This document shows positions 1 to 64,000 of a DNA stretch of 64,000 bases, one piece after another. Positions within the stretch are counted from its first letter, which is position 1. Each line of letters opens with the position of its first letter. The position numbers and the translations under genes are program-made. This stretch comes from Acinetobacter sp. ASP199 (GTDB taxonomy: Bacteria > Pseudomonadota > Gammaproteobacteria > Pseudomonadales > Moraxellaceae): assembly GCF_022700675.1 (NCBI RefSeq), contig NZ_CP062182.1, positions 744,001 to 808,000 of the forward strand. The letters are read 5' to 3'. Under the pieces are notes generated by a model. The model saw only the letters and a program-made list of their open reading frames with translations, searched no databases and was not told the DNA's origin.

Positions 1-1
1 A

Positions 2-565
2 GATGCTGGTCTGGACTATTACAATCATAACCTCGACACTTCGCGTGAATACTATGCCAATGTCATCAGTACCCGAACTTTTGACGATCGTTTAAATACT
101 TTGGACCATGTTCGCTCAGCTGGGATCAATGTATGTAGTGGCGGGATTGTCGGTTTAGGTGAAGGTAAACAGGATCGTGTGGGATTATTGTTTGAACTGG
201 CGACTATGCCAATTCATCCGGAATCGGTGCCAATCAATATGCTGGTGCCAATCGAAGGAACACCGCTCGCCGATGTGGAAAAACTGGATGTGATTGACTG
301 GATTCGGACGATTGCCGTAGCACGTATCATCATGCCAAAAAGCTATATTCGTTTGTCTGCAGGCCGTGAATCTCTATCTGATTCGGATCAGGCCCTAGCA
401 TTCATGGCAGGTGCTAACTCCTTATTCTCCGGTGATAAATTGTTGACTGCACCGAATAGTGGTGAAGGCAAGGACAAAGCCCTGTTTGCCAAGCTGGGAT
501 TAAAAGCCGAAGCACCGAAGAAAACTGGTCGTGAGCTCGCTATGGATGCCATGCAGCCTGCTTAA
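2..565 (+). CDS. bioB: Biotin synthase BioB, C-terminal part (cut by window start)
   Basis: Radical-SAM enzyme that inserts sulfur into dethiobiotin, the last step of biotin synthesis. The reading frame is open from base 2 and shows the BioB signature [12 protein letters not shown] at once, followed by the R-T-F-D-D-R-L stretch and a motif equivalent to SGGIVGLGE around positions 128-160. The ending ([11 protein letters not shown], then a charged tail) is typical of BioB. About 187 residues are visible. The N-terminal part with the radical-SAM CxxxCxxC cluster lies before the window. It is followed on the same strand by the other biotin genes after a gap of about 90 bases that carries a weak hairpin-like sequence. 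Confidence 0.96.
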
Positions 566-656
566 ATTTTGCAGCTGTATATCAGGGATCATTTCGAAAG
601 AAATCGGTCCCTTTTTTATTGAATAGATGACAACAAAAAAATAGGGAACAGGATTG

Positions 657-1394
657 ATGAAAATTCTGCTCATCAGTGGCTGGGGACTGGGTACTCAGGT
701 GCTGAATGAATTTGTACAGCAGCTAGAACAGCAGTTAACACTACAGCATCAGATCGAAGTCTGGGATATCTTTGACCCGAATAATGCAGCAATACTGGCA
801 GAAAAAGTACAGGCTGCAGCCGATAAAGATCTACTGATCGGCTGGTCACTTGGAGGACAACTCGCCTTGTTATTGGCTCATGAAATCTATCAGCAGCTAC
901 AAATAGCCAAGCCCGTAATTGCCTGTATGTCCAATCCTTGCTTTGTGGCGCAAGAAAACTGGCCTCATGCTATGCCCAAAGTGCAGTATGAGCAGTTTAA
1001 ACATGCGGTGATGTCACAACCTCAACAGGCTCTGCAACGCTTCTGTACATTGGTAACTTTAGGTTCAGCTGCGCCACGGGAACGGGCAAAATATTTACAG
1101 GAGCACTTGGTAAATATTGATTTATCCTATCAGCAGGCTCATCTCTATCTTTTAGAACAATTGAATTTGGTAGAGATCTTAAAAAGCTATCCGGGCAAGA
1201 TGCTATTTATAAATTCTAAAAAAGATATGCTAGTTCCCTGCAAAGTTATACAAAATATTGCAGATATAAAAGCAGGAAATCTGAACTTTGTAAAAATTAC
1301 GGCTGCGCATGATGCCATCCTGTTCGATACCAGTTTGGTCATTGAGCCAATCTTGCAATTTTTACCAGATCTTTATGAATCAAAAAACATCTGA
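657..1394 (+). CDS. Alpha/beta hydrolase, probable pimeloyl-ACP methyl ester esterase (BioH-like)
   Basis: Predicted to release pimeloyl-ACP from its methyl ester, the step that ends the BioC-dependent part of biotin synthesis. What is seen: a nucleophile elbow G-W-S-L-G-G near residue 64, an acid candidate in K-K-D-M-L-V-P and a histidine in A-A-H-D-A-I-L near the C-terminus, the order of a Ser-Asp-His triad. The length of 245 residues suits BioH-type enzymes. The ATG at 657 is preferred over the TTG at 654 because AGGGAA lies eight bases upstream. The position between bioB and bioA, in a cluster that has bioC, is the main argument for the role. Several unrelated esterase types fill this job in different bacteria, so I give no gene symbol. 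Confidence 0.8.
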   Translation: MKILLISGWGLGTQVLNEFVQQLEQQLTLQHQIEVWDIFDPNNAAILAEKVQAAADKDLLIGWSLGGQLALLLAHEIYQQLQIAKPVIACMSNPCFVAQENWPHAMPKVQYEQFKHAVMSQPQQALQRFCTLVTLGSAAPRERAKYLQEHLVNIDLSYQQAHLYLLEQLNLVEILKSYPGKMLFINSKKDMLVPCKVIQNIADIKAGNLNFVKITAAHDAILFDTSLVIEPILQFLPDLYESKNI

Positions 1395-1448
1395 ATCTCC
1401 ACTGGATGTTCATTTCAGAATTAAACCGTTAAGATCAGGACAGCGCTA

Positions 1449-2747
1449 TTGTTTAGGTTATTTTCCGTGCACGATTCTTTTGATCAGCAGCATATCTGGC
1501 ATCCATATACTTCCATGACCCATCCCTTGCCTTGTTACAAGGTGAGGGCGGCACATGGTGCTGTAATTGAGCTGGAAGATGGCACGCAGCTGATTGATGG
1601 GATGTCATCCTGGTGGTGCACGATTCATGGTTATAACCATCCAGAGCTGAATCAGGCGGTGCAGACCCAGTTGCAATCCATGTCACATGTCATGTTTGGT
1701 GGCCTAACCCATCAGCCGGCGATTGATCTGGCCAAACTGCTGATCGAAATTACTCCAGAGCCGCTGGATCGGATTTTCTATGCCGATTCTGGTTCGGTGG
1801 CTGTGGAAGTAGCCTTAAAAATGGCAGTGCAATACTGGCATGCCCGTGATCAGGCACAGAAAAGCAATTTTGTGACTACACGTTCCGGCTATCATGGTGA
1901 TACTTGGAATGCCATGTCAGTCTGCGATCCAGTGACGGGTATGCACCAGATCTTTGGTTCCAGTCTGCCGAACCGTTATTTTGTTCCGGCACCACAAAGT
2001 CGTTTTGACGGTGAATGGCACGCGGAAGATATCCAGCCACTGCAACAGCTGCTGGCAGAAAAGCATGAACAGATCGCAGCCATGATTATTGAGCCGATCG
2101 TGCAGGGGGCAGGCGGCATGCGCCTGTATCATCCGGAATATCTGCGCCAGGTACGTCAGCTGTGCGACCGTTACCATATTCTGTTAATTCTGGATGAAAT
2201 CGCGACTGGTTTTGGTCGGAGTGGCAAACTGTTTGCCTGTGAACATGCAGCTATTAGCCCGGATATCATGTGTCTGGGTAAGGCGTTAACCGGCGGCTAT
2301 ATGACCTTGTCTGCCACACTGACAACTGCACATGTCGCAGAAACCATTTCCAGCGGTGAAGCCGGGGTATTTATGCATGGCCCGACCTTTATGGCGAATC
2401 CGCTGGCCTGTGCAGTGGCACTCAAAAGCACCCAGCTTTTGCTGTCACAGGACTGGCAGGCAAGCGTGCAACAGATTGAACAGCGGTTAAAAGACCATTT
2501 ACAGCCATTAAATGCATTGCCACAGGTTGCGGATATCCGCGTTCTTGGCGCGATTGGCGTGGTAGAACTACAGCAACCTGTTGATCTGGCCTGCTTCCAG
2601 GCAGAATGTGTACGCCGTGGTGTATGGATTCGCCCCTTTGGCCAACTGGTCTATGTGATGCCGCCATTTGTGATTTCTGAGGAACAACTTCAAACTTTAC
2701 TGACGCATATGTGCGAGATGATTCAGGCAATGGGAGCAAGAGCATGA
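1449..2747 (+). CDS. bioA: Adenosylmethionine-8-amino-7-oxononanoate aminotransferase BioA
   Basis: PLP enzyme that converts KAPA to DAPA using S-adenosylmethionine as amino donor. The N-terminal signature [13 protein letters not shown] and the segment [16 protein letters not shown] are diagnostic of BioA. The aspartate of [10 protein letters not shown] and the lysine in L-G-K-A-L-T-G-G are the cofactor-binding residues. The length (about 430) is normal. The start is uncertain: TTG at 1449 has AGGA eight bases upstream, and GTG at 1467 has a short AGG. Both give a protein with the complete conserved core. The stop codon overlaps the bioF start as ATGA, so translation is probably coupled. Confidence 0.95.
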
Positions 2748-3913
2748 AGCATCTGGCACATTTTCAGCAGCAACTGGATGATTTGAAACAGCAAGGCCAG
2801 TACCGCCAGTTTAAGCAGGATATTTCCAGCCAGCCTTATCTTCAGCTGAATGGGGTTGAGATGCTGAATCTGGCATCCAATGACTATCTTGGTCTGGCGG
2901 CCAATCTGCAACTGCGTAAAGAATTTTTTGATCTGACTTCGCTTGCTGAGCGGCAGATGAGTGCCAGCTCTTCGCGATTGCTGACTGGAAATTTCCCGGC
3001 CTATGAACAGCTGGAAGCCAGTATGGCACAGGCATTTGGCCGATCCGTATTGCTATTTAACAGCGGCTATCATATGAATATCGGGATTCTGCCCGCACTG
3101 GCGGATAGTAAGACCATGATTATTGCCGACAAGCTGGTGCATGCCAGCATCATTGATGGCATCCGCCTGTCCAATGCCAGTTATGTACGCTACCGGCATA
3201 ATGAACTGGGGCATCTGCAGCAGCTTTTAGCAAAGTATCAGACAGATGAAAATATTCAGCGCATTATTGTCGTTACCGAATCCATTTTCAGTATGGATGG
3301 TGATGAAACTGATCTTGGCGCATTGGTATCACTCAAGCAGCAGTTTGATAAAGTCATGCTGTATGTGGATGAAGCCCATGCCATTGGTGTGCGTGGTGAA
3401 CGCGGACTAGGTTGTGCCGAGCAGTATCAGGTGCTGGATCAAATTGACCTGTTGGTCGGAACTTTTGGTAAGGCACTGGCTTCGGTGGGCGGCTATCTGG
3501 TTTGTCATCCAGTTATTCGTGAATATCTGATCAACAGCATGCGTCCACTCATTTTTAGTACCGCACAGCCACCCATCTGTATGGCCTGGACGCATTTTAT
3601 TTTCCAGAAAATGCAACACATGAAGGAGGAGCGTCAGCAGCTTGCCAGTCTGGCCAACCGTTGCCATCAAAGCGTCCAGGCCCTGGGTTATGCCTGTCCA
3701 TCTAGTTCGCAAATCGTGCCGATGATGATTGGCGATGCAGCCAAAACTGTGGCTGCCGCAGAATATGTACAGCAGAAAGGCTTTTATGTGCTGCCAGTAC
3801 GTCCACCGACTGTGCCAAAAAATACTTCCAGATTACGAATTTGCCTGCATCAACAGGTCAGTCCGGCACAGCTGCAACAGTTGCTGGATGTCCTGCAGGA
3901 GTTACCACGATGA
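2744..3913 (+). CDS. bioF: 8-amino-7-oxononanoate synthase BioF
   Basis: PLP-dependent condensation of pimeloyl-ACP with L-alanine to form KAPA. Visible features are [11 protein letters not shown] in the N-terminal region, the [10 protein letters not shown] segment that holds the cofactor aspartate, and [11 protein letters not shown] with the Schiff-base lysine. ATG at 2744 is chosen because GGGAG lies seven bases upstream and the protein then starts at the expected M-K-H-L. It overlaps bioA by four bases, and its own stop overlaps the bioC start. It belongs to the alpha-oxoamine synthase family, and placement inside the biotin operon separates it from Kbl or HemA relatives. Confidence 0.95.
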
Positions 3914-4662
3914 AAACCGATCAGGTTGCGCAGCGTTTTGCTCAGGCCCAGTCCAGCTATGAACAGCATGCGATTGCCCAGCGTCGGGTAACAATTGAAT
4001 TGCTCCAGGATATGCGGTCGCATGTCCCACCACATTTACAGCGTATTCTGGAAATTGGTTGTGGTTCAGGTCTGTTTACCCGCCAGCTGTTGCAGCATTA
4101 CAGTTTCGACCAGTTATTCCTGAACGATCTCTATCCAGAAGTTAAACAGCATTTTGAGGAAGATGCCCAGATTTACTGGGGCATTGGCAATGTCGAAACT
4201 TTGCCATTACCACAATCGCTGGATCTAGTAGTGTCCTGTTCTGCCTTGCAATGGGTGCAGCAACTAGAAGCTTTATTGGTAAAAATTCATCAGGCTTTAA
4301 ATCCATCGGGCTGGTTGTGCTTTGCCAGCTATGCACAGGACAACTTAAAAGAAATTAAGGCACTGACTGGGCAGGGACTGGAATATCGCTCCCTTTCACA
4401 AATAGTTGAACTGCTGGAATCTTGTGGTTATGAGGTCCTGATGCAGGAGGAACAGCATCTGATTCTGGAGTTTGAACATCCTCGTGATGTACTGAAACAT
4501 ATCAAAGCCACAGGCGTACAGGCGACAGCCGCCGGTTTTCGTTGGAACAAATCTTCTTTACAGCTTTTTTATGAGCAATATCAACAATTCCAGCTGCCAG
4601 ACAGCCAGCAATATCCTTTGACCTATCACCCGATTTATCTCATAGCACGGAAGCACCCATGA
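3910..4662 (+). CDS. bioC: Malonyl-ACP O-methyltransferase BioC
   Basis: SAM-dependent methyltransferase that caps malonyl-ACP so that fatty-acid synthesis can build the pimeloyl chain. The N-terminus [12 protein letters not shown] resembles other BioC proteins, and the SAM-binding motif I is [11 protein letters not shown] near residue 48. The motif S-C-S-A-L-Q-W-V further on is typical of the family. The start at 3910 has AGGAG eight bases upstream and overlaps the bioF stop. It is 250 residues long and again overlaps the next gene by four bases, so bioA-F-C-D form one tightly coupled operon. Confidence 0.93.
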
Positions 4663-5309
4663 ACACAAATATCTATTTTGTCAGTGGTATTGATACCGGT
4701 ATTGGCAAGACTTATGCCACCGGTTTTCTGGCTAAGATCTGGAATGAGCAGGGCATTCACACCATTACCCAGAAGCTGATCCAGACTGGTAATACCGATC
4801 TGTCCGAGGATATCGAACAGCATCGCAAGATTATGGGCTGCGGCTTGCTGTCAGAAGATCAGCAAAAGCTGACCATGCCGGAAATTTACAGCTATCCGGC
4901 ATCCCCTCATCTGGCAGCACGTTTGGACCAGCGTCCAGTAGACTTCAAAAAAATTGAACAGGCCACACAGCAACTGGCTGGACAGTTTGATCGTGTTTTG
5001 CTGGAAGGAGCAGGTGGTCTGATGGTGCCACTGACTGAAGAAATGCTCACTGTAGACTATATTGCTGCACAGCAATTCCCGGTGATTTTAGTGACCTCAG
5101 GCCGTCTTGGTAGCATCAACCACACGCTGCTCAGTCTGGAACTGCTTAAGCAGCGTAAGATTGAATTGTATGCGCTGGCATTTAACCATGCCAATGATGC
5201 TCAGGATGAAGTTATTGCACAGGATACCATTCATTATTTGCAGCAAGATTTACAAAAGAACTTTCCGGATGCACAGTGGCTGGATATTCCGGTATTTCAG
5301 CAAATCTGA
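4659..5309 (+). CDS. bioD: Dethiobiotin synthetase BioD
   Basis: ATP-dependent carboxylation and ring closure of DAPA to dethiobiotin. The P-loop variant G-I-D-T-G-I-G-K-T lies at residues 10-18, and the second conserved glycine-rich element [11 protein letters not shown] follows near residue 112. The length of 216 residues is usual. It is the last gene of the cluster. No clear hairpin terminator follows directly, and the region downstream looks decayed before the IS30 element. Confidence 0.94.
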
Positions 5310-5660
5310 AGCTTTGTTTTAGCCAGGTAGTAGGGTGCTATGCAATAAAGAAACTCATCCAGAACAGATTCCTGTTGGCCGGACTTGAGCTGTCGAGAAT
5401 GTGAATTTATATAATACTGGAGCCAAAGTCTGTTTGATCTGATCAGGCTGGTCATTCAGATAAATCTTTCTGATGGAAAGTATTCTAAAGTTGGAACATG
5501 GCATGACCTATCTGATCCTGGCATTGTAATAAGTTGAGATTCTAAGCTTTAGGATATTATTTCTGTTACTCGGCAATTGCAGTTAAAAGCGGGCGGTTGA
5601 ACTTGTCCTGAATTGAATGTCCTTTGGGTTATGAAAATTAATTTCTTATATTCAAAAAAC
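5310..5660. other. Non-coding or decayed stretch after bioD
   Basis: About 350 bases with no convincing gene. On the minus strand 5355-5504 is an open frame of 49 codons with ordinary residue composition but no recognised family and no good ribosome-binding site. It may be the tail of a decayed gene. The IS30 copy 1 begins at 5661. Confidence 0.4.
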
Positions 5661-6732
5661 GGCGGATTCAAGCAGCAAGTGCAACAGTATAAAAACCAGC
5701 CATAACTTCACTAGGCGTATACCAGCCTAGTGTTTTTCTAGGGCGATGATTGAGAGCAAATTCTATCTGCTCTATTTGTTCATTTGACACTTCATCAAAC
5801 GAAGATGATTTTGGCAGATATTGCCTGATCAGACCATTGGTATTTTCATTTCTGGCTCGTTGAATCGACTTGTATGGATCTGCAAAGTACGTCTCTATCC
5901 CTGCTTCCGTTATCCGCCGGTGCTCGGAGAACTCCTTACCATTATCAAAGGTTACACTGTAGGCATGACTGCTGCGCAAACATGCTAAAGCACACGAAAT
6001 CGTTTTAGTTGTGGTTCTAGTTTGTCCCAAATGAACGATATGTACATACAAGCTTTTGCGCTCAACCAGAGTTAATAATGCCCCCTTGTGATTCTTGCCT
6101 ATCACGGTATCACCTTCAAAATCACCTAGGCGTTGACGTTTCTCGACGACCTCATCGCGACAGTGAATACTTGTTCTATCAACGAGTTGGCCTCTACGGT
6201 CTGTATTTTTATAACCTCGTTTACGATATTTCTTTTGATGCCTTAAATGAAGGTGGAGCTTACCACCTTTAGATTTATCTAGATAAACATACTGATAAAT
6301 CCATTCATGTGAAGGCACATCAAGCCAACCTCGTTGTGTTAAAGCACCTGAAATTTGCTCAGGAGACCAATCTAAGCCAATCAGATAACGAATATAAACG
6401 AGAGCAAAATCTGTCATTTGTGAAGAGGATCGATATCGTCTTTGACTTGAAAATTTCTCTGCCTGTTGAGCTCGATATCCACGTTTTCCAGTATTTCTTT
6501 TGATCTCACGATAAAGGGTTGATCGAGAACGTCCAAGCTCCCTGGCAAGGGTAGAGATTGAAGATTTGCTTTTCAAAGCAGCATAAATTTCGTATCTTTC
6601 ATCTTGAGAAAGTTGGGTGTATTGCTTCATTGGGTGCTTTCCAATTGCGAGTTGAAAAAAGTCTAATGATTTTAATACACCTAACTTTTTCAACTAACTA
6701 CAAATATGTCGCACTTGGTATTTGAATCTGCG
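5661..6732 (-). mobile_element. IS30-family insertion sequence, copy 1 (1072 bp)
   Basis: The element is bounded by imperfect inverted repeats of about 25 bases. One end starts GGCGGATTCAAGCAGCAAGT and the other, read inwards, starts CGCAGATTCAAATACCAAGT. It is flanked by a 3-bp direct repeat AAC at 5658-5660 and 6733-6735, as expected for IS30-type transposition. Length and visible sequence agree with the copies at 31224-32295 and 61676-62747. Relatives such as ISAba125 and IS18 are common in Acinetobacter. I cannot assign the exact name. Confidence 0.95.
5668..6630 (-). CDS. IS30-family transposase (copy 1)
   Basis: DDE transposase of 320 residues. The N-terminus (Q-L-S-Q-D-E-R-Y-E-I-Y-A-A-L) and the following L-A-R-E-L-G-R-S-R-S-T-L-Y-R-E-I-K-R-N form the helix-turn-helix typical of IS30. 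Catalytic-core landmarks are G-D-F-E-G-D-T-V, T-F-D-N-G-K-E-F and the late R-N-E-N-T-N-G segment. The ATG at 6630 is preferred, with GGAAAG upstream. An in-frame TTG at 6693 would add 21 residues but has no ribosome-binding site. The gene nearly fills the element and looks intact. Confidence 0.93.
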   Translation of the reverse strand: MKQYTQLSQDERYEIYAALKSKSSISTLARELGRSRSTLYREIKRNTGKRGYRAQQAEKFSSQRRYRSSSQMTDFALVYIRYLIGLDWSPEQISGALTQRGWLDVPSHEWIYQYVYLDKSKGGKLHLHLRHQKKYRKRGYKNTDRRGQLVDRTSIHCRDEVVEKRQRLGDFEGDTVIGKNHKGALLTLVERKSLYVHIVHLGQTRTTTKTISCALACLRSSHAYSVTFDNGKEFSEHRRITEAGIETYFADPYKSIQRARNENTNGLIRQYLPKSSSFDEVSNEQIEQIEFALNHRPRKTLGWYTPSEVMAGFYTVALAA

Positions 6733-6878
6733 AACTATAAAAATTAAGAATGAAAATAGGGCTTTTATAATAATTATATATATTATAAGGTTATATAATT
6801 AAAGTTGAGTATATTGCTTGGATTTTAATCTAGCATAAAGCTTATACTCCTTCACTTCGGTCAATTCGAGAGAATGTT

Positions 6879-7295
6879 TTGCTGAGACGTAGTGGGCTAC
6901 TGTTGGCATGTGCAACCTTGCTATTACAGTTTGCCGTATATTTACAGCCGCTATTACCGGAGCAATACCATATTGCGCCGGTCTGTTTCTCTATTACACA
7001 TAATCTTCTCTCACCAAAACAGCATCAGCATGTACATGCAAGCTATCACGCGTTGATTGATCATCTGGATGCCGAATCCGGACATCATCATGACCATAAT
7101 GAACATAACCATCAATGCCAGTACTGTACCGTGTATGGTGATATTGTCCTGCCATTTAATTTTGGTATTGATGAGGTTATTGATCGGATTCAGGTCAAGC
7201 TAAGCTTCTATAAATCCGTTTACCGACACGTCTATTTCTCCCTGCAACGGCTCTATTTGCTACCGCAAGGCAGGGCACCTCCTATTGCGTTTTAA
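6879..7295 (+). CDS. DUF2946-like small membrane or secreted protein
   Basis: A 138-residue protein with a hydrophobic N-terminus (residues 7-26), a histidine-rich run (about residues 69-78) and a C-Q-Y-C pair at 80-83. This layout matches DUF2946-type proteins, which often sit near copper or TonB-receptor genes, although that link is not visible here. The start is probably TTG at 6879 with GAGAG six bases upstream, since no in-frame ATG fits. The next clear gene on the strand is the bd oxidase. His and Cys content suggests metal binding, but this is inference. Function unknown. Confidence 0.6.
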   Translation: MLRRSGLLLACATLLLQFAVYLQPLLPEQYHIAPVCFSITHNLLSPKQHQHVHASYHALIDHLDAESGHHHDHNEHNHQCQYCTVYGDIVLPFNFGIDEVIDRIQVKLSFYKSVYRHVYFSLQRLYLLPQGRAPPIAF

Positions 7296-7358
7296 CACGT
7301 CAAGTCTGGCGAGGTCCGACCTTGCCGCTATCTAAAACGTTTTAAAGAGTGAAATAAC

Positions 7359-7553
7359 ATGAACATGACAATTTTCGCCTGGCTGATCCATGGCGGAGCG
7401 GAGCTGCTCAGCCTGAAAAAAGGGCAGCATGCAGATATTAAAGTCCTACAGATTTGCAACATTGTGAAAGTCGCATACCATCTAAACTACAAAATTATGA
7501 AGTCATTTCAGCTATTTAAGCTGAAGTTCTCTCACCAACAAATTCTACAATAA
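7359..7553 (+). CDS. Doubtful small ORF upstream of cydA
   Basis: Open frame of 64 codons beginning M-N-M-T-I-F-A-W-L-I-H-G-G-A. AAAGAG lies about nine bases before its ATG and it ends nine bases before the cydA start. I recognise no family. The second half is lysine- and isoleucine-rich and does not look like a conserved domain. It could be a leader peptide, a remnant, or simply part of the cydA untranslated region. A hairpin (GGCGAGG/CCTTGCC around 7307-7326) lies just upstream of it. Confidence 0.25.
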   Translation: MNMTIFAWLIHGGAELLSLKKGQHADIKVLQICNIVKVAYHLNYKIMKSFQLFKLKFSHQQILQ

Positions 7554-7562
7554 GGTGACGAC

Positions 7563-9002
7563 ATGGATTTAGGTTTAACTGCGCTGGAACTGGCACGTAT
7601 CCAATTTGCCTTTACTGTCTCCTTTCATATTATTTTCCCGGCGATTTCTATCGGTCTGGCCAGCTTTCTGGCTGTCCTGGAATGGCGCTGGCTCAAAACC
7701 CAGGATCCGGTTTATCGGGATCTGTTCAAATTCTGGATCAAGATTTTTGCCTTGGCCTTTGGTATGGGGGTGGTCTCTGGCGTGGTCATGAGCTATCAGT
7801 TCGGTACCAACTGGAGTGAATTTTCCCGGGTGGCTGGAAGCGTCACTGGACCGCTACTGGCTTATGAAGTCTTGACAGCTTTCTTCCTGGAAGCAGGTTT
7901 CCTCGGCATCATGCTATTTGGCTGGGATCGGGTCGGACCGAAAACCCATTTTTTTGCTACGGTGATGGTTGCCCTTGGCACATGTATTTCCATGTTCTGG
8001 ATTTTGTCTTCCAACAGCTGGATGCAGACCCCGCAGGGTTTCATTATTGAAAATGGCATCATCATGCCGCAGGACTGGTTTGCGATTGTCTTTAACCCGT
8101 CCTTTCCGTACCGTCTATTGCATATGGGGATTGCTGCCTTTCTGGTTTCGGCACTGCTGGTGGCGGCTACAGCTGCCTGGCATCTACTCCAAGGTCGCCG
8201 TGATGCACTGGTTAAAAAATCCTTTTCCATGGCCATGTGGATGATTCTGGCGCTGGCACCCTTACAGGTGATTGTGGGCGATTTTCATGGTTTGAATACT
8301 CGTGAATATCAGCCGGCCAAGATTGCCGCAATTGAAGGACACTGGGAAACCAACCGTGGTGAAGGCATGCCGCTTTATCTGTTTGGCATTCCAGACATGG
8401 AAGCAGAAGAAACCAAATATGCAATCGGAATTCCAAACTTGGGTAGTCTGATTCTGACCCATAGTATGGATGGTGAAGTGCAGGGTTTGAAAGATTTTGC
8501 ACCTGAAGATCGTCCAAACTCGCTGGTGGTGTTCTGGAGCTTCCGTATCATGGTCGGTCTGGGCATGTTGATGTTGCTAATGGCACTAGCAGGTCTGATC
8601 CTGCGCAAAACAGGTCGTTTCTACGAATCGCGCTGGTTACATCGTTTCGCATTTTTCATGGGACCTTCCGGATTTATTGCTTTACTGGCAGGCTGGTTTA
8701 CTACAGAAGTGGGCCGTCAGCCATGGGTGGTCTATGGGGTCATGCGCACTCGTGATGCACTGTCACCTGTATCAGCTGAACAGGTCGGACTAACGCTGAT
8801 TATCTTTGTGGTGGTCTACTGCGTGGTATTTGGTGTTGGCATCTATTACATGCTGAAAATGATGCATAAAGGACCAGAATTTATCCATGCCCGTCCGCAT
8901 ACTGAGGGTGAAGTCATCCGTGCATCTAAACGTCCAATGAGTACCTTTGAGCAAAATGAAGAAGATGAGCGTGCTCAACGTGATCAGGAGAATAACAAAT
9001 GA
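7563..9002 (+). CDS. cydA: Cytochrome bd-type quinol oxidase subunit I (CIO type)
   Basis: Membrane subunit carrying the haems of a bd-type terminal oxidase, which oxidises ubiquinol and reduces oxygen. Visible are the haem-ligand region S-F-H-I-I-F-P near residue 20, R-L-L-H-M-G near residue 184, and the quinol loop with G-D-F-H-G-L-N-T-R-E-Y-Q-P-A-K. The segment G-R-Q-P-W-V-V-Y-G-V-M-R-T is typical of the CioA group. The length of 479 residues fits the short-Q-loop cyanide-insensitive oxidases rather than E. coli CydA (about 520). AAGGTGA lies five bases before ATG. It overlaps cydB by four bases. Confidence 0.95.
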   Translation: MDLGLTALELARIQFAFTVSFHIIFPAISIGLASFLAVLEWRWLKTQDPVYRDLFKFWIKIFALAFGMGVVSGVVMSYQFGTNWSEFSRVAGSVTGPLLAYEVLTAFFLEAGFLGIMLFGWDRVGPKTHFFATVMVALGTCISMFWILSSNSWMQTPQGFIIENGIIMPQDWFAIVFNPSFPYRLLHMGIAAFLVSALLVAATAAWHLLQGRRDALVKKSFSMAMWMILALAPLQVIVGDFHGLNTREYQPAKIAAIEGHWETNRGEGMPLYLFGIPDMEAEETKYAIGIPNLGSLILTHSMDGEVQGLKDFAPEDRPNSLVVFWSFRIMVGLGMLMLLMALAGLILRKTGRFYESRWLHRFAFFMGPSGFIALLAGWFTTEVGRQPWVVYGVMRTRDALSPVSAEQVGLTLIIFVVVYCVVFGVGIYYMLKMMHKGPEFIHARPHTEGEVIRASKRPMSTFEQNEEDERAQRDQENNK

Positions 9003-10003
9003 TTGACCTGTCATTGATCTGGATTGCGATCATCGCGCTCGGTGTACTGATGTATGTGGTACTGGATGGCTTTGATCTGGGCATCGGTATTCTGTTTCCT
9101 TTCTTTAAGGATCAGCATGAACGCGATGTAATGATGAATACTGTGGCACCGGTTTGGGATGGTAATGAAACCTGGATGGTACTCGGTGGAGCAGGTCTAT
9201 TTGCGGCTTTTCCACTGGTCTATTCAACCGTGCTATCTGCGCTGTATATGCCGATTATCCTGATGGTGATCTCACTGATTTTCCGTGGGGTTGCTTTTGA
9301 GTTCCGCTTTAAGGCACATAAGGGTAAGCATTGGTGGGATATCGCTTTTATTGGTGGTTCGGTTCTGACCTCTTTCTTGCAAGGCGTGATCTTGGGAGCC
9401 TATATCCAGGGCATTAAAACCACGAATGGCATCTATAGCGGTGGTGGACTGGACTGGTTGACTCCATTTTCGCTGTTTACCGGAGTCGGTGTAGTCACCC
9501 TGTATGCAACTTTAGGTTGTGGCTGGCTGATCTTTAAAACGGATCATGAATTGCAGGACAAGATGTTTCAGTTGATGCCAAAACTCATCATGATGTTATT
9601 ACTGATCTTTGGGGCAGTCAGTCTGTATACGCCACTGGCACATCCACAGATTGCCGAGCGCTGGTTTGGTCAGCCACAGATTTTCTATTTCAGTCCGGTG
9701 CCGATACTGGTTTTATTATTTACCTTTATGGCGCTACGTGCCTGTAAGCGCCGTCAGGAATTTGCACCGTTCATTTATACCTTGGCGCTGGTGATTCTGG
9801 CTTATACAGGATTCCTGATCAGTCTGTGGCCTTATATCATTCCGCCAAGCGTTACCCTTTGGGAAGCTGCTGCACCGCAAAGCAGTCAGCTGTTTGCCCT
9901 GATTGGTGCACTGATTCTGATACCCATTATTCTGTTCTATACCGGTCTGTCTTATTGGGTGTTCCGCGATAAGGTTCGGGTAGGTGATGATGGCTATCAT
10001 TAA
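8999..10003 (+). CDS. cydB: Cytochrome bd-type quinol oxidase subunit II
   Basis: Second integral-membrane subunit of the bd oxidase. The N-terminus has the strongly conserved Y-V-V-L-D-G-F-D-L-G-I-G-I-L, then N-T-V-A-P-V-W-D-G-N-E-T-W, both hallmarks of CydB/CioB. About eight hydrophobic segments are visible over 334 residues. Its ATG overlaps the cydA stop (ATGA), so the two are translated together. A very short ORF follows after 18 bases, as in many proteobacterial bd operons. Confidence 0.95.
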   Translation: MIDLSLIWIAIIALGVLMYVVLDGFDLGIGILFPFFKDQHERDVMMNTVAPVWDGNETWMVLGGAGLFAAFPLVYSTVLSALYMPIILMVISLIFRGVAFEFRFKAHKGKHWWDIAFIGGSVLTSFLQGVILGAYIQGIKTTNGIYSGGGLDWLTPFSLFTGVGVVTLYATLGCGWLIFKTDHELQDKMFQLMPKLIMMLLLIFGAVSLYTPLAHPQIAERWFGQPQIFYFSPVPILVLLFTFMALRACKRRQEFAPFIYTLALVILAYTGFLISLWPYIIPPSVTLWEAAAPQSSQLFALIGALILIPIILFYTGLSYWVFRDKVRVGDDGYH

Positions 10004-10021
10004 GTTTGCGGAGGAAATTGA

Positions 10022-10129
10022 ATGAAACTGAATCGGACGGGATGGTTTATTGTGTTATGGCTCGCGGGCTTTCTCACGATGGCGATTATTGCAGGACTTT
10101 TCCGCTTCCTGCTACAACTGGCATATTGA
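10022..10129 (+). CDS. 35-residue membrane protein of the bd oxidase operon (DUF2474/CydX-like)
   Basis: Single predicted membrane helix: M-K-L-N-R-T-G-W-F-I-V-L-W-L-A-G-F and a second hydrophobic half ending F-L-L-Q-L-A-Y. GGAGG lies seven bases upstream of the ATG, an excellent ribosome-binding site. It sits 18 bases after cydB and just before the operon terminator. Short proteins of the DUF2474, CydX or CydH kind stabilise bd oxidases. By position and form this is probably one, of DUF2474 type, although such short sequences are hard to classify by eye. Confidence 0.8.
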   Translation: MKLNRTGWFIVLWLAGFLTMAIIAGLFRFLLQLAY

Positions 10130-10172
10130 TTGTGTATTAAGTTTCAAGATTCTGCATTTTCATAAAACAATA

Positions 10173-10202
10173 AAAAACCTCCCGATTTGATGGGAGGTTT
10201 TT
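10173..10202 (+). terminator. Rho-independent terminator of the cyd operon
   Basis: Stem of AAAAACCTCCC and its complement around an 8-base loop, followed by a T run. It lies 43 bases after the small bd-oxidase ORF. The A/T flanks would let it also work from the other side. Confidence 0.9.
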
Positions 10203-10313
10203 TATATCTGTTTCAGCTTTAGGACTGAAATGAGAATGCTGTCAGCAAGGTATTGATCTGTATTCAGGAGAGGAAGAAAAACAGACACCAACCCAAACTT
10301 TTAATCAGCAGAA

Positions 10314-10508
10314 TTACAACTCTCTCCAGATTTCATTTTCATCTTTGAGTGCAACAGTAAAGTTAAACTGGTTGTCTGTAGTCACCAATAGACTGGTTGG
10401 TGTTTGCATCACTACTTTCAGCACTGTACCTTCTTCATAAATAATCGGCGTACAGTTTTCTTTTTCCAGGGTAATCGGCTTCAGTAGTTCAATTACAGAG
10501 CTTTCCAT
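10314..10508 (-). CDS. Small conserved-looking protein of unknown function
   Basis: A 64-residue acidic protein beginning M-E-S-S-V-I-E-L-L-K-P-I-T-L with no membrane segment or signal peptide. The GGGAAG seven bases before the ATG and the balanced composition make it a credible gene. The alternating hydrophobic pattern of the second half (V-L-K-V-V, S-L-L-V-T-T, F-N-F-T-V) suggests a small beta-rich fold. It lies alone, convergent with the cyd operon. No function can be given. Confidence 0.6.
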   Translation of the reverse strand: MESSVIELLKPITLEKENCTPIIYEEGTVLKVVMQTPTSLLVTTDNQFNFTVALKDENEIWREL

Positions 10509-10919
10509 GATTTAACTTCCCGCGAGTTATTATGTTTACTATCCATTCAAGGATAGCATAATTTTTCTTTGTTATTTAGTAGTTTTTGCAAAATGAAAAT
10601 TGAGATGAATCCTTTCAATAGTGCATGTCGCTGTAGCTTAGGATGGAAAATAACCATATATCGTATCTGTTCTGTACAGGCTTGTTAACTGATGTTAAAA
10701 CCAACAAAGGATTGATCACAGGATTCGTCACATAAGTATTCAGTCCACTACACACATAATGATTCATGCTTATAAATAAGCCGATAAAAATAAGCAGTTT
10801 TCAGGCAGATATTTTTTGATCAATCTGAAAAACTTGTTGTGAACTGCTTTAAACTGCAGCAGATTTCATCATGATTGATTGGCCTGAGTTCTACTAAAAA
10901 TAAGGAGCATGCAAAGGAC
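10509..10919. other. Intergenic region upstream of sbmA
   Basis: About 410 bases between two divergent genes. AT-rich, with several short inverted repeats (for example TTTTCAG/CTGAAAA around 10800-10833), but nothing I can name. It must hold the promoters of both genes. AAGGAG at 10902-10907 and AAAGGA at 10913-10918 are the candidate ribosome-binding sites for sbmA, the first at 12 bases and the second very close. Confidence 0.4.
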
Positions 10920-12113
10920 ATGTTTAAGTCTTTCTTTCCAAAACCCGTCTGGTTTTTTCTTAGCGTGGTGGTGTGGTTCTTCATCAACCTCACGATCTGG
11001 CATAGTGGAGGTTCAAGCTGGGGCAGCTATGTGGGTTTTAGCGAAGGCTACCATGAAGCGACGATGGCGATTGATATTAGCCGTTTCTGGTCGCAGAAAT
11101 TCCTGTGGTTTTATCTCTGGTTCCTGATCGCAACTGCACTTTTTGCAGGATTCTGGTATGTGGTAGCGCGGCATCCCTGGCAGCGCTGGTCGGTATGGGG
11201 TTCGGCCTTTATCCTGTTTAATATCTGGTTTGGGGTGCAGGTCAATGTCGTACTGAATGAATGGTACAGTCCCTTCTATGACCAGATCCAGAAGATGCTC
11301 ACCAGTGGTGGTGGAGACGTGACTTTGCTCTATCAGGGCGCATTGGTCTTTATCTATATCGCGATGATCTATGTCACTCTGGCAGTATTTAACATGTTCT
11401 TTGTCAGTCATTATGTGTTCCGCTGGCGGACCGCAATGAATGATTACTATACGGCTTACTGGGAAAAACTGCGTCATATCGAGGGGGCTTCACAGCGTAT
11501 TCAGGAAGATACTATGCGCTTTGCCCGCAGTACTGAAGAACTCGGTGTTTCCTTTATTGAATCCTTTATGCTGCTGATGGCTTTCTTGCCGGTTCTGTAC
11601 AAGCTTTCAAGCCACGTCAAGACCTTACCTATTGTGGGTGAGATTACTCATGCGCTGGTCTGGGCATCCTTGGGCTGGGCGGTTTTTGGTACAGTGGTAT
11701 TGATGGTCGTTGGTATGAAACTGCCAGGACTGGAGTTTAATAACCAGAAGGTCGAAGCGGCTTACCGTAAAGAACTGGTCTATGGAGAAGATCATGCCGA
11801 ACGTGCTCAACCGCTAACGCTAAAAGAACTGTTCGGCCGGGTGCGCTGGAATTATTTCCGTCTGTATTTTCACTATGCCTATTTCAATATGGTACGCATC
11901 TGGTATTTGCAGCTCGACAATATTTATGGTCTGTTTGTACTGTTTCCGAGTATTGCAGCAGGGGCGATTACTTTAGGCTTGATGATGCAGATCCTGAATG
12001 TATTTAATAAAGTGCGTGAATCGTTCCAGTACCTGATTTTGTCCTGGCCAAAGATTATCGAGTTGATGTCGATCTACAAACGTCTGAAAGCGTTTGAATC
12101 TCATCTTCATTAA
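10920..12113 (+). CDS. sbmA: SbmA/BacA-type peptide antibiotic importer
   Basis: Inner-membrane transporter that imports proline-rich peptides, microcins and similar compounds using the proton gradient. The start M-F-K-S-F-F-P-K-P is the same as in E. coli SbmA, so the ATG at 10920 is chosen over the upstream TTG-type start. Further identical-looking blocks are [30 protein letters not shown] and P-G-L-E-F-N-N-Q. The length of 397 residues is normal. Six to seven hydrophobic helices and no ATPase domain are visible, as expected for this family. It stands as a single gene with its own terminator. Confidence 0.95.
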
Positions 12114-12136
12114 AGATTATGTCTCGTATTTTAAAT

Positions 12137-12163
12137 AGACCTGTCTATTGACGGGTCTTTTTT
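12137..12163 (+). terminator. Terminator after sbmA
   Basis: Stem AGACCTGT/ACGGGTCT (one G-T pair) with a short loop, followed by six T residues. It lies 24 bases after the sbmA stop codon. Confidence 0.8.
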
Positions 12164-12164
12164 C

Positions 12165-12686
12165 TATCAGCTCAGGATTGGCCGGAGTATCCGATGAACG
12201 GTCAATTTTAGTCAGAATATTTGTAAAACCTCCCAATTTGGGGATGTTCAGTGAATATTCGCTTGACTAGAATCCTAAGGGCCAAACGTGTTTGGTACTT
12301 AATTTTCAATCTCTTTGACGTATAAAAACAATAAACGTACGTTGATGAAAATTAAGTATTTTAAAGCTCATAAACTGCATGCTGGTGATGGAGAGTGGTT
12401 TGCTGTGCAAGTATAAAAACTCGATCCAGCCTGACAGATGAGTGACCAAAGAAGTACGTGATTCCTTCTTTGGTCTTTTTTCGTGTCTAGGTTTTATCTA
12501 ACAAGTAATACTGCACCGTATGAAACTTAATGTAAATAAGTTCAAGAATAACTATTAAAATGTATTATGGTCGTCATTTTTGATCTTTTTAAACTTAAAA
12601 ATAATTTTATTAATCAGAAGCTTGTATTTGTTGTTTGCCCAATTTTGCATTATTTTATGTATATGCTTTGGGTTGAGATATCTACG
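12165..12686. other. Intergenic region with inverted repeat, small ORF and orphan terminator
   Basis: More than 500 bases without an established gene. It contains a 13-base inverted repeat, TACTTAATTTTCA at 12296-12308 and its complement at 12346-12358. Inside it is the palindrome AACGTACGTT (12334-12343). A 23-codon ORF follows (12345-12416, M-K-I-K-Y-F-K-A-H-K-L-H-A-G-D-G-E-W-F), and then a strong terminator. The set could be a small RNA, a tiny protein gene or the tail of a lost gene. Confidence 0.4.
12444..12481 (+). terminator. Strong terminator without an obvious gene in front
   Basis: Perfect 10-bp stem GACCAAAGAA/TTCTTTGGTC with a 12-base loop and a run of six T. The nearest established upstream gene, sbmA, already has its own terminator 280 bases earlier, so this one should end another transcript. 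Confidence 0.85.
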
Positions 12687-13694
12687 GTGAAACTGAAAGT
12701 ATTTTTATTGATAACAATAACAATGAGCTTGGCAGCGTGTAATAGCATGCAAGGCGCAAAGAAAAATATATTACATCCTTTTCACAGTCCACAGGAACTG
12801 ATTGTGAAACGGGGCATCAATCAGCCAGATGGCAAGGCGAAAGAGTATGTTTATCTATGGGATCAACAACAGCGCCATAATACGACTCAGGCCATGTATC
12901 CACGTTCAATCGTGACACAATATTGCCATGAGCAAGGGGGCAAGTTATCTCTGCTGCATAAGAGTAAGTTTGGTCTGGTCAGTAATACTGCTCAGCGTAC
13001 CCGTCTCGCTGCAAATCGAGGTGTGGTACAGGGAATTGGTGCCTATAAATGTACGATGGGTGATCTTGCGGAAAACTGGATTGTATCGATTGAACCTGTT
13101 GCGGAACGTCAGGCGGAAAAAAATAGCAAGACCCGTAGCGTTCGGTTGCTGACCCGAGTGATGGAACCAGCTGAAGCCCATAATTTCTATCAGGCAGCTG
13201 CGAGCACTGCAAAGATAGCCAAGAAACCGGTTAATGTGGCGAAGACAACTGCTACTGCTAAAACGTCAACAGCAACAAAATCAGCGGCAGAACTGAAAGA
13301 TCATGAGCGCAAAGAGTTAGCCAAGGTCGAAGCAGAGAAAAAAGAGCCTAAGCCAGTAACGGTTGCTAAGCCGCGTGCGAGCGTGAATGAAACCCCACAG
13401 CAACAGCAAATGAAGCTATATGTTGCTGCTCGGCGTGATATTAATAGTGGCAGGAACCTGAATAATGCCTGCAACAATGCCCAACGTGCCTATAACTATG
13501 GCAAGCAGCAAGGGACAGAAGGAACTCGGGTGTATACCGAATCCGGCATGTTGGTAGCACGTTGTTTGACTGGTATTTCGACCTATAGCAGTCGTTTTCC
13601 AAATGCCAAAGGACAGGCTCAACGTATCTTGAATGGACTGGCAACGCAATATAATCATGCGGGTGCCAAGAATATGTTGAAGCAGATGAAGTAA
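12687..13694 (+). CDS. Putative lipoprotein of unknown function
   Basis: A protein of about 335 residues with a lipoprotein signal: a short basic start (K-L-K), a hydrophobic core and the lipobox L-A-A-C, with Cys as acylation site. GTG at 12687 gives a signal peptide of normal size. ATG at 12663 is an alternative. The middle (roughly residues 175-245) is rich in Ala, Lys, Thr and Glu, a likely disordered linker. The last 90 residues form a compact region with several Asn, Tyr and Arg and two Cys (N-N-A-C-N-N-A-Q-R-A-Y, A-R-C-L-T-G). I do not recognise a family. Probable location: inner leaflet of the outer membrane or periplasm. Confidence 0.75.
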   Translation: MKLKVFLLITITMSLAACNSMQGAKKNILHPFHSPQELIVKRGINQPDGKAKEYVYLWDQQQRHNTTQAMYPRSIVTQYCHEQGGKLSLLHKSKFGLVSNTAQRTRLAANRGVVQGIGAYKCTMGDLAENWIVSIEPVAERQAEKNSKTRSVRLLTRVMEPAEAHNFYQAAASTAKIAKKPVNVAKTTATAKTSTATKSAAELKDHERKELAKVEAEKKEPKPVTVAKPRASVNETPQQQQMKLYVAARRDINSGRNLNNACNNAQRAYNYGKQQGTEGTRVYTESGMLVARCLTGISTYSSRFPNAKGQAQRILNGLATQYNHAGAKNMLKQMK

Positions 13695-13722
13695 AAAGCA
13701 ATTTTGCTCATCTTGATCAGCG

Positions 13723-13753
13723 TCACGTTCCATCATCATGCGATGGAACGTGA
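13723..13753. terminator. Bidirectional hairpin between convergent genes
   Basis: Perfect 12-bp stem TCACGTTCCATC and its complement with a 7-base loop. It lies between the lipoprotein gene and the convergent DJ-1/PfpI gene. The T run is weak, so termination efficiency is uncertain. Confidence 0.6.
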
Positions 13754-13788
13754 ATATTAAATTTTCAAATCTTAATGTGCCCAGAGTA

Positions 13789-14367
13789 TTATAGGCTAAT
13801 CGTTGCGCCTAATGCTTTCACAAACTGTGCCATCCAGGCAGGGTGGGCAGGCCAGGCAGGAGCAGTCACCAGATGTCCGTCCGTGACTGCTTCCGTCACG
13901 GCGATGTCAGCATATTGACCGCCTGCAAGTTTTACTTCCGCAGCACATGCAGGGTAAGCAGAACAGGTTTTACCTTTCAGTACATCGGCCGCGGCAAGCA
14001 GTTGAGCGCCGTGACAGACAGCTGCAATCGGTTTTTGAACAGCATCAAACTCACGCACAATCTCGACAACACGTGCATTCATACGCAGGTACTCCGGCGC
14101 ACGTCCGCCCGGAATCACTAGTCCGACATAATCTGAAGTATTGACCGCATTAAAGTCATAATTGATGGCAAAGTTATGACCGCGCTTTTCGCTATAGGTT
14201 TGCTCGCCCTCAAAGTCATGAATGGCTGTAGCGATGCTGTCACCGGCTTTTTTATCCGGGCAGACCGCGTGTACGGTATAGCCCAGACCCGTTAAAAACT
14301 GGAACGGCACCATGGTTTCATAGTCTTCGGCATAGTCGCCAACGAGCATCAAGATTTGTTTAGCCAT
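13789..14367 (-). CDS. DJ-1/PfpI family protein
   Basis: A 192-residue protein of the class I glutamine-amidotransferase-like superfamily. The nucleophilic cysteine lies in A-V-C-H-G-A-Q (Cys118), after the [10 protein letters not shown] segment typical of PfpI/YhbO-like proteins. ATG at 14367 is chosen because GAGGGA lies seven bases upstream. The longer frame to 14415 has no such site. Members act as protein or glyoxal deglycases, chaperones or isonitrile-type hydratases, so the substrate cannot be told from sequence. It stands alone, convergent with the lipoprotein gene. Confidence 0.9.
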
Positions 14368-14599
14368 GATTTTTCCCTCTGTTTGGATATGATTTATATA
14401 AAGTTTTATTTTCATTTACCTTAGCATAATCAGATGTCAGTTTTAAGAAGGAGCTTGCTTTCTTTAGTCGAAGCCATCAACCGTACAAAATCATCAGGGG
14501 GAGATAGGCTGAAAAGAGGTTTTATTTTACAGAGCCATAATAGGCTGCACCCGGTAATTTATGATAAAAAGACAGCAGTTCAGAAGGGAAGTTCACGTT

Positions 14600-15118
14600 A
14601 TGTTTCACTCTATTTTTACCACTCTTGGTCGTCGCTTTGCTCGAATCGGTTGTTCTGTTTTGATGGCAACTACGATTATGGGAACCACACAAATTGCAAT
14701 GGCCGGGCCAACGGTGGATCAGTTGAGTAACTGTCTGGTGAAATCTACCACGGCAGCAGATAAAACAACGGTGTTGCAATGGACTTTTGTCGCGTTATCC
14801 GCACATCCAGAATTGACGAAATTCAGCAATGTGAATGAAGAGCAGAGAACCCAACTGGATAAAAATTTAGCTCAGGTCTTGCAGCGGATATTGGTAGATC
14901 AATGCTCAGGTCAGACCAAAGCTGTAATTGCTGCGGAGGGTGTACAAGCGGTGGGCGATAGTTTTCAGGAGCTTGGACAAATTACCGGTGAAGAAATTTT
15001 AGAAAATCCTGAAGTGGAAAGTCAGCTGAAAGGTGTGCTGCGTTATGTTGATTTAAATAAACTGGTGATGACGTTTTTGACGCCTGATATTTGGAATAAG
15101 TTAGGTGAGATTCGTTAG
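14600..15118 (+). CDS. Exported protein of unknown function
   Basis: 172 residues with a clear Sec signal peptide: basic residues G-R-R-F-A-R, a hydrophobic core and a likely cleavage after I-A-M-A near residue 35. The mature part is about 135 residues, mainly helical, with two cysteines (S-N-C-L and D-Q-C-S) that could form a disulfide in the periplasm. AAGGGA about ten bases before the ATG supports this start over an upstream one at 14561. No family recognised. It is followed directly by the first hairpin-doublet repeat. Confidence 0.7.
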   Translation: MFHSIFTTLGRRFARIGCSVLMATTIMGTTQIAMAGPTVDQLSNCLVKSTTAADKTTVLQWTFVALSAHPELTKFSNVNEEQRTQLDKNLAQVLQRILVDQCSGQTKAVIAAEGVQAVGDSFQELGQITGEEILENPEVESQLKGVLRYVDLNKLVMTFLTPDIWNKLGEIR

Positions 15119-15122
15119 TTTA

Positions 15123-15263
15123 AATCCTCTCCCTAGCCCTCGTCCTTTCTTACGCTTCGTTTTAAAAGCAATGCTTTAAAACTCGCTCAGGAGAGGGAAT
15201 CACGCGTATTAAATTAATCACATGACAAAGTCTCCCTTTTTTAAAGGGAGATTTAGAGGGATT
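15123..15263. repeat. Inverted doublet of GC-rich hairpin repeats (REPIN-like), locus 1
   Basis: Two related units facing each other. The left unit starts AATCCTCTCCCTAGCCCT at 15123 and closes with GGAGAGG near 15190, with an internal hairpin GTTTTAAA/TTTAAAAC (about 15159-15182). The right unit is TCTCCCTTT-ttt-AAAGGGAGA (15231-15251) followed by TTTAGAGGGATT. Similar units occur at 52048, 60053 and 62828. This locus is a mixture of the CCCTCTCC and TCCCTTT sequence types. No nuclease gene adjoins this copy. Confidence 0.75.
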
Positions 15264-15496
15264 GAGAAAGTTGAATGTGTCCTAAGTCTTCAAGTTTGGT
15301 GATAGAGTATACTTTTTGATGGTCATCTTTTTGATTGTTAACTTCTTAGATTGGCTCTAAAAAATTAGAAATTGGATATTCAGTTTCTTTATTTGTATTC
15401 AAAAAAATATTTTTAGGATGTTTATTTAATTTGTTGATTTGTTATGATAATTATGTGTAAATTATTGGAATAATAGTAAAATTTTTAAAGAATTTA
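15264..15496. other. AT-rich leader before the membrane-protein gene
   Basis: About 230 bases of very AT-rich sequence between the repeat and the next gene. It probably carries the promoter of the 15497 gene. I see no hairpin or small gene in it. Confidence 0.4.
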
Positions 15497-16246
15497 ATGG
15501 ATATAGAGCTAAAAACGATTCTTAAGATATATTTATCAATCTATATTTTGATTTTAATTCCTTATAGCTTGGCTGAATATTTATTGTTTTGTACTGAAAG
15601 AGCTATCGTTTGTCAATTTGATGAATCTAAACTTATTGCATTTATCACACTATGTACATATATTATTTCTCCTATAGTTGCTTTGTATATTTTTAATGGG
15701 TGGAAGAAACAATCTAATCATAATCAGAAGCAAGAAGTTATTGGGAAATTGAATGATGGTTTAAGGATTTTGTCTACTATTTTATATAGAAATCATGGTC
15801 TTTATAACCGTATATGCGATGATAAAAAACTTGGACATAATTATGATTTTAGTCTAGATCTTGAAGAAAATGAGATTCTTAGGAAAGTAGGCAATGATGT
15901 TCTGTCTCTTCTGAAAGAGTTGTATTATTTAACAGATAAAAATAAAGAGTATTTATTGTTTCGCCACAAGTTTCATAAATATTTAGAAAATGTGAGTATA
16001 TATCTTAAAGAGGCATATAGATTAATTTATGAGAAACCCGAACAAGGACAGGACAGAATAAAAGAGTTAGCTGATTATTTTGAAGAAATGATACATATTT
16101 CTTATTATACAGATATTCATAATGAGAAATGGATTAAAATGTGTGATGTTTCTTTATTTAAGAAGGAGATATTTAAACATTGTTATGATGCCCAAAATGA
16201 TATTACAAATTATATTTTAAAAAATGACTTCGGTGTTGAAATTTAA
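15497..16246 (+). CDS. AT-rich membrane protein of unknown function (cargo-like gene)
   Basis: 249 residues. Two hydrophobic segments (about residues 9-30 and 46-67) are followed by F-N-G-W-K-K-Q-S-N-H-N and a cytoplasmic, mostly helical domain rich in Lys, Glu and Tyr. Small two-helix proteins of this form are common as singletons in Acinetobacter accessory regions. I do not know a function. Codon use is visibly more AT-rich than in gatB next to it, suggesting transfer. It starts about 230 bases after a hairpin doublet and ends at a terminator shared with the convergent gatB. A defence or membrane-damage role is possible but unsupported. Confidence 0.7.
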   Translation: MDIELKTILKIYLSIYILILIPYSLAEYLLFCTERAIVCQFDESKLIAFITLCTYIISPIVALYIFNGWKKQSNHNQKQEVIGKLNDGLRILSTILYRNHGLYNRICDDKKLGHNYDFSLDLEENEILRKVGNDVLSLLKELYYLTDKNKEYLLFRHKFHKYLENVSIYLKEAYRLIYEKPEQGQDRIKELADYFEEMIHISYYTDIHNEKWIKMCDVSLFKKEIFKHCYDAQNDITNYILKNDFGVEI

Positions 16247-16278
16247 AAGAAAACCCGCTCTAAAGCGGGTTTTCTTTT
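16245..16278. terminator. Bidirectional terminator between the membrane-protein gene and gatB
   Basis: Perfect 15-bp stem AAAAGAAAACCCGCT and its complement with a 4-base loop. A-rich on one side and T-rich on the other, so it can serve both converging genes. Confidence 0.93.
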
Positions 16279-16292
16279 AAAGAAAGATTAGA

Positions 16293-17768
16293 TTAACCAA
16301 TCAATTTCTTCATCAATTCATTCACTTGCGCAGGGTTAGCTTTCCCTTTTGCTGCTTTCATCACTTGACCAACAAGACCGTTAAAGGCTTTTTCTTTACC
16401 AGATTTATACTCTTCAACCATCTTCTCGTTCGCAGCAAGCACGTCTTTAATAATTGCTTCAATTGCACCTGTATCAGTTTCCTGTTTCAAGCCTTTTTCC
16501 GCAATAATTTCGTCCGCAGTTTTGCCTTCATCCCACATAAAGCCGAATACTTGCTTCGCGATCTTACCGTTAATTGTGTTGTCCACAATACGTGCAATCA
16601 TACCGCCAAGTTTTTCAGCCGATACAGGAGAGTCATGAAGCTCTAGGCCAGCTTTGTTTAAAGCACCAGAGAATTCACCCATCACCCAGTTTGCAGCAAT
16701 CTTACCTTGTGCAGCACCACCAGCAGCCTTAACGACTTCTTCATAAAACTCTGACATTTCACGAGTCAGCGTTAAAACATGAGCATCGTACTCAGTCACG
16801 CCAAAGTCCGCCACGAAACGTGCACGACGTGCAGCAGGAAGCTCAGGCATCGTTGCTTTAATCGCTTCGATTTGTTCGTCTGCAATGATTACAGGTAACA
16901 AGTCTGGGTCTGGGAAGTAGCGGTAATCGTTCGCTTCTTCTTTAGAACGCATTGAACGCGTTTCCATCTTCACAGGATCGAACAAACGTGTTTCTTGATC
17001 AATGGTGCCGTCCCATTCCAGGATTTCCATTTGACGTTCAATTTCAACATTGATCGCTTGTTCAATGAAACGGAATGAGTTCAAGTTTTTCAATTCACAA
17101 CGTGTACCGAACGGTTGACCCGGACGACGTAACGACACGTTACAGTCAGCACGGAACGAACCTTCTGCCATGTTACCGTCAGAGATCCCTAACCAGCGTA
17201 CCAGTGTGTGAATCGCTTTAATGTAGGCAACTGCTTCTTCAACCGAACGCATATCTGGCTCAGATACGATTTCTAGAAGTGGAGTACCTGCACGGTTCAA
17301 GTCGATGCCTGACATGCCTTCAAATTGGTCATGGATCGATTTACCTGCATCTTCCTCAAGGTGCGCACGAGTAACGCCTATACGCTTCACAGTGCCATCT
17401 TCAAGCTGGATGTCGATATGACCCAAGCCCACAATCGGGTTATCCATCTGGCTAATCTGATAGCCTTTCGGAGAATCCGGGTAGAAATAGTTTTTACGTG
17501 CAAACACAGAGGCTTGGTCGATGTAGGCATCGATACCTAGACCAAAGCGAATCGCAAGATCAACCACTTCCTTGTTCAATACTGGCAATACGCCTGGCAT
17601 TGCCAAATCTACAAGGCTCGCCTGAGTATTTGGATCATTACCAAACTCAGTTGATGAGCCAGAGAAGATTTTAGATTTAGTCGCAAGCTGAGTGTGAATC
17701 TCGATACCAATAACGACTTCCCAACCATCAATCAGGTTAGATTTTGGTTTAGCAGCGTTCTTCGCCAT
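16293..17768 (-). CDS. gatB: Asp-tRNA(Asn)/Glu-tRNA(Gln) amidotransferase subunit B
   Basis: tRNA-binding and kinase subunit of the GatCAB complex, which makes Gln-tRNA or Asn-tRNA from mischarged precursors. The start region [14 protein letters not shown] and the motif [12 protein letters not shown] are diagnostic. The segment [16 protein letters not shown] and the C-terminal YqeY-like helical domain (about residues 360-491) are both present. 491 residues, full length. It overlaps the gatA stop by one base (TAATG), indicating coupled translation. Confidence 0.97.
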
Positions 17769-19246
17769 TATGCATTCTCCTCAGCAATTGCAGCGCGTTT
17801 GGTGTGCCAGTCAGTCGCTTGTTGATACTGATGCACGACAGACAAGAGTTGTGATTCTGACCAGTAATTACCAATCAGCTGTAAGCCAACAGGTAAGTTG
17901 TCATTGTCAAAACCAACAGGCGCGTTAATCGCAGGAAGACCTGCAAGGTTTACCGCGATGGTATAGATGTCACCTAGGTACATTTCAACCGGAGACAGGT
18001 TTGCCCCGATACGGTATGCAGTAGTCGGTGCAGAAGGCGCAGCAATCACATCAACAGATTCAAATGCTTTTAAGAAATCTTGTTGAATTAAACGACGTAC
18101 TTTCTGTGCTTTCACATAATAAGCATCGTAATAACCGGCAGACAGGGCATAAGTACCAATCAGGATACGACGCTGAACTTCAGCACCGAAACCTTCTGAA
18201 CGAGAACGCTTATACAGGTCGAGCAGGTCTTTAGGCTCTTCACAACGGTAGCCATAACGCACGCCGTCATAACGAGACAGGTTAGAAGATGCTTCAGCAG
18301 GTGCGATCAGGTAGTAAGTTGGAACATAAGCTTCAGTCATGTTGAGATCAATCTCAACCAGAGTTGCGCCCATTTCTTCCAGTTTTTTCAGTGATTCTTC
18401 AACGCGTGCTTTCACGTCTGCATCCAGACCTTCAACATTGAAGTACTGTTTTGGAATACCAATGCGTAAGCCTTTTACCGATGTGCTGTTCAAGTTAGCA
18501 ACGTAGTTGTCGACATCTTTTTGCACTGATGTTGAGTCTTTTGCGTCATGACCTGCCATCACATTCATGAGGTACGCACAGTCTTCAGCCGAACGTGCCA
18601 TTGGGCCGCCTTGGTCTAGAGATGATGCATACGCGATCATACCAAAACGTGATACACGGCCATAAGTCGGTTTCAGACCAGTCAGACCACAGAAAGAGGC
18701 TGGCTGACGGATAGAACCACCGGTATCCGTACCGGTTGCAAAAGGTGCTAGATCAGCCGCCACAGCCGCAGCAGAACCGCCTGAAGAACCGCCCGGAACA
18801 TGATCCAGTGCCCAAGGGTTTTTGGTCGCGCCAAAGTAAGATGACTCGGAAGTGGAACCCATGGCGAATTCGTCCATGTTCACTTTACCAAGCGTCACCA
18901 GGCCCGCAGCTTTACCTTTCGCTACAACGGTCGCGTCGTAAGGAGAGATAAAATTGTCCAGCATTTTAGAACCAGCAGTGGTTTTAATGCCTTGGGTACA
19001 GAAGATGTCTTTATGTGCAATTGGCACACCAGTCAGCACATTTGCGCTACCAGCACGACGCAGTGCGTCAGCAGCATCGGCTTGTGCCAGTGCTTGCTCA
19101 GCAGTCACAGTCACGTATGACTTCACTTGAGCATCCACTTTTTCGATGCGTTTTAAGTAATGTTCAGTCAATTCGCGTGATGAAAATTTAGCATTAGCCA
19201 AACCTTCGGTAAGTTCACGAATTGATAGGCGGTGTAAATCTGTCAT
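17768..19246 (-). CDS. gatA: Asp-tRNA(Asn)/Glu-tRNA(Gln) amidotransferase subunit A
   Basis: Glutaminase subunit of GatCAB. The amidase signature [15 protein letters not shown] and [13 protein letters not shown] hold the Ser-cisSer-Lys triad, and the lysine appears early in I-A-H-K-D-I-F. 492 residues is normal for the family. It is the middle gene of gatC-gatA-gatB, with a 52-base gap to gatC and a one-base overlap with gatB. Confidence 0.97.
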
Positions 19247-19298
19247 GAGAAATAATTCTTTACGTTTAATTTAATAAAAAGATTGAACTGGGTAGTAA

Positions 19299-19613
19299 TT
19301 ACTCAATCACGCGAGGAACAAGGTACAAGCCGTCCTGTACCGCTGGCGCAACGGCTTGATATTCATCACGGTGATTACTTTCACTCACTACATCTTCACG
19401 TAATGGCTGAGGATGGTCGAAAGGGCTTTTTAATGGTTCAACACCGTCAGTATTGATACCTTTCAGCGTTTCCATCATGCCTAAAATTTTATTTAAACTT
19501 TGAGCATATTCAGCAGATTGCGTATCATTCAGAGATAACCGTGCAAGGTTCGCAATAGCTGAAACTGTTTCTGCATTTAAATCTGCAGAATGCTGTGCAT
19601 CCGATGTAGACAT
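19299..19613 (-). CDS. gatC: Asp-tRNA(Asn)/Glu-tRNA(Gln) amidotransferase subunit C
   Basis: Small subunit (104 residues) that wraps around and stabilises GatA. Typical points are the N-terminal I-A-N-L-A-R-L-S-L, the L-N-K-I-L-G-M-M helix, and V-E-P-L-K-S-P-F-D-H followed by L-R-E-D-V-V. It is the first gene of the gat operon and is divergent from mreB, with about 130 bases of shared promoter region between them. Confidence 0.94.
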   Translation of the reverse strand: MSTSDAQHSADLNAETVSAIANLARLSLNDTQSAEYAQSLNKILGMMETLKGINTDGVEPLKSPFDHPQPLREDVVSESNHRDEYQAVAPAVQDGLYLVPRVIE

Positions 19614-19725
19614 AACATTACCTAATCAGTATTAAAAAAAAATCAAATTATCATGCGTTATGATAAGCGATTGACTTGTCCAAAGCATCACATTTAGTTA
19701 AAGTTGCCACCTTGCGTCCATATAA

Positions 19726-20793
<1,068 letters not shown>

Positions 20794-20809
20794 GAACAGG
20801 ATACGGCGG

Positions 20810-21667
20810 GTGCAAACACATCTGTTTTCTCGACAACCGCCATCTTTTCGCTCATTCGTCATTGCGTTGGTGACCTGTCTGGTGGTGCTTTTCTTTGATT
20901 GGCGCATGCCGCATCTGGCTCAACCTGCAAGGGATGTGCTGAACGCGGCATATAATCCGATATATGCCGTGGCCAGTTATCCTGTATTGTCGCGAGAATG
21001 GCTGAATCAACAAACCAAGTCTGAAGCACAACTGCGTCGTGAAAATACGGCGATGCAGGCTGAGCTATTACAGGCGCAGGTACGCTTACAAAAAATTTCT
21101 GAACTGTCTGCTGAAAATACCCGTCTGCGCGGGCTGCTGGACACGCCTTTAATCATTGATGGACGTATGGAAATTGCAGAAGTGATTGGCACCGATCCCG
21201 ATCCGTTGCGTCATATCATCGTGATTAACCGAGGTTCTAATAGCCACCTGCGGATAGGGCAGACTGTGCTGGATGACAAGGGGATTATGGGGCAGATCAT
21301 TAGTGTCTATCCGCATAGTAGCCGTGTCATGCTGCTCTCAGATAAAGAACATTCCCTTTCAGTGCGTCTGGAACACACCGGCATGCGTGCCATCGTCTCG
21401 GGGACGGGTGATCTTGGGCGTCTGAAAATGGAATATGTCCCGACCAGTGCCAATATCAAGGTCGGTGAAAAAGTCTATAGCTCAGGTCTAGGACAGCATT
21501 TTCCGGCTGGTTATCTGGTCGGTACCGTCTCTAAAGTACAACGTCATAACTCAGGTGAATTTGCCCAGATTGATGTGATTCCGGCAGCACAGCTGGGTGG
21601 TGGTCATCATGTGGTGGTGCTGTTCTCTGATTCATTAGCGATGGAGCAGCCACATGTCGATCGCTAA
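20810..21667 (+). CDS. mreC: Rod shape-determining protein MreC
   Basis: Periplasmic scaffold of the elongasome, anchored by one N-terminal helix (about residues 16-33). Next comes a coiled-coil stretch (L-R-R-E-N-T-A-M-Q-A-E-L-L-Q-A-Q) and the beta-rich MreC domain with G-I-M-G-Q-I-I-S-V-Y-P-H-S-S-R-V-M-L-L-S-D. GTG at 20810 is the start, with GGCGG and AGGA nearby. 285 residues. It overlaps mreD by 14 bases, which points to coupled translation. Confidence 0.95.
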   Translation: MQTHLFSRQPPSFRSFVIALVTCLVVLFFDWRMPHLAQPARDVLNAAYNPIYAVASYPVLSREWLNQQTKSEAQLRRENTAMQAELLQAQVRLQKISELSAENTRLRGLLDTPLIIDGRMEIAEVIGTDPDPLRHIIVINRGSNSHLRIGQTVLDDKGIMGQIISVYPHSSRVMLLSDKEHSLSVRLEHTGMRAIVSGTGDLGRLKMEYVPTSANIKVGEKVYSSGLGQHFPAGYLVGTVSKVQRHNSGEFAQIDVIPAAQLGGGHHVVVLFSDSLAMEQPHVDR

Positions 21668-22145
21668 AATGCAGTATAGAACCCATCGGGATCCATTGTT
21701 CCCGATCATTATTTCGGTGATTTTCGCCTCGGTTCTGGTGGTCTATCCTTTATCGTATTCGCTCTCTGGCTGGCGTCCGCAGTTTATGCTGATGATCATG
21801 CTGTTCTGGGTGTTATGTCAGCCGACCTGGTGCGGGATCTGGTTTGCGTTCAGTACCGGAATTTTGTTAGACCTGCTATTAGATGCACCTTTAGGTCTGA
21901 ATGCGCTGAGTTTTATTATTATTGCCTTTATGGCACGCTTCCTGACCCGTGAACGCCGCATCCTGACTTTTAGCAATCTCTGGATTATTACGGCATTGGC
22001 ACTTGTTGCCCATCTGATGCTCACCTTGTTTGCTCAGGTGATTAGCGGTGTACAGTTCTCTATTCCACGTCACTGGTTACCTATGCTGACTAGCATCATG
22101 GTATGGCCTGTTTTATATTATCTGCTTAGAAAATGGCGCATCTGA
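21654..22145 (+). CDS. mreD: Rod shape-determining protein MreD
   Basis: Integral-membrane elongasome subunit with about five hydrophobic helices in 163 residues. The family-typical acidic/small pattern T-G-I-L-L-D-L-L-L-D-A-P-L-G-L-N-A-L is present in the middle. It overlaps mreC at the start and the maf gene at the end (13 bases), so the whole mre-maf block reads as one transcription unit. Confidence 0.93.
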   Translation: MSIAKMQYRTHRDPLFPIIISVIFASVLVVYPLSYSLSGWRPQFMLMIMLFWVLCQPTWCGIWFAFSTGILLDLLLDAPLGLNALSFIIIAFMARFLTRERRILTFSNLWIITALALVAHLMLTLFAQVISGVQFSIPRHWLPMLTSIMVWPVLYYLLRKWRI

Positions 22146-22699
22146 TTCTGGCCTCCAGTTCACCTCGACGCCGTGAACTGTTGCAACAGTTGGGACTGGA
22201 GTTCGAGATTTACAGTCCCGACATTGATGAATCGGTACAGCCAAATGAATCGATTGCGGCTTATGTTGAGCGTTTGGCACGTGCCAAAGCCGATGCTGTG
22301 GCCGAGCTTTATCCTGATGCAATTATTATTGCTGCGGATACCAGTTTAGGGGTCGATGATGAGATTTTGGGCAAACCTGAATCCAAACAGCATGCTTTTG
22401 CAATGTGGGCTAAAATATCAGGTCGTAAACATGATGTATTTAGCGGTGTCTGCGTACGCACAAAAAATGAAAAATACAGTATAGTGGTACAGACACAGGT
22501 TGAATTTCAATCACTCACCACCCATGATATGGAAAGTTATTGGGCGACTGGTGAACCGGTAGGCAAGGCAGGCGGTTATGCCATTCAGGGCATTGCAGCA
22601 CGTTATATCCCTGCGATTCAGGGAAGCTACTCCAACGTAGTCGGTTTGCCCCTATATGAAGCGGTACAGTTATTACAGATGGTTAAGGCACTAAATTAA
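22133..22699 (+). CDS. Maf family nucleotide pyrophosphatase
   Basis: House-cleaning enzyme hydrolysing non-canonical or excess nucleoside triphosphates. The N-terminal L-A-S-S-S-P-R-R-R-E-L-L binds the phosphates. I-I-A-A-D-T-S-L-G corresponds to the metal-binding A-A-D-T region, and G-K-A-G-G-Y-A-I-Q-G is the conserved C-terminal loop. 188 residues. The members next to mreD and rng are usually the YhdE (dTTP/UTP) type, which is the likely subtype here but not proven. Confidence 0.92.
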   Translation: MAHLILASSSPRRRELLQQLGLEFEIYSPDIDESVQPNESIAAYVERLARAKADAVAELYPDAIIIAADTSLGVDDEILGKPESKQHAFAMWAKISGRKHDVFSGVCVRTKNEKYSIVVQTQVEFQSLTTHDMESYWATGEPVGKAGGYAIQGIAARYIPAIQGSYSNVVGLPLYEAVQLLQMVKALN

Positions 22700-22739
22700 C
22701 TACTGAAAAAAGAATTCTTATAATGTTTTGAGTGTTGTT

Positions 22740-24194
22740 ATGTCTGACGAGTTATTGATTAACTTCACACCGATGGAATGTCGTGTGGCGTTAATTGAAA
22801 ACGGCACGGTGAACGAACTGTTCGTCGAGCGTACCGCGAAGCGCGGTCTGGTGGGGAATGTATATAAAGGCAAAGTGGTGCGTGTCCTGCCCGGGATGCA
22901 GGCTGCTTTTGTCGATATTGGTCTGTCACGTACTGCCTTTTTGCATATCAATGATATGGTCTGGCCGCGTCAGCAGCCGACGCCGAATGTGTTTGAATTG
23001 CTGCAACCCGGTCAGATCTTGACAGTGCAGGTGATGAAAGACATGCTCGGGACTAAAGGTGCACGTCTTTCGACTGATCTGTCTATTCCTTCACGCTACC
23101 TAGTTTTGATGCCTTATGGTAATCATATTGGCGTATCACAACGTATTGAATCTGAAGAAGAGCGCAACCGTTTACGTTCTATTATTGAGCGGATTCAGGC
23201 TGAACATAAACTGCCAGGTTCGGTCATTGTACGTACTGCTGCAGAAGGCATTGATGAAGCCGAAATTGCTCAGGACATGGCTTATCTAGCTAAACTCTGG
23301 GACTACATTCAGCGTAAACAAAAGAGTATTGCTGTTCCATCACTGATCTTTGAAGAGCTGCCGCTGCCGCAGCGTGTGATTCGTGACCTGGCCAATGAAA
23401 ACACCGCTAAAATCTATGTTGATTCACGTGAAATCCACGGCAAACTGAAAGAGTTTGTTAAAGAATTTGTGCCAAGCATGAACGATCGTTTGCTGCATTA
23501 TCCAGGCGAGCGTCCAATCTTTGACTTATATAATGTTGAAGATGATATCCAGAAGGCTTTACAGACCCGTGTGGCACTGAAATCTGGCGGCTATCTGATG
23601 ATTGATCAGACTGAAGCCATGACTACGATTGATGTGAATACTGGTTCCTATGTCGGTGGTCGTTCACTGGAAGACACCGTATTCAAGACCAATATGGAAG
23701 CCACTGAGGTGATTGCACGTCAGTTACGGCTGCGTAATCTTGGCGGGATCATCATTATTGATTTCATTGATATGCAGGAAGCGCAGCACCGTGATGAGGT
23801 GATGAACCAGTTCGAAAAAATGCTGGAACGTGATCATGCCAAAACCAAGATTACTCAGGTATCTGAATTGGGTCTGGTTGAGATGACACGTAAGCGTACC
23901 CGTGAGTCTTTAGAACACCTGTTATGTGAGTCCTGCCCAACCTGTCAGGGGCGTGGATACGTTAAAACAGCAGAATCAGTGTGTTACGAAATATTCCGTG
24001 AAATTTTGCGTTATGCACGTGCTTATCAATCCCAAAGTGGATTCACTGTAGTTGCACATCCATCAGTCATTGATCGACTGCTTACCGCAGAAGCACCCGC
24101 TGTGGCGGATCTGGAACACTTTATTGATCGCGTGATTAAGTTCCAGGTTGAAAATTTATATACGCAAGAGCAATACGATATCATTCTCAGCTGA
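22740..24194 (+). CDS. rng: Ribonuclease G
   Basis: Endoribonuclease for 16S rRNA 5-prime end maturation and mRNA decay. After the start M-S-D-E-L-L-I-N-F-T-P there is G-N-V-Y-K-G-K-V-V-R-V-L-P-G-M-Q-A-A-F-V-D-I-G (S1 domain, about 35-120). The catalytic DNase-I-like segment has M-T-T-I-D-V-N-T-G-S-Y-V-G and I-I-I-I-D-F-I-D-M, and the zinc-link is C-P-T-C. ATG at 22740 is used rather than the upstream TTG because it matches the family start. 484 residues, without the long C-terminal scaffold of RNase E, so RNase G is the better name. Last gene of the mre cluster. Confidence 0.95.
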   Translation: MSDELLINFTPMECRVALIENGTVNELFVERTAKRGLVGNVYKGKVVRVLPGMQAAFVDIGLSRTAFLHINDMVWPRQQPTPNVFELLQPGQILTVQVMKDMLGTKGARLSTDLSIPSRYLVLMPYGNHIGVSQRIESEEERNRLRSIIERIQAEHKLPGSVIVRTAAEGIDEAEIAQDMAYLAKLWDYIQRKQKSIAVPSLIFEELPLPQRVIRDLANENTAKIYVDSREIHGKLKEFVKEFVPSMNDRLLHYPGERPIFDLYNVEDDIQKALQTRVALKSGGYLMIDQTEAMTTIDVNTGSYVGGRSLEDTVFKTNMEATEVIARQLRLRNLGGIIIIDFIDMQEAQHRDEVMNQFEKMLERDHAKTKITQVSELGLVEMTRKRTRESLEHLLCESCPTCQGRGYVKTAESVCYEIFREILRYARAYQSQSGFTVVAHPSVIDRLLTAEAPAVADLEHFIDRVIKFQVENLYTQEQYDIILS

Positions 24195-24329
24195 AATTGT
24201 AACAGAATATCGTAAAACCCTTGTTACAACTGGAATTTTACAAGCGCAGGTGAATTCTGAATACTAGACACATCCAGTAGCCAAAGCCAATCTCCCAATA
24301 TTTTGGCTTAGCAAAAAATGAGGTGTGTC

Positions 24330-24503
24330 ATGAGTATAAGTAAAGCAGTTATTAATAAGGGTCTAAAACACGTGCTTGAACCGAAAACTGTCCACGCGGG
24401 ATACATTGTGGACGAACGCGGCAATGAAGTTCAGATTACTTCATCTATGATCCGTACGGTCTGCCATCAGCTATTAAAACAATGTCGTACTGTAAAAAGT
24501 TAA
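24330..24503 (+). CDS. Small protein of unknown function
   Basis: 57 residues, basic, beginning M-S-I-S-K-A-V-I-N-K-G. AGGTG lies just upstream of this ATG. Another in-frame ATG at 24318 would add four residues. The sequence contains H-V-L-E-P-K-T-V-H-A-G-Y-I-V-D-E-R-G-N-E-V-Q-I-T, which has a regular strand pattern. A terminator follows. It looks like a real free-standing gene, but I know no family. Confidence 0.6.
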   Translation: MSISKAVINKGLKHVLEPKTVHAGYIVDERGNEVQITSSMIRTVCHQLLKQCRTVKS

Positions 24504-24557
24504 AATTTGAATATTGCTTGAATGATTTGAATAAAAAATAATCAAATAAAAAATAAT

Positions 24558-24577
24558 GGGGCATCATATGCCCCTTT
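24558..24577 (+). terminator. Hairpin after the small ORF
   Basis: Stem GGGGCAT/ATGCCCC with a 3-base loop and a following T-rich stretch, about 55 bases after the small ORF. Confidence 0.75.
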
Positions 24578-24660
24578 ATTATTGCATGAAATTATTGGCA
24601 AAAATGTTCATACCTATTTTTGCATAGAAACTTAGTCTTGATTTTAGTCTTCATTGCAGT

Positions 24661-26043
24661 CTAACTTACTGCTGCGAGCTTTGGGGTTTTGCCACCATCG
24701 ACAATCCGTTCAAAACGCTGGATTTCGTCCTCAAGATGAGTAAGCAGATTCTGCATTTTAGGCAGGGAATTACGGCAGGCGGTCAGACCCACTTCGAGTT
24801 TGTCTAAATAACTGGTCATGGTGATATTGAGTGCCTGACCATCGAGCACGATAGAGGCAGGGTAGAGAGCTTCCAGACGGGCTCCATTCCAGTACAGTGG
24901 CTCTTGTGGACCTGGAACATTGGAAATCACCAGATTAAATGCCTGGCGTTTTGGCATCAGACCTGATGCAATATTTAAACCTGCAGCGCCATAAACAAAA
25001 GCACTATAGTTCAGAATCTGATTGGCATTCATGCGCTTAAAACGTTCTTTGGCATTTAGTACGCTACGACGTACGATCTTGAGGCGTTCTAAAGGGTCTT
25101 CCTTATGCGTACCCAGATTCGCCAGAATCATGGTAATACGGTTTGATACATCAGAGTCATCGGAACGTACAGAAGCCGGCACCATGGCAATCAATGGCTT
25201 CTTCGGCAGAGCATCTTGGCTAATTAAATATTCACGTAAGGCACCGGAACAGATTGCCAGCACGATATCGTTAATGGTTACACCCAAGGCTTTAGAAATA
25301 CGACGAAGACGCTCAAATTCAAAGGATTGCGCAGCAAATCGGCGTGATGCACTGACACGTTGATTTAGAATGGATGAAGGGGCCTGGAAACTGGAGACAT
25401 AATCAGGATTACGTCCCATGTCTTTTAATACAGTTTGCGACAGCTCATAGATGACACGCGGAGTAGATTCCAGCTGTCCTTTCAGCGTAGATAAAACGCC
25501 TTTAATGCGGCTAACTTTTGGTGCTTTCAGGCGCTTGGCACGTGGTCCTTCTACACACCATGGTGGGACAATACTTTTTCCATGTGGATCATGAGACAGT
25601 GATTTCTCTACCAGACGCATACCCGCAATGCCATCGACCATGGCATGGTGGATTTTAAAATACATCGCGAAACGATTACCTTCTATTCCTTCAATGATAT
25701 GACAGGTCCAGAGTGGTTTGGCACGGTCAATCAGAGCACTATGTTCCTGTGAAATATAGGTGAGTAATTCACGGATGCGACCCGGTTTTGGCAGGGCAAT
25801 ATGCCGGAAATGATGATCCAGATCGAACTGTTGATCTTCGTCCCAGAACAAGCCATTTAAATAATTATTGAAAGGTGGGATTGGAATAGATTTGGAAGTG
25901 CGGATATCACGCACCAATTCCTGAATAAAAGTTGCCGGTGCATTATGGGGAATCTGAAATAAAAAAAGACCACCTACATGCATAGGTTGCTGCCGTTTCT
26001 CTAAAGATAAAAAAATAAGATCAATTGGATGTAATGGACGCAT
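24661..26043 (-). CDS. atfA: Bifunctional wax ester synthase/acyl-CoA:diacylglycerol acyltransferase
   Basis: Makes wax esters and triacylglycerol storage lipid at the inner membrane from acyl-CoA plus fatty alcohol or diacylglycerol. The catalytic H-H-A-M-V-D-G lies at residues 132-138. The start M-R-P-L-H-P-I-D-L-I-F-L-S-L-E-K-R and later blocks (L-W-T-C-H-I-I-E-G-I-E-G-N-R, S-N-V-P-G-P-Q-E-P-L-Y) closely follow the Acinetobacter baylyi AtfA protein. Its length of 460 is close to the 458 of that protein. It stands alone with a long AT-rich upstream region. This gene is the strongest indicator of the genus. Confidence 0.97.
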   Translation of the reverse strand: MRPLHPIDLIFLSLEKRQQPMHVGGLFLFQIPHNAPATFIQELVRDIRTSKSIPIPPFNNYLNGLFWDEDQQFDLDHHFRHIALPKPGRIRELLTYISQEHSALIDRAKPLWTCHIIEGIEGNRFAMYFKIHHAMVDGIAGMRLVEKSLSHDPHGKSIVPPWCVEGPRAKRLKAPKVSRIKGVLSTLKGQLESTPRVIYELSQTVLKDMGRNPDYVSSFQAPSSILNQRVSASRRFAAQSFEFERLRRISKALGVTINDIVLAICSGALREYLISQDALPKKPLIAMVPASVRSDDSDVSNRITMILANLGTHKEDPLERLKIVRRSVLNAKERFKRMNANQILNYSAFVYGAAGLNIASGLMPKRQAFNLVISNVPGPQEPLYWNGARLEALYPASIVLDGQALNITMTSYLDKLEVGLTACRNSLPKMQNLLTHLEDEIQRFERIVDGGKTPKLAAVS

Positions 26044-26464
26044 AGCGTGGATTGCCTCACTGCACTCTATATGGCTGTTCTCTATCTGAAAAGCCTTGTT
26101 AGAATTATTGCTTTAGTAAAGAAAGTATAGCTGTTTTAACGTAGAAATGAACTGCTTAATCTTAATCTGTTAAGTTAAAAAGTAGTGATTGACAGGAAGA
26201 TTTATACATTGCTAAGTTTTTGAAATGTGAAAATTTTAGTTTTTAAAGCTAGTGCTAAAAATAGATTTTTTCAGGTAGATAAGAGGGTAAGTGAATAATT
26301 ATGAGTCATTAAAAATAAGGTATTGAGTTCAATTTCACATTTTTTTGCAAATAAATCTATTAAATAACATTTTATAAATTCTTTGATAATCCTCAGGATC
26401 TTTCCTGATGAATGGTAAAAGAGGAGACTTTAAATCTTGTCACCAAATGTAAGATTCGTAGTTA
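26044..26464. other. AT-rich intergenic region between atfA and cysH
   Basis: About 420 bases without a gene. It should contain the atfA promoter (minus strand). A short inverted repeat (ATCCTCAGGA and TTTCCTGAT around 26388-26410) is the only other structure seen. Confidence 0.4.
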
Positions 26465-26495
26465 AAAAGGCTATCCTCATTCAGGATAGCCTTTT
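26465..26495 (-). terminator. Terminator after cysH
   Basis: Perfect 13-bp stem AAAAGGCTATCCT and its complement with loop CATTC. It lies 27 bases downstream of the cysH stop on the minus strand and reads into a T run on that strand. Confidence 0.9.
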
Positions 26496-26521
26496 ACAAA
26501 TATACACAGTCTGATTTAATT

Positions 26522-27256
26522 TTACTTTTTCAGGTTGCCTGCATGTAAGCCACATTCTTTATGTGTTGCTTCTTCCCACCACCAGCGACCTTCACGTTCA
26601 TGCTGGTTCGGTAATACGGGGCGAGTACATGGTTCACAGCCAATTGAAATAAATCCTTTCTCATGCAATGGGTTATATGGAATTTCCATCATACGGATAT
26701 AACTCCATACATCGGCACTCGACCAGTTGGCCAGCGGATTGTATTTAATCAGCTGTTTACCGGGACCTGAAAAGCCTGGATCTGCCTGAACTACCGGAAT
26801 TTCATTACGGGTACCTGGACTCTGATCTTTACGTTGACCCGTGATCCAGCCATCGAGCGTTGCAAGTTTTTTTCGTAATGGCTGTACCTTACGGATTCCA
26901 CAACATTCCTGATGACCATCTTGATAGAAGCTGAACATCCCTTTACTGGTGGTCAAATTTTCAATGGCTTCACGTTCAGGGAAGCAGATTTCAATATCAA
27001 TATTATAGTGTTTACGAACTTGCTCAATAAATTGATAAGTTTCAGAGTGCAAGCGGCCTGTATCCAGACTAAAGACACGGAAAGGTTTACCGAGATGGGA
27101 AGCCATATCAATAAGCACAACATCTTCTGCACCAGAAAATGAAATGGCAATTTCACCTGATTGATTCAGGGCCAGTGCCAAAATTTCACTTGGAGATTTA
27201 TCAGCATATTCAGATGCGAGCGCATCCACAATATCAATAGTAGGAATAGTGGTCAT
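26522..27256 (-). CDS. cysH: Assimilatory adenylylsulfate (APS) reductase, CysH family
   Basis: Reduces activated sulfate to sulfite for cysteine synthesis. The PP-loop-like I-S-F-S-G-A-E-D lies at residues 38-45 and L-D-T-G-R-L at 64-69. The four iron-sulfur cysteines that mark the APS-reducing type are present: C118-C119 and C207-x-x-C210. The C-terminal K-E-C-G-L-H carries the catalytic cysteine (235). The [4Fe-4S] cysteines separate it from E. coli PAPS reductase. 244 residues, full length, single gene. Confidence 0.94.
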
Positions 27257-27458
27257 GAGAATCCTGGCGAGATAGGCTTGGAATGACTCTGCCTATATTA
27301 ATTAATTTCACATGTATTTTAATAGAAGAGAATTAGCAGGCTTATCATTAAAAAATAAATACTAATGAAAAAAATAGATTTAAAAAAAGAAAGGTGCAAA
27401 ATGTGAATCTTCAGCTATGATATGGAAAATTTTTCGATGATAACTGAGGGGAATATTC

Positions 27459-28076
27459 ATGGAAGTCGTATGTCTGGATCTTGAAGGTGTATTGGTTCCT
27501 GAAATTTGGATTAATTTTGCAAAGAAAACAGGTATTAAAGCGCTTGAAGCAACGACTCGTGATATTCCTGACTATGATGTGTTGATGACACAACGTCTGA
27601 ATATTCTGAAAGAGCATGGCTTGGGTCTGAATGATATTCAGGAAGTAATTGCAGATATGGGACCATTTGAAGGTGCCAAAGAATTTGTAGAATGGGTAAG
27701 CACTCATTTCCAACTAATTATTCTGTCTGATACTTTCTATGAATTTGCTCACCCATTAATGAAGCAGTTAGGCTGGCCAACCATTTTCTGTCATAAACTT
27801 GAAACTGATGAAAAGGGCATGATTTCAGCGTATAAACTGCGTCAGCCTGATCAAAAGCGTAAAGCTGTGCAAGCATTACATGGTTTGAACTTCCGTGTAA
27901 TTGCGGCAGGTGATTCATATAATGATACGACCATGCTGGGTGAAGCAGATGCTGGTTTCTTATTTGATGCGCCAGAAAATGTCATTGCTGAATTCCCGCA
28001 ATTCCCACCGATTCATGGTTATGCAGCGTTGAAAGAAGCGATCCGTAAAGCATCGAATCGTGATATTCCTGCTTAA
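27459..28076 (+). CDS. thrH: Bifunctional phosphoserine phosphatase/homoserine phosphotransferase ThrH
   Basis: HAD-superfamily enzyme that dephosphorylates phosphoserine and can move the phosphate to homoserine. The N-terminal C-L-D-L-E-G-V-L-V-P-E (nucleophile Asp7) differs from ordinary SerB motif D-x-D-x-T/S and is characteristic of ThrH. L-S-D-T-F-Y-E-F is motif II, and G-D-S-Y-N-D-T-T-M is motif IV. 205 residues. GAGGGG lies upstream of the ATG. Free-standing gene with its own terminator. Confidence 0.93.
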   Translation: MEVVCLDLEGVLVPEIWINFAKKTGIKALEATTRDIPDYDVLMTQRLNILKEHGLGLNDIQEVIADMGPFEGAKEFVEWVSTHFQLIILSDTFYEFAHPLMKQLGWPTIFCHKLETDEKGMISAYKLRQPDQKRKAVQALHGLNFRVIAAGDSYNDTTMLGEADAGFLFDAPENVIAEFPQFPPIHGYAALKEAIRKASNRDIPA

Positions 28077-28090
28077 GGACTGTTTAAAAT

Positions 28091-28118
28091 AAAAAAGGCA
28101 TCTTTTGATGCCTTTTTT
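28091..28118. terminator. Bidirectional terminator between thrH and the first FadL-like gene
   Basis: Perfect 12-bp stem AAAAAAGGCATC and its complement, loop TTTT, with T runs on both sides. Serves the two converging genes. Confidence 0.93.
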
Positions 28119-28129
28119 ATGTTGAATCT

Positions 28130-29644
28130 TTAGAAGCGATGAGCCAGTTTTACACTCATCCCAATTGCTGTATTGTCTTTAAAATCCGCATCATAACGGG
28201 ATGTGCCATACCAGCTCGCAGATTGAGATTTAGCATCTCCCATCCAGAAGTAACGTGCACCTGCTTGTACAAAAGTTTTTGGTGTAAAACTATATTGACC
28301 ACCGAAACCTGCACTCCAGAAGCCATCTGATGGACCTAGTGTGGTTGTATATTCGCCTAGACCAGAATCCCAACCACCAATAATTGAAAGTGCTAATTTA
28401 TCATTCAATTTTCGCGCAATGCCAAAAATCGCAGAAATCTGATCTTTCTTATAGGAAATCAAATTAAAGCCGTCAGGACCTTTATCTTGTCCGAGTGTAA
28501 TTGCTTCAGACAAGATGCCTGCTTTATGTGGGCGTACACTGAAAGAACTCCAATCTACCCAGCGTAAATTTACGTAGGCAAGGGTATTCGCCATAATCCC
28601 CGATTGAAAATCTAAGTTAATCGATTGTGGGGTCGAAATCGTGGTTTTGCCTTCTGTATATTGATACTTGGTACCTAGAGCTGGAATTTTATCATTGACA
28701 TGCCAGCCTGCATTGATCAAAGGTAAAGTGTCTGAAATCACTTCAGGCATTTTTTCTTTCACATTCATATCGTATTCAATTTTTGAACGATAAGTCAGTG
28801 ATGCACGCAGTGCAATTTCAGGGATTTGATAAGCCGCACCGAGCACTAAACCGAATGCGCTTTCTGATGGGATTTCAGCCTCATAGCCTTTATAGTCAGT
28901 GCGTGGGTCAGTGCCGCTCGATGGGCGTGTGCCTGTTCCTTTTTCTTTAAACACGGTACACATCGTAGCCATAGTGGTTTCTGTATTACAGAGATAGCCA
29001 CCGAGTGGACCATATGCCGTTCCACGTAATTTTAATTCACCACTGATGCTTTGGTACGCAAGACCGCCATAAACTGTAATTTGTTCTGTGGGATGATAAC
29101 CTGCCAACAAAGTCAAATTATGTGTATTTACATCGACAGAGGTGCCACCATCTACACTGTGGAAAGTACCATAGTTCTCAGCCAATTTATAATGATTAGA
29201 ACCCACAGGGAGCCCTGAACCTGTCACCGTATCATGGCGTTTATCACTTGTTTGATAACTTGATTTTGCACCAAAAGGTTGGTCATAGATTAGTCCAATT
29301 GATACTTTCTCATTCACTTGATATTTTAAGTTGAAGTTGGCAATTCCAAAGCGTTCAGCAATGTCACTAATAGAACTTCCTGCTAATTCGCCACCTAAAT
29401 TTAGGCGGTCAGCACTTGGCATATTCCAGCCATTGCTATCAAAATCACGTCCTTCACCAGAAGCTGAGCTACGCATTTTTCCTGATAAATCTGCATCTAA
29501 AATCGAGTAGCTGAGATCAACATAATTGTCAGGTTGTAAAAAGCCACTTATGGATTGTGAAGAACGGTCGAGTGCAGCGGCATGGAGTAGTGTTGTAGGT
29601 AAAAAAGAGCTAAGAATGGCAATCGAAATTGGATTGAGTTTCAT
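28130..29644 (-). CDS. FadL/OmpP1-family outer-membrane protein, paralogue 1
   Basis: Predicted outer-membrane beta-barrel for uptake of long-chain fatty acids or other hydrophobic compounds. There is a signal peptide of about 22 residues ending L-L-H-A-A, then the paralogue signature L-D-R-S-S-Q-S-I-S-G-F-L-Q-P-D-N-Y. Strand repeats follow (for example S-I-G-L-I-Y-D-Q-P-F-G-A-K, A-L-R-A-S-L-T-Y-R-S-K), and it ends with the terminal Phe typical of barrels. At 504 residues it is longer than its two neighbours, with extra loop sequence. It is the most divergent of the three. The substrate is unknown. A gene cluster near a storage-lipid enzyme is suggestive only. Confidence 0.88.
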   Translation of the reverse strand: MKLNPISIAILSSFLPTTLLHAAALDRSSQSISGFLQPDNYVDLSYSILDADLSGKMRSSASGEGRDFDSNGWNMPSADRLNLGGELAGSSISDIAERFGIANFNLKYQVNEKVSIGLIYDQPFGAKSSYQTSDKRHDTVTGSGLPVGSNHYKLAENYGTFHSVDGGTSVDVNTHNLTLLAGYHPTEQITVYGGLAYQSISGELKLRGTAYGPLGGYLCNTETTMATMCTVFKEKGTGTRPSSGTDPRTDYKGYEAEIPSESAFGLVLGAAYQIPEIALRASLTYRSKIEYDMNVKEKMPEVISDTLPLINAGWHVNDKIPALGTKYQYTEGKTTISTPQSINLDFQSGIMANTLAYVNLRWVDWSSFSVRPHKAGILSEAITLGQDKGPDGFNLISYKKDQISAIFGIARKLNDKLALSIIGGWDSGLGEYTTTLGPSDGFWSAGFGGQYSFTPKTFVQAGARYFWMGDAKSQSASWYGTSRYDADFKDNTAIGMSVKLAHRF

Positions 29645-29767
29645 TGTATGTCCCTATTAAAAAATTTATATTTTTGATTTCTAAACTTTATTTATTTGAA
29701 ATATTATGATAATTTTTATTGAAAGATATGCAAGATTTTTCTGATGACTGACTATTATTTTAGAATT

Positions 29768-29796
29768 AAAAAAGGATGCCTAAGCATCCTTTTTTA
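29768..29796 (-). terminator. Terminator after FadL-like paralogue 2
   Basis: 12-bp stem AAAAAAGGATGC and its complement with a 4-base loop, T run on the minus strand. It lies 11 bases after the stop codon of paralogue 2. Confidence 0.9.
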
Positions 29797-29806
29797 TAGA
29801 AGATAA

Positions 29807-30943
29807 TTAGAAACGGTAACCGATTTTCATACCATATGCCCAAGCATTGTTATCTTCAAATTCACCTACGTTTGATGTGCCAGTACGTGCAGTAGCATCA
29901 CCTAGCCATAAGTGTTTTACACCACCTGCAATAAAGTAATTAGCAGCTGGGCTGTATTGAGCACCTACACCTAAACTCCAGTAACCTTCAGTTGGGCCAA
30001 GTGTTGTTACAGGGTTACCTGCACCTGAGTCCCAACCGATAGAAGTAGATGCAGACCATTTATCTGAGAATTTATGGCCAACGCCTACATTTGCAGACCA
30101 TTGATCGTCTGAATAGTCAATAAGGTTATTGCCAGAAGCTGCATTTAAAAACTTTGGTGTGACCGCAAATTGATCCCAATGTGCCCAACGGATATTGGCA
30201 AAAGCTAAAGTGTTGGCTGCAACACCCGTTTGGAAATCAATGTTTACTGATTGCGGAGTTACAACTTCAGTGAGTGCATTTGGTCGTTGAATTGCGCCAA
30301 ACCCAAAAGTTTCAGTTGTATCGAGTTCATGTTTGATTTCTGAACGATAGGTAACAGCCGCTTTTAATGCGATTTCAGGAATTTGATAAGCAAAACCAGC
30401 AAGCCAACCGTATGCTTCATCTTCTTTTAAATTAATGTCGTAACTGCCAAGTTTAGAAGTACCACCGTATGCAAGTCCACGTAAAGATACTGTGCCTTGT
30501 ACAGTTTGCCAAACAGGACCCGCGTAGAAATTCCAGTTTTCTGTAGGTTGATAACCAATTAAGGCAGTTAAATTTTGGGTTTTAACTTCTACTGAAGTGC
30601 CTTCACCATTGCTACCGAATGAAAGTGTAGAAGCATCATATTGAGCATCTGCACCATAGGGTTGATCATAGATCAGACCTAATGAAATTTTATCTGTTGC
30701 TTGTACTTTTATTGCTGCATTGACAAAGTAGTAGTCTTCACCCATATCATCGATATTTTCATTGATGATTTTAGATTTACCTTTGACGTCAGGATCTAAA
30801 ACAGAAATACCCGCTTCAGCATAATTACCTGGTTGCAAGAATGCCTGAATTGACTGTCCTGAGCGGTCTAAACCTGCTGCAAAAACTGCTGTAGCTGGAA
30901 GGGTTGCAAGTAAAATTGCAGTAGAAATTGGCTTAAGTTTCAT
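29807..30943 (-). CDS. FadL/OmpP1-family outer-membrane protein, paralogue 2
   Basis: 378 residues, with a signal peptide (M-K-L-K-P-I-S-T-A-I-L-L...) ending A-V-F-A-A, then L-D-R-S-G-Q-S-I-Q-A-F-L-Q-P-G-N-Y. The conserved strands I-S-L-G-L-I-Y-D-Q-P-Y-G-A and T-T-L-G-P-T-E-G-Y-W-S-L-G are shared with paralogue 3. It ends with aromatic Phe (K-I-G-Y-R-F). It is shorter in the plug/loop region than paralogue 1. It has its own terminator and its own AT-rich upstream region, so the three genes are probably separately transcribed. IS30 copy 2 sits 280 bases upstream of its start. Confidence 0.9.
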   Translation of the reverse strand: MKLKPISTAILLATLPATAVFAAGLDRSGQSIQAFLQPGNYAEAGISVLDPDVKGKSKIINENIDDMGEDYYFVNAAIKVQATDKISLGLIYDQPYGADAQYDASTLSFGSNGEGTSVEVKTQNLTALIGYQPTENWNFYAGPVWQTVQGTVSLRGLAYGGTSKLGSYDINLKEDEAYGWLAGFAYQIPEIALKAAVTYRSEIKHELDTTETFGFGAIQRPNALTEVVTPQSVNIDFQTGVAANTLAFANIRWAHWDQFAVTPKFLNAASGNNLIDYSDDQWSANVGVGHKFSDKWSASTSIGWDSGAGNPVTTLGPTEGYWSLGVGAQYSPAANYFIAGGVKHLWLGDATARTGTSNVGEFEDNNAWAYGMKIGYRF

Positions 30944-31223
30944 GGTTCTTCCCTGAAATGTTGCATAAACATAATAAAAAGTTGTGGAAAAGTAACATAA
31001 AATTAAAAAGAGTAAATGCTCAGGTTCGATGAAGATTTGAACTGAGTAGTAATTAAAATAGAATCATTTAGAGTTTTTGTACTAAAAATACTAGGTTAAA
31101 TATGTGAATTAAATAGTATTTTAGTTATGTGGATTGGCTAAAATGACAAATAAATTATCTAAAAACTAAGTGATGTTTAAATCGTCAAATAGTTTACAAG
31201 TGTATAAAAATAATATTTGAATT
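30944..31223. other. AT-rich region upstream of FadL-like paralogue 2
   Basis: About 280 bases, very AT-rich, between the start of paralogue 2 and IS30 copy 2. It should hold the promoter of paralogue 2. No other structure seen. Confidence 0.4.
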
Positions 31224-32295
31224 CGCAGATTCAAATACCAAGTGCGACATATTTGTAGTTAGTTGAAAAAGTTAGGTGTATTAAAATCATTAGACTTTTT
31301 TCAACTCGCAATTGGAAAGCACCCAATGAAGCAATACACCCAACTTTCTCAAGATGAAAGATACGAAATTTATGCTGCTTTGAAAAGCAAATCTTCAATC
31401 TCTACCCTTGCCAGGGAGCTTGGACGTTCTCGATCAACCCTTTATCGTGAGATCAAAAGAAATACTGGAAAACGTGGATATCGAGCTCAACAGGCAGAGA
31501 AATTTTCAAGTCAAAGACGATATCGATCCTCTTCACAAATGACAGATTTTGCTCTCGTTTATATTCGTTATCTGATTGGCTTAGATTGGTCTCCTGAGCA
31601 AATTTCAGGTGCTTTAACACAACGAGGTTGGCTTGATGTGCCTTCACATGAATGGATTTATCAGTATGTTTATCTAGATAAATCTAAAGGTGGTAAGCTC
31701 CACCTTCATTTAAGGCATCAAAAGAAATATCGTAAACGAGGTTATAAAAATACAGACCGTAGAGGCCAACTCGTTGATAGAACAAGTATTCACTGTCGCG
31801 ATGAGGTCGTCGAGAAACGTCAACGCCTAGGTGATTTTGAAGGTGATACCGTGATAGGCAAGAATCACAAGGGGGCATTATTAACTCTGGTTGAGCGCAA
31901 AAGCTTGTATGTACATATCGTTCATTTGGGACAAACTAGAACCACAACTAAAACGATTTCGTGTGCTTTAGCATGTTTGCGCAGCAGTCATGCCTACAGT
32001 GTAACCTTTGATAATGGTAAGGAGTTCTCCGAGCACCGGCGGATAACGGAAGCAGGGATAGAGACGTACTTTGCAGATCCATACAAGTCGATTCAACGAG
32101 CCAGAAATGAAAATACCAATGGTCTGATCAGGCAATATCTGCCAAAATCATCTTCGTTTGATGAAGTGTCAAATGAACAAATAGAGCAGATAGAATTTGC
32201 TCTCAATCATCGCCCTAGAAAAACACTAGGCTGGTATACGCCTAGTGAAGTTATGGCTGGTTTTTATACTGTTGCACTTGCTGCTTGAATCCGCC
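31224..32295 (+). mobile_element. IS30-family insertion sequence, copy 2 (1072 bp)
   Basis: Same element as copies 1 and 3. It begins CGCAGATTCAAATACCAAG and ends with GCTGCTTGAATCCGCC. It is flanked by the 3-bp direct repeat ATT (31221-31223 and 32296-32298). It lies between FadL-like paralogues 2 and 3 and stops just before the terminator of paralogue 3, so it breaks no gene. Confidence 0.95.
31326..32288 (+). CDS. IS30-family transposase (copy 2)
   Basis: The 320-residue protein is the same as that of copy 1, with intact N-terminal helix-turn-helix and DDE core. An in-frame TTG at 31263 would add 21 residues. Its direction is opposite to copy 1 and the same as copy 3. Confidence 0.93.
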   Translation: MKQYTQLSQDERYEIYAALKSKSSISTLARELGRSRSTLYREIKRNTGKRGYRAQQAEKFSSQRRYRSSSQMTDFALVYIRYLIGLDWSPEQISGALTQRGWLDVPSHEWIYQYVYLDKSKGGKLHLHLRHQKKYRKRGYKNTDRRGQLVDRTSIHCRDEVVEKRQRLGDFEGDTVIGKNHKGALLTLVERKSLYVHIVHLGQTRTTTKTISCALACLRSSHAYSVTFDNGKEFSEHRRITEAGIETYFADPYKSIQRARNENTNGLIRQYLPKSSSFDEVSNEQIEQIEFALNHRPRKTLGWYTPSEVMAGFYTVALAA

Positions 32296-32302
32296 ATTAT
32301 AA

Positions 32303-32326
32303 AAAAACCACCCGAAGGTGGTTTTT
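32303..32326 (-). terminator. Terminator after FadL-like paralogue 3
   Basis: Stem AAAAACCACC and its complement with loop CGAA (a stable tetraloop) and a T run on the minus strand. It is separated from the IS30 right end by only a few bases. Confidence 0.88.
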
Positions 32327-32343
32327 ATCTAGAGATTCTAGAT

Positions 32344-33633
32344 TTAGAAGCGGTAACCAATTTTTAAACCATAACCAATAGCATTATTGTCTTCAAAATC
32401 ACCAACATCAGGGTTAGCTACAGTAAGTGCAGTGGCATCACCCAGCCAGAAGTATTTCACGCCACCAGCAATAAAGGTAGTTGGAGTAGGGCTATATTGA
32501 AGACCTAAGCCAACATTCCAATAGCCTTCCGTTGGTCCAAGTGTTGTCACTGGATTGCCAGCACCAGAATCCCAGCCTACTGAGACATTGCCAGCCCATT
32601 TTTCGCTAAATTTACGACCTACACCTGTAGTGACAGTCCATTGATCTTTATTATATTCGACTAAATTACCACCTTCTAGACTTGCTAAAGTGTTAGCCAA
32701 AGCTGGCTGACCAATTGCAGTTGCTTGATCTGCATAACCTGCTAAGCCATCTAAGGTATTACCGAAAGCATTTGGACGGATTTCAAAGCCATCCCAATTT
32801 ACCCAGCGGACATTTAAGAAAGCTACGGTATCAGCCATAATGCCCGATTGAAGATCGAGGTTTACTGATTGCGGCGTAGTGACATTAGTTTTACCGTTTA
32901 CGATTGCTGGTAGCGGTAAAATTTGAGTACCAACACCTGGAATAGTAACTGGTAAGCCAGCAGGTAAACCAGTTTCAGTAGTATCTAATTCATGTTCAAT
33001 TTCAGAGCGATAAGTTAATGAAGCTTTAAGCGCAATATCAGGAATTTGGAAGGCTAAACCTGCGGCCCAGCCTAATTCACTATCCTTTTTCATATTTGCA
33101 TCGTATCCACTTAATGCAGAGTAAGCAGCCCCTCGTAAGCTCACTTCACCTTTTGCTTCTTGATATACAGGACCTGCATAAAAATTCCAGTTCTCATTTG
33201 GTTGGAATCCAAGTAGCATTGTTAGATTTTGAGTATGGACTTCAGCTTCTGTGCCTTCGCCACCCGCTGAAAAAGCTGACCAAGCCCCACGTGCTTCATA
33301 TTCTGCTTTAGCGCCAAATGGTTGATCATATAAAAGACCAAAAGAGAAGTTATCTGTCAGTTGTAATTTAAGAGCAGCTGTTGGGAAATAATAAGAACTT
33401 GCCATATCTCCACTAGATTGAGGAGCTGCACCTGGGATAGGACCAAGTCCATTTAATTGATTATTAGTACCAGAAACATCAGCATCTAAAACAGAAAACC
33501 CCGCTTCAAAGTAGTTACCTGGTTGCAAAAATGCTGCAATTGACTGGCCAGAACGATCCATAGCTGCAGCAAACGCGCCTGTCATTGGTAACGTTGCTAA
33601 AATCATTGCTGTACTAAGCGTTTTTAATTTCAT
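32344..33633 (-). CDS. FadL/OmpP1-family outer-membrane protein, paralogue 3
   Basis: 429 residues. Signal peptide ending A-F-A-A, then M-D-R-S-G-Q-S-I-A-A-F-L-Q-P-G-N-Y-F-E-A-G. It shares long blocks with paralogue 2 (N-W-N-F-Y-A-G-P-V, P-V-T-T-L-G-P-T-E-G-Y-W) but has an insertion of about 40 residues before the last third, rich in Gly, Ala and Asn. It has a C-terminal Phe as in other barrels. It forms, with the two genes downstream, a series of three diverged duplicates. Substrate unknown. Confidence 0.9.
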   Translation of the reverse strand: MKLKTLSTAMILATLPMTGAFAAAMDRSGQSIAAFLQPGNYFEAGFSVLDADVSGTNNQLNGLGPIPGAAPQSSGDMASSYYFPTAALKLQLTDNFSFGLLYDQPFGAKAEYEARGAWSAFSAGGEGTEAEVHTQNLTMLLGFQPNENWNFYAGPVYQEAKGEVSLRGAAYSALSGYDANMKKDSELGWAAGLAFQIPDIALKASLTYRSEIEHELDTTETGLPAGLPVTIPGVGTQILPLPAIVNGKTNVTTPQSVNLDLQSGIMADTVAFLNVRWVNWDGFEIRPNAFGNTLDGLAGYADQATAIGQPALANTLASLEGGNLVEYNKDQWTVTTGVGRKFSEKWAGNVSVGWDSGAGNPVTTLGPTEGYWNVGLGLQYSPTPTTFIAGGVKYFWLGDATALTVANPDVGDFEDNNAIGYGLKIGYRF

Positions 33634-33979
33634 TCTTCATCTTCCCTTGAGGTACAAATTGGGGTTTTAAAACATTTATTCGGTATGAGCTTGGTATTGT
33701 TTTTGGAGTCATTCCTATGCCTTCAATGGCTGATTTGTTACTCCATGTGACAAAAATAACACAATATAAAAAAGAGTAAATGCTCTAGTTTGAATGAGTA
33801 GTTCAAAAAAACATCAAATTAGAGTAAAAATACTAATTGAAAAGTAATGTAAGGATATAAGCTTTTGAAATTTAAAAATTTAATTAAAGATAGGGAAATA
33901 GTAAAAAAATGAAAAAAATATAAATATATTGAATTATTGCTTAAATTTTTTGTTAATTAGTTCACATATTTGAAATATG
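33634..33979. other. AT-rich region upstream of FadL-like paralogue 3
   Basis: About 345 bases with no gene, rich in A/T runs. It probably carries the promoter of paralogue 3 on the minus strand and the 3-prime flank of tRNA-Arg. Confidence 0.4.
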
Positions 33980-34052
33980 TGCGCCCTGCGGGACTCGAAC
34001 CCACGTCGGTCGCTTAGGAGGCAACTGCTCTATCCAGTTAAGCTAAGGGCGC
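33980..34052 (-). tRNA. tRNA-Arg, anticodon CCU
   Basis: The minus strand folds as a full cloverleaf of 73 bases. The acceptor GCGCCCT pairs with AGGGCGC, the D stem is GCTT/GAGC, and the anticodon stem GTTGC/GCGAC carries loop CTCCTAA (anticodon CCT in DNA). The T stem is GTGGG/CCCGC with loop TTCGAGT, and the discriminator base is A. The CCA end is not encoded (the next bases are CAT) and must be added after transcription. Decodes AGG. No integrase or attachment-site repeat is visible nearby. Confidence 0.95.
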
Positions 34053-34142
34053 AAAACGATCCCTAATCTACTCCAAAAAAGACGAAAAAAAAAGTTATTG
34101 CCGAAGCAATAACTTTAAAAAATAGTCAATTAAAACGTTTTA

Positions 34143-35495
34143 TCAATTCTTGGTCTGGAGCAGTTTAAACAGGATAAACATGATCACCACCCAAATCGGC
34201 AGCATGTATACTGATTCCTGGAAGCCCTGAGTCCACATAATGTAAAGAATAGTCGCAATAAAGCCCAATACAAGTACGTTACTTGCTGGAGACCAAAGTG
34301 CTGGAAATTTGGTTTTTTCCCCAACTTTTTTAATTGCCTGAATAAACTTGAAATGTGTCATCGAAATCATTGCCCAGTTCAATACCAATGCCCCGACCAC
34401 GATATAAATCAGATGGCTCAGCGCATCTTCAGGAACGAAGTAGTTCAATAATACACAGCCAAAAATCAGCAGGGCAGAGAATAGCACGGCAGGAATAGGA
34501 ACCCCTTGCTTATTCACCTTATTAAAGATTTTGGGTGCATTACCTTGCTGTGCCAGACCGTAAAGCATACGGCTATTCGCATACATACCACTGTTATATA
34601 CAGACAGTGCAGCAGTTAGAATAATAAAGTTTAATAGGTGGGCTGCCCAGTCAATACCGAGCTGACTGAAGATCATTACGAATGGACTTTTATCCAGACC
34701 GCCGAGTTCCAACTGATTCCAAGGCACTAATGATAACAAGATGGTCAACGCACCGACATAGAAAATCAGAATACGGAAAACAACCTGGTTAATCGCTTTA
34801 GGAATAGTCTTTTCCGGATTCTCCGCTTCTGCTGCTGCCATACCAATCAGTTCAATCCCGCCAAAGGCGAACATGAGGAAGGCCAGCATGAAGAATAAAC
34901 CTTCAAAGCCATTCGGGAAGAAGCCACCTGCAGTCCATAAATTGCTAAAAGATGCGGTAGATGAAGCATCTGCAGTCAGGATCAGGTATAAACCAAAGAC
35001 AATCATCGAGATGACCGCAGTCACTTTAATGATTGAAAGCCAGAACTCTGATTCACCGTAGAATTTCACATTGCCGAGGTTGACCAGGGTAATCACAATG
35101 AAGAAAAACAGCACCGATGCCCAGGCAGGAATATGTGGCCACCAGTAGTTAATATATTTTGCGACAGCGGTAAGCTCGGTCATTGCGACCAGGATATACA
35201 GGATCCAGTAGTTCCAGCCCGCGAGGAAACCAGGGAATTTACCCCAATATTTATAAGCAAAATGGCTGAAAGAACCTGCAACAGGTTCATGAACAATCAT
35301 TTCACCCAATTGACGCATAATAAGGAAAGCAATTAAGCCACCAATGGCATAGCCCAGAATAATCGAAGGACCAGCGGATTGGATCACCTGTGCGGAACCT
35401 AAGAATAAGCCTGTGCCAATTGCACCGCCCATGGCGATCAACTGAATATGACGGTTCTTTAAGCCACGCTGAAGTTGTGAAGACTCGTTATTCAA
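34143..35495 (-). CDS. Amino-acid permease of the APC/AAT family
   Basis: Twelve-helix secondary transporter for amino acids. The N-terminal L-K-N-R-H-I-Q-L-I-A-M-G-G-A-I-G-T-G-L-F is the AAT-family signature, and A-A-E-A-E-N-P-E-K-T-I-P-K-A-I appears after helix 6. 450 residues. It resembles ProY, AroP or GabP-type permeases, and the substrate cannot be chosen by eye. The start appears to be TTG at 35495. A better start is not obvious. Confidence 0.9.
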   Translation of the reverse strand: MNNESSQLQRGLKNRHIQLIAMGGAIGTGLFLGSAQVIQSAGPSIILGYAIGGLIAFLIMRQLGEMIVHEPVAGSFSHFAYKYWGKFPGFLAGWNYWILYILVAMTELTAVAKYINYWWPHIPAWASVLFFFIVITLVNLGNVKFYGESEFWLSIIKVTAVISMIVFGLYLILTADASSTASFSNLWTAGGFFPNGFEGLFFMLAFLMFAFGGIELIGMAAAEAENPEKTIPKAINQVVFRILIFYVGALTILLSLVPWNQLELGGLDKSPFVMIFSQLGIDWAAHLLNFIILTAALSVYNSGMYANSRMLYGLAQQGNAPKIFNKVNKQGVPIPAVLFSALLIFGCVLLNYFVPEDALSHLIYIVVGALVLNWAMISMTHFKFIQAIKKVGEKTKFPALWSPASNVLVLGFIATILYIMWTQGFQESVYMLPIWVVIMFILFKLLQTKN

Positions 35496-35827
35496 AGTAT
35501 TCAGCCCGACAATGTAAAAATAAGTTGAAAGATTGTAATTGATCAGTCAAAAGAAGCCTAGTAGAAGCCTTGAATGAAAAATTATTATCAGATTAATAAA
35601 AAATTATTATAAAAATAAATTAAATAAAAGATAAATGAATCAATATATTAATTTTATTGAATCTGATATTCCTCATCGAATACTAAAAAGACAGCGGTTG
35701 TATATGTTGTTTTTTTATACAAAGGTCTTGCAGTCAATTTATCACGATATAAATATACTATACTCAAATTCAACCTCAGTTACATTGCATTTACAAAATA
35801 AAGATCAGACAAAGGAAGATAATAACG
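35496..35827. other. AT-rich region between the permease and prpF
   Basis: About 330 bases holding the divergent promoters of the permease and prpF genes. An 83-codon frame at 35635-35886 runs into prpF out of phase and has no ribosome-binding site, so I do not call it a gene. Confidence 0.4.
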
Positions 35828-37027
35828 ATGAGTTTTGCCCCGCAAATCAAGATTCCAGCTACCTATATGCGTGGCGGTACCAGTAAAGGTGTATTTTTCA
35901 AGCTGGAAGATCTTCCACCTGCAGCACAACAGCCGGGCAAAATCAGAGACCAGTTACTCTTACGTGTGATTGGTAGCCCAGATCCTTATGGCAAGCAGAT
36001 TGATGGGATGGGAGGAGCCAGTTCAAGTACCAGCAAAACGGTAATCCTGTCTAAAAGCCAGCGGCCTGATCATGACGTAGATTATCTGTTTGGACAGGTC
36101 GCAATTGACCGGCCTTTTGTCGACTGGAGTGGTAACTGCGGCAATCTCACGGCAGGTGTAGGTTCATTTGCAATTAGTAATGGTCTTGTAGATGCCTCTC
36201 GTATTCCGGAAAATGGTATCTGCACAGTCAGGATCTGGCAGGTAAATATCCAGAAAACCATTATTGCTCATGTCCCGATCGTAAATGGACAGGTACAGGA
36301 ACTGGGTGACTTTGAGCTGGATGGCGTTACCTTCCCAGCGGCTGAAGTTCAGATCGAGTTTCTGGATCCTGCCGATGATGATGCCGAGGGTGGAACCATG
36401 TTCCCGACAGGTCATTTGGTCGATCAGCTGGTTGTTCCAGAATACGGCACTTTCGAAGCAACTTTGATCAATGCGGGTATTCCGACAATTTTCCTGAAAG
36501 CTGAAGACCTGGGTTATCAAGGTACTGAATTACAGGAAGATATTAATAGTGATCCGGACGCACTGGCTAAATTTGAAACCATTCGTGCTTATGGTGCATT
36601 AAAAATGGGGCTGATTTCAGATATTACTGAAGCAGCTCAACGTCAGCATACGCCGAAAATTGCTTTTGTATCTCAACCTAAAGCCTATGTATCTTCAGGT
36701 GGTAAAGCGATCACCGAATTAGATACCGATGTGCTGGTACGTGCCTTATCAATGGGCAAGCTACATCATGCCATGATGGGAACTGTTGCGGTTTCGATTG
36801 GCACTGCAGCTGCGATTCCAGGAACATTGGTAAATCTGGCCGCAGGTGGCGGGGAGCGTGAAGCGGTGCGTTTTGGTCATCCATCAGGGACTTTACGCGT
36901 GGGTGCGCAAGCTACTCAGGAAAATGGTGAATGGAAAGTGAAGAAAGCTATCATGAGCCGTAGTGCACGTGTACTGATGGAAGGCTGGGTACGTGTGCCT
37001 GCGGATGTACTCATAGAGCAAAACTGA
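35828..37027 (+). CDS. prpF: 2-methylaconitate cis-trans isomerase PrpF
   Basis: Isomerase of the 2-methylcitrate cycle for propionate, working with AcnD. The N-terminal P-A-T-Y-M-R-G-G-T-S-K-G-V-F-F and D-G-M-G-G-A-S-S-S-T-S-K are family signatures, and W-S-G-N-C-G-N-L-T-A-G-V-G holds a catalytic cysteine. 399 residues, full length. AAGGA lies upstream of the ATG. No prpB, prpC or acnD gene is near it, so here it stands alone. A PrpF-like isomerase with another substrate is possible. Confidence 0.88.
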   Translation: MSFAPQIKIPATYMRGGTSKGVFFKLEDLPPAAQQPGKIRDQLLLRVIGSPDPYGKQIDGMGGASSSTSKTVILSKSQRPDHDVDYLFGQVAIDRPFVDWSGNCGNLTAGVGSFAISNGLVDASRIPENGICTVRIWQVNIQKTIIAHVPIVNGQVQELGDFELDGVTFPAAEVQIEFLDPADDDAEGGTMFPTGHLVDQLVVPEYGTFEATLINAGIPTIFLKAEDLGYQGTELQEDINSDPDALAKFETIRAYGALKMGLISDITEAAQRQHTPKIAFVSQPKAYVSSGGKAITELDTDVLVRALSMGKLHHAMMGTVAVSIGTAAAIPGTLVNLAAGGGEREAVRFGHPSGTLRVGAQATQENGEWKVKKAIMSRSARVLMEGWVRVPADVLIEQN

Positions 37028-37048
37028 TGTCTTGAGCATTATCTCTAT

Positions 37049-37078
37049 AAAAAACCATTGTCCGCACAATGGTTTTTT
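37049..37078 (+). terminator. Terminator after prpF
   Basis: 13-bp stem AAAAAACCATTGT and its complement with loop CCGC and a T run, 21 bases after the prpF stop codon. Confidence 0.92.
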
Positions 37079-37273
37079 ATATTCAGGTCAGCACATTTAA
37101 CTTTCCAAGCAGCATCTTCTTATTAAAAATGATCTGGTCACTGGATAGAGCAGAATGAATAGATGATTTCAAGCTGATAATTCAGGATATTTAGAGGTAC
37201 AATGCGGGAATAAAGCGGCAAGTTCCTTATTCTTGTCATCGAAAATATATTGAACAACCGATCTGAGGCGAAT

Positions 37274-38182
37274 GTGTCATCTACAACTGAGCTGTCAACC
37301 CATGCATTGACTCAAGCACAACATCGTATTCAACAGGACCTATTGACAGCATTAGATGCTTTTGCCATTCCTGAGCCGCTGAAATCAGCCGTACACCATG
37401 CAGTGATGCTGGGTGGAAAACGTGTACGTCCAGCCTTGTGTTATGCCACAGCCGCGCTTAAACCGAATCAAAATACTGCTGCTGTGCGTCGTGCTGCAGT
37501 CGCAATTGAGTTCATTCACTGCTATTCACTAGCGCATGATGACTTGCCATGTATGGACAATGACCTGTTGCGCCGTGGCCAGCCGACCTGTCATGCTGCC
37601 TTTGGTGAAGATACCGCATTGCTTGCTGGCGATATTTTGCAATCCATGGCATTTGAAATTTTAGGCAGTCGCCTGTTCGATCAGGGACCCGCAGTTGAAT
37701 CCGCGATTGTACTCAAACAGATGCAGATTCTGGCAACAGCATCTTCCAAGATGGTCAATGGTCAGGTTTTAGACCTGCAGTCTGAAGGGAAACGCATTGA
37801 TCAGGAAGCATTAGAAACCATTCATCGTAATAAGACCGGTGCACTGATTTCAGCAGCAATCATGATGGCAGCGGTGACTATTTTTGAAGGGACGGATCTG
37901 GCGATTCCGAAACTGCGTGAATTTGGTCAGGCGATTGGTCTGGCTTTCCAGGTGCAGGATGACATCCTGGATATCATTTCTGATACCGAAGTACTAGGAA
38001 AAACGGCAGGGAAGGATGAACAGGTAGAGAAATCGACTTATCCTGCGCTTATGGGACTTAAGCAGGCAAAACAGTATGCTGAGCAGTTGCATGATCAAGC
38101 CCTTAATGCTTTGGCTCATTTCGAAGGTCAGGCTGAAGAATTGACTCAGATTACACAGTTCTTGTTGCATCGCAAAAGTTAA
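37274..38182 (+). CDS. ispA: Polyprenyl (farnesyl) diphosphate synthase IspA
   Basis: Chain-elongating prenyltransferase making farnesyl diphosphate for quinones and undecaprenyl phosphate. The first Asp-rich motif H-D-D-L-P-C-M-D-N-D and the second D-D-I-L-D-I-I-S-D are present, plus G-G-K-R-V-R-P at the start of the catalytic fold. GTG at 37274 is preferred because GAGG lies five bases upstream. A TTG at 37250 would add eight residues without a ribosome-binding site. 302 residues, normal. Confidence 0.93.
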   Translation: MSSTTELSTHALTQAQHRIQQDLLTALDAFAIPEPLKSAVHHAVMLGGKRVRPALCYATAALKPNQNTAAVRRAAVAIEFIHCYSLAHDDLPCMDNDLLRRGQPTCHAAFGEDTALLAGDILQSMAFEILGSRLFDQGPAVESAIVLKQMQILATASSKMVNGQVLDLQSEGKRIDQEALETIHRNKTGALISAAIMMAAVTIFEGTDLAIPKLREFGQAIGLAFQVQDDILDIISDTEVLGKTAGKDEQVEKSTYPALMGLKQAKQYAEQLHDQALNALAHFEGQAEELTQITQFLLHRKS

Positions 38183-38204
38183 TTTTTATAGTGATGCAGC
38201 GCAT

Positions 38205-38233
38205 AAAAAAGAGGACATTTAGTCCTCTTTTTT
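38205..38233. terminator. Bidirectional terminator between ispA and putP
   Basis: Stem AAAAAAGAGGAC and its complement with a 5-base loop, T-rich on both strands. It lies between the two converging genes. Confidence 0.92.
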
Positions 38234-38246
38234 ATTTTAGCTCATT

Positions 38247-39737
38247 TTATTTACTTTCATTGTACAGACGTTCTGCTTGTTCAAAACGATCGGTAATTTC
38301 TGCTGTTGGCGCTTTGCCCATCAAGCTCACCACAATAATAGTCATCATTGAACAGATGAAGCCCGGTATGATTTCATACAGGCCAGTCGCAGCAAACAGG
38401 TTCTTCCATAGGATCACTACTGTAGCCCCTACGATCATCCCTGCTAAAGCGCCATTCAAGGTCATACGTTTCCAGAACAGAGACAGGATAATCAGTGGAC
38501 CAAATGCAGCACCAAAGCCCGCCCAAGCATAAGCAACCAGACCAAGCACTTTAGATTCCGGATTACCCGCCATCCAGATCGCAAGCAGGGCAATCAATAG
38601 CACCATCAAACGACCGATCCAGACCAATTCTTTTTGAGAGGCATTTTTACGCAGGAAAGACTTATAGAAGTCTTCAGTCAAAGTACTCGAACACACCAGT
38701 AGCTGACAGCTAAGCGTACTCATTACCGCAGCCAGAATTGCAGCCAGAACCACACCGGCAATCCATGGATTGAACAGAATTTTAGTCAGCTCCATAAATA
38801 CGGTTTCAGGGTTGGCATTGACCACACTTGCCAGTTCTGGATGTGCCTGGAAGTAAGCAATACCAAAGAAACCGGCTGCAACCGCACCGCCCAGACACAG
38901 TGTCATCCATGTCATGCCAATACGACGTGCATTCGGAATAGATTTCACCGAATCTGCTGCCATGAAACGCACCAGAATATGCGGTTGACCAAAATAACCC
39001 AGACCCCAAGCCAGTAAGGAAATAATCGCAACAAAGCTTAGATCACCCATGACATTCATGGCTTGTGGACGAGCCGCTTCAAGTGCCAAAGTGATTTGTG
39101 ACATATCGGAGAAAGATAAAATAGCCACAATTGGTGTCAGCAACAAAGCAAAGATCATCAGACCCGCCTGAATCGTATCAGTCCAGCTGACCGCCAGGAA
39201 GCCACCAATAAATACATAACTGATGGTAGCAATTGCGCTGATCCACAGGGCAGTGCTATATGGTAGTTCAAACATGCTTTCGAACAGACGCGCACCTGCA
39301 ACCATGCCGGAAGCACAGTAGATTGCGAAGAAGATCAGGATCACGAATGCAGAAACCACACGCAGAACTTTCTTCTGGTCGTTAAAGCGGTTCGAGAAAT
39401 AGTCTGGCAGGGTCAGGGCATTGTGCTGCACTTCAGTATGCACACGTAAGCGTCCGGCGACCAAAAGCCAGTTCAGCCAGGCACCGATAATCAGACCGAT
39501 CGCAATCCACATTTCAGACAGACCTGAAAGATAAATTGCACCGGGCAGACCCATCAGCAGCCAACCACTCATATCGGAAGCACCAGCAGAAAGTGCAGTG
39601 ACAAAACTACCTAAACGTCGGCCCCCTAAGATGTAGTCGGAAAAGTTTGTTGTCGCGCGATAAGCCATCAGGCCAATCACAACCATGGCGACAATATAAA
39701 AGAGGAAGGTTATTAAAGTTGGATTTAGGGAGCTCAT
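38247..39737 (-). CDS. putP: Sodium/proline symporter PutP
   Basis: Na+-coupled proline importer with about 13 helices. The N-terminal Y-I-L-G-G-R-R-L-G and L-S-A-G-A-S-D-M-S-G-W-L-L-M-G-L-P-G are characteristic of PutP, and the segment A-W-A-G-F-G-A-A-F-G-P lies late in the protein as expected. 496 residues. It stands alone with no putA next to it. Confidence 0.94.
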   Translation of the reverse strand: MSSLNPTLITFLFYIVAMVVIGLMAYRATTNFSDYILGGRRLGSFVTALSAGASDMSGWLLMGLPGAIYLSGLSEMWIAIGLIIGAWLNWLLVAGRLRVHTEVQHNALTLPDYFSNRFNDQKKVLRVVSAFVILIFFAIYCASGMVAGARLFESMFELPYSTALWISAIATISYVFIGGFLAVSWTDTIQAGLMIFALLLTPIVAILSFSDMSQITLALEAARPQAMNVMGDLSFVAIISLLAWGLGYFGQPHILVRFMAADSVKSIPNARRIGMTWMTLCLGGAVAAGFFGIAYFQAHPELASVVNANPETVFMELTKILFNPWIAGVVLAAILAAVMSTLSCQLLVCSSTLTEDFYKSFLRKNASQKELVWIGRLMVLLIALLAIWMAGNPESKVLGLVAYAWAGFGAAFGPLIILSLFWKRMTLNGALAGMIVGATVVILWKNLFAATGLYEIIPGFICSMMTIIVVSLMGKAPTAEITDRFEQAERLYNESK

Positions 39738-39905
39738 ACGGTATCCATTTTTAAGTTGGACAGTAGATCGAAATAAGGATTATGGCAAATGTTGTGGTCT
39801 TTAATCCGAAAGCCATGCAACATTAAATCCGGAAGATTTCAAAAATAAACGCGAAATTTAACCATAATTTCACAATCTTTGCTGAGATTTTCTTGATTTA
39901 AATAA

Positions 39906-39933
39906 AAATAGGCAGTCATTCGACTGCCTATTT
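39906..39933 (-). terminator. Terminator after qmcA
   Basis: Stem AAATAGGCAGTC and its complement with loop ATTC, 20 bases beyond the qmcA stop on the minus strand. Confidence 0.88.
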
Positions 39934-39952
39934 GATTCGTATTTCTTAATAA

Positions 39953-40807
39953 TTAATTGTTGCGACCCATGACGCCACGAATGGTATTCATAATATCCGC
40001 TGGCAAGACTACAGTCTTGGCATTTGGGGATTTCGCCATATCCTGCATGGCTTTCACATATTGCTCGCCAAGTAAGTAGGCTACTGGAATTTCTCTGTCA
40101 CCAATCGCCTGAGTCACCATATCAATCGCGCGCTGTGAAGATTCAGCCAAAACCACTTGTGCTTCTGCATCACGACGTGAGGCTTCAAGACGACCATCTG
40201 CTTCCAGAATCGCAGCCTGTTTTTCACCATCGGCTTTGGTCACTGTGGCACGACGTTGACGTTCCGCAGCAGCCTGTTCTTCCATTGCTGCCTGCATGGT
40301 ATGTGATGGCTTGATGTCCTGAATTTCAACCGTTTTCAGGGTAATCCCCCAATCCGAAATATCATCTGAAATACTGGCTTTCAAACGTGCCTTAATGTGA
40401 TCACGAGATGACAACGCATCATCCAGGTCCATTTCACCAACAATCGAACGCAATGACGTCTGAACCAGGTTTTGAATCGCCCATGAATAGTTTTCAATCC
40501 CGTACACGGCTTTTTCAGGTGTAGTCAGGTTAATATAAGCTACGGCATTCATCAGTAAGACTGCGTTATCGCGAGTAATTACTTCCTGAGAAGGAATATC
40601 CAGCACGATATCTTTGGTCGTCACTTTATAAGCAACTTCGTCGATATAAGGGATCACGAAGTTCAGGCCAGGATTCAAGGTAGAATGGTATTTGCCCAGA
40701 CGCTGTACAATCCATTTGTAACCTTGAGGAACAATTCGTACACCTTTGAAAATGGTGACAGCTACAAAGGCCAGCAGGGCCAATACAATAATAGAACTTA
40801 CACTCAT
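39953..40807 (-). CDS. qmcA: SPFH/stomatin-family membrane protein QmcA
   Basis: Band-7 protein anchored by one N-terminal helix (about residues 5-22), with the SPFH domain facing the cytoplasm or periplasm. Visible are I-V-P-Q-G-Y-K-W-I-V-Q-R-L-G-K-Y, N-P-G-L-N-F-V-I-P-Y-I-D, and the coiled-coil helix rich in Ala, Glu and Gln (M-E-E-Q-A-A-A-E-R-Q-R-R-A). 284 residues. It forms a pair with the NfeD-like gene just upstream, the common partner arrangement for such proteins in membrane quality control. Confidence 0.92.
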   Translation of the reverse strand: MSVSSIIVLALLAFVAVTIFKGVRIVPQGYKWIVQRLGKYHSTLNPGLNFVIPYIDEVAYKVTTKDIVLDIPSQEVITRDNAVLLMNAVAYINLTTPEKAVYGIENYSWAIQNLVQTSLRSIVGEMDLDDALSSRDHIKARLKASISDDISDWGITLKTVEIQDIKPSHTMQAAMEEQAAAERQRRATVTKADGEKQAAILEADGRLEASRRDAEAQVVLAESSQRAIDMVTQAIGDREIPVAYLLGEQYVKAMQDMAKSPNAKTVVLPADIMNTIRGVMGRNN

Positions 40808-40830
40808 GTCTTTTTCACCTTTTCCTTTGC

Positions 40831-41292
40831 TTAATTATTGCTATGCGGTTGTATCACCAGGTCATTGCCGAGAATATCGACCACACGAACCCGGTCGCCG
40901 ACTTGTACCGGACTTAAGGAACGGCAGTCCCATTCATCAGAACCGAGGACAGGCAGCGGAAAGCGGACTTTGACCTGACCATGATCCAGATTGGTTTGAA
41001 TCACCATACCCACCTGGCCAATAGTCGCTTCACGTGATAGCCCAGCTTTGGTCTTGTCCGTAGAAAGTGGCTTAATAAATTTGAACCAGGCTAGGGTACA
41101 TAGTACAGAAAGAATGATCCAGGTCAGCAGCTGCGTGGTCAGTCCCATCATCGGGAACATCCAGTACAGAATACCCACCATAATGGCCCCAATACCAAAC
41201 CAGAGCGCAGCAAATGCCGGTAAAATTAACTCTGACAGAATGAGGAGGATGCCAAGTACAAACCAGTGCCAGGGTTCAAGAACAAATTGCAT
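40831..41292 (-). CDS. NfeD-family membrane protein
   Basis: Short NfeD-type protein (153 residues). Two or three membrane helices (L-S-E-L-I-L-P-A-F-A-A-L-W-F-G-I-G-A and following) precede an OB-fold C-terminal domain with V-G-D-R-V-R-V-V-D-I-L-G-N-D-L. ATG at 41292 is chosen because AGGT lies seven bases before it. A TTG at 41313 is an alternative. It lies 23 bases before qmcA, surely co-transcribed, and is thought to bind the SPFH protein. Confidence 0.9.
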   Translation of the reverse strand: MQFVLEPWHWFVLGILLILSELILPAFAALWFGIGAIMVGILYWMFPMMGLTTQLLTWIILSVLCTLAWFKFIKPLSTDKTKAGLSREATIGQVGMVIQTNLDHGQVKVRFPLPVLGSDEWDCRSLSPVQVGDRVRVVDILGNDLVIQPHSNN

Positions 41293-41391
41293 AAATTGAC
41301 CTATGTAATTCAAAATTAAATATTCATCATGATTTTTATCTTTACTTCAATGTAGCAGATGCAGCAGCGGATGAATACCTGCCATCCCGAT

Positions 41392-42309
41392 TTAGAACTT
41401 GGCCTTGCGTGGTGGTTGTAAAGCGGCTGGTGACTTGCTGAAATCGCTGATGGCCTTTTCAATAGCACGGATTTTCAACTGGGCTGCCTTTTCACCTTCC
41501 AGAATAGTTTCATTACTGGATTTCAGATCCAGTGTGCCAATATGTCCGACCTTCGGCTGAATGACAACATTGGCCTGAGCCAGTTCTTCATTAATACTTT
41601 GCTGACCCATGATATTAATAGTCTGATCGAGCAGGCCAAACATGTTCATGGCTTTGTTGGCATCCGGGCGTGCCGAGATATCAACCGCAATGACAATATC
41701 AGCGCCCATATCTTTGGCTGTTTTCACTGGAATCGGACTGACTAGTCCACCATCGACGTATTTAGTACCGCCAATGACCGCTGGCACAAAGACATTCGGA
41801 ATACTGCAAGAGGCACGCACAGCCTGGCCGGCATTGCCTTTAATAAAGTCAGCCTTACGGCCATTATCTAAGCGCGTAGCAACCGCAGCAAAACGGATCG
41901 GGAACTGTTCAATGGGTTTATTGGCCACGTTCTTATTGACATAATCCTGTAGCTTTTGACCGGCGATAATGCCCTGACGGTTTAAGGTCAGATCACGAAT
42001 ATCCGCTTCCTTAAAATTAAGCGCAATCTGCTGTAACTGATATGGGGTTTTACCACTGGCATACAGGCTGCCGACAAAACTGCCGGCACTGGTTCCGGTG
42101 ACGATTTTAGGTTTAATCCCATGTGATTCCAGGACTTTAATCACCCCTATATGGGCAAAGCCTTTCGCTCCGCCACCACCCAAGGCAAGAGCAACTACGG
42201 GTTCACGGGCTTTTAGCGTCGGGGTCACAACAGGTTTCGATGGGCTTCTGTCACAGGCTGCAAGGCTTAGGCCCAAACAACCAATCATTGCATAACGAAT
42301 TAATTTCAT
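41392..42309 (-). CDS. Patatin-like phospholipase lipoprotein
   Basis: Membrane-anchored lipid hydrolase of the RssA type. Lipoprotein signal with lipobox L-A-A-C at residue 19. Patatin core with the oxyanion hole A-L-G-G-G-G-A-K-G-F, nucleophile elbow G-T-S-A-G-S-F (Ser in the middle) and the catalytic Asp in V-D-G-G-L-V. 305 residues. Followed (upstream on the chromosome, different gene) by an acyltransferase-like gene, so the pair may handle membrane lipids, although no operon is proven. Confidence 0.92.
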   Translation of the reverse strand: MKLIRYAMIGCLGLSLAACDRSPSKPVVTPTLKAREPVVALALGGGGAKGFAHIGVIKVLESHGIKPKIVTGTSAGSFVGSLYASGKTPYQLQQIALNFKEADIRDLTLNRQGIIAGQKLQDYVNKNVANKPIEQFPIRFAAVATRLDNGRKADFIKGNAGQAVRASCSIPNVFVPAVIGGTKYVDGGLVSPIPVKTAKDMGADIVIAVDISARPDANKAMNMFGLLDQTINIMGQQSINEELAQANVVIQPKVGHIGTLDLKSSNETILEGEKAAQLKIRAIEKAISDFSKSPAALQPPRKAKF

Positions 42310-42371
42310 TCTAAAAATTGAGGGTTAAATAAGCAAATTATGGTTATCAGAGCAAAAAAAAGACATTTTGC

Positions 42372-43001
42372 CTAGCGTTTTTTCACCAGTTTTTGTAAAG
42401 GCTTGGCAATCCAGTGCGGATTTTTCGCCGAGATTTTGCCTTCATAATGAGCATAGATTTGCTCCAGATCATATTCATAGTCACCGGTTAAATAGTACAC
42501 ACCCAGGATATGAATGGTTTTAATGTCATAGTCAAAGGAAAACATCACAATCGGCAGATTGGCAGCTTTGGCAATATGATAAAAACCACTACGGATTTTT
42601 TCCGGTGCTTTACGTGAACCTTCAGGTGCCATACCTACCCAGATCCGGTCTGTCTGATTAATGACATCAACAATTTGCCGGGTATGTCCTTGAGGGGTGT
42701 CGCGTACGACAGGAACCACACCAATCCATTCCAGAATCGGTTTCAGTGGTGTACGAAACAGACTGTCCTTGCCAAAAATCGTGATCTGAATGCCGAGACC
42801 GAGCAGGGCATTGAAGCCCAGCCAGGCATCAATATTGGAGGTATGCGGAGAAATGATGGCAACTGCTTTTGGAAGATTTGGAAATTCACCTTCCATTTTC
42901 CAGCCTTGAGCAAGAAAAAGCTTTTTATAAAATGTCCGGCTGAATTTACTGCCACGCCCAGGGACTAAAGCAGGCAGGTCAGGAAAGGAAGTATTTGCCA
43001 T
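42372..43001 (-). CDS. 1-acyl-glycerol-3-phosphate acyltransferase-like protein
   Basis: PlsC-type acyltransferase of 209 residues. The H-x4-D motif is H-T-S-N-I-D, and the second conserved block is A-P-E-G-S-R-K. It lacks a long membrane segment, as in the short LPLAT proteins of this kind. The acceptor lipid is unknown. It is located 62 bases upstream of the patatin gene on the same strand. Confidence 0.88.
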   Translation of the reverse strand: MANTSFPDLPALVPGRGSKFSRTFYKKLFLAQGWKMEGEFPNLPKAVAIISPHTSNIDAWLGFNALLGLGIQITIFGKDSLFRTPLKPILEWIGVVPVVRDTPQGHTRQIVDVINQTDRIWVGMAPEGSRKAPEKIRSGFYHIAKAANLPIVMFSFDYDIKTIHILGVYYLTGDYEYDLEQIYAHYEGKISAKNPHWIAKPLQKLVKKR

Positions 43002-43134
43002 CTTATAAGACTCTTGAATTACGACAATATTCTTTGTTTTTTATTATATTATTCCTTCGTGGTAATTTTTTCACTGGCAAAATATCCATGCCAGATAATG
43101 TTTTCTGGAATGTTTGATCAGCCAAGGACTTTTA

Positions 43135-44391
43135 ATGCCGGCCATGCGCAACCTCTATGTTTTGCTATTTTCCTTATACTGGGCGCAAGGTTTACCGGTA
43201 GGGTTTATGACGCATGCACTTCCAGTAATTTTGCGTGCTCAAGGTGTATCTTTGACGCATATTGGTGGATTTGGCCTGCTGATGCTGCCTTGGTCAATCA
43301 AAGTTTTTTGGGCACCTCTAGTCGATCGTTATGGTTCTACAAAAGGCCATTATCGTAGCTGGATTATTCCCGCACAGTTATTGTCTGTCATCGTACTCAT
43401 CATCCTGTCCTTTATACCAATTGATGCATTAAATCAGCCAGTTTATCTGCTGGCTTTTTTTGTGGCGCTGTTATTTATGAATGGTATTGGGGCGACACAG
43501 GATATTGCTACGGATGGACTCGCGGTCAATATTCTGAAAAATGACCAGCAACACTGGGGTAATACCTTTCAGGTGATGGGTTCACGTTTGGGTTTTATTG
43601 TCGGTGGCGGTGCCATCCTATGGCTCTTGGATGTCCTGCAATGGCAAACGACGTTCCTGATTTTAGCAGCTCTTGTCTTTCTGAATACTTTACCCATACT
43701 TTTATTTAAAGAGCCACAACATGAAAACCTGAACGCGATTGCCAAAGCCCAGCAAAATAAATTTCAGTTAAAAAGCTATTTTCAATATTTTCTCCAACAA
43801 TCTACTTTACGCTGGTGGCTAGCGATTCTGGTGACTTTTAAAATTGCGGATGGCCTGTCTGGACCTTTATTAAAACCGCTAATGGTCGATATGGGGTTGA
43901 GTTTTAGCCAGATCGGGATTTACGTGACTATGCTCGGTGCATTTGCGGCACTGATTGGTGCAGGACTTGCGGGCTGGTGCCTGAAAATATTTTCCCGTGC
44001 CCGAACTTTGATGGCTTTCTCAATTATCAAAATTATCACCCTAATGGCGTATGCCTGGCTGGCAATGCAATACGAAGCCAAACAGTCAGTTACACCCATG
44101 GTGATTTACTTGATTAATGCGGCTGAAGATATGATTTCTGCCATGTTACTGGTAGTGATGCTGACTTTAGTTATGCAATACAGCCGTAAACATCTGGCGG
44201 GAACGGACTTTACGTTTCAAGTAGCGATCATGGCGACGGTAAGTGGCGGGCTTTATAGCATAAGTGGAATATTAGGGGATAGATTGGGTTATCAGGATTA
44301 TCTGTATGGCATCGTTTTTACTGCAATATTGTGCTTAATCCCGATAAGCGGTTGGGTAAAACAACGTGAAATTGATAGAAAATCGCGCTGA
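43135..44391 (+). CDS. MFS transporter, AmpG-like
   Basis: A 418-residue protein with twelve hydrophobic segments and the AmpG-like start L-Y-W-A-Q-G-L-P-V-G-F and W-A-P-L-V-D-R-Y-G. AmpG brings muropeptides (GlcNAc-anhydroMurNAc peptides) back into the cell for wall recycling. A-T-Q-D-I-A-T-D-G-L-A is also typical. ATG at 43135 has AAGGA six bases upstream. The longer TTG start at 43114 has none. The exact cargo is not proven, so no gene symbol. Confidence 0.85.
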   Translation: MPAMRNLYVLLFSLYWAQGLPVGFMTHALPVILRAQGVSLTHIGGFGLLMLPWSIKVFWAPLVDRYGSTKGHYRSWIIPAQLLSVIVLIILSFIPIDALNQPVYLLAFFVALLFMNGIGATQDIATDGLAVNILKNDQQHWGNTFQVMGSRLGFIVGGGAILWLLDVLQWQTTFLILAALVFLNTLPILLFKEPQHENLNAIAKAQQNKFQLKSYFQYFLQQSTLRWWLAILVTFKIADGLSGPLLKPLMVDMGLSFSQIGIYVTMLGAFAALIGAGLAGWCLKIFSRARTLMAFSIIKIITLMAYAWLAMQYEAKQSVTPMVIYLINAAEDMISAMLLVVMLTLVMQYSRKHLAGTDFTFQVAIMATVSGGLYSISGILGDRLGYQDYLYGIVFTAILCLIPISGWVKQREIDRKSR

Positions 44392-44516
44392 ATCAAATGT
44401 TTGGTTGAATATTAGCCTAAAGTACTAAAAAGAATATATAAATACATTTTTAATAATTTTGTAATATAAAGACGTTGTGTATGATTTGTTACAAAATTAA
44501 CTAAAGGACTATTGAA

Positions 44517-45671
44517 ATGAAAACTAAGTTAGCAACAGCGATTGCTTTAAGTTTGTTGGCGGGAACTACTTTTGCAGCACCAACTTTTTATGGTGAGATT
44601 GATGCCACAGTTGATTATTTACCTGAAGACAATGCTTCACCTGTGTCTGATCGCGATGTTATTGAACTGAATACTAATAATTCATTCTTGGGTTTAAAAG
44701 GCGAGGAGAAACTTACTGACCGTTTAAGTGGGCTTTATCAAGCTGAATTTACCTTCTATGTAGACAATGGTGGAAGTACAGATACATTTGTACCGCGTAA
44801 TCTTTTAGTCGGTCTTAAAGATGAAAAGTTAGGTACAGTAAAACTAGGTAAAATCGATACGCCTGTAAAACAGCTTTCTTCAGTAGTTGATACTTTCAAT
44901 AACTATGTTGCAAATAAAGCGGATATGGCGGGTATCTTTACCGGTGAAAACCGTATCGATAATGTTGTCGTCTATGAAGCTCCTGGCTTTGCAGTCGGTG
45001 AAGGTAAACTAAAAGCAACTGCACTATTAGCTACAGGTGAAGCCGGTGGTATTAGCTCTTCTAAAGGCGGTGCTAAAGTTGCAGGCCGTGGCTTAGGTGA
45101 TGCATGGTCAGCATCTTTAGTATATGACAGCAAAGCAGTTGTTTTAGGTCTTGGTTATGATAAAGCGATTCCATCCAACTTTGCTGGTGTAGGTATCTTA
45201 AACACACAAAATGGTGAAATTGGTACAGCAAAAGCTTTGTTAGCTGCTGCTGATACAATTCGTGCGATTGGCCGAGTAAATGTAAATGATAACTTAGCCA
45301 TTAAGGCGTTATTCCAAACATCTGATCTTGCAGAGGTTGAAGGTAATTCAAATGCAACTTCAGTGGCAAGTAATGGTATTGCTGTAAATGGTAATGATAT
45401 TGATGATGCACAAGGCTGGCTAATTGGAGCAGAATATAAATTACCAAATGCTGATAAATGGACAGTAAAAGGCCAATATAGTCAAAACTCTACAAGCTTT
45501 ACAAAAGCCAATGTTGCAGATTTTGAAGCCCAACAAATTCTTGTGGGTGCAGACTATGCATTCTCTAAACAAGTGAAAGCTTATGGCTACGCTGGTTATT
45601 TAACACTTGAACAAGCTTCAAATGAAACTAAACAACCAGTACTTGGTACAGGTTTTGAATACAAATTCTAA
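44517..45671 (+). CDS. Gram-negative porin
   Basis: Outer-membrane general porin (Porin_4 type). Signal peptide M-K-T-K-L-A-T-A-I-A-L-S ending T-F-A-A at residue 21. First strand P-T-F-Y-G-E-I-D-A-T-V-D-Y, the conserved S-F-L-G-L-K-G-E-E and V-G-L-K-D-E-K-L-G-T-V-K-L-G-K, and the terminal strand G-F-E-Y-K-F with C-terminal Phe. 384 residues. AAAGGA nine bases before the ATG. Strong AT-rich promoter region before it and terminator after it suggest a well expressed single gene. Confidence 0.92.
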   Translation: MKTKLATAIALSLLAGTTFAAPTFYGEIDATVDYLPEDNASPVSDRDVIELNTNNSFLGLKGEEKLTDRLSGLYQAEFTFYVDNGGSTDTFVPRNLLVGLKDEKLGTVKLGKIDTPVKQLSSVVDTFNNYVANKADMAGIFTGENRIDNVVVYEAPGFAVGEGKLKATALLATGEAGGISSSKGGAKVAGRGLGDAWSASLVYDSKAVVLGLGYDKAIPSNFAGVGILNTQNGEIGTAKALLAAADTIRAIGRVNVNDNLAIKALFQTSDLAEVEGNSNATSVASNGIAVNGNDIDDAQGWLIGAEYKLPNADKWTVKGQYSQNSTSFTKANVADFEAQQILVGADYAFSKQVKAYGYAGYLTLEQASNETKQPVLGTGFEYKF

Positions 45672-45690
45672 TTTAGACTTCGTATTCTGA

Positions 45691-45720
45691 AAAAAGGCGA
45701 TGTTTTTACATCGCCTTTTT
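45691..45720 (+). terminator. Terminator after the porin gene
   Basis: 12-bp stem AAAAAGGCGATG and its complement with a 6-base T/A loop and a T run, 19 bases after the porin stop. Confidence 0.93.
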
Positions 45721-45810
45721 ATATGGAATTTTGTATAGCTTATGAGTTTAAACCCATTAGCAGCAGGGTTTGAGCTGTTAAAGTAAATATAAAAGTTTGA
45801 TGTAACTATT

Positions 45811-46500
45811 ATGACTGTACGAGCTGTTTTATTTGACCTGGATAATACACTGACGCATCGTGATTTAAGTGTGCAGGCTTATAGCCGATATCTGGCAGAG
45901 CAATATAGTCAGATGCTAAATCTGGTCGATATCGCAAAAATTACCGAGATCGTGCGCCGTATTGATAATGGTGGCTATCCGAAAAAAGAACTGCTGACCC
46001 ATTCCACAATTGGTGGATCGGTGGCTTTTGCGCTTCTGCAAGAATTGTCTTGGCAATCTCAGCCACCATTAGAAGAATTGAGTGACTTCTGGTTCCATAA
46101 TTTTGGCCAGTTCGCGGTCGCCATGCCACAAGCAGAAAACGTATTGCAATCACTTAAAGCTGCAGATTATAAGCTGGCGATTATTTCCAATGGTGGACAT
46201 GACACTCGTATGAATATTATTAACGGGCTGGGTTTTGCTCATTATTTTGATGAAATCATGAGTTCAGGTCTGGTTGGCATCAGTAAACCAAATCCTGAAA
46301 TTTTTCAATATACTGCGCAAAAGCTCGCTGTGGCTCCAGAGCACTGTCTTTATATTGGAGATCATCCTGTCAATGACATTCAGGGTGCACAGAATGCTGG
46401 TATGCAGACTTTATGGATGGAAGGATTCCATACGCCTTTACAGCAGATAGAACACAAGATCCAGAATCTGGCTCAAGTGCTGGATTATCTCAAGCATTAA
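45811..46500 (+). CDS. HAD-family hydrolase
   Basis: Phosphatase of the HAD superfamily with a cap domain. Motif I is L-F-D-L-D-N-T-L-T near residue 7, motif II is I-I-S-N-G-G, the lysine is in S-K-P-N-P-E-I-F, and motif IV is I-G-D-H-P-V-N-D. 229 residues. It resembles YjjG or Gph-like phosphatases, but the substrate is unknown. Its stop codon overlaps the end of the convergent DUF421 gene by four bases. Confidence 0.9.
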   Translation: MTVRAVLFDLDNTLTHRDLSVQAYSRYLAEQYSQMLNLVDIAKITEIVRRIDNGGYPKKELLTHSTIGGSVAFALLQELSWQSQPPLEELSDFWFHNFGQFAVAMPQAENVLQSLKAADYKLAIISNGGHDTRMNIINGLGFAHYFDEIMSSGLVGISKPNPEIFQYTAQKLAVAPEHCLYIGDHPVNDIQGAQNAGMQTLWMEGFHTPLQQIEHKIQNLAQVLDYLKH

Positions 46501-47177
46501 GTCTGGCGCTGGGTATTGATGGCTTTGACCCATTTACAATATTCACAGCGCTGGCAGATTGCATCTGGACTAGATAGCAACACCACGTTACCGCAATGCA
46601 GACAGGCATAATAATTATGCGGTTCAACTTCTGTAATGAGGTCCTGTTGGGCTCTAGGAAATAGAGGTAAGCCATAACGGACTTCTTCGGGACTATAAAA
46701 GAGTATGCTGAATTTACCGTCGCTTTCCAGCAATCCAGTACGAATTTGTCCCAGGTGTTCAGCACCTTGCTGACGCATCTCAGCAAAGAATTCGTCATGC
46801 GACATTTTGCCTTTGGCAATATGTTCAAGCACCATGGCACCATTTTCAACAATATAAAGCGGTTTGCCTTCGAGGAGGTCCTCAAAGGGTTGGTATTGCA
46901 TGGTCAGGTAGGTGGTAAGACGGTATAAAATAATAATGGTAGACATGATGATAAATGCCTGCAGCAAAGGCAGTGTTTCATCAAACATAGGATCGCCTGC
47001 GATCGAACCCAAAGCCAAGATAATTGCAACTTCGAAAATAGAAAGTTGACGTACTCCACGCTTGCCGGTCAAACGCAAGAAGACAATGATCATGATATAC
47101 ATGACCAAGCAGCGCAGCAGAATTTCGCTAATAAAGGTCCAGTCAGTATCGTGGATAAAAATCTTAAAAAAATCCAT
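46497..47177 (-). CDS. DUF421 (YetF-like) membrane protein with C-terminal zinc-ribbon-like Cys
   Basis: 226 residues. Three N-terminal helices with the DUF421 marker L-R-L-T-G-K-R-G-V-R-Q-L-S-I-F-E. The soluble domain has G-Q-I-R-T-G-L-L-E-S-D-G-K-F-S. At the C-terminus are two C-x-x-C pairs (C-L-H-C and C-Q-R-C-E-Y-C), which could bind a metal and are not found in every DUF421 protein. Function unknown. It ends tail to tail with the HAD gene. Confidence 0.88.
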   Translation of the reverse strand: MDFFKIFIHDTDWTFISEILLRCLVMYIMIIVFLRLTGKRGVRQLSIFEVAIILALGSIAGDPMFDETLPLLQAFIIMSTIIILYRLTTYLTMQYQPFEDLLEGKPLYIVENGAMVLEHIAKGKMSHDEFFAEMRQQGAEHLGQIRTGLLESDGKFSILFYSPEEVRYGLPLFPRAQQDLITEVEPHNYYACLHCGNVVLLSSPDAICQRCEYCKWVKAINTQRQT

Positions 47178-47472
47178 AGACTTAGCTCATATTTCCTTAG
47201 GTGACCTGAGTGTAGCAATGAACTTGAATGCGAAGTTTAGTGATTATGTTTATACAGGTAAGATCTCGGTATCATCCGTCATGGATTACTCAATGATGAA
47301 CATGAATTGCCGAATTAAAAATATTATATTTTTCAATTAATAACAAAACTATAAAACTTCAACGACATTCTAGTTTGAGAATGGAATCTTTTGTGCTTGT
47401 TTCGATTTTCCCCTCTGTTTTAATAATGCCCGTCTGAATTTTTTAATATTTTAATCATTAAGATAAATATTA

Positions 47473-48386
47473 GGCCTCTTTCATAAATCAAAAAACAAAC
47501 AGTCTCTTGCTGATTATTTGTACCGAAGAATTTTAAATATTCATGCATAATCTGCGGATGAAATACATCGATTCAAAAAAGCTTTCTGAAACACAGTTTA
47601 AGCGATACACAGGCATCTCATGGTCAACCTTTGATTTAATGGTGGAACAACTGAAAATGCATGTTCCTGCTAAAGGTAGACCCACCAAATTAAGCATAGA
47701 AGATCAAATCCTTCTGTGCTTAAGTTATTGGCGTGAATATCGAACATTGTTCCATGTTGCAACTAGTTATGGTGTGTCAGAGCCGACTGCTTCAAGAATT
47801 GTCCGTCATGTAGAGGACTGCCTGATCAAGTCTAATCTATTTAATTTACCGAAGCATTTACCTAAGGGCGAAGGCATCGACTGGAACGTGGTGATTGTTG
47901 ATGCCACAGAAATTCCAATACAAAGACCTAAAAAAACAGAAGAAAAGCTATAGTGGCAAAAAGAAGGCACATACTTTCAAAGTACAGGCCATCATTCATT
48001 ATAGAACTCAACAAATTCTGAGTTTATGCACGAGTCGTGGTGCTGTACATGATTTCGCACTCTTCAAACGAAACTTGCATCAGATTCCGGCAGGTGCCTT
48101 TATCCTTGCAGATAAAGGCTATCAAGGGATTTACTCAGTGTATCCAAATAGCCTATTGCCATTAAAAGCAAAAAAGCGCTGTAAATTGAATCCTGAACTA
48201 AAAATCTATAATCAAGAAATCAACAAAAGAAGAATTGGGATTGAGCATGTATTTGGCAGTTTAAAAACCTTCAAAATCCTTGCTGAGCGATATCGTAATC
48301 GAGGAAAAAGACTGGGTTTAAGATTCAATTTAATTGCTGGAATCTACAATATGGAACTGAGTAAAAAATGACTTATGAAATAAGTC
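47473..48386 (+). mobile_element. IS5-type insertion sequence with split transposase
   Basis: About 914 bp. Terminal imperfect inverted repeats of about 18 bases: GGCCTCTTTCATAAATCA at the left and GACTTATTTCATAAGTCA (read inwards) at the right, 13 of 18 matching. A TA target duplication is seen on both sides (47471-47472 and 48387-48388), as common for the IS427 group of IS5. Single copy in this window. It lies between the DUF421 gene and the carbonic anhydrase gene and breaks neither. Confidence 0.8.
47543..48371 (+). CDS. IS5-family transposase, two overlapping frames
   Basis: Frame A (47543-47953) has the helix-turn-helix-like N-terminus and ends shortly after V-I-V-D-A-T-E-I-P-I-Q-R-P-K-K, which includes the first catalytic Asp. 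Frame B (47895-48371) continues with S-Y-S-G-K-K-K-A-H-T-F, A-D-K-G-Y-Q-G (second Asp) and R-I-G-I-E-H-V-F-G (Glu). The frames differ by +1, and the join lies in a run of seven A at about 47930-47936. Removing one A gives one continuous protein. Either slippage on the A run produces the full enzyme or this copy carries a frameshift. Confidence 0.85.
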
Positions 48387-48490
48387 TATTATTTATTAAT
48401 AAATCAGTTGCTTAATTATATCGTAAGGAAAATAAATACATGATCATTCATGTATTTAAAAAATGATTGATAACGAGGGTAGGTGAATAA

Positions 48491-49210
48491 ATGAAAAAGG
48501 CCATGCTATGTGCAGTTGCATTTGGACTTATGAATACCGCATATGCAGATGCAGACTGGGATTATAAGCATACCCATCAGTGGGGTTCGTTGAGCGATAA
48601 ATATGCTGCATGTAATAGTGTAAATCAGTCACCTATTAATATCCAAGGTAGTGTAAAGGCAGAGCTGCAACCTTTAAAGTTCAGCTATAACACCATGATT
48701 CATGCGATCGAAAATAAAGGTCATACCGTACAGGTGGATTTTGCTCAAGGTGGTGAATTGCAGCTGGATGGCGATACCTTTGTGCTAAAACAGTTCCATT
48801 TGCATAGCCCGAGTGAAAATCTGATCAAGGGTAAAAGCTATCCACTGGAAATTCACTTTGTGCATGCCAATACTAAAGGTGAGCTTGCTGTGGTCGGCAT
48901 GATGTTCGAGCAGGGTGCAGAAAGCCAGATGCTTAAACACATGTGGAACCATTTGCCGAAAAAACAAGGTGAAAAAGTGGTATTAAGCAAACCGCAACCG
49001 GTGAATCAGATGCTGCCTAAAAACCTTGATTATTATCGCTTTAGCGGATCACTGACGACACCACCATGTTCGGAAGGAGTACGCTGGCTCATTCTAAAAG
49101 ATATTCAGCAGGCTTCGGCACAACAGATTGCAGCGTTCTCCAAACTTATGGGACATCCGAATAATCGTCCGATTCAGCCCTTAAATGGACGGGTTATTGT
49201 TGAAAATTAA
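48491..49210 (+). CDS. Periplasmic alpha-type carbonic anhydrase
   Basis: Zinc enzyme interconverting CO2 and bicarbonate. Signal peptide of 19 residues ending A-Y-A. The zinc histidines are H103 and H105 in Q-F-H-L-H-S-P-S-E and H122 in E-I-H-F-V-H. S-P-I-N-I and S-L-T-T-P-P-C-S-E-G-V are also typical of alpha-class enzymes. 239 residues. An AGGTG site lies before the ATG. Free-standing gene with a terminator. Confidence 0.95.
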   Translation: MKKAMLCAVAFGLMNTAYADADWDYKHTHQWGSLSDKYAACNSVNQSPINIQGSVKAELQPLKFSYNTMIHAIENKGHTVQVDFAQGGELQLDGDTFVLKQFHLHSPSENLIKGKSYPLEIHFVHANTKGELAVVGMMFEQGAESQMLKHMWNHLPKKQGEKVVLSKPQPVNQMLPKNLDYYRFSGSLTTPPCSEGVRWLILKDIQQASAQQIAAFSKLMGHPNNRPIQPLNGRVIVEN

Positions 49211-49224
49211 TTGATAACTCCCTT

Positions 49225-49250
49225 AAGCAGACTGAGGTCTGCTTTTTTTA
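49225..49250 (+). terminator. Terminator after the carbonic anhydrase gene
   Basis: Stem AGCAGA/TCTGCT with a 6-base loop and a long T run, 14 bases after the stop. Confidence 0.85.
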
Positions 49251-49321
49251 TTTGCAGTAAATCAGCAGTCACTTAAAAGTTTTAGGGATAAAATAGCATT
49301 TATTTGCGTTGCATCTTTGCC

Positions 49322-50350
49322 ATGTCTTTTGATTTAAAAACCACTGTTCAGCCAGATGCCGAGCTTTCACCGCAGCAGAGAAAGCTGAACCGGCTGATTG
49401 ATAAAATTGAACAGCAGCAGCTTGAACTGAAGCAGTGGCAGCAGGCGCAGGAACAGATTCAGCAATATACCCGTCAAACTTTAATGCCGGTTTATCATGA
49501 GTTACATACCGTGCTGTTTCAGCAACTGGAACAGCTATGGAAGCATTTGCATGAGGCAGAATTTTCCAAGACAGAGGCGACCCAGCTAGATGTCAAAATC
49601 CAGTCTCTTGCAGCTTACTTAAAAGATTCTCAATCTTTATCAGGGCAACATGCCCAGATTGTTGACGACATTTACAATTATTATCAACAGCATATTGAAT
49701 ACACGCAAGTCAGAAAAAATAAAAAGCAAAGCGCCCAGGAGATAGAGCTATTTTTCGATGAAGAAAGTGATTCGGATCAGGCTGCATCTGATGACTTGGA
49801 GGAATGGGATAGCGAAAAGTACAGTCAGGCCCGTGAACAAGCCAAGTTAAAACGCCAGCAGGAAAAGCTGGAGCAAGCTGCAAAGCTGGCTGAGCAATCG
49901 TTGAAAAGTGTTTATTTAAAAATTGCGGCAACCATTCACCCAGACCGTGAACCGGATGAAGCGAAAAAAATAGAAAAGACTGAGCTGTTGCAGCAGGCAA
50001 ATGAAGCCTATGCAGCACAGGATTTATTTTATTTGCTGAAACTGCAAATCCAGATCGAGCAGAATCGTGGCGCTTCACAAAAGGGTTTAAGTGCCGAACA
50101 GATGAAGTTCTATCAACTTGCTTTAGATATGCAAAGCCAGAAACTGGATGACCAGATAGAGGAAATTATTCAATCGTTGAGCTGGAATAGAAAAACATGG
50201 ACAGGCAAGGGCAAAATTACCGATTTATATAAGCAGGTGGATGTGGATACTTCAGCGTTGAAAAAGCAGCTAAAAGGGGAAAAGGAACGGTTGAAGTATA
50301 TGAAGAAAGTGAGTGGGGTAGAGATGTTGATGGAGCATGGGGTTTTATAA
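49322..50350 (+). CDS. J-domain-like coiled-coil protein, paralogue 1
   Basis: 342 residues. Most of the N-terminal half is charged, Gln-rich coiled coil (K-L-N-R-L-I-D-K-I-E-Q-Q-Q). An acidic stretch (about residues 145-168) precedes a helix, the segment V-Y-L-K-I-A-A-T-I-H-P-D-R-E and helix L-L-Q-Q-A-N-E-A-Y. The H-P-D tripeptide (206-208) and spacing resemble helices II and III of a DnaJ J-domain. ATG at 49322 is chosen over 49304 because the paralogue begins at the same place. Function unknown. A cochaperone role is inference. Next to a related gene. Confidence 0.75.
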   Translation: MSFDLKTTVQPDAELSPQQRKLNRLIDKIEQQQLELKQWQQAQEQIQQYTRQTLMPVYHELHTVLFQQLEQLWKHLHEAEFSKTEATQLDVKIQSLAAYLKDSQSLSGQHAQIVDDIYNYYQQHIEYTQVRKNKKQSAQEIELFFDEESDSDQAASDDLEEWDSEKYSQAREQAKLKRQQEKLEQAAKLAEQSLKSVYLKIAATIHPDREPDEAKKIEKTELLQQANEAYAAQDLFYLLKLQIQIEQNRGASQKGLSAEQMKFYQLALDMQSQKLDDQIEEIIQSLSWNRKTWTGKGKITDLYKQVDVDTSALKKQLKGEKERLKYMKKVSGVEMLMEHGVL

Positions 50351-50441
50351 GTAACTTAAGATTTTTAAATAGTTCAAAAGTGCTTAAGGATTCATCATGT
50401 TAAGATATTAAAAGTATTGAAATCGGTAATGAAGTCAGATC

Positions 50442-51626
50442 ATGAGCATTTTGGATTTAAGTGCGTATCAAGCAACTGAAAATTTATCTCCACAACAGAA
50501 AAAGTTTAATCGCTTGGTTAATAAAATTGAGAAATTACAAGCTGTATTAGAGGAATGGCAACAAGCGCAGCAAAAAGTCCAACAGGAGGCAAGTAAAGAA
50601 CTTTTACCTTTATATAGTCAGTGGCACCAAATTTTGTTCAGTCAATTAGAGACCCTCTGGCAATATAAAAATACGCATAAAATCGCAAAAACATATTTAC
50701 AGCGTTTGGATGAAAAAATTTCAATTTTAGCGAGTCTGCTCCTTGATAATCCTAATCTATCTGCACAGCAGCATGAGTTGATGGTTATCATCGCTCAATA
50801 TTACGAGCTTATAGAAGTGGATTCTCATTCTGAGGAAGTCGATATTCATGTCAATGATCATTCGAATCAAGCACAGGATGCTGATGAAATGATGAAGAAA
50901 CAAGTCATGAAAGAAATTCTAGCAGATCAAATAGGGGTGACAGTTGATTGGCTTGACTTCGATTTAGATCTCGATAATCTCGAAGCGTTTATGGAAAAAG
51001 TGAAAGATAAATTAGATCGAGAAGAAGCTGATTTTCTACAAAACCAACTTAATGAAGATGAGCGTAATGATTATCAAAAATTTGCTGAAAAAGAAAAAAA
51101 GAAGATTTTAAAAAAGCAAGCACAGCTTGAAGAAGCAAAAAAAATGGCAGAGCAGTCATTGAAAAAGATTTATTTAAAAATCGCTTCACTGATTCATCCT
51201 GATCGTGAGCAAGATGAGCAAAAACAAATTGAAAAGACAGCATTATTACAGCAAGCCAATTCAGCTTTAGAGCAGAAAGATTTACTTACCTTGTTAAAAT
51301 TACGTGCTTATGCAGCACAAGTTGATCAAAAACAGGCAGTTAAAATCGCAAATGAGCATTTGAAACTTTATAATCTATTGCTAGAAGAGCAAATTGAGCA
51401 ATTGCAATTTGAGGTAGATGATATTGTTTATTCATTTGATTGGGTCGGCTCAGGTTTTTATAAACAGACCTTTAATCCTGTTGATTTGACTAAAAAATAT
51501 CAACGTGATTTGGCTGATATTCAAAAAAAACTGTTAAAAGATCAGAAACTGTTAAATGATTACAAGGATTTTGATTACTTAAAAACTTTACTTAAAAGCA
51601 GGACATTTGGTTGGTCATTGGATTAA
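50442..51626 (+). CDS. J-domain-like coiled-coil protein, paralogue 2
   Basis: 394 residues, related to the gene upstream over its whole length (L-S-P-Q-Q-K-K-F-N-R-L-V-N-K-I-E, then Y-L-K-I-A-S-L-I-H-P-D-R-E at about 244-256). It has an insertion with a hydrophobic-acidic patch D-W-L-D-F-D-L-D-L-D-N-L-E near residue 169. The H-P-D is at 252-254. It is more AT-rich than paralogue 1. It is transcribed in the same direction, 91 bases after it. No known partner DnaK gene nearby. Confidence 0.75.
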   Translation: MSILDLSAYQATENLSPQQKKFNRLVNKIEKLQAVLEEWQQAQQKVQQEASKELLPLYSQWHQILFSQLETLWQYKNTHKIAKTYLQRLDEKISILASLLLDNPNLSAQQHELMVIIAQYYELIEVDSHSEEVDIHVNDHSNQAQDADEMMKKQVMKEILADQIGVTVDWLDFDLDLDNLEAFMEKVKDKLDREEADFLQNQLNEDERNDYQKFAEKEKKKILKKQAQLEEAKKMAEQSLKKIYLKIASLIHPDREQDEQKQIEKTALLQQANSALEQKDLLTLLKLRAYAAQVDQKQAVKIANEHLKLYNLLLEEQIEQLQFEVDDIVYSFDWVGSGFYKQTFNPVDLTKKYQRDLADIQKKLLKDQKLLNDYKDFDYLKTLLKSRTFGWSLD

Positions 51627-51644
51627 TTTTATCATTGATTTTGA

Positions 51645-52058
51645 ATGAAGCATCATCTTTGTATGGTGTTTTTTTTAAGCTTAATAAAAATAGTTCCCCA
51701 ACTATTAGAATTCGCCAAATCTATGCGCCACACCGCCACCGATGCAGAAGCTCTTATGTGGCAAGTCCTACGTGCCAAGCGTTTTATGGTACTTAAATTC
51801 CGTCGTCAGCAAGTAATCGCACCTTATATTGTAGATTTTTACTGTCATGAGACTGGCTTAGTGATTGAGTTGGATGGGAGTCAGCATGGAACGGCTGAGA
51901 AAAAAGAATACGACGCTGAACGTACCAAATTTTTAGAGGCTTTGGGGTTAACTGTAATTCGGTATTGGAATCATGATATTTTGGGGCGGACGGATGTGGT
52001 GTTGGAGGATTTGTGGAATGTGTGTTTTGAATTAAAAAGCAAAAGCACCTCTCCCTAA
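51645..52058 (+). CDS. DUF559 (Vsr-fold) endonuclease-domain protein, copy A
   Basis: About 137 residues with the DUF559 core: M-R-H-T-A-T-D-A-E-A-L-M-W, F-R-R-Q-Q, Y-I-V-D-F-Y-C (Asp64) and V-I-E-L-D-G-S-Q-H (Glu75, Asp77, Gln80, His81). DUF559 is related to the Vsr patch-repair nuclease fold. The start is uncertain: 51645 and the Met at 51723 are both possible, and the homologous region begins around L-L-E-F-A-K-S-M-R. The last codons and the stop (S-P-stop) lie inside the following hairpin repeat. Cellular role of the family is not established. Confidence 0.85.
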   Translation: MKHHLCMVFFLSLIKIVPQLLEFAKSMRHTATDAEALMWQVLRAKRFMVLKFRRQQVIAPYIVDFYCHETGLVIELDGSQHGTAEKKEYDAERTKFLEALGLTVIRYWNHDILGRTDVVLEDLWNVCFELKSKSTSP

Positions 52059-52160
52059 CCCTCTCCTGAGAGGAGAGGGGACTCCGTTGTGGAATTCATA
52101 TAGGTCTTAAATCCGACGATGCTCCCTCTCCCTATGGGAGAGGGCTAGGGTGAGGGTTTA
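52048..52160. repeat. Inverted doublet of hairpin repeats (REPIN-like), locus 2, at the end of DUF559 copy A
   Basis: Left unit: CCTCTCCCTAACCCTCTCC then the hairpin CCCTCTCC-tgaga-GGAGAGGG (52059-52079). Right unit: hairpin CCCTCTCCC-tat-GGGAGAGGG (52124-52144) then CTAGGGTGAGGGTTT, the inverse of the left unit. The spacer is about 45 bases. The stop codon of the DUF559 gene is the TAA of the first CCCTAA. Confidence 0.88.
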
Positions 52161-52237
52161 AAGTATAAAAATAGAGTGATTGAATTACTTCAAAATGATA
52201 TAAAACAATTAATTAAAATTTATTATGTGGGGGTGTT

Positions 52238-53305
52238 GTGAATTCTAAAGTTGAGATCAAAACTAAAGAAGATCATGGTCTATGGTATGACAATAATATT
52301 GATCCCTATAAAGGATTAGCGGAAATTATTGCTGTTACCTTAAAGAATTCATTAATTTCTCAGCAAATTAGTTTTGTAGATGTACCTTATCGTTCCAAAA
52401 CTAAGAAAAGCTTTTTAAAGAAAATTCAAGATAAACTGACAGAAAAAGATTATAGCCCTGAGTCAATGACTGATTTAGCAGGTATTCGGGTTATTACATT
52501 AATTGAAGCGGACGTACAAAAAGTTTGTGACTTGATTACTGCTATGTTTAATGTGCATAAAGCTGATAGCGTAAATAAATCAGAAAAATTAGGTGAGGAA
52601 AAAGTTGGTTATCGTTCAGTCCATTTTGTATGTGATGTAGGAAAAAATCGAGAAAAGTTACCTGAATTTTCAGCATATAAAGGTTTATGTTTTGAGATTC
52701 AAGTTAGAACTGCTTTAGAACATGCATGGGCTGAAATTGAGCATGATCGTGGTTATAAATTAGGGGGGAAATTACCATCATATTTAAATCGCCGGTTTAA
52801 ATTACTTTCAGGTTTGTTAGAGTCAGCAGATCTTGAATTTAACCGTTTAACTGTTGAAATCGAAGAGTATGCAAAACAAGTAAATGAGAATATTAATAAA
52901 GATATATTAAATTATGAACTTACGAATATCGGATTGAAGAAATTATTTCAAAATAAATATAAAAGTTTGAAGTTTCAAGATTATGAATTAGAAGCATCGA
53001 TTGGGAATATTTTAATATCAGAGTTAAATTTGTTTGGATTAGACACTTTATCTAAGTTAGATAAAGAAATAGAAAAATTAACAAATCAATATGATTTTCA
53101 ACCGAACAATACAATTCTAGGATTTTGTAGAGATCTTATGATGTTGGAAAATCTTAGTGAGTATTTTGAAAAAGTATTTTTCGATTTAAGACCATGGGGC
53201 GCTACTGATATCAAAACTTATAATTTTTTGACTCAAAAATACACGGGGGAGGAAATTGATAATATATTTGATAAATATGATGTGTACGTTATTGAAGATG
53301 ACTAA
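52238..53305 (+). CDS. RelA/SpoT-domain protein (small alarmone synthetase-like)
   Basis: 355 residues. The synthetase domain is seen as Y-R-S-K-T-K-K-S-F-L-K-K-I (51-63), D-L-A-G-I-R-V-I (79-86), G-Y-R-S-V-H-F (124-130) and E-I-Q-V-R-T-A-L-E-H-A-W-A-E-I-E-H-D (153-170). There is no HD hydrolase domain and no TGS or ACT domain. A C-terminal extension of about 150 residues is helical and unassigned. Start is GTG at 52238 after a GGGGG site. Strongly AT-rich. It could make pppGpp-type alarmones, or be a toxic alarmone synthetase as in toxSAS systems. No small antitoxin gene is adjacent. Confidence 0.85.
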   Translation: MNSKVEIKTKEDHGLWYDNNIDPYKGLAEIIAVTLKNSLISQQISFVDVPYRSKTKKSFLKKIQDKLTEKDYSPESMTDLAGIRVITLIEADVQKVCDLITAMFNVHKADSVNKSEKLGEEKVGYRSVHFVCDVGKNREKLPEFSAYKGLCFEIQVRTALEHAWAEIEHDRGYKLGGKLPSYLNRRFKLLSGLLESADLEFNRLTVEIEEYAKQVNENINKDILNYELTNIGLKKLFQNKYKSLKFQDYELEASIGNILISELNLFGLDTLSKLDKEIEKLTNQYDFQPNNTILGFCRDLMMLENLSEYFEKVFFDLRPWGATDIKTYNFLTQKYTGEEIDNIFDKYDVYVIEDD

Positions 53306-53306
53306 T

Positions 53307-53334
53307 AAAAATCCCCTCATTCGAGGGGATTTTT
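53307..53334. terminator. Bidirectional terminator between the RelA/SpoT gene and valS
   Basis: 12-bp stem AAAAATCCCCTC and its complement with loop ATTC, T/A-rich on both sides. A nearly identical hairpin is found at 62943, next to metH. Confidence 0.92.
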
Positions 53335-53352
53335 TTGAATCAAACTACAGCA

Positions 53353-56247
53353 TTAAAGCGCCGCAATTTGCTCCATATTCGCTTTAATCTTTGCTAACTG
53401 GTCAGCAAACTCAGCAAGTTTAACTTTCTCGCCTTCAACTACAGCAGCAGGTGCTTTCGCGACAAAACCTTCATTCGCAAGTTTCGTTGCAATTTGGTCG
53501 TGCTGTTTTTGAACTTTGTCTAAGTCTTTTTGTAGACGACCCAATTCTGCTTTAGGGTCAATTAAGCCTTTCATTGGAACGAATACAGACACATGACCGA
53601 CAACAGAAGATGAAGACAATGGTGGTTGTTCGCCATCAGCCAAGAAAGTTATGCTTTCAACTTTCGCCAATGCTTTAAACAATGCTTCAATACGTGTGAT
53701 CTGTGCTTTTTCTGCTTCAGTCGTGTTTTGAAGAAGAACAGGCAATAAACGTGCATTACCTAAACCCATCTCACCACGGATGTTACGTACCGCACCAATC
53801 AAACCTTGAAGCCATTGCATATCTGCTTCAGCTTGGTCATTCATCAACGCTTCATCAGCTGTTGGGTATTGCGCAAGCATGATGGTTTCGCCAGTGATGC
53901 CAAGTTTAGGCGCAAGCGTTTGCCAAATTTCTTCAGTCAAGTAAGGCATTAACGGATGAGCAAGACGTAAAGATGCTTCCATCACCGCAAGTAATACACG
54001 ACGAACTTCGGCTTTACGCTCAACCGATACGTTTTCATCGTTTAATACAGGCTTGGTTAATTCGACATACCAGTCACAGTATTCATTCCAGATGAATTCG
54101 TAAATCGCTTGCGCAGCCAAGTCTAAACGATAGGTCGCAAATGCTGTTTGTACCGCTTGTTCCGCTTTTTGTAGACGGCTCACGATCCATTGTTCAGGCA
54201 ATTCCCATAGGTCTTGACGAACTTCAGTACCAATCACTTGTTCTTCACAATTCATCATCACGAAACGCGTCGCGTTCCAGATTTTGTTGGCAAAATTACG
54301 GTAACCTTCAACACGCTTCATATCGAACTTAATGTCACGACCTGTGTTTGCAAGCGCACAGAAAGTGAAACGAACTGCATCCGTACCGTAAGATTGAATA
54401 CCTTCAGGGAATTCTTTACGGGTTGATTTTTCAATCTTCGCCGCTTGTTTCGGGTTCATCAAACCAGTCGTACGTTTTTGTACTAAAGTTTCTAAATCCA
54501 CACCGTCAATCAAGTCTAATGGGTCAAGCACGTTACCCTTAGATTTAGACATCTTCTGACCTTCGCCATCACGTACCAAACCGTGTACATACACAGTTTT
54601 GAACGGCACTTGTGGCGTACCATCTTCATTCTTCATGAAGTGCATGGTCAGCATGATCATACGTGCAACCCAGAAGAAGATGATGTCAAAACCTGTCACC
54701 AATACATCTGTTGGGTGGAATGTATTTAAGAAGTAGTTTTCTTTGTCTTTTGCTTCGTCGCCAGTCCAACCTAAAGTTGAGAATGTCCAAAGACCTGAAG
54801 AGAACCATGTATCCAGTACATCTTCGTCTTGGTTTAACTGAACGTCAGCAGGGATGTTGTTTTTCGCACGAACTTCAGCTTCGTCACGACCCACGTAAAC
54901 ATTGCCTTCAGCATCGTACCAAGCAGGGATACGGTGACCCCACCACAATTGACGCGAGATACACCAGTCTTGGATATTGTTCATCCAAGCCATGTACATA
55001 TTGCTGTACTGCTCAGGAACGAACTTGATACGACCGTCTTGAACCGCTTCAATCGCAGGTTTCGCAAGTGGCGCAATCTTCACATACCATTGGTCAGTCA
55101 ATAGAGGCTCAACGATCACACCTGAACGGTCACCGCGAGGTGGTTTCAATGTGTATGGTTGAATTTGGTCTAACCAGCCTTCAGCTTCAGCTTGTGCAAC
55201 TAATTTTTTACGTGCTTCAAAACGTTCTAAGCCAACGTATTCTGCAGGTGCAGGAATAGTTTTAGAAATCTGCTCGCCCGCTTTTTCAATATATTCAAAC
55301 TCAGCCAATACTTCCGCATTTTTGTTGAAGATATTGATGATTGGCAATTCGCAGCGTTTACCTACTTCATAGTCATTGAAGTCGTGTGCAGGGGTGATTT
55401 TTACACAACCGGTACCGAATTCTTTGTCAACATATTCATCTTTAACGATTGGAACCGCACGACCTGTAATAGGTAAGATGATGTTTTGACCCACCAAGTG
55501 TGCATAGCGTTCATCATCTAGGGCAACCGCAACCGCTGTATCACCGAGCAATGTTTCAGGACGTGTTGTTGCAACTACAATGTGATCTTTACCATCGTGG
55601 GTACGCAATGACTTGTCTTCAAAGAAATATTTAAAGTGCCACAGCGAACCTTGTTCTTCTTTATCAGACTCAACTTCCAGGTCAGACAGGGCAGTTTGTA
55701 GTTTAGGGTCCCAGTTCACCAGACGTTTGCCACGGTAAATCAGACCTTCTTCATGCAGTTTAACGAACACTTCTTTCACTGCGTTAGATAGGCCTTCATC
55801 CATGGTGAAGCGTTCACGTGACCAGTCAACCGAAGAACCGAGGCGACGGATTTGACGGGTGATATTACCGCCAGATTGTTCTTTCCATTCCCAGACTTTT
55901 TCGATGAACTTTTCACGGCCCAGGTCATGACGGCTAATACCTTGCGCACCCAACTGACGCTCTACAACCATTTGTGTTGCAATACCTGCGTGGTCAGTCC
56001 CCGGTTGCCATAAGGTATTTTTACCTGACATACGGTTATAACGAGTCAAGGCATCCATGATGGCATTGTTAAAACCATGACCCATGTGCAAGCTACCAGT
56101 GACGTTTGGTGGCGGAATCATGATACAGAAAGACTCGCCCTTTTCAGACGGCTTAAAGTAACCACGCTCTTCCCACGTTTGGTACCATTTTTTCTCGATC
56201 TCGGTCGGATCGTAGGTTGTAGCAATATTTTGCGCAGAATCAGTCAT
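53353..56247 (-). CDS. valS: Valyl-tRNA synthetase
   Basis: Class I aminoacyl-tRNA synthetase, essential. The ATP motif is [14 protein letters not shown] (HIGH equivalent H-M-G-H), and the second is K-M-S-K-S-K-G-N-V. The editing domain lies between them, and a C-terminal coiled coil ends the protein (about the last 60 residues). 964 residues is the usual length. Single gene with its own upstream region. Confidence 0.97.
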
Positions 56248-56431
56248 AGTTCGAACAGATCAAAAGTGAATAAAAAATTGCATTTATTGTAGCAAAAAAA
56301 AATGCAGATTAGGCAGCTAAAGAAAATGCAAAAAATAAGCATTTGGCACATACACAATTAGGTTCTATGATGAGAGTATTATAAAAACAGCGCAGATGAT
56401 CGCAGAACAATTCTAAAAGGAGATAATGATT

Positions 56432-57118
56432 ATGAGTTATCTGATTTCTTTAAAATTAAAGGCTGAAACCCACCAAAGATTCCGCCAGATTCACCAGCAA
56501 CTGAATGAAGGTGAAACCCAAAGCCTGGCGAAACCGCTGGGTGAGGTGCTGGCAGATATCTCCTGTGAAATTGTCGATCAGGTTTTTGGCGAAATCTCGC
56601 GTTTATCTACCTCGGGTGACCGGGAGTCAGACAAAGTGGTGCAGCAGATTTTAGATACGGTACGTAAGTATATGCCGTGGTCGGTGTCATTTTTTGGCAA
56701 TGATCGCTTAATTCCGATGGTCAACTATTTAATTGAAATGGCTCACGAAAAAGATGATCAACACTATATTTCCTATAATGTTGATCATGTAATGGTGGTG
56801 GAACTGTTAGGTTGTGTGGAACAGGTAAAGAGTGGAAATAGCCAATATGTTTCGCCTGCCTTGAAGGCTTTTACCGAAATGGTTGATCAAGGGGTGACGT
56901 ATCTGGTACGTGAACCTAAAAAAATGTTGAAATTCAATTTGGTGGTTGATAAAACCTTAAATGGTGTAATTAGTTTGACCACGCAATTGGGCTATAAACG
57001 TCTGGAAAAATTGGGTGCATATTATGATGCTCAAGAAACCCATCGTTACTTTGATCATTTTCTAATGTTTTTGAATCAAGGGCCTAAAAATGACAGATCA
57101 AACCATTCAGAATCGTAA
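56432..57118 (+). CDS. Conserved-looking protein of unknown function
   Basis: 228 residues, helical, no membrane segment. Starts M-S-Y-L-I-S-L-K-L-K-A-E-T. AGGAG lies nine bases before the ATG at 56432 (an ATG at 56426 is too close). Motif-like pieces are W-S-V-S-F-F-G-N-D-R-L and H-V-M-V-V-E-L-L-G-C-V. I recognise no family. It lies 20 bases before the SDR gene and is probably co-transcribed with it. Confidence 0.7.
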   Translation: MSYLISLKLKAETHQRFRQIHQQLNEGETQSLAKPLGEVLADISCEIVDQVFGEISRLSTSGDRESDKVVQQILDTVRKYMPWSVSFFGNDRLIPMVNYLIEMAHEKDDQHYISYNVDHVMVVELLGCVEQVKSGNSQYVSPALKAFTEMVDQGVTYLVREPKKMLKFNLVVDKTLNGVISLTTQLGYKRLEKLGAYYDAQETHRYFDHFLMFLNQGPKNDRSNHSES

Positions 57119-57138
57119 TTCAAAACAGGAAGCATAAC

Positions 57139-57945
57139 ATGGCGCAGCAGGACAGTTTAAACAACAAAGTGGTATGGATTACCGGTGCATCTTCAGGTTT
57201 AGGCAAGGCTCTTGCTCAGGAGTGTGCCTTGCAGGGGGCGCAAGTGGTACTGACTGCACGCCGTATGGATGAACTGGAAAATGTCCGTTTAAGCTTGAGC
57301 AATCCTGATCAGCATATCTGTATCGCTGCCGATATTACCGATGAAAATCAGGTTCGTCATGCTTATGAGCAAGTGCTGAGCCAGAAAGGGCGTATAGACT
57401 GGCTGATCAATAATGCAGGTCTCAGCCAGCGTGCCTTGATTTCCGATACCACCATGCAAACTGAACGAGCCATTATGGAAGTGGATTATTTCTCGCAGGT
57501 GTTTCTGACCAAAACAGTTTTACCGACGTTCCTTGCACAAAAGTCCGGTCGTATTGCCTTTGTGTCCAGTGTCGCTGGCTTGTTGGGTACCCAGTATCGA
57601 GCATCCTATTCAGCTGCCAAAGGTGCAATCCATATGTGGGCGAACAGCCTGCGTGCTGAAGTGGCAGATCAGGGTATTCAGGTCTCAGTGATTTTCCCCG
57701 GCTTCGTAAAAACCAATGTCTCTTTTAATGCCCTAAATGGTCAAGGCAAACCGCAAGCCAAGCAGGACGAAGCGATTGAAAATGGTTTAGAGGCGGAGGA
57801 TTTTGCCAAACAGACGGTGAAAGCATTACAGCAGAGCGAAGAATATATTGTGATTGGCGGCAAGAAAGAAAAACTTGGCGTAGTAGTTTCGCGTATTTCT
57901 CCAAAGATGCTGTACAAGATGATTCGCAAGACCAAAGTCAAATAA
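57139..57945 (+). CDS. Short-chain dehydrogenase/reductase (SDR)
   Basis: 268 residues, classical SDR. NAD(P) motif T-G-A-S-S-G-L-G, N-N-A-G near residue 93, catalytic Ser in V-S-S-V-A-G and Tyr-x-x-x-Lys as Y-S-A-A-K. The A-R-R after strand 2 favours NADP. Substrate unknown. Similar proteins act on acyl or steroid-like substrates. A basic tail (K-M-I-R-K-T-K-V-K) is present. Confidence 0.88.
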   Translation: MAQQDSLNNKVVWITGASSGLGKALAQECALQGAQVVLTARRMDELENVRLSLSNPDQHICIAADITDENQVRHAYEQVLSQKGRIDWLINNAGLSQRALISDTTMQTERAIMEVDYFSQVFLTKTVLPTFLAQKSGRIAFVSSVAGLLGTQYRASYSAAKGAIHMWANSLRAEVADQGIQVSVIFPGFVKTNVSFNALNGQGKPQAKQDEAIENGLEAEDFAKQTVKALQQSEEYIVIGGKKEKLGVVVSRISPKMLYKMIRKTKVK

Positions 57946-57961
57946 ATCATTCAGCATAAAT

Positions 57962-57985
57962 AAAAGGGCGGCATTGCCCTTTTTT
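57962..57985 (+). terminator. Terminator after the SDR gene
   Basis: Stem AAAAGGGC/GCCCTTTT with a 6-base loop and T run, 16 bases after the SDR stop. Confidence 0.88.
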
Positions 57986-58163
57986 GATATCTCTTAAAAA
58001 GAGAAAATTAAAATATACATACCATTTATGTCTAGAGAATTTGATCCAAAGAACGCAGATCCGATAACACGGATATGCAGAAAATTACTTTTTCACTCTG
58101 GTACTTAAGTCAAAAGCCAGTATGTTAATTAAAAATAATAGTGAATTGGAATAAGCTCATTCG

Positions 58164-59438
58164 ATGAAAACTCCGGTGCCAGACTATCTCAAGCATGTTT
58201 TAAGCGCCTGCCGTGACAATGATAAAGGTGCCTTGGCAGATTATATTCCTGAGCTGGCAGCAGTAGATCCGGAGAAGTTTGCTTTGGCGCTCTCCACCGT
58301 AGATGGCACAGTGTATTCAACCGGTGATGACGAGCTTGAGTTTACCATGCAGTCTATGTCCAAGCCCTTTGCCTATGCTCTGGCTTTGCAGAAAGTCGGT
58401 TTGACCAAGGTTATGGAAAAAGTAGGCGTGGAGCCTTCGGGCGAGGCTTTTAACCAGATTTCACTAGAGAAAGACACCAATATTCCGAAAAATCCAATGA
58501 TTAATTCGGGTGCAATTACCGCCCATTCTCTGATTCCTTATAAACGCACCGTATCCCGTGCGGAACAGATACGCCGTTTTTTAAGTGGTCTGGCTGGGCG
58601 TGAGCTGAGTTTTGATACCGAAGTATATACCTCTGAAATGAAAACAGCGTTTCGTAACAGATCCTTGGGTTATATGCTACGTACAGTAGGCGTACTGGAA
58701 GAAGATCCAGAGGCTATTGTTAATGGTTATATCAAGCAATGTTCAATCAAGGTGACGGTCAAAGATCTAGCGATGATCACCGCGGTACTTGCCAACGGCG
58801 GGATTCAGCCGCAAACCGGTAAAAAATTGCTGGATCGTTCGGTGGTGCGGCAAGTCCTGAGTGTGATGCTCACTTGCGGAATGTATGATGCTGCCGGTGA
58901 CTGGCTGACATCGGTGGGTATTCCGGCTAAAAGTGGGGTCGCAGGCGGTATTATCGGTGTGTTGCCGGGACAGGTCGGCATTGCTGTGTTTTCTCCACGA
59001 ATTGATGAGCATGGACATAGTGTACGTGGCGTCGATACTTTTGAGCGTCTGTCCCGGGAAATGGGTCTGCATTTAATGGAAGGTACGCCATCGGCACAGA
59101 CCATTTTGCAAAGTCGTTATCTCACTGGAAAACGTGACCATGTGGTGGTGTATGAACTACGTGGCGTTTTGCAGTTTACTGAATCGGAAATGCTGCTACG
59201 GATTTTGCAAGATGAACCAGAAGGCAAAAAACGAATCGTGCTGGATCTGACCAATTTGACCTTAATTCATAATGTCGGTGCCCGGATGTTATTTGAAGGC
59301 GTAGCTCGCTTGAAAAAGGATGGTCATCCAGTCGTGGTGGTCGACTCGGAAGGAATTTTGAGTGAAGCTCAGATGAAGGGTAATAAAAGGGTTGTTGTTA
59401 AAGAAAAACTAACTAACTATCTAGAAAAATTTCAATAG
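58164..59438 (+). CDS. glsA: Glutaminase A with C-terminal STAS domain
   Basis: Hydrolyses glutamine to glutamate and ammonia. Residues 1-310 are a serine-dependent glutaminase: Q-S-M-S-K-P-F (Ser64, Lys67 of S-x-x-K), N-P-M-I-N-S-G-A-I, and K-S-G-V-A-G-G-I-I-G-V-L-P. Residues about 320-420 form a STAS-like domain (V-V-Y-E-L-R-G-V-L-Q-F, I-V-L-D-L-T-N-L-T-L-I-H-N-V-G). The extension makes the protein 424 residues rather than the usual 300-330. This domain pair is known in some glutaminases and may regulate activity. Single gene. Confidence 0.92.
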   Translation: MKTPVPDYLKHVLSACRDNDKGALADYIPELAAVDPEKFALALSTVDGTVYSTGDDELEFTMQSMSKPFAYALALQKVGLTKVMEKVGVEPSGEAFNQISLEKDTNIPKNPMINSGAITAHSLIPYKRTVSRAEQIRRFLSGLAGRELSFDTEVYTSEMKTAFRNRSLGYMLRTVGVLEEDPEAIVNGYIKQCSIKVTVKDLAMITAVLANGGIQPQTGKKLLDRSVVRQVLSVMLTCGMYDAAGDWLTSVGIPAKSGVAGGIIGVLPGQVGIAVFSPRIDEHGHSVRGVDTFERLSREMGLHLMEGTPSAQTILQSRYLTGKRDHVVVYELRGVLQFTESEMLLRILQDEPEGKKRIVLDLTNLTLIHNVGARMLFEGVARLKKDGHPVVVVDSEGILSEAQMKGNKRVVVKEKLTNYLEKFQ

Positions 59439-59531
59439 ACCTTCTTTCTACTAGCTTGCTTCAGCACGGAGTGTATGTCAGTAAATTAAAAAGCTCCGAT
59501 GATGCGAGGTTTTTTTCAAATCTTGAAATTC
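59439..59531. other. Short spacer after glsA
   Basis: About 90 bases with a weak hairpin-like stretch near 59490-59515. Nothing else seen. Confidence 0.3.
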
Positions 59532-59648
59532 TTATTTAATATGATCAGCAATATCGCTAAAGATCATACCTAAACCATGTGTCCCAGCATTCGGATAGCC
59601 TAAGCTACGGTCACCGACCGTACTGGCATGGCCCATATTTTTAAAGGT
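59532..59648 (-). pseudogene. Remnant of a DhaL-like (dihydroxyacetone kinase) gene
   Basis: On the minus strand about 38 codons are open and end with TAA at 59532. They read G-H-A-S-T-V-G-D-R-S-L-G-Y-P-N-A-G-T, which resembles the C-terminal G-R-A-S-Y-L-G-E-R-S-I-G-H-Q-D-P-G-A block of DhaL proteins. An in-frame TAG lies just upstream, so the rest of the gene is gone. The next gene to the right is the DUF559 copy B on the other strand. The identification rests on one motif. Confidence 0.4.
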
Positions 59649-59700
59649 GAGCTATGTATGGCGCAAGGGAAGGGATTAATAAAAATAAAAGAGCATAAAA

Positions 59701-60063
59701 ATGAAACCCTACAATAAAAATTTAAAACAGGCCTCAAGGGATTTACGCAATAACATGACGGATGCTGAAAAGTTGCTTTGGTCGCGGCTGCGTAATAAGA
59801 AAATACTAGGCTTGCAATTTTATCGGCAAAAGCCAATTTTAAACTACATCGTAGATTTTTACTGTCCTGCTGCTAATTTGGTGATAGAGTGTGATGGTAG
59901 CCAGCACTTTACAATTGATGGCTTAGAAGCAGATCGTATTCGCGATGAAGATTTGACTCAGCTTGGGTTAAAGGTTTTACGATTTGATAATGGGCAGGTG
60001 ATGCGGCAGTTGGATGATGTGGTGGAAGTGATTTATCAATTTATTCAACAAGAATCCCCCTAA
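59701..60063 (+). CDS. DUF559 (Vsr-fold) endonuclease-domain protein, copy B
   Basis: 120 residues with a complete DUF559 domain: M-K-P-Y-N-K-N-L-K at the start, L-R-N-N-M-T-D-A-E-K-L-L-W, F-Y-R-Q-K-P and I-V-D-F-Y-C (Asp52). V-I-E-C-D-G-S-Q-H-F holds Glu63, Asp65, Gln68 and His69. This is the normal size for the family. Copy A has the same layout but is quite diverged in sequence. It ends S-P-stop, and the codons TCC CCC TAA are already part of the following hairpin repeat. A mild AAAGAG precedes the ATG. Confidence 0.92.
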   Translation: MKPYNKNLKQASRDLRNNMTDAEKLLWSRLRNKKILGLQFYRQKPILNYIVDFYCPAANLVIECDGSQHFTIDGLEADRIRDEDLTQLGLKVLRFDNGQVMRQLDDVVEVIYQFIQQESP

Positions 60064-60158
60064 ATCCCCCTTTGATAAAGGGGGACTTCCCGCGAATTTA
60101 ATGGCAGTTTTAGATTCGTGTGGTTTCTCCCTTTTTTAAAGGGAGGTTAGGAGGGATT
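60053..60158. repeat. Inverted doublet of hairpin repeats (REPIN-like), locus 3, at the end of DUF559 copy B
   Basis: Left unit AATCCCCCTAAATCCCCCTTT with hairpin TCCCCCTTT-gat-AAAGGGGGA (60065-60085). Right unit CTCCCTTT-ttt-AAAGGGAG (60127-60145) followed by GTTAGGAGGGATT, the inverse of the left. Spacer of about 40 bases. The nuclease stop codon is again the TAA in CCCTAA. Confidence 0.88.
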
Positions 60159-60278
60159 ATTTGTGAGGATGGTTAGCAGTATGCAAATAATGATGCGAGA
60201 CTTAATACATTAAGATTTAGTTGAACAAATCAATATACTATAAGAAAATGAATTGAATGAATAAATATTAATCAAATC

Positions 60279-61718
60279 ATGATTTTTCCAAGACAATATA
60301 TTCAAGAGTGCATTGATTTAATTAGACATAAAACGAGTGATCTAAAGCATTTATTAATGCGTCTCAATAATTCGAAAAGACCAGAGGAAGCTTTGGGGGC
60401 GATGTGGGAAGTCGTGGTTTCTGCCGAATTATCCAAGTTGGGAAATGTAGATTTCGAAAAAGATTTTGGCGTAAATGTGAAGCCAGATATCTTTTTTAGT
60501 TCTGATCAGTTGGACTTCCTTGCAGATATAAAATGTATCTCTGATCAAAATAAACATGAAAATAACAGAGTTGGAGAGTTGCAGCTTTTAATCTATAAAC
60601 ACTTCTGTAATTTGGGTTTGAACACATTTTCATGTCATGTAAAAGTACAAGATACTATTGTTGAAAATAGGAATGGGAAATCAGTTGATCTTAAATTGCC
60701 TAAGGATATTTCAGGATATTTTCATAATCATATTAAAAAGGAACTAAAACCAGATAAATTCAATTATGATTTTAAGGACTTGGGTGACCATAAAGGATTG
60801 TGCTTTAGTCTAGAGGTCAGATTAAATGATCAGTATTCTACTGCGCATCATGCAAGTTATACCGTATCGGAAGATGATAAAAATACTACTCTTTATAAGA
60901 CTCTTGATAAGCAATATAAGCAGGTTGAATTTTATGAGGGATTCAAAGGTTTTATTGTCTGTGATGGTGATTATGACTTGTTTAGACAAAGAAATTATAG
61001 TGTTAGAAAGCAATATGCAACTTTTGAATCTGTCTGCAATCGTTATTTAGAATACAAAAGTAAAGTAGGGTTCGTTGTGGGTTTATGGATTGAAAATAAA
61101 AAAGGAGCTTTTGAGAGAGGTTATGACATAAAATTTGAAGTTCACTGTAATGATCTGTGTGAAAAGAAAAAATTAGAAAAATTATTTGGACATATTGTAG
61201 AAGAACTACCTGAAGTGATTAGATCACCAGTTAATGTTAAGAATTTACTATCTTCAAAAAATAAATACGGGAGTGGCTCGATTGGATTTCGAGGACAAAG
61301 TAATAAATTGGAAACAACTTATGGTTTTAGCTTGAGAGAAATCCAATCGGTATTAGCGGGTAAGGTGCAAATAATGTTAAATGACAAACATAATTTGTTC
61401 CCGTGTATTCCATTGCAAGAAATAGTGGAAATTTGGGTTGATCAGAAAGTCTATAAAGAAGATTTCATTTTCAACATAAGATGTAAAAAAGAATCTAAGT
61501 TAAGGATAGATAAAGAACTTTACAATTATGATGCCATTGTTGCTATAAAATTATTTGTTAATTTAATGACTGAAAAAATAAGCTTTTGTGATTTTGAGCG
61601 AAAATTAATTTTAGACAATAACCTGCAAAGTAATCCATTTAGAGATTATCTTGAAAAAGGGTATCTAATTAAAGACGCAGATTCAAATACCAAGTGCGAC
61701 ATATTTGTAGTTAGTTGA
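60279..61718 (+). pseudogene. Putative PD-(D/E)xK-type protein, 3-prime end displaced by IS30 copy 3
   Basis: Present frame is 479 residues. It starts M-I-F-P-R-Q-Y-I-Q-E-C-I-D-L and shows a nuclease-like pattern: Glu44 in M-W-E-V-V, Asp70 in K-P-D-I-F and D83-I-K85. This is the spacing of PD-(D/E)xK restriction-type enzymes, seen by eye only. The last 15 or so residues come from the IS30 left end. Removing the element and one target copy rejoins the frame to 62751-62829, ending D-F-I-stop, with about 26 other residues. AT-rich. Function unknown, possibly defence-related. It may still be functional with its changed tail. Confidence 0.7.
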
Positions 61719-62747
61719 AAAAGTTAGGTGTATTAAAATCATTAGACTTTTTTCAACTCGCAATTGGAAAGCACCCAATGAAGCAATACACCCAACTTTC
61801 TCAAGATGAAAGATACGAAATTTATGCTGCTTTGAAAAGCAAATCTTCAATCTCTACCCTTGCCAGGGAGCTTGGACGTTCTCGATCAACCCTTTATCGT
61901 GAGATCAAAAGAAATACTGGAAAACGTGGATATCGAGCTCAACAGGCAGAGAAATTTTCAAGTCAAAGACGATATCGATCCTCTTCACAAATGACAGATT
62001 TTGCTCTCGTTTATATTCGTTATCTGATTGGCTTAGATTGGTCTCCTGAGCAAATTTCAGGTGCTTTAACACAACGAGGTTGGCTTGATGTGCCTTCACA
62101 TGAATGGATTTATCAGTATGTTTATCTAGATAAATCTAAAGGTGGTAAGCTCCACCTTCATTTAAGGCATCAAAAGAAATATCGTAAACGAGGTTATAAA
62201 AATACAGACCGTAGAGGCCAACTCGTTGATAGAACAAGTATTCACTGTCGCGATGAGGTCGTCGAGAAACGTCAACGCCTAGGTGATTTTGAAGGTGATA
62301 CCGTGATAGGCAAGAATCACAAGGGGGCATTATTAACTCTGGTTGAGCGCAAAAGCTTGTATGTACATATCGTTCATTTGGGACAAACTAGAACCACAAC
62401 TAAAACGATTTCGTGTGCTTTAGCATGTTTGCGCAGCAGTCATGCCTACAGTGTAACCTTTGATAATGGTAAGGAGTTCTCCGAGCACCGGCGGATAACG
62501 GAAGCAGGGATAGAGACGTACTTTGCAGATCCATACAAGTCGATTCAACGAGCCAGAAATGAAAATACCAATGGTCTGATCAGGCAATATCTGCCAAAAT
62601 CATCTTCGTTTGATGAAGTGTCAAATGAACAAATAGAGCAGATAGAATTTGCTCTCAATCATCGCCCTAGAAAAACACTAGGCTGGTATACGCCTAGTGA
62701 AGTTATGGCTGGTTTTTATACTGTTGCACTTGCTGCTTGAATCCGCC
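61676..62747 (+). mobile_element. IS30-family insertion sequence, copy 3 (1072 bp)
   Basis: Same ends and length as copies 1 and 2, with a 3-bp target duplication AGA (61673-61675 and 62748-62750). It is inserted inside the last codons of the nuclease-like gene. Confidence 0.95.
61778..62740 (+). CDS. IS30-family transposase (copy 3)
   Basis: 320 residues, same protein as copies 1 and 2, ATG at 61778. A TTG at 61715 overlaps the end of the interrupted gene and would add 21 residues. Confidence 0.93.
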   Translation: MKQYTQLSQDERYEIYAALKSKSSISTLARELGRSRSTLYREIKRNTGKRGYRAQQAEKFSSQRRYRSSSQMTDFALVYIRYLIGLDWSPEQISGALTQRGWLDVPSHEWIYQYVYLDKSKGGKLHLHLRHQKKYRKRGYKNTDRRGQLVDRTSIHCRDEVVEKRQRLGDFEGDTVIGKNHKGALLTLVERKSLYVHIVHLGQTRTTTKTISCALACLRSSHAYSVTFDNGKEFSEHRRITEAGIETYFADPYKSIQRARNENTNGLIRQYLPKSSSFDEVSNEQIEQIEFALNHRPRKTLGWYTPSEVMAGFYTVALAA

Positions 62748-62750
62748 AGA

Positions 62751-62829
62751 TGTAAGAGTCATAAGTGATGATTATATTGGTTTCAAATTTGATATTAATA
62801 AGAGTCCACTAATTTCTGATTTTATTTAA
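62751..62829 (+). pseudogene. Displaced 3-prime end of the nuclease-like gene
   Basis: 79 bases that continue the reading frame of the 60279 gene when the IS is removed: V-R-V-I-S-D-D-Y-I-G-F-K-F-D-I-N-K and S-P-L-I-S-D-F-I, then TAA. The stop is immediately followed by hairpin repeat locus 4. Confidence 0.8.
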
Positions 62830-62926
62830 TCCCTCCCAACCTCCCTTTTAGAAAGGGAGGAGCTATCACGCAATCCATTTGATCCGTAAAATTCCCCTCT
62901 TTTTCAAAGAGGGGTTAGGGGAGATT
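62828..62926. repeat. Inverted doublet of hairpin repeats (REPIN-like), locus 4
   Basis: Left unit AATCCCTCCCAACCTCCC with hairpin CCTCCCTTT-tag-AAAGGGAGG (62840-62860). Right unit CCCCTCTTT-ttc-AAAGAGGGG (62894-62914) and TTAGGGGAGATT. It adjoins the original stop of the interrupted gene, so the same contact between stop codon and repeat is seen here with a different protein. Confidence 0.85.
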
Positions 62927-62942
62927 AAAAAATTTAAAACAA

Positions 62943-62970
62943 AAAAATCCCCTCACTTGAGGGGATTTTT
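62943..62970. terminator. Bidirectional terminator beside metH
   Basis: 13-bp stem AAAAATCCCCTCA and its complement with a 2-base loop. Very similar to the terminator between the RelA/SpoT gene and valS at 53307. Confidence 0.85.
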
Positions 62971-62971
62971 A

Positions 62972-63008
62972 TTCCCCCTTTGTTGAAGGGGGAATAGGGG
63001 GGGATTCA
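62972..63008. repeat. Single hairpin unit of the same repeat family
   Basis: TTCCCCCTT-tgttg-AAGGGGGAA (62972-62994) followed by TAGGGGGGGATT, one half of a doublet, immediately before the metH stop. Confidence 0.7.
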
Positions 63009-63016
63009 TTAATCCT

Positions 63017-64000
63017 TTAAACCACAGAATCATCCAAATTCGGCGCTAACCAACGTTTTGCTTCATCCAACGTCCAACCTTTACGCTTCGCATAATCTTC
63101 TAACTGATCACCAGAGATTTTACCCACGTTAAAATATTCAGTTTCAGGGTTTGCATAATAGAAACCGCTTACTGATGAAGGTGGCCACATTGCAAAGCTA
63201 GAGGTTAAGTAAGTCCCAATCTTGTCCGTTGTACCTAACCAATCAAACAGTGGCGCTTTTTCAGAATGCTCAGGACACGCAGGGTAGCCCGGTGCAGGAC
63301 GAATACCGACATACTTCTCTTTAATCAAATCTTCATTTGAAAGCTGTTCGTCTGCTTGGTAGCCCCAGAACTCTTTACGAATACGCTGATGTAAATGCTC
63401 TGCAAATGCTTCAGCAAAACGGTCGCCCAAGGCTTGAACCATAATCGCGTTATAGTCATCACCTTTGGCTTTGTATTCTTGAGAAAGTTCTTCCGCACCA
63501 AAGATCGATACAGTGAAACCACCCAAGTAATCCTGCGCCACATCTTTCGGTGCAACAAAGTCAGCTAAAGAGAAGTTCGCTTTACCTGTCACTTTGTCAG
63601 ACTGCTGACGTAAATGCTCGAAGCTATGCGTCACATTGCCATTTTCATCAGTTACCGCAACGGTATCCGCTGCAACACGGTTGGCAGGGTAAATGCTGAA
63701 TGTTGCACGTGCATCGAAACGTTTATTCTCAATGATGTCTTTCAGCATTGCTTGCGCATTTTCAAACAAATCACGTGCTGCTTCGCCCACTACTTCATCT
63801 TCAAGGATTTTCGGGTATTTACCCGCCAAACTCCAAGAAATAAAGAATGGTGTCCAGTCAAAGTATTCCACCAATGTTTCTAAAGAATAATTGGTGAAGG
63901 TTTGCGTACCAATAAAGTTAGGCTTCGCAGGGGCATTCTTGTCAAAATCAATTTTGAAACCGTTTTCAATAGATTCAGCATAAGACAACTTCGCCGCTTT
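63017..64000 (-). CDS. metH: Cobalamin-dependent methionine synthase MetH, C-terminal part (cut by window end)
   Basis: About 327 residues of the C-terminal AdoMet-binding activation domain. The AdoMet motif R-P-A-P-G-Y-P-A-C-P-E-H is unmistakable, as are L-A-D-F-V-A-P and the C-terminal F-A-M-W-P-P-S-S-V-S-G-F-Y. The frame is open to the last base of the window (K-A-A-K-L-S-Y-A-E). The N-terminal homocysteine, folate and cobalamin domains lie outside. The protein ends 9 bases from the last repeat unit. Confidence 0.96.
   Translation of the reverse strand, partial: KAAKLSYAESIENGFKIDFDKNAPAKPNFIGTQTFTNYSLETLVEYFDWTPFFISWSLAGKYPKILEDEVVGEAARDLFENAQAMLKDIIENKRFDARATFSIYPANRVAADTVAVTDENGNVTHSFEHLRQQSDKVTGKANFSLADFVAPKDVAQDYLGGFTVSIFGAEELSQEYKAKGDDYNAIMVQALGDRFAEAFAEHLHQRIRKEFWGYQADEQLSNEDLIKEKYVGIRPAPGYPACPEHSEKAPLFDWLGTTDKIGTYLTSSFAMWPPSSVSGFYYANPETEYFNVGKISGDQLEDYAKRKGWTLDEAKRWLAPNLDDSVV

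Follow-up and report, generated by a model that had tools for sequence, protein, structure and literature searches.

The 64,000-nucleotide window analysed here, a stretch of the genome of Acinetobacter sp. ASP199 (NZ_CP062182.1, positions 744,001 to 808,000), holds two small nuclease genes of the DUF559 family, each with an inverted pair of hairpins touching its stop codon and a cargo gene behind, and this layout raises the question of whether the nuclease and the hairpins belong together. An earlier note on this DNA had described the layout at both loci, and Pfam matches to DUF559 and RelA_SpoT as well as the coordinates of the doublets agree with it. The first nuclease gene (51645..52058, forward strand) encodes 137 aa (Pfam PF04480, E 4.4e-36) and the second (59701..60063, forward strand) 120 aa (E 4.1e-35); by tblastn they belong to two clades, A and B, respectively. 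Their profile scores of 123.5 and 120.4 bits compare with a curated cut-off of 20.6, and they are the two strong DUF559 matches of the source genome, which has one weak partial match besides. A weak DUF559-like match at G000:C1:1018532-1018693, of a kind that recurs across Acinetobacter (about 33–41 bits, in a frame of about 150–215 aa), perhaps represents a separate nuclease-fold family.

The doublet adjoining the clade A gene (52048-52159) is of the CCCTCTCC type ('A') and consists of a unit on the forward strand (52048..52079; tail 52048-52058, hairpin 52059-52079) and an inverted unit on the reverse strand (52124..52159; hairpin 52124-52144, tail up to 52159). The doublet adjoining the clade B gene (60053-60158) is of the CTCCCTTT type ('B'), with a forward unit delimited by sequence and folding (60053..60085; tail 60053-60063, hairpin about 60065-60085) and an inverted unit on the reverse strand (60127..60158; hairpin 60127-60145, tail up to 60158). 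In each case the left unit starts inside the nuclease gene, and its tail contributes the TAA that serves as stop codon (52056-52058 and 60061-60063); the final codons of the clade A protein, ...SP-stop, lie within that tail. Folding of five repeat stretches of the window gave z-scores of -2.4 to -5.9. Across the 3.05-Mb source genome the type A pattern has 14 matches (up to two mismatches) versus none for the same pattern read backwards, and the type B pattern 15 (up to three mismatches) versus one; most pattern matches in each Acinetobacter genome stand away from the nuclease gene.

Behind the first doublet lies a cargo-slot gene for a RelA_SpoT-domain protein (52238..53305, forward strand; Pfam, with a partial match to PADLOC PDC-S33), separated from valS by a symmetric, terminator-like hairpin (53307..53334, unstranded) that has a similar copy at 62943-62970; both are of another type than the C-rich repeats. 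The cargo-slot gene of the second locus (60279..61718, forward strand) matched neither Pfam (E 0.01) nor PADLOC (E 0.001) and is apparently interrupted, because its 3′ end lies inside an insertion element (61678..62748, forward strand, ends approximate; transposase ORF 61715-62740 with HTH_38 and rve matches). We take this element, which the earlier note does not mention, to be of IS30 type, and a second, near-identical copy stands at about 31214-32300 of the window. A type B doublet with outward tails closes the second slot (62828..62926, unstranded; hairpins 62840-62860 and 62894-62914), and a single type B-like unit stands ahead of metH (62973..63005, reverse strand). A third locus, 15123-16246, combines a doublet and a gene without a nuclease, as had been claimed: a mixed doublet of a type A-like unit and an inverted type B-like unit (15123..15268, unstranded; sequence and folding) precedes a 249-aa cargo-slot gene (15497..16246, forward strand), likewise unmatched in Pfam (E 0.01) and in PADLOC (E 0.001), past which a gene named gatB in the earlier note lies on the opposite strand. 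The loop of its left hairpin contains an internally palindromic module of about 40–45 nt with a GAGTTTTAAAAGCAATGCTTTAAAACTCGCTC core (15140-15187), also present in hairpin loops at L358, L359 and L360, as if the loops of the repeats were themselves insertion points.

The association extends far beyond the window. DUF559 was matched (E 1e-20) in 60 of 249 Pseudomonadota genomes, the source genome counted, and 40 of the other 59 were taken with one match each in 20-kb segments, 19 being omitted, several for short contigs. C-rich hairpins stood within 350 bp of the DUF559 domain in 35 of these 40 genomes, on both sides in 21. Their density was 3.65 per kb up to a distance of 250 bp and fell to 0.03–0.12 per kb past 1 kb; mirror-image hairpins of equal strength numbered five in total, none of them near DUF559. 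A second set comprised 80 named loci, the best 80 of 574 confirmed DUF559 loci from GTDB species, mostly Pseudomonadota. Here 74 loci had C-rich hairpins at most 300 bp from DUF559, 44 of them on both sides, with 133 hairpins in the nearest 150 bp versus 1.8 expected, and going by record titles this set takes in Cyanobacteriota (L155, L175), Chloroflexota (L120), Planctomycetota (L148) and Nitrospirota (L176). C-rich hairpins near DUF559 thus exceed the local background about 75-fold, and the closeness of doublets to DUF559 genes that the earlier note had proposed is far beyond chance in several phyla. Such a hairpin was absent near DUF559 in 6 of the 80 loci and 5 of the 40 genomes. DUF559 was likewise flanked by hairpins in 15 of 20 loci from a viral collection (the first 20 of 30 examined).

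Chance or base composition as the source of the hairpins is ruled out by the mirror-image control and the distance bins. That any small nuclease gene is flanked in this way is ruled out by Vsr genes of the same phylum, for which 0 of 30 had a C-rich hairpin within 350 bp, one locus offering just 91 bp on one side. The link between DUF559 and the repeats is close to certain, and it is general among the loci examined. Some arrangements are more elaborate: about a dozen B-like units form an array by the DUF559 gene of L033 (1863-3049), from a genome of the same taxonomic class and a different family, and in Neisseria gonorrhoeae L107 (3502-4196) the repeat hairpins occur three times with a 281-bp period behind the gene. 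In passing, we observed that NZ_CP141089.1, NZ_OL790696.1 and NZ_CP119142.1 are chromosome-size records filed as plasmids in PLSDB (E. coli, 4.8–4.9 Mb; N. gonorrhoeae, 2.2 Mb).

The units share a common anatomy, in which the tail is a mirror-form copy of the hairpin arm. The nearest upstream unit points its tail toward the DUF559 gene in 42 of 64 cases (13 reversed, 9 ambiguous) and the nearest downstream unit in 32 of 54 (12 reversed, 10 ambiguous), the full inward pattern being present in 21 of the 44 loci with units on both sides. Among 86 readable Acinetobacter DUF559 genes, 37 take their stop codon from the tail and end in ...SP; E. coli YcjD ends in ...RRSPSP. Units are paired in inverted orientation in the window doublets and at the Acinetobacter loci. 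We applied a triplex rule in which the mirror-read tail is laid as a third strand on the purine arm, with G on G-C and A or T on A-T pairs at 85% or more of positions. Of 161 units near DUF559 in the 80-locus set, 110 followed this rule, versus 1.9% with shuffled flanks, and 51, about a third, departed from it; the corresponding numbers were 92 of 107 for Acinetobacter A, 44 of 52 for Acinetobacter B and 34 of 35 for E. coli, with shuffled-flank rates of 0.9–5.4% over all four sets. Among ordinary hairpins 3 of 597 followed the rule. C-rich hairpins of these loci that stand at a distance from DUF559 followed it in 33 of 55 cases, about as often as near ones. Because most units fit the combination of purine arm and mirror tail, we assigned the DUF559-flanking repeats to the BoxC/PIT/TMECO structural class: to judge by their letters, the doublets are of this known repeat type, and triplex folding is predicted for the Acinetobacter units.

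According to Holder et al. 2015 (PMC4666352), BoxC/PIT/TMECO elements occur in over 260 genomes, including those of E. coli, Neisseria and cyanobacteria, and 23 times in MG1655; the E. coli motif is described as forming stable triplexes in vitro and as marking variable loci. BoxC had been described in the 1990s, and by Hoyne 2000, as cited there, with no enzyme attached. The published elements share with those analysed here the C-rich arm, the G-rich arm, the mirror tail as third strand, the intergenic location and the inverted pairs. They differ in having been presented as motifs without an enzyme; Holder et al. link TMECO to no mobility genes or activities near the sites and describe the changes as mostly small and intergenic (PMC4666352), and the words DUF559, ycjD and nuclease are absent from the main text of that paper.

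The annotation of E. coli K-12 assigns ycjD, which stands between sapF and fabI, to DUF559; the domain scores 164–166 bits at ycjD in strains KE47 and H240. KE47 has one unit directly behind ycjD and an inverted unit about 0.2 kb further, and in MG1655 the scan detects the inverted unit only, 168 bp behind the ycjD stop. Of the 5375 E. coli genomes that gave a match, 3362 have one that spans 80% or more of the ycjD region. According to passages of a 2026 paper, ycjD replaces eefRABCD in part of E. coli (PMC12817139); these passages do not mention repeats. Our literature search, which ran without bioRxiv and most subscription papers and saw its sources in part, found no paper tying DUF559 or ycjD to these repeats, so that as far as it reached the pairing is undescribed.

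Within Acinetobacter, nuclease clades and repeat families are paired almost exclusively. In 91 loci, scanned with a pattern-free and slightly looser hairpin search, clade A genes had A units in 42 of 43 cases and B units in none, and clade B genes had B units in 39 of 48 (three of them also with an A call), A alone in three and no unit in six. With typed patterns, 24 of the 48 clade B loci lacked pattern B (22 with no pattern, two with A only), and at these the looser scan mostly found a unit. At L273 and L279, two of the B genes with A only, an A doublet stands at the truncated start of the B gene; the 'A' cores by B genes at L224 and L235 resemble unrelated hairpins. Both clades occur together in 27 Acinetobacter genomes, so the pairing does not reflect a genome-wide bias. 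As the flanking units might travel with the gene, the pairing alone is no proof of recognition.

The number of doublets also follows the presence of the nuclease, as the earlier note had anticipated, with exceptions; the link thus withstands both tests that the note had named as able to refute it. Across 119 Acinetobacter genomes, rank tests of repeat number against nuclease presence gave 1.7e-6 and 2.2e-7 with kinship ignored, the repeat counts per genome being lower bounds because variants escape the typed patterns for A and B. All 43 genomes with an A nuclease carry A repeats, and B repeats are missing from just one of the 48 that have a B nuclease. Where nuclease and fragment are both absent (48 genomes), 27 lack A repeats, 26 lack B repeats and 22 lack the two together. 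Genomes with nuclease fragments only were kept apart, and G068, with a strong but unclassed DUF559 match, stood outside the 'neither' group. At least one unit was retained in 26 of these 48 genomes, and five genomes without a nuclease (G012, G043, G059, G071 and G080) had ten or more units of at least one family; the retained units may be remnants still decaying in genomes that have lost the nuclease.

The positions of the nuclease genes are conserved. Among 60 Acinetobacter loci with flanks of about 3 kb, 16 of the 17 clade A genes adjoin valS and 36 of the 43 clade B genes adjoin metH, at distances of 0.2–2.7 kb. Recent unit insertion at the two window loci is thereby ruled out: because both sites are genus-wide, the repeated layout consists of two old sites, and the suggestion of fresh landings does not hold for the DUF559 loci. 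Of the idea that doublets are landing places for cargo, what stands is a turnover of variable genes behind the nuclease. The slot between nuclease and housekeeping gene held 67 ORFs in 35 families, including 11 Hypoth_Ymh/PD-Lambda-3-like proteins (one homologous family), 6–8 OLD, GajA or AriA-like ATPases, two SIR2, two RelA_SpoT and three 5′-nucleotidase proteins, and integrase-core transposases. The top PADLOC families of these ORFs had 11 and 8 members, by broad models, whereas none exceeded two members among 67 control ORFs drawn at random from 143 on the other side of the nuclease; 220 PADLOC models were matched for the slot versus 117 for the control. By this contrast the slot is a candidate for a small defence-gene hotspot, a tentative one in view of the breadth of the PADLOC models.

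Signs of movement of the doublets were sought at several sites. In five Acinetobacter genomes, four without a strong DUF559 match (G115, G007, G045 and G004) and G044, a gap of 12–22 bp separates pcaF from the gene for CoA-transferase subunit B; elsewhere this gap is occupied by B doublets whose tails point outward, by B units arranged the opposite way or, at L404, by an A doublet. Such empty gaps were deliberately sought (42 rows) and so give no rate of empty sites. Among 20 regions picked as looking empty or split, two were 10-base placeholders and eight lacked a usable flank pair. The gap is polymorphic with no clean boundary of a single event, and the A doublets at truncated B-gene starts (L273, L274 and L279) are no clean insertions. 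Two E. coli strains carry 15 and 33 units. Unit-bearing queries were covered to 80% or more in at least 874 of 5375 E. coli genomes for ytfQ-ytfR and in 1594 of 5375 for yhjG-yhjE. At pepA-holC, tusA-zntA, yhjG-yhjE and ytfQ-ytfR polymorphism is present, with no clean insertion or target duplication. At some intergenic places (L283, L305 and L307) BoxC-type units alternate with other alleles that we read as BIME-like sequence, so replacement by recombination is likely in E. coli. Dispersal and turnover of the repeats are established, and active transposition stands as a hypothesis.

DUF559 has the fold of Vsr and of EDxHD homing endonucleases, with a weak resemblance to Holliday-junction resolvases. 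In an alignment of 22 DUF559 sequences E15, D44, H61 and D70 are invariant, and we take them to be the EDxHD motif. The closest solved structure is NGO0050 of N. gonorrhoeae (3hrl), a DUF559-like protein 49% identical over the aligned part, whose entry title just names a putative endonuclease-like protein; the gonococcal DUF559 loci L107 and L163, which might encode NGO0050 itself, carry the repeats. Next, by sequence and by fold, comes the homing endonuclease I-Bth0305I (3r3p). Vsr and I-Bth0305I share fold and active-site pattern with DUF559, which differs as a short single-domain protein, known here from sequence, whose gene lies between repeats.

The layout resembles that of REP/RAYT systems, as had been remarked: short hairpins that carry a 5′ tail and are scattered between genes as inverted pairs bracket a nuclease gene that is low in copy number and fixed in position, and two coexisting families each have their own enzyme. 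Doublets away from a nuclease can have outward tails with nearly no spacer, as in the pcaF gap, which is the REPIN layout; the tails of the window doublets point outward too. The enzymes differ, a Vsr-fold (EDxHD-type) nuclease here versus a Y1 HUH transposase there, and the GTAG/CGTC tag at the hairpin foot is not seen in our units, which by eye have C-rich tails. The earlier note had found no Y1 transposase; the gene bracketed by repeats is indeed DUF559, whereas the source genome does hold one full-length Y1_Tnp (PF01797) gene far from the window (G000:C1:2771732-2772094). A RAYT as hidden cause is ruled out for most genomes of the genus, PF01797 matches being absent from 97 of 119. Near rhizobial DUF559 genes, ATCTCCCCC...GGGGGAGAT hairpin pairs bear a general likeness to RIME elements, and their flanks are unlike the mirror tail.

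Three other readings have to be weighed against a working partnership. DUF559 could be a selfish endonuclease like I-Bth0305I, its best match among solved structures apart from 3hrl, that cuts repeat-like sites, converts neighbouring alleles and so spreads its locus and the slot, the dispersed doublets being by-products. The turnover of cargo next to DUF559 and the exchange of ycjD for eefRABCD between sapF and fabI, as given in passages of PMC12817139, fit such a driver, but across Acinetobacter the genes are mainly confined to two sites, a target site did not come to light and most pattern matches lie away from the nuclease; we consider this reading unlikely. Somewhat more doubtful is a caretaker role, in which the repeats are very old or spread by other means, DUF559 trims or resolves a hairpin or triplex that would stall replication, and the units by the gene serve the gene's own regulation. 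The fold that DUF559 shares with Vsr, a repair nuclease, and to a weak degree with Holliday-junction resolvases, the fixed sites of the genes and the in vitro triplexes of BoxC at variable loci (PMC4666352, in passages) speak for it, but by itself it leaves the bracketing, the tail-supplied stop codon and the clade-specific repeat families unexplained.

That the repeats are terminators or insulators which bracket a horizontally carried gene by chance, unrelated to the nuclease, we regard as highly improbable. A hairpin at the end of a gene can act as a transcription terminator, and such a role was presumed by the authors of the Enterobacter 638 genome (PMC2869309, in passages). Yet Vsr genes, small and accessory too, are devoid of such hairpins in the 30 cases above, PIT elements are reported without promoter or terminator activity (as cited in passages of PMC4666352), and hitch-hiking sits poorly with the clade pairing and the correlation with nuclease presence in Acinetobacter.

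We favour the reading, which we think probable, that the BoxC/PIT/TMECO repeats, palindromic and capable of triplex folding, have in DUF559 (YcjD) a nuclease dedicated to them, cleavage and mobilisation being what we infer. In such a partnership the nuclease would recognise the folded unit, a hairpin with its tail laid back as a third strand, which would become available on single-stranded DNA at replication forks. Nicking or cutting of the unit might then let inverted pairs reach further intergenic positions by copying or recombination. The nuclease gene would stay put and the doublets would form the non-autonomous, dispersing part, as in REP/RAYT; as a side effect, the nuclease loci might turn into slots with turnover of accessory, often defence-type, genes. 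A bolder version, which we put forward tentatively, is that DUF559 may mobilise BoxC-type repeats across the Bacteria as a whole; this would be a second repeat–enzyme system, independent of RAYT, in which a Vsr-fold nuclease acts on a triplex-forming hairpin unit and spreads inverted doublets, and in which its fixed loci serve as exchange slots for defence genes.

DUF559 is thus a candidate enzyme for the cutting, copying or keeping of BoxC repeats. The pairing gives these elements a named candidate, ycjD of E. coli K-12, for which the structure of a homologue is solved and an active site is predicted, and to a question about repeats that is thirty years old it brings a widespread nuclease family of obscure function, which in turn gains a likely substrate.
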